Of a DNA stretch of 35,622 nucleotides, positions 1-35,622 are shown piece after piece. The position numbers were made by a program, and so were the translations under genes. The stretch is from Vicinamibacterales bacterium. GTDB taxonomy: Bacteria > Acidobacteriota > Vicinamibacteria > Vicinamibacterales > UBA8438. The notes under the pieces are model-generated. The model was not told the DNA's origin. It saw only the letters and a program-made list of their open reading frames with translations, and did no database searches. Location: the NCBI GenBank assembly GCA_029940535.1, contig JAPYUM010000012.1, forward strand, positions 1 to 35,622. The letters are read 5' to 3'. Every line of letters begins with the position of its first letter. Position 1 is the first letter of the stretch.

Positions 1-32
1 ACCGTCGTTTCGGTCGTGATCGCGTGCGCCAT
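1..32 (-). CDS. 5' end of an unidentified gene leaving the window
   Basis: An ATG on the minus strand at 32-30 opens a frame reading MAHAITTETT before the window ends. It is preceded by an excellent Shine-Dalgarno, AAAGGAGG at about 45-38, five to six bases from the ATG, which is the main reason to call it. Nothing about its function can be seen from ten residues. The region 33-194 between it and the cupin gene shows no other convincing gene. Confidence 0.5.
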   Translation of the reverse strand, partial: MAHAITTETT

Positions 33-194
33 GCCAGCCTCCTTTTGGGCTTCGATCCCGTTCATCCATTGGAGATCGCAAGATACGCCGTTGGGAGGCT
101 GGCCCTCTCATCCCATCTGCGATCGCACGGCTGAAGCTGAAGCCGTGCGCCACGTCGAGATCTGTGGCCCGGCGGACGAGCGCCTGGGCACAGG

Positions 195-584
195 CTACGA
201 TCTGGCGTACTGGGCGTCGGTGACGGCTTCGAACCAGCTCGTCTGTGCGTCGATGTTGATGGCGACGTGGGTCATCGGCCCGTCCGGGCCGGCGCCGTGC
301 CAGTGGCGTTCATCCTGTTCGATGGCGATCAGGTCGCCGACGTTCGCTTCTCGGACCGTCGCCCCATCCTTCTGATAGCGACAGGTGCCCTCGATGATCT
401 GCAGTAACTGCGGGCCGGTATGCGTGTGCCAGTGCGTGCGCGCGCCCGGCTCGAAGGCTACGCGATAGACATTCGTGTGCGGACGGTCGGCCGCGTCGTT
501 CATTCGCGTGAGACGCGCCTGACCAACAAACGTCTTGGGATCGGACGGCTCGCTGTCGAGCGTGCTCAGGCTGAAGACCTTCAT
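195..584 (-). CDS. Small single-domain cupin protein
   Basis: 129 residues forming one beta-barrel cupin. Cupin motif 1 is visible around residues 47-66 (GARTHWHTH..., then a Glu and Gly after the expected spacing), and motif 2 follows as [15 protein letters not shown]. The histidines and glutamate would bind one divalent metal, as in cupin_2 proteins. There is no signal peptide, so it is probably cytoplasmic. Its ATG overlaps the stop of the upstream lactate permease gene by four bases (ATGA), so it is translationally coupled as the last gene of a STAS-permease-cupin operon. Small cupins of this type include enzymes and simple ligand sensors; which applies here cannot be told. A role linked to uptake of the permease substrate is an inference from the operon only. 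Confidence 0.85.
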
Positions 585-2383
585 ACGGCCGGCGCTCGGC
601 CGTGGCGCGCGATGATGTAGACCGCCAGCCCCACGATGGCGCCGACCAGCACGGTGCCCATGTTGGCGAAGCCGTTGGTGGGATAGGACAGAATGAGGTA
701 GCCGATGGAGCCGGGCAACAGTGCGTAGTACACGAAGGGCATGAGCGTCATTCTAATGACCGCGCCTTCGCGCCCGAGCAGTCCGACCACCGCCGATGCC
801 GCCACGACGTTGTGCACGCAGATCATGTTTCCGGCGGCGCCGCCGATCGCCTGCAGGGCCACCATCCAGCTCGGGTCTACGCCGATGCGTGGCCCCACCT
901 CGAACTGAAACAGAGAAAACATCATGTTGCTGACGGTGTTGCTTCCGGCGACCGCCGCGCCGATGCCGCCGATGAACGGGGCAAAGATCGGATAGGCTGA
1001 ACCGGCCAGTGCCACGACCCCATCAGCCAGGACCACCGGCATCCGATCGTACCCGGCCAGACCGCCGTACGAGTTGAGGAATATCTGCACCATCGGGACC
1101 GTGAACACGAGCGCGATCGACGCCGCCGCGCTCACCTTGAGCGATGTCGACCACGACTTCGCATAGGACTCCGGGTTGATGCGGTGCAGAAAGAACGTCC
1201 CCAGCGAGACGACGATGAAAATCGAGCCCGGCGAGTAGAGCGGCGGAAAATTGGCGGAGATGTCGGTGCCGAAGATGTTGTCCCACCGGAGTGTCACCAG
1301 CGCGCTATTCAGCCACTCCTTGAACGGCAGTGGGATGCCCAGCAGCGGTATTTCCGTCAACCGCGTCAACACCAGTAGGGTCGCGACCAGCATATAGGGG
1401 GCCCAGGCCCGTATCATTCCAATTTCGCCATGGGCCGAGCCGACGTCCTTCACCGTGACGGACCCGGTCCATTCGGCTGGCCACTTGGACTTGTCCTCGA
1501 ACTGCCAGGCGTCTTCGGGCGCCGGGACGAGGAACCCGGCCTTGGCCGCGCTCACGACGATCGCCAGTCCGATCAGGCCGCCCATCAGCGCCGGGAACTC
1601 GGGGCCAAGCACGTACGAGGCGGCGAGATACGGCAAGGTCATCGCGAACGCGGCGAATAGCGCGAACTTCCACACCCGCAAGCCATCGACCCAGGAGCGT
1701 GACGGGCCAAAGAAGCGGGTCATTGTCGACACCAGAATTAGCGGAATCAGAGTGCCTGCGATCGTGTGGAGCAAGGCCACCTTCTGGGCGATGAACGCGA
1801 GGAAGTCGAGCCAGACCGGGTAGCCGGCGGCTATCGCGTACGCCTCGACGGCGGGTGCGCCGGTCAGGCCAGTGTTGACACCGACCAGAATCGGGGTGCC
1901 GGCGGCGCCGAACGAGACCGGTGTGCTCTGAATGATCATGCCCGCGGTGACCGCAGCCATGCCGGGGAAGCCGAGTCCAACCAGCAGCGGCACGGCCACA
2001 GCGGCCGGCGTACCGAATCCGGCCGAGCCTTCGATGAACGAGCCGAACAGCCAGGCGACGATGATGACCTGAATGCGCCGGTCGGAGCTGATGTCGGTGA
2101 AGCCTCGTCTGATCGTGCGCAGGGCCCCACTCTCCTGCAACGTATTCAGCAAGAGGATGGCGCCAAAAATGATGTAAAGCAGGGTGAAGGCGACGATGAG
2201 ACCGTTGACGGTCGCGGCCGACACTTGCGCGAACGGCACCTGCCAGACGAACAGAGCCAGCACCGCGGCAACCCCGTAGGTGAGCGGCATGGCCCGGCTC
2301 GCGGGCCACCGGAGGCCCACCAGGAAGACCGCGACGGTCGCGATCGGTAACAGGGACAGGATGGCCAGCGTGGTTGTGCCCAT
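581..2383 (-). CDS. lctP: L-lactate permease family transporter (LctP)
   Basis: 600 residues, almost entirely hydrophobic helices, a usual length for the LctP family (12-14 membrane segments). The family signature is clear at about residues 113-128 ([16 protein letters not shown]), followed by conserved glycine-rich segments ([17 protein letters not shown]) and the late segment [17 protein letters not shown]. It should import lactate, glycolate or a similar 2-hydroxy acid with protons across the inner membrane. A G-rich Shine-Dalgarno (AGGGAG) lies 11-16 bases before the ATG. It sits 16 bases after the stop of the STAS gene and overlaps the downstream cupin start by four bases. Alanine dehydrogenase, which makes pyruvate, is divergently transcribed nearby, fitting a three-carbon acid theme (inference). 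Confidence 0.95.
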
Positions 2384-2399
2384 GCGGGGGATTCTCCCT

Positions 2400-2735
2400 C
2401 TAGAAGCTCCGTAGCGCCTCGGCTTCGTCGTCGAACATCTCGAACACCGTCACCAGCTTCGCCACCTCGAACAATTCGCGTAGCCGGTGGCTTGGATTGA
2501 GCAGCTTCAGCTTGCCGTCGTGGTTGCGGGTGCTGATAAACGCACTGACGAGTTCGCCCACGCCCGTGCTGTCCATGTAGGACACGCCGGCCATGTCGAT
2601 CAGCAGTTGCGCGTGGCCCTCAGCGAGCAGGTCGGCCACGGCGGTTTTCATCGCCCAGAAGCCGTCGTTTCTCGTCATCCGACCGTCGAGCGAGATGATC
2701 GTGACCCCGTCGGCCGTTCGTTGCGTCGTTCGCAT
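2400..2735 (-). CDS. STAS-domain protein, anti-sigma factor antagonist type
   Basis: 111 residues making one complete STAS domain. The phosphorylatable serine motif is present as MDSTGVGEL, with Ser56 the predicted target, as in SpoIIAA/RsbV. Known relatives are dephosphorylated to release a sigma factor from its anti-sigma kinase, or act as regulatory modules of transporters. No kinase or phosphatase gene is seen nearby. It is the first gene of a minus-strand operon, 16 bases before the lactate permease. SulP transporters carry a fused STAS domain, so a free STAS protein made with a permease might regulate it; this is inference only. The alternative is a general stress-signalling antagonist placed here by chance. 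Confidence 0.88.
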
Positions 2736-2805
2736 CGTCTGATGTGGCCTGAAAAATCAGTTGTGTCGCCCGCGCCATTGTAGCGCAGCGTGGCCGGCGT
2801 TGGCG

Positions 2806-2834
2806 TAGCAGAGGCCTGCACGTCAGAATATACA
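2806..2834 (+). promoter_or_regulatory. Possible promoter of the alanine dehydrogenase gene
   Basis: The 133-bp gap between the divergent STAS and alanine dehydrogenase genes contains a -10-like TATACA at 2829-2834, 35 bases before the alanine dehydrogenase ATG. No good -35 box is found at 16-18 bases upstream, so this is a weak call. Confidence 0.2.
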
Positions 2835-2868
2835 GAGAGGAGACGGCGGCAGCCGGGGCGACCGCCAG

Positions 2869-3984
2869 ATGACAGTGATGCGTGTTGGGGTACCAACGGA
2901 AGTCAAACCGGATGAGAACCGGGTGGCACTCACGCCCTCGGGGGTCACCGCCTTCCGCACCGCCGGACACGAGGTCGTGGTCCAGGCGGGGGCGGGACTG
3001 GGCAGCGCCATCCCGGACGCTGCCTACGAGCGGTCGGGGGCGACCATCGCTTCGAATGCGGCAGTGGTCTGGGAGCAGGCCGACCTGGTGTTGAAGGTAA
3101 AAGAGCCGCTGGTAGGTGAATTCGAGCAGATGCGGCCGGCCCAGGTGCTATTCACCTATCTCCATCTGGCCGCCTCGCGTGCCCTCACCGAACAGTTGCT
3201 GGCGCGCCGTGTCATCGCGATCGCGTACGAGACCGTGCAACTGGCCGACGGGACGCTGCCGCTGCTGGTGCCGATGTCAGAAGTCGCCGGACGCCTCTCC
3301 ATTCAGGCCGGCGCCACCTCGCTTGAGATGATCGCGGGTGGCAAGGGCATTCTCTTGCCAGGCGTCTCGGGCGTGCGGCGCGGACGGGTCACCATCATTG
3401 GGGCCGGCATCGTCGGGTTGAACGCCTGTGTGGTCGGGGTCGGCTTTGGGGCCGACGTGACGGTCGTCGACATCAATCCGTTGCGCCTGGCCTACGTGCG
3501 AGACGTGGTGCAGGGGCATGTCACCACCTTGATGTCCAATGCCGCGAACATCGAGGAAGCCGTCAGTGAGGCCGATCTGGTGATCTGCGCCGTGTTGATC
3601 CCAGGGGCGAAGACGCCCCGCCTCGTAACGCGGCGCCATCTGCGTCAGATGGAAGATGGGTCGGCGCTGGTCGATGTGGCGGTTGACCAGGGCGGGTGCG
3701 CCGAAACGAGCCGGCCGACGACCCACCACGATCCGCGGTATGTCGAGGAAGGCGTCGTGCACTATTGCGTCTCCAATATGCCGGGCGCCGTGCCCCATAC
3801 CTCGACCTACGCACTCACCAATGCGACGATGGCCTACGCCCTTGAGATCGCGAATCAGGGGTGGTGCGATGCGGCGCGAAATCCGGCGTTGGCCGGTGGA
3901 GTGAACGTGGTCGACGGGCGTGTGACCCATCCCGCGGTCGCCGAGGCACACGGGATGGACTACACGCCGCTCGAGCGCGTGTAG
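2869..3984 (+). CDS. ald: Alanine dehydrogenase
   Basis: 371 residues, the standard length. It catalyses the NAD-dependent, reversible deamination of L-alanine to pyruvate and ammonia in the cytoplasm. The N-terminal signature [19 protein letters not shown] is diagnostic. The catalytic lysine lies in VLKVKEP (K76 or K78) and the catalytic histidine in FTYLHLAA (H99). The Rossmann nucleotide-binding loop is [11 protein letters not shown] at about 176-186, and the conserved [10 protein letters not shown] appears near residue 270. ATG 2869 is used; an in-frame ATG nine bases later (MRVGVPTE) matches other family starts equally well. A Rieske ferredoxin gene follows after 26 bases in the same direction and is probably co-transcribed. 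The gene is intact. Confidence 0.96.
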
Positions 3985-4010
3985 CGCACCACGGGCGAGG
4001 GATCGAGCAC

Positions 4011-4325
4011 ATGGGACGTTTTGTCAAGGTCGCCGAGGACGGCGACGTCACGCCTGGGAAGGCCAAGGCGGTGCGGCTGACCGATCGCAAAATCGCGCTG
4101 TTCAACGAGGACGGCGCGATCGTGGCGTACGAGGACTACTGCACCCACACCGGCGGTCCGCTCACGCAGGGCTCGTGCGCGGATGGTGTGGTCACCTGCC
4201 TCTGGCACGGTGCGCAGTTTCGCATTGCCGATGGTGCCCCGCTGACCCCTCCAGCCGGCGGCCGTCTCCGAGGCTACCCGGTTCGCGTGGTCGACGGTGC
4301 CATCGAGATCGAGATCGACGAGTGA
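4011..4325 (+). CDS. Rieske-type [2Fe-2S] ferredoxin
   Basis: 104 residues, a typical soluble Rieske ferredoxin. The cluster ligands are complete: C44-T-H46 and C63-L-W-H66 separated by the usual 16 residues. Such proteins carry electrons to Rieske oxygenases or act as nitrite-reductase small-subunit-like proteins (NirD type). No oxygenase is next to it, so the partner is unknown. The ATG at 4011 was chosen because it gives the family-typical start MGRFVKVAE and has GAGG about ten bases upstream; the open frame extends further upstream but overlaps alanine dehydrogenase. Its stop is one base from the stop of the convergent metallo-beta-lactamase gene. Confidence 0.92.
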   Translation: MGRFVKVAEDGDVTPGKAKAVRLTDRKIALFNEDGAIVAYEDYCTHTGGPLTQGSCADGVVTCLWHGAQFRIADGAPLTPPAGGRLRGYPVRVVDGAIEIEIDE

Positions 4326-4326
4326 G

Positions 4327-5394
4327 CTATTTCGACTGGTAGTTTCGGCTGTAACCGGTGCGTCCGTTGGTCATCGTCCAACTCCGTCCATCCGGCTGCA
4401 CCGTCGCCTTGATCCAGTGGCCCTCGCAGTCCTCCTCCTCCGTGAGGTTGGCGGTCATTCGCTCATCGGTGTTGTGGGCCGCATCATCCGCTAGCGCGCG
4501 ATGCGACTGCCACACGTCGCCCACGCCGGCGGTGCCTTGCGCCGACTCGAGTGAATCCGGCGTGCCCCCCTTGCGCGGACCGTTGTTGACGACCACGACG
4601 GTCGGTTCCAACGCGCCGGCGAGTTCCGGCCGGATCGCGCCGTAGCCCCCGTGGTGCGGCACCTGCCACAGGTCGACGACGCCCACGCGGTTCTCCGGGC
4701 ATGCCAGGGCATACTCGCGATCGGGAGTCAGGTCGCCAAGATTCAAGAACTGAAATCCGCCCAGTGAGAGCAGATACCCCAGGCTGTGACCGTTCTCGCT
4801 CTCGTCGATCGCCGGCGCCGTGGCGTCGGCGCAGCGCCTGTTTGGGGCCCGGCGCTCCGGTGCGTCGGCCAGGCGACGGTGCGCCGCGACAAACGAGAAC
4901 TCGATCCGGCTCAACGGCAGCTTGTCTCCCGGGGCCACCGTCCGTCGACGACCCTCCGCGACCGTCTCGTAGTCTCGCCACAGGGCCAGGCCGGCGTCGC
5001 CGGCTTGCTCGACGCTGTCGCCGTGGTCAATCACCTGACCGATCGGCACGCGGTCCGCCAGTTGTGGCACGCCACCCACGTGGTCGCGGTGAAAGTGAGA
5101 AATCAACAAGTAGTCGATCTCGGTGATCCCGGCGTCCCGCATGGCCGCCTCAATGCGCTCGGTGTCGCGAAAGTCTGGTCGAGGCCAGCCCGCGTCCATC
5201 AGCACCGACTCACGATCGGGTGTGACCACCAGCGTGGCCGCGCCCCCCTCTACGTCGATCCAGTAGATGTCCAGGGTGGGTGGTGTCTGCGCGTGGGTGG
5301 CACGCACGGCGGTCAGCGACGCGAACAGGACGAGGACGATCGCACCGGCGGCGCAGCGACGTCGGGCACGGACAGGCGGCTGTATGTGCGGCAT
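4327..5394 (-). CDS. Exported metallo-beta-lactamase-fold hydrolase, ComEC C-terminal-like
   Basis: 355 residues. The N-terminus has a basic stretch (ARRR), a hydrophobic core and a likely signal-peptidase site after THA or AQ near residue 36, so the protein is exported. The metal site motif is intact: H100-F-H102-R-D104-H105. The segment LDIYWIDVEGGAATLV resembles the start of the soluble beta-lactamase domain of ComEC and of stand-alone relatives, which usually read IDVGQGDA. A later conserved His (QVPHHGG) fits the second half of the site. The substrate is unknown: phosphodiester or small-molecule ester hydrolysis are both possible. It stands alone, converging on the Rieske gene; the 125-bp upstream gap separates it from a divergent membrane protein gene. 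Confidence 0.85.
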   Translation of the reverse strand: MPHIQPPVRARRRCAAGAIVLVLFASLTAVRATHAQTPPTLDIYWIDVEGGAATLVVTPDRESVLMDAGWPRPDFRDTERIEAAMRDAGITEIDYLLISHFHRDHVGGVPQLADRVPIGQVIDHGDSVEQAGDAGLALWRDYETVAEGRRRTVAPGDKLPLSRIEFSFVAAHRRLADAPERRAPNRRCADATAPAIDESENGHSLGYLLSLGGFQFLNLGDLTPDREYALACPENRVGVVDLWQVPHHGGYGAIRPELAGALEPTVVVVNNGPRKGGTPDSLESAQGTAGVGDVWQSHRALADDAAHNTDERMTANLTEEEDCEGHWIKATVQPDGRSWTMTNGRTGYSRNYQSK

Positions 5395-5519
5395 GTATCA
5401 CTCACTTTCGTTCTTGTCCCGGCGGGCGCGGGCTGTCCTGTCCGGCATCGGTGTGGTAATGATACGCGACGGCTGACGCCGGGCCGCACCCGCCCACCGC
5501 GACCGATCTTCCTACGCTG

Positions 5520-6023
5520 ATGCCTACTCCCATTGGTCATGCCCTCGGCGGGCTCGCGGTTGGCGTGCTTGTGGCCGGTCGGACAGGGCCGCCGGTGACC
5601 GTGGGGAAGCGATCGTGGTCGCGGCTGTGGGTCTGGGCGCTCTGCGGCATGCTGGCCGATGTCGACTTCCTCTTTGGCAGTCATCGCGGCGTGACTCACT
5701 CGCTCGGGGCGATGTTCGCAGTGGGGATCGTGGCCGCGATGATCGCTCGTCGTCGACCGGAAGTCTGGGGCGCCGTGGCCGCGTCCTATGGAACCCACCT
5801 GCTGCTCGACTGGCTCGGTGCCGATACGGTCGTCCCCCTTGGCATCATGGCCCTGTGGCCGTTCACGGATGCGTTCTATGTGTCGCCCTACGGGCTCTTT
5901 CCGGCCGTTTGCCGGGAATACTGGGTTGTCGGTTGCTGGATCGACCTGGTGCAGACCGTCGCCTGGGAACTGCTTCTGCTTGGTCCTGTCGTGGCCGCCG
6001 CACTCTGGTTCAGACGATCTTAG
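5520..6023 (+). CDS. Membrane-bound metal-dependent hydrolase, YdjM/DUF457 family
   Basis: 167 residues with about four membrane helices. The family's histidine and aspartate pattern is complete: GHALGG near residue 7, D47-x-D49, SHRGVTHS at 54-61, and THLLLDW at 92-98. These residues are thought to bind a metal at the membrane. E. coli YdjM was described as LexA-regulated; the reaction is not firmly known, and phospholipid-type hydrolase activity has only been suggested. No LexA-like operator was noticed upstream. The gene appears to stand alone, followed by a 379-base gap. Confidence 0.85.
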   Translation: MPTPIGHALGGLAVGVLVAGRTGPPVTVGKRSWSRLWVWALCGMLADVDFLFGSHRGVTHSLGAMFAVGIVAAMIARRRPEVWGAVAASYGTHLLLDWLGADTVVPLGIMALWPFTDAFYVSPYGLFPAVCREYWVVGCWIDLVQTVAWELLLLGPVVAAALWFRRS

Positions 6024-6402
6024 GCTGGCGGGGCGGGCGCGCATGCGCAGACTGTCAAGCAAAGTGCCTACGGTGAACCGTGGATGTCACCGGTTCTATG
6101 AGCGGTGTCCTCGGCGCCGTCAACTCCAGTCGTCATCCTCTGGCTCGCGGCGTGACCCGCGACCACTCGCCATCATCATCGAGGGCCCGCCAACCGACTG
6201 ATGGCCAAGGCGTTGCGTCAGCGTCCCGTCTACCTGGCTCGTCCTGGCCGGCTTCTTGCCTCTGGTGTGGGTGGCCCCGCTGACCGCCAGCGTTGTTCGT
6301 GCCCGACCTGCCGACACGGCGGCTGGCGGGGCCGTCGTGAGCGGTCGTTGGACCTGAGGGTCGACGGCCGGACCGTTTCTACTTCGACGCAGGAGGAAGA
6401 CG
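6024..6402. other. Gap with no confident gene
   Basis: This 379-bp stretch separates the YdjM-type gene from the ComEA-like gene. A plus-strand frame near 6200-6350 includes a hydrophobic run (WLVLAGFLPLVWVAPLTASV) but begins right after a stop and has no ATG or ribosome site. It could be a leftover of a membrane or pilus gene. No terminator, RNA gene or repeat was recognised. Confidence 0.4.
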
Positions 6403-6738
6403 ATGCAACGAATGATGTGGGTCATGGCGCTGGTGGCGGTACTTGGGGTCGGTTCCGCTACGACCGGTTCGGCGCAACAGGCGGCGGCACCAGCGGGTCA
6501 GACCGCGACGCAGGACCCGGTCGATCTGAACCGCGCGACGTCGGTCCAACTCGAGACCCTGCCCGGAGTTGGGCCGCGAACCGCGGAGCGGATCATCGAA
6601 TACCGTCGTGACAACGGCGGCTTCGAGAAGATCGAGGACCTGATGAACGTGCGGGGAATCGGTGAGCGTAGTTTCCTCAAATTGCGTCCGCTGGTGACCG
6701 TCGACGCGGCCACGTCCGGGGCGAGTGAGGACCGCTAG
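6403..6738 (+). CDS. Exported ComEA-like helix-hairpin-helix DNA-binding protein
   Basis: 111 residues. A signal peptide is evident (hydrophobic core MALVAVLGVGSAT, cleavage after GSA near residue 24), followed by a flexible Ala/Gln/Thr linker. The C-terminal half is a double helix-hairpin-helix: VDLNRATSVQLETLPGVG at 40-57 and VRGIGERS at 83-90. This is the ComEA architecture; in competence such proteins bind incoming double-stranded DNA in the periplasm. A strong Shine-Dalgarno (AGGAGGAAG) lies just before the ATG. The next gene, a pseudopilin, starts inside its last codons, and a PilZ gene overlaps that in turn, so this trio is one operon linked to pilus or DNA-uptake function. Short ComEA-like proteins also occur outside competence, so the role is probable, not certain. 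Confidence 0.9.
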   Translation: MQRMMWVMALVAVLGVGSATTGSAQQAAAPAGQTATQDPVDLNRATSVQLETLPGVGPRTAERIIEYRRDNGGFEKIEDLMNVRGIGERSFLKLRPLVTVDAATSGASEDR

Positions 6739-7381
6739 TCGTCTGGTGCCGCACGCCTCGGGGGAGCCACCCCGGGGCGTGCGGTACCCACCGCCCACCG
6801 CAGCGGCGGGCTTCTCCCTCCTCGAATCGCTGCTGGCGGTCGCATTGTTGACCCTGACGGCGGCCATGGCCACGCCGTCAGTGTTGCGGGGCCTGGACGA
6901 TGCACGGGGTACATCTGCGGCTCGCCACCTCGCCGGGCTCGCTCGATTGACCCGGGCCCAGGCCGCCCTGCGTTCGGTCTCTGCGGGTCTCCGGTTTGAG
7001 CGAGATGGCGATGGCTATGGGTATGCCGTCTATGTGGATGGGAACGGGAACGGACTTCGCCGTCGGGATGTCCGCCGTGGTGTCGACCCAGCCATTACGC
7101 CGATTGAACGGATCGGTGATCGATTTACCGGGGTCACGATCGGGGTGGTGCCGGGTGTGCCGGACCTGGGAGACGACGAGGCCATGGAGACCGGGTCAGA
7201 TCCCGTCCGGCTCGGAAGATCGGACACGCTGACGTTCAGTCCGTTCGGGACCGCGACCAGCGGGACGATCTTTCTGCGGAGCGAGCAGGGCCGGCAGTAC
7301 GCCGTGCGGGTCCTGGGTGCCACGGGACGGACCCGGATCTTCGAATTTCGACATGCGGCCGGCGCATGGACGCCACGCTGA
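6725..7381 (+). CDS. Type IV/II pseudopilin, GspH/FimT type
   Basis: 218 residues. A prepilin leader ends at G29 and is followed by F30-S-L-L-E34-S and a hydrophobic helix (LLAVALLTLTAAMA), the class III signal with the Glu at +5 of the mature protein. PilD-type peptidase would cleave and methylate it. The long leader and the beta-rich C-terminal half with DGNGNGLRRRDVRRG match GspH/FimT minor pseudopilins, which prime pilus or pseudopilus assembly. The start is a GTG at 6725 that overlaps the ComEA-like gene by 14 bases; a later start is possible but would shorten the leader. It overlaps the PilZ gene by 16 bases. Confidence 0.88.
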   Translation: MRTASRLVPHASGEPPRGVRYPPPTAAAGFSLLESLLAVALLTLTAAMATPSVLRGLDDARGTSAARHLAGLARLTRAQAALRSVSAGLRFERDGDGYGYAVYVDGNGNGLRRRDVRRGVDPAITPIERIGDRFTGVTIGVVPGVPDLGDDEAMETGSDPVRLGRSDTLTFSPFGTATSGTIFLRSEQGRQYAVRVLGATGRTRIFEFRHAAGAWTPR

Positions 7382-7734
7382 GCATGGGACGCACGGTTGA
7401 GCGTCGTCGTACGACGCGGGACAGTGGCGAGGTGCTGTCGTGGGTTCTGGAGCTGCGCGTGCGACCGGGGCTCACGGCGACGCTCGTCAATCTATCAGAG
7501 GAGGGCGCGGTCATCGAAACCGGGACATCTCTGCGTCCGGGGGCACAAGCGGCGATCCAGCTGACCAGCGCCAAGGCTGCCCGGAGCATATCCGGTCAGG
7601 TGGTGAGGTCGTGGGTGGCGGCCATTCTGCCGGACGAGGGTGGTGTGCGGTATCGAGGGGCGCTGATGTTCGAGCGACCGGTGGACCTGGCCAGCGTGGG
7701 CCGGCCGATGTCGACCCTTGACCCGGGGCCGTGA
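7366..7734 (+). CDS. PilZ-domain protein, likely c-di-GMP related
   Basis: 122 residues, close to one PilZ domain. The arginine cluster ERRRTTR at 12-18 and the NLSEEG box at 42-47 stand for the usual RxxxR and (D/N)xSxxG elements that hold cyclic di-GMP. The arginine spacing is not perfect, so binding is probable rather than proven. As the third gene of the ComEA-pseudopilin-PilZ overlapping set, it may adjust pilus or secretion activity to c-di-GMP. ATG 7366 overlaps the pseudopilin stop by 16 bases; ATG 7384, just after that stop, is an equally reasonable start. Confidence 0.8.
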   Translation: MDATLSMGRTVERRRTTRDSGEVLSWVLELRVRPGLTATLVNLSEEGAVIETGTSLRPGAQAAIQLTSAKAARSISGQVVRSWVAAILPDEGGVRYRGALMFERPVDLASVGRPMSTLDPGP

Positions 7735-7779
7735 CGACCGGCGGTGAAGTCCCGTGGCCAGCGGTGCGCCAGTGTCGCC

Positions 7780-8916
7780 CTACGTGTCGGTGTTTGCTCG
7801 CACCCCACGATCTGCCAGCCATCCCGCGATACATTCGGCGACTTCCTCTCGGGTCCCGTTGGGCTCGGTCAGATAGTGGTCGCCGGCCACGAAGTGCAGC
7901 AGCTTGTCGCGGCTGCCGAGCGCCGCATGGATCGTGCGGGCGTCGCTCGGGAACACGCCGGTGTCGCCCCTCGATTGAATGACCAGCGAGGGGACCGCAA
8001 TGCGCCTCAGGTGCGGTCCGCCCCGACACTGCGATTCCCGCAGACTCCACATCGAGAGCCATGAGCGGCACGTGCTGGTGAGGCCGATTCCGCGCGGCGA
8101 GTAGTTGGCCGTCTTGGGGTCTCCGGCGTAGCACACACCAACCGGCCGATCCGAGGGGTCGATCGCGCCGTCGAGTAGACGCAGATCGGCCCAGACGCGA
8201 TACATACCAAATGCACGATCGTGGGCGCCGTGGGTCTCGAGCCGGGCCAGTTCGGTGATGCACCACTCGGTGATGCGGTGGTTGCGCGCGGTCTGGGCGT
8301 CGCGATACCGACGGATGAACGCCTCGGAATACGGCGGACCGTGGTCCGGATTGAACATGTCGATCGCCGAGTCCACGGCGAGAGGGTCGCGTTCATCGGT
8401 GACGGCGGGGTCCATCCAGGCGGTGAGCACCTCCGGTCGACCCGGGTGCGCGTTCAGCGAGATGTAGTAGTCGCAGGGCGACAAGTTGCACACGGCATCC
8501 GGCAGTGACAGCCCGCGGGTTGCGGTGATGTTGGGGTTGGTGGCCTGAGACTGATAGGCGCCCATGAGGGACCCACCGCCCGAGTTGCCGATGATCACGA
8601 CCGTGTCCACGCCGGCCCGCTCGCGCAGCCACGTCACGCCGGCACCGATGTCGATGAGGGCGTGCTCGAGTGTGAAGAATGCCTCGTTGCCTCGGAACCG
8701 CGTGTTCCAGCCGAGATAGCCATAACCGCGACGGGCGAGATATTCCGCCGGGTAGTGCTCACTGAAGTCGACGTTGTAGTGTGCGGCGATGAACGCCACT
8801 TTCGGCCGGCTCCCGGGTGGACGGTAGTACAGCCCTTGGCACGGCCGGAAGCCGGCGCCATTGCGAACCGACGTGGCAGAGGTGAGGGAGACGAACTCGC
8901 GGCGCGCGTCGGTCAT
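7780..8916 (-). CDS. Alpha/beta-hydrolase fold esterase
   Basis: 378 residues, cytoplasmic (no signal peptide). The nucleophile elbow is IIGNSGGGSLMG with S112, and the triad can be completed by D318 in SRGDTGVFPSD and H347 in VAGDHYLTE. The glycine-rich GNSGGG elbow and the long cap region between about 130 and 300 are seen in ester- and lactone-cleaving hydrolases. The substrate is unknown. It lies 14 bases after the VOC-family gene on the same strand, and the two probably form an operon for breakdown of an organic, perhaps aromatic, compound (inference from VOC plus hydrolase pairs). It converges on the PilZ gene. Confidence 0.88.
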   Translation of the reverse strand: MTDARREFVSLTSATSVRNGAGFRPCQGLYYRPPGSRPKVAFIAAHYNVDFSEHYPAEYLARRGYGYLGWNTRFRGNEAFFTLEHALIDIGAGVTWLRERAGVDTVVIIGNSGGGSLMGAYQSQATNPNITATRGLSLPDAVCNLSPCDYYISLNAHPGRPEVLTAWMDPAVTDERDPLAVDSAIDMFNPDHGPPYSEAFIRRYRDAQTARNHRITEWCITELARLETHGAHDRAFGMYRVWADLRLLDGAIDPSDRPVGVCYAGDPKTANYSPRGIGLTSTCRSWLSMWSLRESQCRGGPHLRRIAVPSLVIQSRGDTGVFPSDARTIHAALGSRDKLLHFVAGDHYLTEPNGTREEVAECIAGWLADRGVRANTDT

Positions 8917-8930
8917 CGCCTGATCCGCGC

Positions 8931-9506
8931 TCAGGACAGTGATTGCCCGTTGGCCTTGACCCCGTCGGCGTTGACCGGGAGGTCGACGCTTGGCGACCCA
9001 GGTTGGACGTCCGCGCAGAGCTCCAGCATGACGCCGTCCGGATCGAAGAAGTAGCAGGAACGCACCCAGGTCGAGTCCGTCATCTGTTCGCCGCTGCGAG
9101 CCGCCTGCCCGGTGACGACATCGTTGTGGTTGAACACCGCAGAGACGTCGACGCCTTTGGTCTTGAGCGATTCGCGATAGTCGTCGATCTTGTCCGCGGC
9201 CACCTTGAACGCCACGTGATTCATCGAGCCGTGCGCCGAGCTGATGTTGCCGTCCCGACCCACGAGATTGCCTGGTGTGGCGACTCCGGGCTGTGCGTCG
9301 GGGGCGTCCCGAAACCAGAAGAACGCCAGGTCGTTGCCACCCCCCATGTCGAAGAAGAAATGCTGTCCATAGCCGTTCGGCAGGTCAAACCCCTTCTTCA
9401 GCGTCATCCCCAGGACGTTGGTGTAGAAGTCCACCGTCCGCTCCATGTCGCGGCACACGAGTGCCACGTGGTGGAGCCCCTCGTACGTGATTTCGGCGTG
9501 TGGCAT
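8931..9506 (-). CDS. VOC-superfamily (glyoxalase/dioxygenase-like) metal enzyme
   Basis: 191 residues with two beta-alpha-beta-beta-beta modules. Module one starts GLHHVALVCRDMERTVDFYT; module two starts GSMNHVAFKVAADKIDDY and ends in CYFFDPDGVMLELC. The metal-type residues (His in HHVAL, His in MNHVAF, Glu in MLELC) are in the expected places. Such proteins include extradiol dioxygenases, glyoxalases and epimerases; the specific reaction cannot be chosen. An AAAGG Shine-Dalgarno is placed about ten bases before the ATG. It is followed after 14 bases by the alpha/beta hydrolase gene, suggesting a shared catabolic task. Confidence 0.9.
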   Translation of the reverse strand: MPHAEITYEGLHHVALVCRDMERTVDFYTNVLGMTLKKGFDLPNGYGQHFFFDMGGGNDLAFFWFRDAPDAQPGVATPGNLVGRDGNISSAHGSMNHVAFKVAADKIDDYRESLKTKGVDVSAVFNHNDVVTGQAARSGEQMTDSTWVRSCYFFDPDGVMLELCADVQPGSPSVDLPVNADGVKANGQSLS

Positions 9507-9846
9507 GGTCTCGGCCTTTCGCGTTGCGTTCTTCTTGATGCTGCGCCGTCCCGGCCGGCCCAGGATACCGCGGAACAGAACGCGGCGTAGTCCTCCGGCA
9601 GATTGCCTCGTGCTGAGGCAGGGAAGATCTGCTGGAGTTCCCGTGCGATGTCTCTGAGGTGATGCTGCTCGTCCTCCAGGTCGGCCATGAATTACAGGCA
9701 GACGGCGAGTCGGTCGCCGTTGCTGCTTGTAGCGAGGGTCGGACGAAGGATGGTCGCGACGACGGGGGCTACGCCGGCGCGACGCCGAAGGACAATCGTC
9801 TTCATGAATCTGTCTCCCTGTTCACCCGGGTTCTGCCTGTCATAGA
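9507..9846. other. Gap with two weak minus-strand small ORFs
   Basis: Two short minus-strand frames fill this 340-bp stretch. One runs 9805-9692 (37 codons, MKTIVLRRRAGVAP...) and has a GGGAG ribosome site about ten bases before its ATG. The other starts at ATG 9688 with a natural-looking sequence (MADLEDEQHHLRDIAREL..., then LPEDYAAFCSAV) but runs out of frame into the VOC gene. They may be the remains of one gene or real small proteins. Neither matches a family I recognise. Confidence 0.3.
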
Positions 9847-10380
9847 TCAATCGAGCCTGACGGTCAGGTCGGTCGCCAGTGTGTCCGCTATTTCCCGTTG
9901 CAGCGCTCTGGTGAAGTCAGCGTCAGTGTCGTCATTCGGGTCGCCAGTCACCCACCTCGTGTCGAGGGCTTGCGGGTTGCGACACAAACTCTCGAAGTCT
10001 GGAAACACCTCGTAGGTCGCTCCGCGGTCAGGGTCCTGCGTCTCGAGCCAGGTCCGGTACACGACCAGCCGGCCGCTCTCGATCTGATAGACGTGTACTC
10101 TTGGAATCTGGGTCACTGAGTGCCCCTCGCTGTCTCCTACTAAGCGTCCGAGGAAGGCAACTCGGTATTCCGCGGGGCTGTGTTCACGATCGTTGGCTGG
10201 ACCGCCCACCCACAACACGGTCTCGGTCGCTTCTTGGCGTCGTGTCTGGGCCTTCTCCTGCGCGGTCACCCATCGCGCGAGGAGATCGGCAATGACCCCG
10301 GACATTCCGCCTTGTCCCACGAGCGTCGCCGCCCTCTGCCAGAGTCCAGGGTCTTTGATATACAGAGTACGTGTTGACAT
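9847..10380 (-). CDS. Ribbon-helix-helix-like regulator, resembles EXLDI family
   Basis: 177 residues. The N-terminus has a short strand (TRTLYIKD) and then two helices (PGLWQRAATLVG, SGVIADLLARWVTAQEKAQ), the pattern of ribbon-helix-helix DNA-binding proteins. The rest (FLGRLVGD..., VYQIESGRLVVYRTWLE, ATYEVFPDFESL) resembles from memory the EXLDI family of small actinobacterial-type proteins, but the literal E-x-L-D-I motif is not seen, so the family name is tentative. The start at ATG 10380 is preferred to longer frames because the family-like strand begins there. That ATG lies inside a perfect 12-bp inverted repeat, and a promoter-like pair just upstream would give a nearly leaderless message. 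Autorepression is the simplest reading. Confidence 0.65.
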   Translation of the reverse strand: MSTRTLYIKDPGLWQRAATLVGQGGMSGVIADLLARWVTAQEKAQTRRQEATETVLWVGGPANDREHSPAEYRVAFLGRLVGDSEGHSVTQIPRVHVYQIESGRLVVYRTWLETQDPDRGATYEVFPDFESLCRNPQALDTRWVTGDPNDDTDADFTRALQREIADTLATDLTVRLD

Positions 10381-10401
10381 ATGTATAAGTATACATATGT
10401 C
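10376..10401. promoter_or_regulatory. Perfect 12-bp dyad, candidate operator
   Basis: The left arm GACATATGTATA (10376-10387) and right arm TATACATATGTC (10390-10401) are exact reverse complements around a 2-base AG centre. The dyad covers the start codon (10380-10378) of the ribbon-helix-helix-like gene and the -10 box of its predicted promoter. It is strongly A+T-rich inside a G+C-rich region. A protein bound here would block initiation. On the plus strand TTGACA (10374-10379) and TATAAT (10402-10407) flank it, but 22 bases apart. Confidence 0.75.
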
Positions 10402-10415
10402 TATAATATGGTCAA
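10388..10415 (-). promoter_or_regulatory. Candidate promoter of the RHH-like gene
   Basis: Read on the minus strand, TTGACC (10415-10410) and TATACT (10393-10388) are separated by 16 bases, a good housekeeping-sigma promoter. The expected transcription start falls at or within a few bases of the ATG at 10380, which implies a leaderless or nearly leaderless message; accordingly no Shine-Dalgarno is seen. The -10 box lies within the dyad. Confidence 0.5.
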
Positions 10416-10533
10416 GCCGCGAAACAGGACGTCTCGCATGAAGAGCGGAGAGGCAATACTGAGGTCGATGTCGGGACCGAGAGCTGGCGCCGGTGGTGAT
10501 CGCCGAACAATCGTCCCCTCGGTGGGTATCTGG

Positions 10534-10568
10534 GAACATAGGACGCATTAGAGCGCCCCCGTGGCTCG
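10534..10568 (+). repeat. Dispersed repeat, partial copy (left 35 bp)
   Basis: These 35 bases (GAACATAGGACGCATTAGAG, then CGCCCCCGTGGCTCG) are identical to the left part of the 93-bp repeat at 15226 and differ at one base from the copy at 18198. The match stops abruptly at 10568, where the NTF2-like gene begins. The gene's GTG start codon lies inside the repeat. Confidence 0.85.
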
Positions 10569-11004
10569 AGCGGAAGGGGCGTTTGCGCAGCCAACGACCG
10601 CGGGGACGGATGGTGCCAGCGAAGTCCTCGCACTCGAGAAGCAGGTCGAACGGGCGGTCCTTCGGGCTGACATCGAGTACCTCGACGCTGTCTGCGCGAG
10701 TGATTTTACCTACACCCATGGGGACGGGTGGACGACGGGGAGCCCCATTCTTGGTGTAGACACGAAGTCGGAGTGGCTGGCCTCCTTGCCTGGACGCTAT
10801 GCCATGCGTGAGGTCGACTCGCAGCAGGTTGAAATCCACGGGGATGTGGCGATCACGATGGGGCGGGTGCGGGCCCGAACCGGCCCAGCGACTACCGCCC
10901 AGCGGGCGTTCAGCTTTTGGTATGTCCGCGTGTACGCCCGTCGCGACGGCCAGTGGTGGTATCTCTCCCATCGCACGGTGCGTGGTCCGGTATACGAGGA
11001 GTGA
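10561..11004 (+). CDS. NTF2/SnoaL-like (DUF4440-type) protein, 5' end replaced
   Basis: 147 residues with an NTF2-like fold: helix [33 protein letters not shown], then strands ending in [22 protein letters not shown]. Members include small enzymes and exported proteins of unknown role. The segment [10 protein letters not shown] near the N-terminus looks like the tail of a signal peptide, but the preceding hydrophobic part is missing: sequence before it belongs to the dispersed repeat. The GTG start used here (10561) is itself in the repeat and has no clear ribosome site. I infer that recombination at the repeat removed the promoter and the signal peptide start, so the gene may be inactive. 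A collapsed ABC permease follows 25 bases downstream. Confidence 0.7.
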
Positions 11005-11029
11005 CGCCGAAAGGAAGCCGCATGCTGAA

Positions 11030-12115
11030 ATGGAAGTGGTTCGGGGTCATCGCTTGAGCTTTCCGCAGGATCTCAGATTCGGGCTGCGGACGCTCGCCAA
11101 GAGCCCGGGGTTAGCGGCTGTGGCGGTCGTCATCTTGGCGCTCGGCATCGGCGCCAACACGGCCATCTTCAGCTTCGTCGACGGCATGCTCCTCCCCCGC
11201 TGCCGTACCCGGAGCCCGACCGGATCGTCCGCGTGCTCAAGCGCCCACCCGGCGGACTGCGCAATGTCATCTCGACCCTGAACTTCCTCGACTGGCAGCG
11301 AGACAACGAGGTCTTCAATTACATGGCGGCCGAGGGCGGCTGGTCGGTCACCCTGACCGGCGTCGACGAGCCGATCCAGCTCCGTGGCGGCCAAGTATCG
11401 GCGCACTACTTCGATATCTTCGGGGTTACGGCGGCCCACGGCCGGACCTTTCTGCCCGGCGAAGACCAACTGGGGAACGATAGGGTCGTCGTGCTGACGC
11501 ACGCGTTGTGGACGTCCCGGTTCGGCGCCGACCCGTCCCTGCTCGATCAGACCATCCTGCTCAACGGCGAGCCCCACACCGTGGTCGGGGTGCTGCCCGC
11601 CGGCAGCGCCTTCGATCGGGGCTTCCGGCAAATCTGGCGACCGCTGGCATTCCAGCCGTCGAACATGACCCGCAACTTTCACTGGCTCTCGTCGATTGCC
11701 CAGCTCAACGATGGCGTCTCGCTCGACCAGGCCCAGGCGAACCTGGACACGATCGCGGCCCGCCTCGAAGCAGAGTTCCAGGAGTCGAACAAGGGGTGGG
11801 GCGCCGTTGTCGAACGAGCAGAGTCCAGTCTACTTCGTCAATCTCAACGTCCGTACCAGCGTCGAACCACTCACGCTGCAGCGGGCGGTCACCGCGGCGG
11901 TCCACGACGCCGATCGCGACCAGGCGGTTAGCGATGTCCGGACGGTGGAGCAGATCAAGGATCAGGCGCTGCTTATCGAGCAACTTCAGTCCACGCTCCT
12001 CGGGACCTTCGCGGCGGTGGCGACCATTCTCGCGGCGGTGGCGATTGGAGCCTGTTATCTGCCCGCGCGTCGAGCCACGTTGGTCGACCCGATGGTGGCC
12101 TTGCGGTCCGAATAG
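11030..12115 (+). pseudogene. Collapsed MacB/FtsX-type ABC permease (ADOP-like)
   Basis: The N-terminus ([20 protein letters not shown], then a membrane helix with [14 protein letters not shown]) is the hallmark of the large ADOP-type permeases of Acidobacteria, normally 800-900 residues with two periplasmic MacB domains and eight helices. Here a one-base loss in a C run near 11194-11198 breaks the frame. Reading continues in another frame through MacB-domain sequence ([14 protein letters not shown] ... IWRPLAF ... HWLSSIAQL) to about 11820. It then jumps frame and skips roughly 400 residues to the end of the second MacB domain (VYFVNLNVRT ... VRTVEQIKDQ). A second deletion joins the start of the last FtsX domain to its final ACYLPARRATLVDPMVALR. 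The gene cannot make a working permease. The first lesion could be sequencing error; the deletions could not. Confidence 0.88.
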
Positions 12116-12217
12116 AGCCACGTGCCCTCGCACTAGGCACGCCGAACCAGCGAGCCCAACACGGTGATCGTGCGGGATGGTGCGACCGATTCCGAACGAA
12201 CGGGCGTGGCGTGGCGT

Positions 12218-13201
12218 CTAGCGTCCTGAGGCTTCGTCCACGCGCGCGCCACGAAGGATGTTCATCAGCCCGTAGTTGCCTTCGTGACAGGCGTACTCAA
12301 AGACCGCGCCTTCTGACTTTCGCATAGGCAACGCGACTGTGAAGGGACGCGTGAACGTGGCCGGATCGTCTACCGTGTACTCGTAGAGCAGCGTGTCGTC
12401 GTCGACCCGCGTGAACCGCTCAGTCAGATGCAGGGTCTCGCCACTGCCCAATCCAGCTGTGGCGCCCGGGTCGAAACTCGCCGTCCTGTCGGTGAAGTTG
12501 TGCGACTCGACGACCAGGGTGTCGCCCTCCCAGTGCCCGCGGGCATCCCCCGCCCACTGCCGAACACCAGCGAGATGGGGACGCCCGTCGAGAGGAACAA
12601 CCCTCGTGTCGTGCACCATCTCGTTGAGGATGACGACGTGATTCGTCGTCTGGAACAGCTGCATGTTGTTGTTGTAGCCGCTCGGCATCATGGGCGGTCC
12701 GGAGTTGAAGCCGACGAGGCATCGCTCTCCCAGCGCTCGGTCCTCGGGGCCGTCCAGTCCGATGCCACCACTGCGATACCGCACCGGTCGCTCGCCCGGC
12801 ACGTCCTGTGTCAGCGACCCGAACTGCGGCGCGACGCCGTCGACGAGGGCGGGGAGTTGCCCGTCGGGTGGGTCGATGATGAGCGACGTCTGGCGCCCCT
12901 CCACGACATTGGTGCCCAGATCGAACCAGAATGCGTTGTAGGCGCCGATCTTTCCGCCGATCGACTCGACCAGGGCGGTCTGCGTGGCGGCGGCCCGGGC
13001 TTCCGTTTCGGCCGCCTGTTCCTCGGTCAACGCCGTCTGATCACCGAGCCCCCTCGGCCGTTGCAGCGGCGTAATCGTCCGGAAGTCCCATACGCCTTGC
13101 AGATCGGGCCGGCCGTCCGGCAGCCGGGGCGCGTCTTGAGCCCCCGCCGGCGCCGAACCTACCAGCAGGGCGAACAACATCGGCAGCACTTTGCGTGTCA
13201 T
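12218..13201 (-). CDS. Exported protein of unnamed acidobacterial-type family
   Basis: 327 residues with a clear signal peptide (MTRKVLPMLFALLVGSAPAGAQ, cleaved after AGA). The mature start RLPDGRPDLQGVWDFRTITPLQRP and the elements LGERCLVGF, NEMVHDTRVV, GHWEGDTLVVES and FEYACHEGNYG recur in the protein encoded at 27088-28140, so these are paralogues. The family is common in acidobacterial genomes as far as I remember, without an assigned function. The conserved Cys/His/Glu in YACHE and the Trp-Glu-Gly-Asp motif suggest a binding or catalytic site. The ATG has GAGG about ten bases upstream. No operon partner is seen; it converges with the permease relic. Confidence 0.85.
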   Translation of the reverse strand: MTRKVLPMLFALLVGSAPAGAQDAPRLPDGRPDLQGVWDFRTITPLQRPRGLGDQTALTEEQAAETEARAAATQTALVESIGGKIGAYNAFWFDLGTNVVEGRQTSLIIDPPDGQLPALVDGVAPQFGSLTQDVPGERPVRYRSGGIGLDGPEDRALGERCLVGFNSGPPMMPSGYNNNMQLFQTTNHVVILNEMVHDTRVVPLDGRPHLAGVRQWAGDARGHWEGDTLVVESHNFTDRTASFDPGATAGLGSGETLHLTERFTRVDDDTLLYEYTVDDPATFTRPFTVALPMRKSEGAVFEYACHEGNYGLMNILRGARVDEASGR

Positions 13202-13314
13202 TTCCAGTAATCCTCGCTCGCTAGGTTCCGGTCGGCACTCTCCGGGGACGCTGGTGCGTCGATTGTCGGCTGGGCAGAGCGGCCGGTCAAGGGGCGTCAG
13301 AGAGTGCCTCGGTC

Positions 13315-15024
13315 TCAGGGGTGGCTACCGAACGCGTCGTCGAACGCGCGCCGTTGCTGCACGTTTCCGAGCATGATGAGCTGGGAGCCGGCCTCCATCT
13401 GCATCGTCGCCCGGAGGTTCGTCACCAGCAGACCATCTTGTCGCACCGCGACGACACTCAGCCCCGTGCGTGACCCGATCCCAGTCTCGGCCAGCGTCTT
13501 GTTCTCCAACGACGGAGGCAGCCGCACCGAAAACAGATCGACGCCTTCTCCCAGAATCACGAGCTCGTGGCCTTCAAGAAGAGACATCACCGCTTCGGCG
13601 CCGAGCGACGAATAGCTGAGCACGAAATCCGCCCCTGCCCGATGAATGGCTTCAAGGTTCCGATCGTGCGTAATCCGGCTCACGATGCGGAGATCCGGCT
13701 TGAGCCGCCGGCAGTAGACGGCCAGATACACGTTCACGGCGTCATCGTTCGTGGTCAGGAGCACCGACGGTGCTTCCTCCAGACCAGCCTCCCTCAGCGC
13801 CTCGCGGTCGTTGGCGTCGCCGACGAAGACCCGATCCGCGACGTCTTGCAGACGCTCTGGCGTGCGAGGGTCGCGATCGAGCACATGGACCAGGACGCCC
13901 TTGCGTTTGAGTGCGCGTGTGGCCGCGCTTCCGACGGCGCCACCCCCGATGACGATGACGGGCGCCTCGGAGTGAGGCGTGGTCTCGAGCAAGGTGTCGA
14001 GCGCGGTCAATTGCGCCGGGGTGCCGGCGACCACCAGGATGCTCTCGACGGCGATCGGGCTGTGGGGGAACGCGGGCCTCAACCGTCCGCGAAGCCACAC
14101 GCCGACGACGTTCAGCCCCGTCCGTTCCCGCAACCGTGTTTCGCGAACGGTCAGGCCGGCCAGCGGCGTGTCCCGTGCTGAGAACTCGGCGATCTGTAGT
14201 CCTTCGAACGTACCGATGACGTCCGTCGTGCCAAGACCAGCACTGACGCGGTTCGCCAGGTATTCTCCTAGACGCACTTTCAGCGGCAAGACGTGACTGC
14301 ACCCGCTCAGCTCCAGGATGTCGGTTGAGTCCTCGTGCTCGACGACGCCGACGATCGGCACATCTCGGGACACTTCACGGACGGTCAACGTGATGTTGGT
14401 GTTCGTCGTGTCCTCTCGGTTCGCGAGCAGCAGGCGGGCCTGTTTCACCTGCAATCCGTCGTAGGTCGTCCGGCTGTCGAGTTCGCCCGTGACCACAGCC
14501 ACCCCTTGGTTCAAGAGGTGCGCTGCCGCGGTCGCGTCGGGCTCGATGACGTAGTACGGGATCCCCTCGGGCCGGAGCCTCTCGATGAGCACGGATGCGA
14601 TCTCATCATGGCGACTAATGATGACGTGACCTCGCACGCTGGCGGGCACTCGCCGCGGCGCCCTGAGCCGCACCTGGGCTTCGAGCCAGGGCGCGTAGAA
14701 AAAGCGGATAAAAGTAAACGGCAGCACGACCAGCAGCAACACGACGCCTGTCCCCAGCACGAAGATCGTGAACAGCCGACCGGTGTCGGTCGTAAAGACC
14801 ACGTCGCCGAAGCCGAGGGTGGTCATCGTGACCAGCGTCCAGTAGACGGCGGTGATCCACGAGTGAGACTGCCCTTCCACCTGAACCATGATCACCTGGA
14901 AGAGCACCGAGTAGAGCGCGATGACCGCACCGAGAAGGGCGCCATAGGGAAGAAGCGCCTGGAGGTCTCGCCGCACTTCCCCTTTGCGGAGGACGGATGC
15001 TAGCGCAGTTGTGGGGAACTTCAT
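13315..15024 (-). CDS. Two-RCK potassium channel subunit
   Basis: 569 residues. Two membrane helices (about 24-48 and 84-108) flank a pore loop with the K+ selectivity filter TLGFGD at 69-74. Then come two TrkA/RCK regulatory units: the first starts GHVIISRHDEIAS near residue 118, the second IVIGGGAVGSAATRALKRKG near 338 with an acidic strand end (HVLDRD). A TrkA-C-like domain (FSVRLPPSLENKTLAETGIG) closes the protein. It should be a ligand- or nucleotide-gated K+ channel of the inner membrane, four subunits per pore. The first RCK lacks a typical glycine-rich nucleotide loop and may be degenerate in binding. The ATG at 15024 gives the natural start MKFPTTALAS; the open frame runs further upstream but carries no recognisable domain there. 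Confidence 0.92.
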   Translation of the reverse strand: MKFPTTALASVLRKGEVRRDLQALLPYGALLGAVIALYSVLFQVIMVQVEGQSHSWITAVYWTLVTMTTLGFGDVVFTTDTGRLFTIFVLGTGVVLLLVVLPFTFIRFFYAPWLEAQVRLRAPRRVPASVRGHVIISRHDEIASVLIERLRPEGIPYYVIEPDATAAAHLLNQGVAVVTGELDSRTTYDGLQVKQARLLLANREDTTNTNITLTVREVSRDVPIVGVVEHEDSTDILELSGCSHVLPLKVRLGEYLANRVSAGLGTTDVIGTFEGLQIAEFSARDTPLAGLTVRETRLRERTGLNVVGVWLRGRLRPAFPHSPIAVESILVVAGTPAQLTALDTLLETTPHSEAPVIVIGGGAVGSAATRALKRKGVLVHVLDRDPRTPERLQDVADRVFVGDANDREALREAGLEEAPSVLLTTNDDAVNVYLAVYCRRLKPDLRIVSRITHDRNLEAIHRAGADFVLSYSSLGAEAVMSLLEGHELVILGEGVDLFSVRLPPSLENKTLAETGIGSRTGLSVVAVRQDGLLVTNLRATMQMEAGSQLIMLGNVQQRRAFDDAFGSHP

Positions 15025-15200
15025 GGTTGCGCGCTGACCCACAGCCGAGAGCCGACGGCCGGTGTCGGGTTGCCACGTCTCAGCCGCTTCCCGTTGATGG
15101 CTTGCAGGACACTGACATTCTGCCACCTCGGGGCCATCGTCAGGCTCGCTATTGTTGTCGCCCGAGCGTGCCAGGCAGGCTCTGCCCTCGATGAGGCGAC

Positions 15201-15213
15201 GGTGTCAGACACC
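15201..15213. repeat. Short palindrome GGTGTC-A-GACACC
   Basis: A perfect 6-bp inverted repeat around one base, 13 bases before the 93-bp repeat copy at 15226. Motifs of this type are found as REP-like hairpins in some bacteria. Only this copy was noticed in the window. Confidence 0.4.
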
Positions 15214-15225
15214 TGCCACACCTGT

Positions 15226-15318
15226 CCGAACATAGGACGCATTAGAGCGCCCCCGTGGCTCGGGCCCTCCCTGTGCCGGTTATCATAACGCCCACTATCG
15301 GACCCAGCGGAGCGCCAC
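15226..15318 (+). repeat. 93-bp dispersed repeat, full copy A
   Basis: Begins CCGAACATAGGACGCATTAG and ends CCCAGCGGAGCGCCAC. It matches the copy at 18198-18290 at 91 of 93 positions (T/G at the CAT[T/G]AG site and C/T in GGG[C/T]CC), in the same orientation 2.97 kb away. It contains an 11-bp hairpin GTTAT-C-ATAAC at 15279-15289, and GTGGC/GCCAC pairs near 15255 and at its right end. Homology to an aldolase gene fragment begins within about four bases of its right end. Confidence 0.92.
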
Positions 15319-15753
15319 AGCGCGTGGGTGCCCGACGGTCTCCGGGGGTCGGGCCCGGGCAACGCCGTGCGGTACTGGGTCGTCTCGGGTTCCGACTATC
15401 TGGCGAAGGCCGACGTCTGGCCGCTCGACCCGCAGGGGGAGCTTCTCAACATGATCCAGATCGAGAACAAGCTCGGGATCGCCAATGTCGAGGAGATCGC
15501 CAAGGTGCCGGGGGGGCAGCATGCTGATGGCGGCGCCTGGCGACCTCGGCATGGCCGACGGCGGAGATGCCGCGCAACCGAGGAGGCGATCCAGACCGTC
15601 CCTCATGCGGCAACCGCCGCGGGGCTACCCTGCGCCATCACGGCGAATGCCGGTGACGTGGAGCGCCGGATCCAGGAAGGCTTCAAGGTGCTCGTCGGCA
15701 ACCACGAGATGATCGCCGTTGGTGTAAATGACCGGCGAGCCCACCCCGGTTAG
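15319..15753 (+). pseudogene. 3' fragment of HpcH/HpaI-type aldolase gene
   Basis: The translated fragment reads like the C-terminal half of HpcH/HpaI aldolases, class II enzymes that cleave 4-hydroxy-2-oxoacids: PDGLRGSGPGNAVRYW, ADVWPLDPQGELLNMIQIE, IANVEEIAKVPG, then in another frame SMLMAAPGDLGMADGG, then back in the first frame EEAIQTV and PCAITANAGDVERRIQEGFK. The first half of the gene, with its promoter and start, is absent; the homology begins at the edge of repeat copy A. The first frame change lies at a run of seven G (15510-15516) and the second near 15570. The fragment cannot be functional whatever the cause of the frameshifts. Confidence 0.82.
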
Positions 15754-16631
15754 GGTTCCGACCGGGCCGGATTGACCGTCACCGAGACCTCGGCCGAGCC
15801 CAGCAGCACCGTGTCATCAGCCACAGCCTGCAGCACGTACGTGCCAGGCTTGCTGAAGCTGGCTCGGGTGACGGCACGTCCGCCCTCGCCGACCTCAGGC
15901 ACCTGAGGCTCGAAGGTCACCATCCCGGGTCCCCGCCAATGCAGCCAGGTCACGGCGAGCCCTGTATCCCCGGCGTTTCGTGCGTCGACCACCGCCTGTG
16001 ATTTCGGTCCCCGGCGAGGCTTTCGCTCCCCGAGTTTTGGGTTGGGAGGCGGGATGCCGTCGTCGCCGGCGATCACCGATATCTCCAGAGAATTAGGCAA
16101 CGTCACTTCGAGACCAGCGCCCGCTCCGTCGATACTGATGAACGGGCGCTGATTGTCGGTGAACCCCTGCGCGCTGCCCGAACCGCGGTTGAGCCGCATG
16201 ACACCGTCATCCATCTCCCAGACCGGGAGCAAATGTCCGAACGCCTGGTCGGTCTTGCCATTATGCGTGACGGTCCAGACCAGATCCTTGTCGCCCCAGT
16301 CGGCCGGCACCCGCACCGAAAAGACGAACTGCTGACGCCGGTTGTAGAAGTGTGTCGGCTGTCCGCGGTCCGCCAGTCCGGGCTCGAACGTGTTGTTCGC
16401 TCCGACCGGCACCACCGGCTGCTCCTCATAGTTTCGGTTGAGATACCCGAAGACCATGTCGAACGAACCGTCGGCGTTTCTCTCCCACCCCTCGAAGACG
16501 GGCTGGATGTTCTGCCCCCGACTCCAACGCTCCTGCGCTGATGCCGTGGAGCCAAGCAAGGCGGCGACCAGAACCGCCACGCAGACCGCCACGCGACTCT
16601 GTGATTCTCTAAGCATGAGACGTCTTCCCAT
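15750..16631 (-). CDS. Exported beta-rich protein of unknown function
   Basis: 293 residues with a signal peptide (VAVCVAVLVAALLGSTASAQ, cleaved after ASA). The mature part has many aromatic, strand-like segments (GSFDMVFGYLNRNYEEQP, RRQQFVFSVRVPADWGDKDL) and ends in an Ig-like region (GTYVLQAVADD..., then VSVTVNP). I recognise no named family. It starts eight bases after the stop of the cytochrome/copper monooxygenase-like gene, with AGGT before its ATG, so the two are an operon. It may be a binding or accessory protein for that enzyme (inference). Its stop slightly overlaps the end of the convergent aldolase fragment. Confidence 0.8.
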   Translation of the reverse strand: MGRRLMLRESQSRVAVCVAVLVAALLGSTASAQERWSRGQNIQPVFEGWERNADGSFDMVFGYLNRNYEEQPVVPVGANNTFEPGLADRGQPTHFYNRRQQFVFSVRVPADWGDKDLVWTVTHNGKTDQAFGHLLPVWEMDDGVMRLNRGSGSAQGFTDNQRPFISIDGAGAGLEVTLPNSLEISVIAGDDGIPPPNPKLGERKPRRGPKSQAVVDARNAGDTGLAVTWLHWRGPGMVTFEPQVPEVGEGGRAVTRASFSKPGTYVLQAVADDTVLLGSAEVSVTVNPARSEP

Positions 16632-16639
16632 GATTCGAC

Positions 16640-17932
16640 CTACTCGTCGTTGTCTGTCTGCCCCTTCCGCGCCTCGACCTTTTTCTCGAAGGTCTCATCG
16701 TCGATCTCGTAATAGCTCACCCAGGCAAAGCTCATCTCGTCGTTCGACCGCTGTCCGAAGCCAGCCCAGTTGGTCGGGTCATCGTTCCACCGATTGGCGT
16801 CAGAATTATCGTGCCAGCTCGTGACGTGAAGCGTCGTGCCCTTCGGCAACAGCGGCGCTACGTCGTCCTCGTAGTTGTAGACAATATGCCAGCCGAAGTC
16901 CCAGTCGGCACAGCTGAGGATCTGCTTGGTGTTGTCCGGAAGAACCGCCCCCAGGCACTGTCGCTTGCCCAGGTTGTGCAGGTGGGCCTGGAAGGCGGTG
17001 ATGTGCGCATTCTCCTTCAAGCGGTAGAAACCGTCGTGCCGTACGTTCGACTCACCGGCCGGAATATCGAGATCCTCGTCGTCACCCACGTGAGCGGAGA
17101 TGAGCTCTCTCTCGGGAACCACGCCCCTCGGATAGAACGTGATCCCAACGCGCGTGCGGTCCGTGGTCTCGACGCCGTTCGCAGCGTAGTGCATGTTGAA
17201 CTTGATCTGCGACCCGGCCTTGATCATCCGACCGGTCCCGTCGGGAAAGATGTCGCCGTTCTTACCGAGCGCATACTCGTTCAGGAAGTTGTAGTCGTCG
17301 TCGTCAGACTCCGGGTCGGACATGCTGGTCACCGCGTGGTGAACCACCGGGAACCCTTCGATCGAAGGCTTGGTCTCGACCGCCTTGACCCATCGGTCCT
17401 CCGTCAGGCCGGAGTCGGACACGAGGTCGCCCCACCAGTTGGGTGCCGCGGCCGCGACGACGAAGGGCTCGGGGATCTCGACCACCCAGTCGGGCTCGCC
17501 GATCTTCCACTCGGCGATGTCGCGGAACTGCCGAGCCGGGGGCATGTCGGCGAGGTTGCCCTGGGGCGCACCGTTGTCGACCCAGGCCGCGATCGTGGAA
17601 ATCTCGTCATCGGTCAGTGAGTAGTCGTACTTGAACTCCTGCACCCCGATGTTCTTGTCGATGTACCAAGGCGGCATCGCGCGCGTGATCACTTTGTCCT
17701 TGATCGAACGCGCCCACGGCCGCGCCTCCTCGTAGGTGAGGAGCGACATGGGGGCGATCGAATCGGTCCGGTGACACTCCTGGCAGGAACGCTGCAGGAT
17801 CGGCGCGACATCCTTCGTGAACGTGACCTCGGCATCATTCTGAGCTGCCGATACCGACGGCAACGCCACGACGCCCAGAGCGGCTACCAGGGCCACCGCC
17901 AGCACGAATCGGCTATGAGTAAAAAGTGACAT
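16640..17932 (-). CDS. Cytochrome c fused to PHM-like copper type II monooxygenase
   Basis: 430 residues. A signal peptide (to about residue 30, SVSAAQ) is followed by a cytochrome c region with heme motif C50-Q-E-C53-H54. The remainder matches the two copper domains of peptidylglycine alpha-hydroxylating monooxygenase. All six expected copper ligands can be placed: H198-H199 (FPVVHHAV) and H248 (FNMHYAANG) for one copper; H317-x-H319 (AHLHNLGKR) and M400 (SNDEMSFAWVSYY) for the other. Such enzymes hydroxylate C-H bonds with O2 and a reductant; the fused heme probably feeds electrons. The substrate is unknown and need not be a peptide. GGAGG lies eight bases before ATG 17932; an inverted repeat lies further upstream. 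It leads an operon with the 293-residue exported protein. Confidence 0.88.
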   Translation of the reverse strand: MSLFTHSRFVLAVALVAALGVVALPSVSAAQNDAEVTFTKDVAPILQRSCQECHRTDSIAPMSLLTYEEARPWARSIKDKVITRAMPPWYIDKNIGVQEFKYDYSLTDDEISTIAAWVDNGAPQGNLADMPPARQFRDIAEWKIGEPDWVVEIPEPFVVAAAAPNWWGDLVSDSGLTEDRWVKAVETKPSIEGFPVVHHAVTSMSDPESDDDDYNFLNEYALGKNGDIFPDGTGRMIKAGSQIKFNMHYAANGVETTDRTRVGITFYPRGVVPERELISAHVGDDEDLDIPAGESNVRHDGFYRLKENAHITAFQAHLHNLGKRQCLGAVLPDNTKQILSCADWDFGWHIVYNYEDDVAPLLPKGTTLHVTSWHDNSDANRWNDDPTNWAGFGQRSNDEMSFAWVSYYEIDDETFEKKVEARKGQTDNDE

Positions 17933-17957
17933 CGTCCCCGCCTCCAAATCCAAGACT

Positions 17958-17973
17958 GTGCGTCAAGACGCAC
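17958..17973. promoter_or_regulatory. Inverted repeat upstream of PHM-like gene
   Basis: GTGCGTC (17958-17964) and GACGCAC (17967-17973) form a perfect 7-bp dyad with a 2-base centre, 26 bases before the start codon of the cytochrome/PHM-like gene. A -10-like TATGTA (minus strand, 17980-17975) lies just beyond it, without a convincing -35. It could be an operator or a hairpin in the 5' leader. Confidence 0.4.
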
Positions 17974-18093
17974 GTACATAATTCCGAGGGCTGACAGCCT
18001 AGTTTAGCCCAGGATAGAGACCGACTGAAAGCCTTTCTTGCCTCGACCAGACGGGCCCCGGGGGCCTAAATGGAGACGAGACAGCCGCTTGCC

Positions 18094-18189
18094 ATGACTC
18101 AGCTCAAACGCTCGGTCGGACTGACCTCACTCATCTTTCATGGCCTGGGCACGATGGTGGGAGCTGGTTTCTACGCGCTGGTGAGTTGA
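18094..18189 (+). pseudogene. N-terminal stub of an amino acid permease (APC family)
   Basis: From ATG 18094 the frame reads MTQLKRSVGLTSLIF, HGLGTMVGAGFYALV, then a stop. This matches the opening of APC-superfamily amino acid permeases, whose first helix carries GLGTMVGAGFYAL-type sequence. A full protein would have some 400 or more further residues; none are present. The homology ends about 14 bases before repeat copy B at 18198, so the gene was cut at or next to that repeat. Confidence 0.75.
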
Positions 18190-18197
18190 GTGGCCGG

Positions 18198-18290
18198 CCG
18201 AACATAGGACGCATGAGAGCGCCCCCGTGGCTCGGGTCCTCCCTGTGCCGGTTATCATAACGCCCACTATCGGACCCAGCGGAGCGCCAC
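18198..18290 (+). repeat. 93-bp dispersed repeat, full copy B
   Basis: Same orientation and 91/93 identity to copy A at 15226-15318. It lies between the permease stub and a 155-bp stretch without recognised genes (18291-18445). Together with copy A it brackets the aldolase fragment, the exported 293-residue protein, the PHM-like gene and the permease stub as 2.97 kb of sequence between direct repeats. Confidence 0.92.
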
Positions 18291-18445
18291 GGTAGTCGAT
18301 GGGCGATTCCCATGGTCATGCCGGCCGGCTGAGTGCAACGGTCGGACACAACAAAGGCACCGCGACTTTCGAATTTGTCCAGCACGACGACGCCCGGCGG
18401 GCGTCGCGTGATGGAATCCGCGGCACGTTTTGCTAGTACGGTCCA

Positions 18446-19582
18446 CTAGTCTCGCGGCACCATGCCGGTGAACCTGAACTTCTGCGCGCGACGGCCGCGC
18501 TGCGCCTCGGCGGTGTAGATGTTCCCCTGACTGTCGCTGGCGATGTGATGCAGCGCCTGGAACGCGCCCGGCTCTTCGCCGGTGCTGCCGAACGAGTCGA
18601 GCACTTCGAGCGTCTGGCGGTCCACGACGTGGACCAGCGAGTTGCCCTGATCCGCGATGTACAGGAACTGTTGCTGCTGGTCGGGCGAGAAGGCCACGCC
18701 GGCCACGGTAGATGCGCTGTCGGCGTTGCGGTTCACGAAGCCCTGGGTCGAATAGGTGCCGTCGAGCGTGAAGACTTGAAGTCGGCTATTGTTCCGGTCC
18801 GCCACATACACCAGCCCGTCATTGGAGACCTCGATGCCGTGCACGGTGGCGAACTGTTGGGGGCCCTGCTCGTCGTCGGCCGGCGTGTCCGGCGCCGCAT
18901 CCATCGGCTCGCTGCCGAAGGCGCCCCACATGCGTTTGAACGCCCCGGTGTCGGCATCCAGCACGATCACGCGACGGTTGCCATAGCCGTCGGCCACGAA
19001 TACCTCGTTCGTTTCCTCGTAGACAAACGACTCCGCCGGGCGCCGCAGGTTGTCGGTGTCGGTGTTTCCGCCGCTCACGCCGCGGCCGCCGATCTGTAGC
19101 AGCAGCTCGCCCGTGTTGGTGAGCTTGAGCAGCATGTCGTCCGACTCCGGGTCGCCTCCATTTCCGCCCACCCAGATGTGCCCCTGGTGGTCCGCGTGGA
19201 TGCCATGCTCGTTCCCGGGCCAGTCGAAGTCGGCGGTCGGTCCACCCCAGGCGTTGATGAAAGCGCCGTCGGCGTCGAACTCGAGCACCGGCGGGGCCGC
19301 GTTGGCCTCCTCCCCCTCCTCGACCGTATGCGGCCGGTGCAGCACCCAGACATGGTCGCGCCCATCCACCGTCACCGATGCGACCTGTCCCAGTACCCAG
19401 TCGTTTGGCAGGGCGGGCCAGGAGGCATCGACAGCGAACGTGGGAATCTGCGGTGGCTCGGCCACGGCCGGTGCAGCCGCTTCGCCGGCCTCTTCCGGCT
19501 CAGAGCCTGGTGCCGCGCAGCTGATCGCGCCGAGACACAGCGCGGTGGCGACGAATGCGATGACGTCTGGTTCGTATCTCAT
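18446..19582 (-). CDS. PAL-like six-bladed beta-propeller protein (NHL type)
   Basis: 378 residues, exported and possibly a lipoprotein (LGAISC, Cys22), with an Ala/Glu/Pro-rich linker to about residue 47. The rest is NHL-type propeller and matches peptidyl-alpha-hydroxyglycine alpha-amidating lyase. The key residues can be placed: R83 in VLHRPH, H126 in EHGI, Y200 in VADGYGNRR, H248 in VHGIEVSNDG, and H345 in LHHIASD; ADRNNSRLQVF follows the third. The three His would bind zinc and Arg/Tyr act in catalysis. One difference: the Asp after the last His of animal PAL is His346 here. PAL cleaves hydroxylated glycine peptides to amides; bacterial relatives may act on other N-acyl or hydroxy compounds. 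The start at 19582 gives a clean signal sequence. Its neighbour across repeat B is PHM-like. Confidence 0.85.
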   Translation of the reverse strand: MRYEPDVIAFVATALCLGAISCAAPGSEPEEAGEAAAPAVAEPPQIPTFAVDASWPALPNDWVLGQVASVTVDGRDHVWVLHRPHTVEEGEEANAAPPVLEFDADGAFINAWGGPTADFDWPGNEHGIHADHQGHIWVGGNGGDPESDDMLLKLTNTGELLLQIGGRGVSGGNTDTDNLRRPAESFVYEETNEVFVADGYGNRRVIVLDADTGAFKRMWGAFGSEPMDAAPDTPADDEQGPQQFATVHGIEVSNDGLVYVADRNNSRLQVFTLDGTYSTQGFVNRNADSASTVAGVAFSPDQQQQFLYIADQGNSLVHVVDRQTLEVLDSFGSTGEEPGAFQALHHIASDSQGNIYTAEAQRGRRAQKFRFTGMVPRD

Positions 19583-19699
19583 GGCTTGTCTACCGTTCCT
19601 GGAAAAGGGTCGTTGCTCGGCTATGTAGGCAGCAAGGCTTCCATCGTCAGCCGCCTCTCCGTTTGACGTCCGCACCACGAGACCGGTTGATGTGTGTCG

Positions 19700-21139
19700 T
19701 CAGCGTCCCGCGGCCGACGCGTCGGCCGCAAGCTCCACGAGCAGGCGGCCGACCTCCTCGTAGGTCTTTTGGGTGTTCGCGACGAAGACGCCGCGCGTCA
19801 TGTCGAGCGGCGTCCAGCCCTGTGAGCTCTGCACGTCTAGCCGCGCCCCCTGCCCGATCAGATAGCGGACGATCGACGGCGCGTCGCGGATGACCGCTCC
19901 GTGCAACGCCGTGTTCCCACCCCAGCGCAGGTCGCCCAGCGGTGCCGCCTCGAAGTCAGTCTCCGCGTTGACGTCTGCGCCGAGCTCCACCGCCAGCGTG
20001 ACCGCGGCGAGCGCTTCCGCCTGGGTGCCGGGCGACTCGGCGAGCCAGTAGCCGAGGCCGGCGGCCGCCATGAGCGGTGTGATGTTCTGCGGCGTGGCCA
20101 ACAATGGGTCGGCGCCGTGCTCGACCAGTAGCCGCATCAGCGGCACGTCCGCGCTCTTGGCTGCCACGAAGAACGGTGTCGCGCCCACCCAACTCAGATA
20201 GGTCGGTGCCACCGAGACGTCACGCGGGACGCGGACCCGCCCCGACACCTTGTTGAACGGCGGCTCTTCCCAGGTGATGCGGGCGTCGGGGTCGGCGCCG
20301 GCCTCGAGCAGCCGGTCGGCCAGCGTCAGGCTGTCGAGCGTGCCGGTCGGGACGCGAGGCATCACGATCGTGGTGGACGGGGTGCCCGGCCGCCGCACCC
20401 AGGCGAGCACATGCAACGCCGAGCCGCGAGCGTCCTCGACGTTCGGGTCGGCGCCGGCGTCGAGGAGCTCGGCGGCGAGCTCGTAGTGAGCGTTGAGGAT
20501 CGCGAGCACCAGGACACTCGTGCCGTCTGGCGCGGTCTCGGTGACCTGTGCGCGCGCGTCGAGCAGCAGCCGGGTCGTCGCGATGTCGCCACGCCGCACC
20601 GCGAACAGCAGAGGGGTGAACTTGTCGTTCGACGCCGCGTGCACGTCGGCCCCGTGCTCGATGAGGAGTCGCGCCACCGCGGGGTGCCCTTCGGCGGCCG
20701 CCCACATCAGCGCCGTCTGGCCGCGCCATCCCTCCCGTGCGTTGGGGTCGGCGCCATGCGCGATCAGTTGCTCGACCACTTCCGGCGTTCCGGTGCGCGC
20801 GGCGGTCAGCAGGGGCGTCTCTCCGTCGAGTGCGGCCTGGTCGGGAGCGGCCCCCGCGTCGAGCAACCGTTCGATCATCGAGGCGCTGCCGTTCAGGGCG
20901 GCCAGCGAGAGCGGCGTGACCTGATAGCGGTTGGCGGCGTTCACGTCGGCGCCGGCCGCGATGAGACGCTCGGTCAACTCCACGTCATCGTGCTGGACCG
21001 CGCGGTGCAACGCTGTCGTGCCGTCCGCCTCGGTGGCGTTCACGTCGACCGGTTGGCCCGCGGCGCTGGCGGCCGCCGAGACGACGGCCACCAGGCAGGC
21101 GCATCGTATCCAAACACCCGTCGACGGGTAGCTGGTCAT
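19700..21139 (-). CDS. Exported ankyrin-repeat protein
   Basis: 479 residues. A signal peptide (VWIRCACLVAVVSAAASAAGQ) precedes about ten ankyrin repeats with the usual DGTTALHRAV, GADVNA and LLDAGAD elements, for example near residues 38-70, 71-103, 104-137 and 138-172; the repeats near 250-330 are less regular. Ankyrin stacks bind proteins; an exported one in Acidobacteria is likely periplasmic. Its start codon overlaps the upstream region of the divergent PSD1-type cytochrome gene, a neighbour arrangement I recall as frequent in this phylum. Catalytic function is not expected. Confidence 0.92.
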   Translation of the reverse strand: MTSYPSTGVWIRCACLVAVVSAAASAAGQPVDVNATEADGTTALHRAVQHDDVELTERLIAAGADVNAANRYQVTPLSLAALNGSASMIERLLDAGAAPDQAALDGETPLLTAARTGTPEVVEQLIAHGADPNAREGWRGQTALMWAAAEGHPAVARLLIEHGADVHAASNDKFTPLLFAVRRGDIATTRLLLDARAQVTETAPDGTSVLVLAILNAHYELAAELLDAGADPNVEDARGSALHVLAWVRRPGTPSTTIVMPRVPTGTLDSLTLADRLLEAGADPDARITWEEPPFNKVSGRVRVPRDVSVAPTYLSWVGATPFFVAAKSADVPLMRLLVEHGADPLLATPQNITPLMAAAGLGYWLAESPGTQAEALAAVTLAVELGADVNAETDFEAAPLGDLRWGGNTALHGAVIRDAPSIVRYLIGQGARLDVQSSQGWTPLDMTRGVFVANTQKTYEEVGRLLVELAADASAAGR

Positions 21140-21149
21140 GAATATGGCC

Positions 21150-21157
21150 AGTATACT
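21150..21157. promoter_or_regulatory. Palindromic -10-like element between divergent genes
   Basis: AGTATACT is self-complementary and offers TATACT on both strands. On the plus strand it lies 23 bases before ATG 21180 of the cytochrome gene, a suitable distance. No -35 box of quality was found in either direction. Confidence 0.25.
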
Positions 21158-21179
21158 AACGGATACGCTCCACGGTCAC

Positions 21180-23540
21180 ATGATGGCGCTTAGGACACTG
21201 AGCCTCCCGTTGCGCTCCGCCACCGGCCTGCTGGTTGCCCTGGCATGCGGACTGGCGCTGCCGCCTCAGGTCGCTGGACAGCCGCCCTCCAACCCACCCG
21301 CCGCGGCCATCGACCGTGCGCTGCTCGACCGCTACTGCGTCACCTGCCACAACGCACGCCTGAGGACCGGCGGACTGTCGCTCGACGGCGTCGACGTTGG
21401 TACGGTCGCGCGCGATCCCGAGGTGTGGGAACAGGTCGCGCGCAAGCTCCGCGCCGGTGCGATGCCGCCGGCGGGCCGGCCACGGCCCGATGCGGCCACG
21501 GTGACCGCGCTGGTCTCGCGGCTTGAGGCCGGCCTCGACCGGGCTGCGGTGGCGGCGCCTGACCCGGGTCGCACCGAGCCGTTCCACCGCCTGAACCGGA
21601 CCGAGTACGCCAACGGTATCCGCGACCTGCTGGCGCTTGAGCCGGTGTCGGTCGACTTCCTGCTGCCCGCCGACGACACCAGCTATGGGTTCGACAACAT
21701 CGCCGGCGTGCTAGGGATGTCGCCGACGCTCATGGAGCGGTATCTAGCCGCCGCCGGCGAGATCAGCCGCCTGGCGGTCGGCGACCCGTCGATTCCGGTG
21801 ACCAGCGACCGCTACCGATCACCTTCCGACCTGTCCCAGGACGTCCGGCTCGCCGCCATGCCGCTCGGCACGCGGGGCGGCATCGCCATCCGGCGGTACT
21901 TCCCGCTCGATGCCGAGTACGTCGTCACGGTGCAGCTCACTGGCGTGCGTCGTCTCGACGCTCCGCATACCCTGGAGGTGCTGGTCGACGGCGCACCGGT
22001 GCACGCGGTCAACCTCGGCGGCGAGACGGCCGACGAGACGCCGTCGGAGGTCGCCGTTCGGCTGCCACTGTCCGCCGGTCCGCACGAAGTGCAGGTGGCG
22101 TTCGTCCAGAAGAGCGCCGCGCAGAGCGAGGGGCTCCTGCTGCCATTCCTGCGACCACGCCGCTACGGCCTTGGCGGCCGACCGTATCTCAGTGGCGTCG
22201 AAGTCGCGGGTCCCTATGGCGCGACGGGTCCGGGGGACACGCCGAGCCGGCGCCGTCTCTTCAGTTGCCGACCTGGGGATGCGGCTGCCGAGCGGCCGTG
22301 CGCCCGTCAGATCCTCGCGAGTCTGGCACGACGCGGCTTCCGACGACCGGTCACGGACGCGGACCTCGACCTGCTGCTGACGTTCTATGACGTTGGCCAC
22401 ACGCGTGGCGGGTTCGAACGGGGCATCCAGGCGGCGCTCGAACGGCTGCTGGTCAGCCCGGAGTTTCTCTTCCGGGTCGAGCGCGACCCGGCAGACGCGG
22501 CGCCCGGCGCGCCCTATCGGATCAGCGGGTTCGAGCTGGCCTCGCGCCTGTCTTTCTTCCTGTGGAGCAGCGTGCCGGACGACCAGCTGCTGGCCCTGGC
22601 CGAGGCGGGGCGTCTCGCCGAGCCGGAGGTGCTCGACGCGCAGGTGCGACGGATGCTGGCCGACGAGCGCGCCGCCGCGCTGCTGCGGAACTTTGCCGGC
22701 CAGTGGCTCCACCTGCGGAATCTCGACGCGGCCGTGCCAGATGCCGTCCGCTTCCCCGACTTTGACGAACGGCTGCGGCTGGCGCTCCGGCGCGAGACCG
22801 AGCTACTGGTCGAGAGCGTGCTCCGCGAGGAGCGCAGCGTGCTCGACCTGTTGACGGCCGACTACACCTTTGTCAATGAGCGGCTCGCGCGTCACTACGA
22901 CATCCCGAACGTGTATGGCAGTCACTTCCGACGGGTGCAGCTCACCGACGAGCGCCGGCGCGGACTCCTCGGACATGGCAGCATCCTGACCGTCACCTCC
23001 TACGCCCACCGGACGTCGCCGGTGTTGCGTGGCAAGTGGGTGCTCGAAAACCTGCTCGGGATGCCTCCGCCCCCGCCGCCGCCCGATGTGCCGGCGCTCG
23101 TCGAGACGTCCGCCGACGGCGCCGAGTTGTCGATGCGCGAGGCGATGGCCCGGCATCGGGCCAACCCGGCCTGCGCCGGGTGCCATGCCCCCATGGACCC
23201 GATCGGGTTCGCGCTCGAGAACTACGACGCGGTCGGGCGATGGCGGACCGCCACCACGGCCGGGGAGCCGATCGACGCGTCCGGCACGTTGCCGGGTGGC
23301 ACCGCGTTCGAAGGCGTCGAGGGATTGCGCGGGCTGCTGCTGGACCGTCCCGAGACGTTCGTCACGACGGTGACCGAAAAGCTGCTGACCTATGCGTTGG
23401 GCCGTGGCGTCACCTTGAGCGACGCGCCCGCGGTTCGCGCGATCGTGCGTGAGGCGGCGGCGGACAACTATCGGTTGCGCGCGCTCGCCCTGGCCGTGGT
23501 GCGAAGCGTGCCGTTTCAGATGAGGAGAGCGGCGTCATGA
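21180..23540 (+). CDS. PSD1-type multidomain c-type cytochrome (DUF1587/1595/1592/1588/1585)
   Basis: 786 residues from ATG 21180, the start giving a clean signal peptide (ALRTLSLPLRSATGLLVALA..., cut after VAGQ); ATG 21138 is possible but would put the signal 14 residues inside. Domains in order: N-terminal heme motif CVTCH; DUF1587 (FHRLNRTEYANGIRDLL); a carbohydrate-binding-like beta region; DUF1595 (LARRGFRRPVTDADLDLLL); DUF1592 (SPEFLFRVE ... SRLSFFLWSSVPDD); DUF1588 (LLGHGSILTVTSYAHRTSP); a second heme motif CAGCH; and DUF1585 (VTEKLLTYALGRG). These proteins of Planctomycetes and Acidobacteria are periplasmic and of unproven function. The stop overlaps the DUF1552 gene start by four bases, the standard partner. 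Confidence 0.93.
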   Translation: MMALRTLSLPLRSATGLLVALACGLALPPQVAGQPPSNPPAAAIDRALLDRYCVTCHNARLRTGGLSLDGVDVGTVARDPEVWEQVARKLRAGAMPPAGRPRPDAATVTALVSRLEAGLDRAAVAAPDPGRTEPFHRLNRTEYANGIRDLLALEPVSVDFLLPADDTSYGFDNIAGVLGMSPTLMERYLAAAGEISRLAVGDPSIPVTSDRYRSPSDLSQDVRLAAMPLGTRGGIAIRRYFPLDAEYVVTVQLTGVRRLDAPHTLEVLVDGAPVHAVNLGGETADETPSEVAVRLPLSAGPHEVQVAFVQKSAAQSEGLLLPFLRPRRYGLGGRPYLSGVEVAGPYGATGPGDTPSRRRLFSCRPGDAAAERPCARQILASLARRGFRRPVTDADLDLLLTFYDVGHTRGGFERGIQAALERLLVSPEFLFRVERDPADAAPGAPYRISGFELASRLSFFLWSSVPDDQLLALAEAGRLAEPEVLDAQVRRMLADERAAALLRNFAGQWLHLRNLDAAVPDAVRFPDFDERLRLALRRETELLVESVLREERSVLDLLTADYTFVNERLARHYDIPNVYGSHFRRVQLTDERRRGLLGHGSILTVTSYAHRTSPVLRGKWVLENLLGMPPPPPPPDVPALVETSADGAELSMREAMARHRANPACAGCHAPMDPIGFALENYDAVGRWRTATTAGEPIDASGTLPGGTAFEGVEGLRGLLLDRPETFVTTVTEKLLTYALGRGVTLSDAPAVRAIVREAAADNYRLRALALAVVRSVPFQMRRAAS

Positions 23541-24883
23541 TCGTCACCAAGCGGAATCTGCCACGGCGCACCCTGCTGCGTGGGGTGGGGGCGACGCTCG
23601 CCCTCCCGTTCCTGGACGCGATGGCGCCGGCGCTGACGGCGCTTACTCGCACGGCCGCCGCGCCGACCCCGCGTCTCGGCTTTTTCTATGTCCCGAATGG
23701 GGTCGTCCTGCCGGAGTGGCGGCCGGAGGAAACCGGCGCCGGGTTCACGTTGTCGCCCACGCTCGCGCCGCTCGCGCCGTTCCGGGAGCAGGTCATGGTG
23801 TTGACCGGGCTGGCCCACCGGCAGGCCGCGGCGTTCGGCGATGGCAATGGCGACCATTCGCGGGCGAGCGCCGTCTGGTTGACCGGCGTCCACGCGCGGC
23901 AAACCGAGGGCGCCGACGTGCTGGCAGGGGTCAGCGCCGACCAGATCGCCGCGCGGACCCTCGGTCGGCAGACGCCACTCCCGTCACTGGAGCTGGCGCT
24001 CGAAGCCAACGAGCTGATCGGCAACTGCGACGTCGGCTACAGCTGCGTGTATCAGAACACCATTTCGTGGCGGACGCCGACCACACCAGTGCCGATGGAG
24101 ACCCACCCGCGCATCGTCTTCGAACGGCTGTTCGGCGACGGCTCGAGCCCGGAGGCGCGGCGGGCACGGTTGCGGTCGACCCGCAGCATTCTGGACTCGG
24201 TGACCGAGGAGACGGCGCGGCTGCAGCGGACCCTGGGGGCCGGGGACCGCACCCGTATGACGCAGTATCTCGACGCCGTGCGTGACGTCGAGCAGCGGGT
24301 GCAGCGGTCGGAGGATTACAGTGTCGACGCCGGGCTGGAGCTGCCCGAGCGGCCGGTATCCGTTCCGGAGCAGTTCGCCGACCACGCGCGGCTGATGTTC
24401 GACCTGCTGGCGCTGGCCTATCAGGCCGATATCACCCGGGTGTCGACATTCCTCCTCGGTCGCGAACTGAGCCAACGGACCTACCCGGAGATCGGCGTCC
24501 CCGGTCCGCATCACACCTTGTCCCACCACCGGGGCGACGACCAGAAGATCGCACAGGTGGCGAAGATCAACCTGTATCACGTCCAGTTGTTCAGCCGGTT
24601 CCTCGAGACGCTGAGTGCGGTGCCCGACGGCGACGGCTCGCTGCTCGACCACACGCTGCTGGTCTACGGTGGAGGCATCGGAGACGGCAACCTGCACGAG
24701 CACGTCGACCTGCCGGTGCTCCTGGCGGGTGGCGGCGCCTACCTAAGGACGGGGCGTCACGTCGTCTACGGGGAGGAGCCGCCGATGGCGAACCTGCTGT
24801 TGTCCTTGCTCGCTCGGGCGGGGGTCCCGACAGACGCGCTTGGCGACAGCACCGGCCGGCTCGAAGGGCTGTCCGAGCTCTGA
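23537..24883 (+). CDS. DUF1552 protein, Tat-exported partner of PSD1 cytochrome
   Basis: 448 residues. The N-terminus carries a twin-arginine signal (RRTLLRGVGATLALPFLDAM), so it is folded, perhaps with a cofactor, before export. Family features include GFFYVPNGVVLPEW near residue 48, GLAHRQA, GDHSRASAVWLTG, and a C-terminal part with YGGGIGDGNLHEHVDLPVLLAGG that resembles alkaline-phosphatase-fold DUF1501-type proteins. The ATG overlaps the PSD1 cytochrome stop (ATGA), so the two are translated together and probably act together in the periplasm. The reaction is unknown. Confidence 0.92.
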   Translation: MIVTKRNLPRRTLLRGVGATLALPFLDAMAPALTALTRTAAAPTPRLGFFYVPNGVVLPEWRPEETGAGFTLSPTLAPLAPFREQVMVLTGLAHRQAAAFGDGNGDHSRASAVWLTGVHARQTEGADVLAGVSADQIAARTLGRQTPLPSLELALEANELIGNCDVGYSCVYQNTISWRTPTTPVPMETHPRIVFERLFGDGSSPEARRARLRSTRSILDSVTEETARLQRTLGAGDRTRMTQYLDAVRDVEQRVQRSEDYSVDAGLELPERPVSVPEQFADHARLMFDLLALAYQADITRVSTFLLGRELSQRTYPEIGVPGPHHTLSHHRGDDQKIAQVAKINLYHVQLFSRFLETLSAVPDGDGSLLDHTLLVYGGGIGDGNLHEHVDLPVLLAGGGAYLRTGRHVVYGEEPPMANLLLSLLARAGVPTDALGDSTGRLEGLSEL

Positions 24884-25150
24884 GGGGTGGCGTGACAGTG
24901 CACTTCGGCTCTCGCGTGGCATTACTGAGCGCCACGCGGGCGCCCACCGGGCCCAAGCGAAGGCGCTCGTGCTGCAGGCTCCCGGTCGGACGCCTTGCCC
25001 GCTTCCTCCGCGTCTGGTAGGTCTCCGAGGACTTCCCCTAGTTCCAGGCATCCAACGATCAGGATACCTAGTGGCGTCGGTGTTGCCGAGGGGCGACACA
25101 TTCGAAAGTTCAAGGACCGGTGACATGCCTGCCGTTTTTCGGACCAGCTG
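24884..25150. other. Gap without a gene between DUF1552 and the IS remnant
   Basis: No frame here has a plausible start, ribosome site or family match. A minus-strand frame with the segment LELGEVLGDLPDAEEAGKA looks protein-like but has no supported start. Part of this gap may be the left flank of the insertion sequence; no inverted terminal repeat could be identified. Confidence 0.35.
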
Positions 25151-25189
25151 ACACTTGAGAGCATGGCGTCCTCCGGGCAAGGAGGAGCC

Positions 25190-25441
25190 ATGAAGAAGAG
25201 TCGTTTCACGGAAACACAGATGGTCACGATCCTGCGGGAAGCCGACCGGCGGCCCGTACCGGAGGTGGCCAAGCAGCACGGCGTGAGCGCACAGACCATC
25301 TACAGCTGGCGGAAACACTTCGGGGCGCTGGAGCCCGCCGATGTGAAGCGGTTGCGCCCGCGCGAGCAGGAGAACGGCCGGCTGAAGACGATGGTGGCCA
25401 ACCCCGACCTCGAAATCGACGTGCGCAAGGAGATCACGCGA
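25190..25441 (+). pseudogene. IS3-family orfA (helix-turn-helix) relic
   Basis: From ATG 25190, preceded by AAGGAGGAG, the frame reads MKKSRFTETQMVTILREA, then a helix-turn-helix (VAKQHGVSAQTIYSWRKHFG) and a leucine-zipper-like tail (RLRPREQENGRLKTMVANPD). This is the DNA-binding OrfA of IS3 elements (about 85-90 residues). It runs without its own stop into the orfB region. A heptamer A-AAA-AAC at about 25441-25447 is in the phase used for -1 slippage, but the orfB frame is the +1 frame, so slippage would not produce a fusion here. Confidence 0.8.
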
Positions 25442-25442
25442 A

Positions 25443-25727
25443 AAAACAGGAGGCGCACGTGCGCGCCGGCAGCAGGTCGCGCAACGACGCGGGCTGTCGA
25501 GCCGCCGCGCGTGCGCCTTGCTCTCGGTCGCACGATCGACCCTCGGGTACCAGTCTCGCCTGGCGCGACGCGATGCGCCGGTCGTCGCTGCGATGCGCGA
25601 ACTCGCGGGTCAGGATCCTCGCTATGGCTATCACAAGATCCGCATCTTTCTCGCTCGTCAGGGACACCCGATGAGTGTGGACCGAGCGTATCGTCTCTGG
25701 TGCCAGGCCGGAGTGCAGGTGCCCCGC
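25443..25727 (+). pseudogene. IS3-family orfB 5' fragment
   Basis: The frame gives RRQQVAQRRGLSSRRACALL, SVARSTLGYQSRLARRD, APVVAAMRELAGQDPRYGYH and GHPMSVDRAYRLWCQAGVQV, the known N-terminal part of IS3 orfB with its HTH_21-like region. After VPR the homology stops, before the first catalytic Asp. No function is possible. Confidence 0.82.
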
Positions 25728-25860
25728 GCCACCTGCGGTCAGATAAGTGAACTCGAGCGGCCGGACACCGTAAGCCGATCGGTCTAGACGAGGCCTTCGT
25801 ATACGTAGTGCTCCAACCAGGGCCGGGACCGCGGGACGTCGTTTCGCCGGCGGCAGCCAG

Positions 25861-26868
25861 TCATCGTGGAAATCGGGCGATGCCCAAGCTGCCTCGGATA
25901 CCGCCGACCCAGATCTCCTCATCGACTTCGATGGCCACAGTACCCAGCCGGAAGAACTCGCTGCCCTTGTAGTCCACCCGCTGTTGCACCTGCAGCGTGT
26001 CTGGATCGACCGTGACGACACGCGCGGCCGCCAGTTCACAGTCGCTGGCGTCGGGGCAACGGGTGACATGACCGGCCACCACGATCTGGCCATTGTTCCC
26101 CCAGCGAACGTTGTCGACGTTGAAGCCGACCGGGGCCGCATCAATCCGAACCGGCGTCTGTCCCCGCGAGAGACGAACCAGCGCCTGATCGCTCCACCCG
26201 CCGATGTAGAACCATCGACCATCGGGCGACGAAACCAGGCCATTGGGCCCTGCCATCTGGCTGTTGGGCACCTCGGCCCAACCGGTCTCCGGATGCCACT
26301 CCCACAGCTCACCGCCCTCCGTATCGAAATTCGTTGCGCCGAGGGTGCCGTCGGGTAACGCGGTGATGGAATTGATACGTCGAGTGCCTTCCGGGGACAC
26401 GATGCACCCGACCCACGTCAGTGACGGAGCATCGCCTCGCACATCGAGATCAAAGACTTCAATCGCCTCCCGTGCGCCATGACCGACGACATACAGGGTA
26501 TGCACGCCACCACGACCCTCTCGTAGCGTGAGGCCATGGGGTTGAAAGACGGGGTTGAAACCAGGGCAATCCCGATAGGCGGCCGTGTCATGCTCCGGTG
26601 AGGCGGCGCCTTGCGGAAATATTTCTCGCACGGTGTGGTCGCGCGTATGTACCGCGTAGATCGGACCGGCCACATCGGATACCCGGCCGGAAGCGATCAC
26701 CCAGGGTGTGTCGGGCACCTGATACAGGTCTTCGGGATTGGTGGTGCCACACACGAACTGCACGTCACCGTCGGGGGTGCAGGTCTGGGCCGAGACGGCA
26801 TCGACGTTGAACGAACAGAAGACGAGCGCGACAGCCAACAGAGAGAAGGACAAGACAGCTCGCGACAT
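25861..26868 (-). CDS. Exported paraoxonase/SMP-30-like beta-propeller hydrolase
   Basis: 335 residues with a signal peptide (LSFSLLAVALVFCSFNVDAVSA, cut near residue 27). The propeller shows the full paraoxonase-type calcium and catalytic set: E46-D47 (NPEDL), H111 (FQPHGLTL), N166 (INSITALPDG), N209 (GPNGLVSSPDG) and D252-N253 (VDNVRWGNNG), corresponding to PON1 E53/D54, H115, N168, N224 and D269/N270. It is probably a calcium-dependent lactonase or arylesterase in the periplasm. GGAGGT is placed seven bases before the ATG. It is divergent from the 27088 gene and its end faces the IS remnant. SMP-30/gluconolactonase is the nearest alternative family name. Confidence 0.87.
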   Translation of the reverse strand: MSRAVLSFSLLAVALVFCSFNVDAVSAQTCTPDGDVQFVCGTTNPEDLYQVPDTPWVIASGRVSDVAGPIYAVHTRDHTVREIFPQGAASPEHDTAAYRDCPGFNPVFQPHGLTLREGRGGVHTLYVVGHGAREAIEVFDLDVRGDAPSLTWVGCIVSPEGTRRINSITALPDGTLGATNFDTEGGELWEWHPETGWAEVPNSQMAGPNGLVSSPDGRWFYIGGWSDQALVRLSRGQTPVRIDAAPVGFNVDNVRWGNNGQIVVAGHVTRCPDASDCELAAARVVTVDPDTLQVQQRVDYKGSEFFRLGTVAIEVDEEIWVGGIRGSLGIARFPR

Positions 26869-27087
26869 GGCGTCACCTCCGGGGTGTGTATTGCGTCGGC
26901 CGGCTTGATCGCACCACGGTCCGTTGCAATGTGTCTCCTCGCTGGTAGCGTGCGAAGCGGGAGTACCGCCGACAGGTTATGCCATTCCGGAGTGACGCGG
27001 TAAGACTATCTGGAGCGCTGGTACAGCGGACGATCCGGCCTGGGTGGCGATACAATGGCCCCCAATTCTCATCATCGGGAGGTTCAG

Positions 27088-28140
27088 ATGCGTAGTCGCT
27101 TCGCGGTCGCTCTCAGTGGGCTGGTCGTCGTGTGTCTGAGCGTGGGCTCGGTCGCGACGGCCCAGAACGAGATCCCCCGTACGCCAAGCGGACACCCGGA
27201 CCTGTCGGGCACCTATGACATCTCGACCCTGACGCCGCTGGAGCGCCCCGAGGAGCTCGGTGCACAGATGGCGCTAACCGATGAGGAGGCGGCCGAGATC
27301 GCCGAGCGTCAACGGCAGCGTCGGGCGACCCGCAGCGCCCCGAGCGACCCCAACCGTGGCGCCCCGGCCGAGGGAGGAACCGTCGGTGGCTACAACAACG
27401 TCTACATCGACAACGGCGACAGCGCGTTCCGGATCGGCGGACAATGGCGCACGTCAATCCTCATCGATCCTCTGAACGGCCGGTTCCCGCCGCGGGTCGA
27501 CGGGGCGAGCGGCCGAGGGGCGCGGACCCCGAACCCCGGCACCGCCTTCTGGCTCGAGGACGGGTTCGACGCGCCTGGTCCCTACGACAACATGGAGCAG
27601 CGGCCGTACGGCGAGCGCTGTATGGTCGGGTTCGGCTCGACCGGCGGACCACCAATGCTGCCGGTGCTCTACAACAACCACAAGCGGATCGTGCAGACCG
27701 ACGATACCGTCATGATCCTCACCGAGATGGTGCACGACGCCCGCATCATCCGGATGAACGCCGAGCATGACCCGCCCGAGATCAAGAAGTGGCTCGGTGA
27801 TTCGATCGGGTGGTGGGAGGGCGACACGCTGGTGGTGGAGACCACCAACCTCGTGCCCCGGCCGGGGTTCCGACGCGGCACCGGTAGCATGGCGGTCATC
27901 GAGCGCTTCCGCATGGAGAGCGCCGACCAGTTGGTCTACACCTTCACGGCCGACGACCCGACGGTCTGGACCGCGCCATTCACCGGCGAATATGCCTGGC
28001 CGCGCAGTCCGAACAAGGTGTTCGAGTATGCGTGCCACGAGGCGAACTATGCGCTCCAGGGCATCATGAAGGGTGCGCGGCTGCTCGAGGCGGAGTTCCG
28101 CGGCGAGGAGCCCGAGGGGGTCGCCAACCCAATCCGGTAG
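27088..28140 (+). CDS. Exported protein, paralogue of the 12218-13201 gene
   Basis: 350 residues from ATG 27088, chosen for its GGGAGG ribosome site and for a proper signal peptide (RFAVALSGLVVVCLSVGSVATAQ). It aligns along its length with the minus-strand gene at 12218-13201: TPSGHPDLSGTYDISTLTPL, GERCMVGF, TEMVHDARII, GWWEGDTLVVE, FEYACHEANYALQGI. A TACAAT -10-like box sits at 27051-27056. The family has no function I can name. Longer N-terminal extension by 11 codons is possible but lacks a ribosome site. Confidence 0.87.
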   Translation: MRSRFAVALSGLVVVCLSVGSVATAQNEIPRTPSGHPDLSGTYDISTLTPLERPEELGAQMALTDEEAAEIAERQRQRRATRSAPSDPNRGAPAEGGTVGGYNNVYIDNGDSAFRIGGQWRTSILIDPLNGRFPPRVDGASGRGARTPNPGTAFWLEDGFDAPGPYDNMEQRPYGERCMVGFGSTGGPPMLPVLYNNHKRIVQTDDTVMILTEMVHDARIIRMNAEHDPPEIKKWLGDSIGWWEGDTLVVETTNLVPRPGFRRGTGSMAVIERFRMESADQLVYTFTADDPTVWTAPFTGEYAWPRSPNKVFEYACHEANYALQGIMKGARLLEAEFRGEEPEGVANPIR

Positions 28141-28169
28141 CGCGCACCTCACCGGCATGACCATCGCGG

Positions 28170-28184
28170 CTGGTCATTGACCAG
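28170..28184. terminator. Hairpin between convergent genes
   Basis: CTGGTCA-T-TGACCAG is a perfect 7-bp inverted repeat ending one base before the stop codon of the minus-strand methyltransferase frame and 30 bases after the stop of the plus-strand gene. No U-run follows, so it is a possible bidirectional terminator of weak type or an mRNA 3' stabiliser. Confidence 0.4.
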
Positions 28185-29272
28185 TCAGGTGCCACCCCGC
28201 TCGTAGACGAGCACGTCGTCCTGGCCTCCCGTCTCGTCGAGCTTGCCTTCGAGGTCCGCTCGCCGACGGAAACCTTGGAGGACGAGTAGGAGCCGCAGTA
28301 GATCTGGACTGACGAGCGTGCGCTGTGACGGCGTGTGATCTGCCGGGGTCGTCACGTCGAGGAGGCCGGCCGGCTGGGCGCGGCAGCGCCCTGCCACATA
28401 GACATACCGCGCACTGAGTCGACAGAGATGTCGGACGGTGTCCGCGATCTGGAGCAGGCTCAGGTGCTCAAGGACGTTGCGACACATCACCAGATCGTAG
28501 GCGTCGTCGGGGGATCGGGCCGGTCCGAGATGGTCTGGATCTGGATGCGCGAGCGCACCGCGGGTGGTGCGAGCTCTCGCATCCGCGGGTCGACGTCGAC
28601 GCCGTCGGCCTCGACGGCCTGTCCAGACAGCAAACGCAACAGCGTGCCGCGGCCGCAGCCCACGTCGAGCACGCGTCGTGGAGAGAAGGCCTCCCTGATC
28701 GCCACGGCGTGTCGTCCCTCGACCGCAGGCGCGCGGCCACCGTCCTGCTCCTCGCTGTCCACGGAGACTCTCTCGTGCGGTGGGCGCTGTCGTGCGATCA
28801 GCTGTTCGAGGGCGTCCAGGTCATCGTTGTCGTTCGACACGCTCGCTTGCAGGTATTGACGCAGGCGGGCCGAGGACGAGTCGTGCATCGTGTCCACGAA
28901 AACGAGTTCAATGCCCAACTCGTCACAGACCCTCACTTGGTCGAGCGGTAGACGGCCCTCCCAGTCCTTGCCCTTGACGAAGTGCGTCGGACACAACTCG
29001 CGCAAGACGGTTTCGGTGTCGGTTCGACTCACGTGGGTGTAGGCGATGTCGGACAACGCGTCGATGACCAGCGCCCGGCTGGCACCCTCGAGCAACAGCG
29101 GGTGTTTGGTCTCGACGTAGCGATCGGGGGCAATGTTGCACAACAGTGGCCCCGATTGCTCGCGGGCCCGCCGAAAATACGCGATGTGCCCATGGTGCAG
29201 CGGGTCGAACGCGCCATCGACCATGGCTACTTGCCGCCGATGGCGTTTGAGCTCATCAAACCCAAGGATCAT
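28185..29272 (-). pseudogene. HldE-like nucleotidyltransferase fused to methyltransferase, frameshifted
   Basis: The first part is a cytidylyl/adenylyltransferase: DGAFDPLHHGHI at 19-30 with the HxGH nucleotide motif, and FVKGKDW at 98-104, as in the adenylyltransferase half of HldE/RfaE. The second part is a class I SAM methyltransferase (RVLDVGCGRGTLL at 200-212, GVDVDPRM). At about residue 250 the frame ends, but the methyltransferase continues one frame over from DDAYDLVMCRNVLEHL to 28185. The break sits at a run of five bases (28509-28513), so it may be a real mutation or a sequencing error. It starts in a four-base overlap (ATGA) with the upstream glycosyltransferase-like gene, so both probably serve surface-sugar synthesis: sugar activation and modification. 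Confidence 0.78.
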
Positions 29273-31938
29273 GTGCTCGGTCGCCGGGCGGACAGTGCCG
29301 CGTGGTCAGCCCCTTCTTCACGCGACCATGACGAGGGCGGGGCGGTAACGAGGCCCAGTAGATCGAATCGCTCGACGTCGATCGCCATGAACGATCCACG
29401 CTCCAAAGTGTCCGACACGCGATTCATCACATCCACGTGATGCGGGGCGACATATTCTGGACACGAGTACAGCGCCAGGGATGGGACGCCGTAAAACGGC
29501 GCGACGTAGGACAACCCCCCGTAATTCCCGACATACGCGCGGGCCCGGCTGATGACCTCGGTTTGCACTGTCAGGTTGTTGCGCGGCTCGAGCAGATGGT
29601 CGATGCGGTGCACCCGGCGGGTGACCTCCGGGGTGAGGTCCCAGTGGTCGTCGAGCTGAACCCCGGGGTTCAGCAACACGACATCCGTCGTCTCGGTGAC
29701 CCGGGCTAGGAGTCGCGCCACGAACCTGACATTCTCCTCGGTCTCCGGGAACGAGTTGTTGAAATAGAAGCGGACTGCCACATAGTCATCCGGGAGCTTC
29801 GAGCCGATGTCGGTGACGCCCATCGAGGGCAGCCGCTTGAAGGACGTGAAACGCTCGACCAGGTTCACCGACGTGCGCATCTTGAAGTATGGATCGAACA
29901 GTCGATACATATACATCGGATGCAGAACTTCGGCGTCAGCGCGCCGCATGGATGTCTTCACGCGTTTGATCGCCTCCCGGTCGAAACCGGTCATGACCCG
30001 CGGCTTCATCTGACCGTCCGCCATGCGTTCGTCATTGACCCGTTTCAGCTGGCTCGGCGTGTAGTGGTCGAAGAGGTCGATATATCGCCCCCCGAGATGT
30101 TGGTACCACGGCGCGGTGCCACCCCGGGAGACGATGATGAGGCGATCGGGGGCGAAATCGCGATAGCGCGTGGCCCACTGCAGGAACGGTATCCAATAGA
30201 GTATTTCGAACCCGACCTCACTCACCCATGGTCCGACGATGATTGGGCGATCGCTCCGATGCAACCTGTCCACGACGCGTGGAATGGCGAGTGTCTCCTC
30301 GGCTGGCTGGTCTGCACTCATGCCCCGCACGACCCGGGGCACGACATACTTCTTGGCGAAACTCCTGGCCGGCCGCCATTGGAGAGCGACATCGAGGGCG
30401 ATCGTCGCTGGTTTCGCCAGATGTCCGCGCAAGGTCAACGGGCGCACCCGGTGGTCGCGACTCCGTAGCACGCGGAGGAACGCGCTTCCGAGGTTCAGCG
30501 CCGCGGCGCCCGGGTACAAGCCCCCACGAAGGAGGTAGCGATACCACGCCGGGCCTGCCGGTTCCGGACGCGGTACCCTCCCCAACTCTTCGATACCATC
30601 GGCCAGTACCGGTGTCGCCCGCTTCGTTAGGCCCCGTGGCCGCAGGAAGGCCTCGACGAACCCTTGGAGCTTGTCGGCGTCTTGTGCTTCGGCTCCCAGG
30701 GCGTTCGAGAGATGGGTCAGGTGCTCATCCATATCGCGGGCGTTGTGGAGCAGCCCCCCACCGGCCTCCAGCAGGTAGTGAAAATGCAGCGTGCCTTCCT
30801 GGGTGCCGGCATGTTCTTCAGAGTGCACCGTGAATACCGATCGTCCGATGATGCCCGCTTCGATCATGGCGCTGGTGTTCACCCCGACCACCGCCGCGCC
30901 GTAATGGATCGAGTCGTAGAAGTCGTGTCGTGATACCGCGTCCACCGGGTCGGTCGGATCCGTGGGCCATACGACAACTCGCGGGTGTCGCCCGGCCAGC
31001 TCGGACCAGGGCTGCGCGTTCTGTGGATGCGGTCGCACGAGCACACCCATGTCCCGCAGCCGAGCATCGTCGGCGCCTCTGACGCGTTGCAGCCAGCCGT
31101 CGACGAAGACGGCTTCATCGGGCGCGATGAACCCGGACGAGCCGAGATACACCAGGAAGGGACGATCCGAGGGCAGACCAACCTTGTCGCAGAACTCGGA
31201 CCTGGTCACGCTGGCCGACATGTCGAACCACTGGTCGTAGGCCGGGGCTCCGGTCACGAGGACCTTGTCGGCCGACACGCCATGCATGGTGGTCGCTTCC
31301 CGCTTCTGGGCGTCGTTCCAGACATACACGCGGTCAGGTGGGATGCGAATCACGCCTTTGTTGGTCAAGTTGTCCCAACTGTGGACGCACAGTCCCGTCG
31401 GGATGCCCATGATCCGCGCACTCGTGATGTAGTCGACCTGGTCGGACCCCAGCTCCACGAGTGGCGTGACCAGCACGACGTCGGGCTCGTGCGTGGCCAG
31501 GAGTGCATCGACCGAGGGATCCGGAGGAATGGCTCGTTCGACCCAGAGCAGCATGGTCCGTAGGAGCCGTCGTCCCGTGGTGGTGTTGACCAGGGGCCAC
31601 CGGTTGATCCGCGCCACGAGACCCGCCGCCTGTTCGGCCCGCTCGCGGAGCTTGCCGGCGTCCCGATACTCCGGCTCGAGATAACGCAGGGCATCGGCCC
31701 ACCGCCGCACACGGCGCGCCGGCTCCCGCCAGAAACGAGCCGGGGGGCGCTTGGCTGGCGCCGTGTAGGTGACGGTTTCGTAGTCGCCGGTCAACTCCTG
31801 GAGCAGGGGACTGTCGCCCAGCTTGTTCCGCCGCAGGAATGCCAGATGGATGTCGTGTCCCCGGTCTGCTAGCTGACGAATCGTGGAGGCGAAGTTGCGA
31901 AGTGCCCCCGAATGAGCCATCGAAAACAGAATCTTCAT
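29269..31938 (-). CDS. Large two-domain glycosyltransferase-like protein
   Basis: 889 residues from ATG 31938, chosen because MKILFSMAHSGALRNFASTI is a typical GT-B opening. Residues to about 510 resemble capsule-type glycosyltransferases and glycerophosphotransferases (SGALRNF..., VLVTGAPAYDQWFD, HPQNAQPWSEL, then AVVGVNTSAMIEAGIIGRSV, a late donor-site motif). Residues from about 590 form a second GT-like unit (IIVGPWVSEVGFEILYWIPF, NYGGLSYVAPFYGVPSLALYS). It probably builds or extends a surface polysaccharide from the cytoplasmic side. The donor sugar is unknown. The next gene starts within its stop codon. NeuB- and NeuA-type relics lie just upstream, which suggests a nonulosonic acid-containing glycan in the past (inference). 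Confidence 0.8.
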   Translation of the reverse strand: MKILFSMAHSGALRNFASTIRQLADRGHDIHLAFLRRNKLGDSPLLQELTGDYETVTYTAPAKRPPARFWREPARRVRRWADALRYLEPEYRDAGKLRERAEQAAGLVARINRWPLVNTTTGRRLLRTMLLWVERAIPPDPSVDALLATHEPDVVLVTPLVELGSDQVDYITSARIMGIPTGLCVHSWDNLTNKGVIRIPPDRVYVWNDAQKREATTMHGVSADKVLVTGAPAYDQWFDMSASVTRSEFCDKVGLPSDRPFLVYLGSSGFIAPDEAVFVDGWLQRVRGADDARLRDMGVLVRPHPQNAQPWSELAGRHPRVVVWPTDPTDPVDAVSRHDFYDSIHYGAAVVGVNTSAMIEAGIIGRSVFTVHSEEHAGTQEGTLHFHYLLEAGGGLLHNARDMDEHLTHLSNALGAEAQDADKLQGFVEAFLRPRGLTKRATPVLADGIEELGRVPRPEPAGPAWYRYLLRGGLYPGAAALNLGSAFLRVLRSRDHRVRPLTLRGHLAKPATIALDVALQWRPARSFAKKYVVPRVVRGMSADQPAEETLAIPRVVDRLHRSDRPIIVGPWVSEVGFEILYWIPFLQWATRYRDFAPDRLIIVSRGGTAPWYQHLGGRYIDLFDHYTPSQLKRVNDERMADGQMKPRVMTGFDREAIKRVKTSMRRADAEVLHPMYMYRLFDPYFKMRTSVNLVERFTSFKRLPSMGVTDIGSKLPDDYVAVRFYFNNSFPETEENVRFVARLLARVTETTDVVLLNPGVQLDDHWDLTPEVTRRVHRIDHLLEPRNNLTVQTEVISRARAYVGNYGGLSYVAPFYGVPSLALYSCPEYVAPHHVDVMNRVSDTLERGSFMAIDVERFDLLGLVTAPPSSWSREEGADHAALSARRPST

Positions 31939-32188
31939 ACGACGTTGTTCCCCGCGCACGTGCTCATTGTGCGCCCACGTTTCGCTGTGCCAGCCGGGCG
32001 CATCACGGGTTCCTCGCATGCGGAGCTTGCCTGCCCAGGAGGCCGCGGTCAAGGTCCGCGGTGTCACGCCTGGGGGTGACGGATGAGCCGACGACCATGA
32101 CGTCCCCGGGCCGCGGGGGTAACAGACCGCCGGTCAGGCCCACGGTAATCTGACCCGTCAGGCGGGGCTGACCACGGAGGTCGGATTG

Positions 32189-32580
32189 CGGCAGACCGTA
32201 CGGATTGCGGGCGGTGAGGTGGGCGCGGGATGTCCAACGTTCATCGCCGCCGAAGCTGGGATCAATCACAACGGACAACTGGACCTGGCCAAACGGTGAT
32301 TGACGCCGCGAGCGAGGCCGGGTGTGACGCCGTCAAGTTTCAGAAGCGCACCCCAGAACTCTGCGTACCCCCGAACCAGCGCGGTCGGATGCGGGAAACG
32401 CCGTGGGGCTACATCACGTACCTCGAATACCGTCGGCATATGGAGCTCCGTCTCGAGGCATTTCAGGAGATCGATCGGTATTGCCGCGAGAAAGCGATCG
32501 TCTGATTCGCATCGGCGTGGGACGCGCCATCCGTCGATTTCCTAGAGACGTTCGATCCGCCAGCCGACAAGATTCCGCCT
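32189..32580 (+). pseudogene. NeuB-type nonulosonic acid synthase relic
   Basis: The sequence encodes the N-terminal part of a sialic/pseudaminic/legionaminic acid synthase: CPTFIAAEAGINHNGQLDLA, then after a one-base loss (TGA at 32297) VIDAASEAGCDAVKFQKRTP, then a second stop (TGA 32503-32505 in place of a Trp codon: KAIV*FASAWDAPSVDFLE) and FDPPADKIP. Homology ends near 32580; the barrel's second half and the antifreeze-like domain are missing. The 5' limit is approximate because no start codon could be fixed. Confidence 0.82.
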
Positions 32581-32588
32581 GATACCTG

Positions 32589-32837
32589 TCACGGGGTCGC
32601 CGAGCGTGGTCGGACGAACGGTTGGTCGAGATGTCTCATCAGCCACTCCGCGTGGCGCCAGTCATCGGGTGTGTCGATATCGCACGCATACGCAGCGTCG
32701 ATCAGGAGTCCTCTGATCCGCGCGCCGCTCATCGATTCGCGACCTGCTGGAGAAATCGTTGTGGAGCGAATGGCGTCGATGTGGCCGGTCTGCCAGTACG
32801 TCGCCGGAAGTTCCTGCCGGGGTCGATTGTAGGCTCT
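32589..32837 (-). pseudogene. NeuA-type CMP-sugar synthetase, C-terminal relic
   Basis: On the minus strand the frame reads YNRPRQELPATYWQTGHIDA, then TTISPAGRESMSGARIRGLL, then DAAYACDIDTPDDWRHAEWL before a natural stop at 32589. This is the end of acylneuraminate cytidylyltransferases, which couple CMP to nonulosonic acids. A stop (32840-32838) lies just upstream and no N-terminal nucleotide-binding part is present. It lies nine bases from the end of the NeuB relic, in the opposite direction. Confidence 0.78.
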
Positions 32838-32840
32838 TCA

Positions 32841-33135
32841 CCCTCGGCTCGACCGACTGACCCATCACGTCCGCATCCTGGAACTGAACGGCGAGAGCTA
32901 TCGTCTTGCGCACAGCAAGAAAGCCCGCCAAGACGCTGCCGCCCCAGCGTCCTGAGGCGTCCCCCGCACAGCCGCTCTCACCAAACTCCGCCCACCTGCC
33001 CGGGTGGTCTACTTTTGCTCCGCCCTTGACAGTGACGCGCCAGGTCGCGGGCTGAGCGACCGCATCTATCTGGACGAGCGGTCCGAGAAGAATCGCGATG
33101 CACACGCACACACGACGGAAAGAAACACCGCCCAT
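32841..33135 (-). pseudogene. Start of an exported protein, body lost or unrecognised
   Basis: ATG 33135 has AGGGG eight bases upstream and opens with a good signal peptide (MGGVSFRRVCVCIAILLGPL, then IDAVAQ). After PATWRVTVKGG the sequence is not recognised, and the frame (which runs on to 32662) collides with NeuA-type sequence in a different frame. I infer a gene whose 3' part was replaced. A TTGACA box lies upstream at 33219-33214. Confidence 0.35.
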
Positions 33136-33492
33136 CTGGTCCCCTTGAGTCCTTGCTCTCAGCCCGCGCGTCGAAGACCGAAACCTAACGGTATTTTGCG
33201 CCTTTATGCACCTTGTCAAGGCGATGCGCCGAGCCATGACGAGGACACCAGCATGGACGACGAGGCAAAGCCGGTTGACTCGTGTCGGCCCCCGGAGCGA
33301 CATGTAACCTCCCGCGTCCTGTCGAAGAACTTGAGCACGGGTAATTTCTACCCGATGGCGAGCTTCAGTCAAGCTTGATACATGCACGTATACCAGAATC
33401 GCCAGTATTCATTGGGTTGCACAGCCCTGGCACTCCGTTTGATAGGGAAGACCGTACACGCTGGTCCTCGGTCCCTTATCTTGGAGTCAACC
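33136..33492. other. Regulatory gap upstream of the AAA+ regulator
   Basis: A 357-bp stretch without a clear gene. On the minus strand TTGACA (33219-33214) is followed after 17 bases by a poor -10 (AAATAC). On the plus strand TGGCAC-N5-TTGAT at 33428-33443 resembles a sigma54 promoter but lacks the essential GC at -12. Neither is firm. Confidence 0.3.
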
Positions 33493-34878
33493 ATGGTCAC
33501 CCAACCCTCATCGTCCACGTCGCTCGGCTCTCCTCGATCCGTGTCTCCTGCCTCGGCGCTCTCATCCGGCGTTACCCATGGGCGCCGCCGGGGTGAACGT
33601 CGGCGGCAGTTCTCCGACTTTCTGGCCGCGCTTCTTTCCCGGTCGACCGCGTCGCCTAGACCGGCCGCGACCGAAGAGGCATTTCTCGTCGCCGTGCGTC
33701 GTCTCGTCCCGATACGAGGAGCCCGGATGATCGCCGGCGCGCCGGGCGAGGCGTCCCCCCATCTGAACGCGCTCCGGTTTCCGGTGCCCGTGCCAGCGCG
33801 TCCAGAGGTTTATCTGGAGGTGGAGTGCGACCCTGAGCGGGGCATCGACGACTGGGACCGCCAGCTCCTCCGGGATGCGGCGCGAGTGTTTGGGTTGGCG
33901 CTGACACCCCGTGCTCGGCCGGTCCCGAACACCCGTGCGGCGGCGGACCCGGCCGCGCCGGTGATCGGCTCCAGCGAGTGCATGCAGACGTTGCGTCAGT
34001 TGGTCGAACGTGTGGCCGTGACCGACTTCACAGTGCTGGTTGAAGGGGAGAGCGGTTCCGGCAAGGAACTTGTCGCGCGGCAAATCCACGACCTCAGCCC
34101 ACGCAGCCGAGGACCGTTTGTCGCGGTGAACTGCGCCGCACTGGTCGAGAGCTTGATCGAGGCGGAACTGTTCGGGGTAGAGGACCGGATCGCGACCGGT
34201 GTCCGCGCTCGACGCGGGAAGTTCGAGGTGGCCGATCGGGGCACGCTCTTTCTCGACGAAGTGGCTGACCTCTCAGCCTCGGCGCAGGCGAAGCTGCTGC
34301 GAGCCGTGCAGGAACTCGCGGTCGAGCGGGTCGGAGGACACGAACTCCGGCCAGTGGACATCCGGTTGGTAGTCGCGACGAACCAGAGTCTGCGCGGCCT
34401 GGTGGACGCCGGCCGGTTCCGGGAGGACCTGTACTACCGGCTGGCCGGGGTTGAGCTGCGGGTCCCGCCGCTCCGTCGGCGCCGAGACGACATTCTCGAG
34501 TTGGCGGAATATTTTCTAGCGCGCCACCATCAGTTCCGACGGTTGTCGTTGTCGGACGGAGCCGCAGAGGCGCTCTTGAGTTACGACTGGCCGGGCAATG
34601 TGCGAGAACTCCAGCGTGTGATTGAGCGAGCGGTCACGCTGGCTCCAGGGAACGTCGTGAGCCTCTCCGACCTGCCGCCCGCGCTGACGCGTGAGTATGC
34701 CGAGGTGCTCTACCCGTCAGTGGCGCGCGCAGACTCGATGCGCACGTGGGGTAGTCGTTACGCCCGGCTCGTCCTCGACCGCTGCGATCAGAACAAGCGC
34801 CGCACGTGTGAAGTCTTGGGTATCAGTTACCACACGCTCCAGGCGTATCTTCGCTATCGGGAGTCGTCCGCGCCGTGA
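33493..34878 (+). CDS. Sigma54-activator-type AAA+ regulator lacking GAFTGA
   Basis: 461 residues from ATG 33493 (GGAG eight bases upstream; an earlier in-frame ATG at 33382 lacks this). The N-terminal region to about 150 looks GAF-like and poorly conserved. The central AAA+ domain has Walker A GESGSGKE (185-192), Walker B TLFLDE (251-256), sensor I (VVATNQSL) and arginine-finger region FREDLYYRL (309-317). The C-terminus ends in a Fis-type helix-turn-helix (NKRRTCEVLGISYHTLQAYL). The loop that touches sigma54 should read GAFTGA after ELFG; here it is ELFGVEDRIATGV. Such proteins often act with sigma70-type polymerase or as repressors. No target operon is obvious; the neighbouring carbohydrate locus is a candidate. 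Confidence 0.9.
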   Translation: MVTQPSSSTSLGSPRSVSPASALSSGVTHGRRRGERRRQFSDFLAALLSRSTASPRPAATEEAFLVAVRRLVPIRGARMIAGAPGEASPHLNALRFPVPVPARPEVYLEVECDPERGIDDWDRQLLRDAARVFGLALTPRARPVPNTRAAADPAAPVIGSSECMQTLRQLVERVAVTDFTVLVEGESGSGKELVARQIHDLSPRSRGPFVAVNCAALVESLIEAELFGVEDRIATGVRARRGKFEVADRGTLFLDEVADLSASAQAKLLRAVQELAVERVGGHELRPVDIRLVVATNQSLRGLVDAGRFREDLYYRLAGVELRVPPLRRRRDDILELAEYFLARHHQFRRLSLSDGAAEALLSYDWPGNVRELQRVIERAVTLAPGNVVSLSDLPPALTREYAEVLYPSVARADSMRTWGSRYARLVLDRCDQNKRRTCEVLGISYHTLQAYLRYRESSAP

Positions 34879-34884
34879 CATGGC

Positions 34885-34907
34885 GGGCGCGTCCGCGCGC
34901 GGCGCCC
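34885..34907. terminator. Possible hairpin between convergent genes
   Basis: GGGCGC (34885-34890) and GCGCCC (34902-34907) can pair around an 11-base loop, in the 35-bp gap between the stops of the regulator and the M20 gene. No U-run is present on either strand. Confidence 0.3.
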
Positions 34908-34913
34908 GTAGCG

Positions 34914-35622
34914 TCACTCCACCGCCCAGCGCTGGAGAATATCCAGCATCACCACGACACCGCGTCGCACGTTTTCGACCGAGATGCGTTCGTTGTTGCC
35001 ATGGACTCCGGCTAGGTCCGCCGCCGGCACGACGAACGGTTCGTAGCCATACGCCGTGATGCCCAAATCGCGGAAGAAATGACTGTCGGTGAAGCCGGTG
35101 GTCACCGAGGGGACCACCGCCAGGGCGCCCGGATAGTGCGTCCGGGTCGCCTCTTCCAGCACAAGAAACAACCCCGTCTCCGCCGACGATTGCGCGGGCG
35201 TGAAGCCCATCATGGTGTCGACCCGCATCGCGTCGCCCAGCACCTCACCGAGTTCGGCGAGGAATACATCTGGGTCCTGGTCGGGCAGGAGGCGACAGTC
35301 CAACTCGGCCCAGGCTTCGGTCGGAACGACGTTGATCTTGTCGCTGCCGCCCAGCCGCGTCATGGAGCAGGTGTTGCGCGTCAGCCCATAGTGGTCGGGG
35401 TTGTCGCGCAGGAGCTCGTCGGCGACCCCGGGCTCACCGAGGGCGGTGCCCAGGTCGGCGTACCGTTCTCGCCACTCGGGCGCCACCGAGGCGGTCAGTC
35501 CCCTGAAGTATCTGTCCACCGCGGGAATGACCCGGAAACCAAAGTCGTGATCGTCAAGCCGTCCCAGCGCGGCCAGGTGGGCGATGCCGGACGACTTGGT
35601 GTCGAGGGCTCCGCGGCCATAG
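34914..35622 (-). pseudogene. M20-family peptidase, 5' end outside the window, central part deleted
   Basis: The frame is open to the window edge. It starts YGRGALDTKSSGIAHLAAL, containing the metal-binding Asp of M20 peptidases, and then passes directly into GRLDDHDFGFRVIPAVDRYF. In intact carboxypeptidase-like M20 proteins about 110-120 residues lie between these, including the catalytic EE pair, a metal-ligand Asp/Glu and the start of the dimerisation domain. The rest (GSDKINVVPTEAWAELDCRL, TTGFTDSHFFRDLG, VHGNNERISVENVRRG) is normal to the stop, with the last His ligand present. The deletion keeps the reading frame, but the enzyme should be inactive. Without the missing 5' part I cannot exclude a divergent arrangement. 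Confidence 0.72.

Follow-up and report, generated by a model that had tools for sequence, protein, structure and literature searches.

The copper enzyme encoded in this stretch of DNA has as its constant partner an uncharacterised exported protein, here called P3, rather than the PAL-like gene with which it had previously been paired. The DNA studied (the window) is contig JAPYUM010000012.1, positions 1 to 35,622, from a Vicinamibacterales bacterium (assembly GCA_029940535.1). Three genes on its minus strand are of concern here: P0001, a predicted cytochrome c-PHM/DBH-fold dicopper monooxygenase of 430 aa (16640..17932); P3 (P0003), which lies 8 bp downstream of it (15750..16631); and P0002, a PAL-like NHL propeller of 378 aa (18446..19582). 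The initial annotation had suggested that P0001 and P0002 are the two halves of a hydroxylate-then-cleave pathway. Its description of the locus is accurate: the two genes are on the same strand about 0.5 kb apart (the gap is 513 bp), and both products appear to be exported, P0001 having an N-terminal signal peptide (assigned by eye) and P0002 a lipobox-like GAISC in its N-terminal region, from which we conclude that it is probably a lipoprotein. Scanning for promoters and terminators was uninformative. Taken as a whole, the evidence makes it likely that P0001 is a heme-fed PHM/DBH-fold hydroxylase that works with P3, and that the PAL-like gene is separate from it and was placed beside it by rearrangement.

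Sequence profile and structural model identify P0001 as a PHM/DBH-fold monooxygenase that carries an N-terminal cytochrome c, with two predicted copper sites. The heme c motif, C50-x-x-C53-H54, is at 17771..17785. It is followed by all six copper ligands of PHM, as had been proposed: for the CuH site, H198-H199 (17336..17341; PHM H107, H108) and H248 (17189..17191; PHM H172), and for the CuM site, H317-x-H319 (16976..16984; PHM H242, H244) and M400 (16733..16735; PHM M314). The alignment thus provides His, His and His at CuH, and His, His and Met at CuM. A phmmer search of the PDB with the P0001 sequence alone returned only matches at chance level, and a profile was required. The profile built from 40 relatives of P0001 matched human DBH (1e-5) and PHM (1e-3). 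H198-H199, H248 and the HxH motif are here in register with the PHM copper ligands; M400 is aligned to PHM M314 in a second, weaker stretch of the match. Across the 40 aligned relatives the six ligands, the CxxCH motif, M62 and M86 are invariant, and these residues are retained in nearly all intact copies of the wider sequence set.

The AlphaFold model of P0001 (pLDDT 84) has the two-domain PHM fold. Its best 31 matches in Foldseek are all PHM or DBH, and against 26 PHM/DBH entries (VIA) it gives Z scores of 16.5-21.3, the next fold being at 8.9. Rat PHM (1phm, 1opm, 1sdw) superimposes on residues 146-411 with Z about 19 and with the six copper ligands in register. It differs in that identity is only 17-19% and that P0001 adds the N-terminal cytochrome c. 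DBH (4zel) is the closest relative by both measures, being the best profile match and having the highest Z (21.3), but identity across the structural alignment is 14%. In Pfam, P0001 scores 15.9 bits against Cu2_monoox_C, below the curated cut-off of 23, which is a database threshold and no structural criterion; nine of the 40 relatives match this family at E 0.01 or better.

The predicted active site departs from that of PHM proper in a way that bears on the substrate. At the positions of PHM R240, N316 and Y318, which in PHM contact the carboxylate of a peptidyl- or acylglycine substrate, P0001 has Q315, F402 and W404. This replacement argues against acylglycine substrates such as the N-acylglycines suggested in the initial annotation. 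The Gln at the R240 position is shared with DBH. DBH is an animal enzyme that uses ascorbate and carries a DOMON domain in place of the cytochrome c. We found no characterised member of the P0001 enzyme class in the literature and solved structures searched. P0001 would act outside the cytoplasm, where electrons would probably reach it from a periplasmic electron-transfer chain through its own heme; it would bind O2 at the CuM site and hydroxylate a C-H bond of an extracytoplasmic substrate. Heme had already been suggested as the electron source instead of ascorbate, and it is a plausible donor.

The neighbour that P0001 and its relatives keep is P3, directly downstream, which the initial annotation did not mention. 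In other genomes, P3 is found within 700 bp of the PHM gene at 51 of 56 loci, and the remaining five are cut by contig ends. All 51 testable loci therefore have it, and they span Vicinamibacteria, Bryobacterales and Gammaproteobacteria. In the genome of the window itself, P3 accompanies about 19 of the 28 PHM genes (counting two truncated copies), and seven PHM genes without it belong to divergent PHM clades. P3 has a conserved N-terminal domain, for which no significant relative was found, and in some members a PKD/Ig-like C-terminus; a search of the PDB gave no significant match. The two genes probably form a functional module, which is present in many copies in these genomes.

P0002 is an exported PAL-like NHL propeller by both profile and model, and lyase activity is predicted only. 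The model (pLDDT 91) is a six-bladed NHL propeller whose best structural match is rat PAL (3fvz; Z 34.9, 24% identity), with non-lyase NHL domains nearly level with it at Z 34.4. The profile of the PAL-like family finds 3fvz in the PDB at 4e-36. For the N-terminal half of P0002, PAL is the first match (2.6e-6), and the phmmer alignment places R83 (19334..19336), H126 (19205..19207) and Y200 (18983..18985) on rat PAL R533, H585 (a zinc ligand) and Y654. Motif, spacing and family conservation assign H248 (18839..18841) to the zinc ligand H690, and H345-H346 (18545..18550) to H786-D787, so that the whole zinc, Arg and Tyr set is present, at the positions originally given for it. Profile searches and models, which had been proposed as a check, agree with the PHM/DBH and PAL identities. 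P0002 differs from the rat enzyme in being a probable bacterial lipoprotein and in having His in place of D787. The latter change had been read as a sign of a different substrate. The residue beside the third zinc ligand is His in most of the closest subfamily and Ser, Asn or Gly in paralogs; a position that varies in this way gives little information on the substrate.

The identities of both proteins are thus as originally described, and it is their pairing that does not hold up. Orthologs of the PAL-like gene (54-93% identity, from 20 related genomes) have a PHM gene in their flanks in 0 of 23 cases, some of these flanks being short, and close orthologs of the PHM gene (70-83% identity) have a PAL neighbour in 0 of 12. 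G078, a closed chromosome from a related genus, carries PHM orthologs at 4.07 Mb and 2.76 Mb; its PAL ortholog, at 0.04 Mb, is more than 2 Mb away from them (2.1-2.7 Mb). The nearest pair on a single contig (G080:C89) is about 16 kb apart, with PAL at 57%. Two congeners, G130 and G158, have the PAL-like gene at 93%, with DNA homology that stops at the edges of the gene (18437/19609-19625). Their nearest PHM is at 67-68%, below the 80-84% found in other genera, and the window PHM is absent from them. This implies separate histories for the two genes. The idea that the pair is an old operon was rejected, as the orthologs are apart in all related genomes examined. A PAL-P3-PHM arrangement on another contig of the same genome (C209) was also considered as a conserved pair, but the orthologs of its PHM in five genomes have the PAL on other contigs. 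The conserved PHM-PAL linkage that would characterise a PAM-like two-gene unit is therefore not found, and the absence of the pair from related genomes is the outcome that the initial annotation itself had named as counting against its proposal.

Since relatives of the two genes are not neighbours elsewhere, the pairing looks accidental. In the genome of the window, PHM-like genes number about 28 and PAL-like genes about 30, and at such numbers neighbours arise by chance. Adjacency in G078 is at the chance level, a PAL-like gene lying within 4.5 kb of one of the 21 PHM genes, with 0.66 expected. Some observations go against an accidental pairing. The window genome has four PHM/PAL neighbours within 4.5 kb, compared to 1.6 expected (P 0.07; the expectation is approximate, as genes were taken to be spread evenly over the contigs). 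A closed chromosome of Pseudohongiella shows a looser clustering, 8 of its 33 PHM genes having PAL within 10 kb, with 1.7 expected (P 0.016). In addition, the nearest paralog of the PAL-like gene in the window genome (72%) also adjoins a P3-PHM pair, and two genera share another trio made up of PHM, a DUF2911-like protein and PAL. Overall, adjacency is not clearly more than chance, and the pathway proposed from it is not supported.

How the two genes came to be neighbours is suggested by a dispersed repeat of 93 bp, around which a rearrangement had already been proposed. One copy lies between PAL and PHM (18198..18290, plus strand) and a direct copy, 98% alike, lies beyond P3 (15226..15318, plus strand), so that the PHM-P3 segment is flanked on both sides. 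Its 22 matches in the genome are scattered over many contigs; a further match within the window is at 10534-10568. Movement of the PHM-P3 segment mediated by the repeat would explain the neighbourhood of PHM and PAL. Because no empty site (one without the PHM-P3 segment) was found, we only infer this mechanism.

A different arrangement, on contig C43 of the same genome, is a more credible candidate for a two-step module than the window pair. One strand of this contig (locus L020, 3760-8597) encodes a PHM, an exported DUF2911-like protein and a PAL that has the full active-site set of Arg, Tyr and three His. The trio is also present in three genomes of another genus (L151, 8801-12788; also L160 and L163), with PHM at 76%, the middle protein at 49-61% and PAL at 82-85%, and is therefore kept in two genera; the PHM is present at four of 17 loci of that PAL. 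PAL-like genes were also found 0.25-1.6 kb upstream of gammaproteobacterial PHM genes at eight loci. These were considered as a rescue of the pairing and rejected, having His at the position of Tyr200 and Glu at that of His345. Genes of a PAL-like subfamily with these two changes, at the catalytic Tyr and at the third zinc His, are found near PHM genes in two phyla (L064-L071, L075, L089, L091, L022).

Two other readings of the window deserve consideration. One is that it holds a genuine two-step amide pathway, in which P0001 adds a hydroxyl group at the alpha carbon of an N-acylglycine-like substrate and P0002 cleaves the resulting carbinolamide, as in peptide amidation. Such a division of labour has a bacterial parallel in the demethylation of methylguanidine by MgdH/MgdL, in which an oxygenase hydroxylates and a separate lyase cleaves the carbinolamine; that lyase is reported to have no sequence homology to PAL (PMC12508155). 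The parallel lies in the two-step logic, and differs in that the oxygenase is a 2-oxoglutarate dioxygenase and not a copper enzyme. The intact active-site sets of both proteins, the rank of PAL as top structural match of P0002, the shared strand, the export of both products and the similar setting of the nearest PAL paralog would all suit an amide pathway. We nevertheless consider it quite improbable, given that the pairing is not conserved in relatives, that even the C209 PHM and PAL have their orthologs on different contigs in five genomes, that R240, N316 and Y318 of PHM are Q315, F402 and W404 in P0001, and that a dispersed repeat sits inside the 513-bp gap.

The other reading is that members of the PHM and PAL families act together in trans, or that certain paralogs, such as those of the C43 trio, form two-step modules, the window pair being a loose relic. 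It draws on the conservation of that trio in three genomes of another genus, on the high copy number of candidates from both families in most of 28 genomes of the family, and on the clustering within 10 kb in Pseudohongiella. It too is unlikely: PHM is next door at just 4 of 17 loci of the C43 PAL orthogroup, neither the Tyr nor the third His is kept in the PAL relatives that lie near PHM genes of Gammaproteobacteria, and one genome of the same order has a PAL-like gene and no PHM match. The preferred reading, that of a heme-fed hydroxylase working with P3, would have the PAL-like gene belong to an equally expanded propeller family that evolves separately, its position being due to a rearrangement, probably through dispersed repeats. 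A caveat against it is that enzymes of one pathway need not adjoin.

It is worth adding some observations on the surroundings of these genes. An ankyrin protein, a DUF1592-type protein and a DUF1552 protein are encoded at 19700-24883, and this trio, or a pair from it, recurs beside PHM or PAL genes at many loci (L012, L020, L022, L034, L037, L073, L113, L142); a literature search for DUF1552 together with DUF1592 gave no match. Two members of an exported family with no Pfam match lie at 12218-13201 and 27055-28140, and this family recurs near PHM genes at many loci. The Pseudohongiella chromosome (G163, the genome of L073) has a tandem array of six PHM-like genes at 1833-1847 kb, out of more than 30 in all.

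The window pairing is not to be taken for peptide amidation in bacteria. The object to study is the PHM-P3 module, whose copper enzyme has tens of copies per genome, a built-in heme and a constant partner. We tentatively raise the possibility, which is still doubtful, that cytochrome c-PHM and P3 together make up an unrecognised class of copper hydroxylases that act outside the cytoplasm, are fed by heme and have expanded massively in Acidobacteriota and Gammaproteobacteria. P3 would be obligatory in this class and the substrates many and non-peptide, some paralogs working with PAL-like propellers for oxidative cleavage. The copper enzyme would show how PHM/DBH chemistry proceeds without ascorbate, and a large uncharted oxidation capacity would accrue to bacteria that are mostly uncultured.
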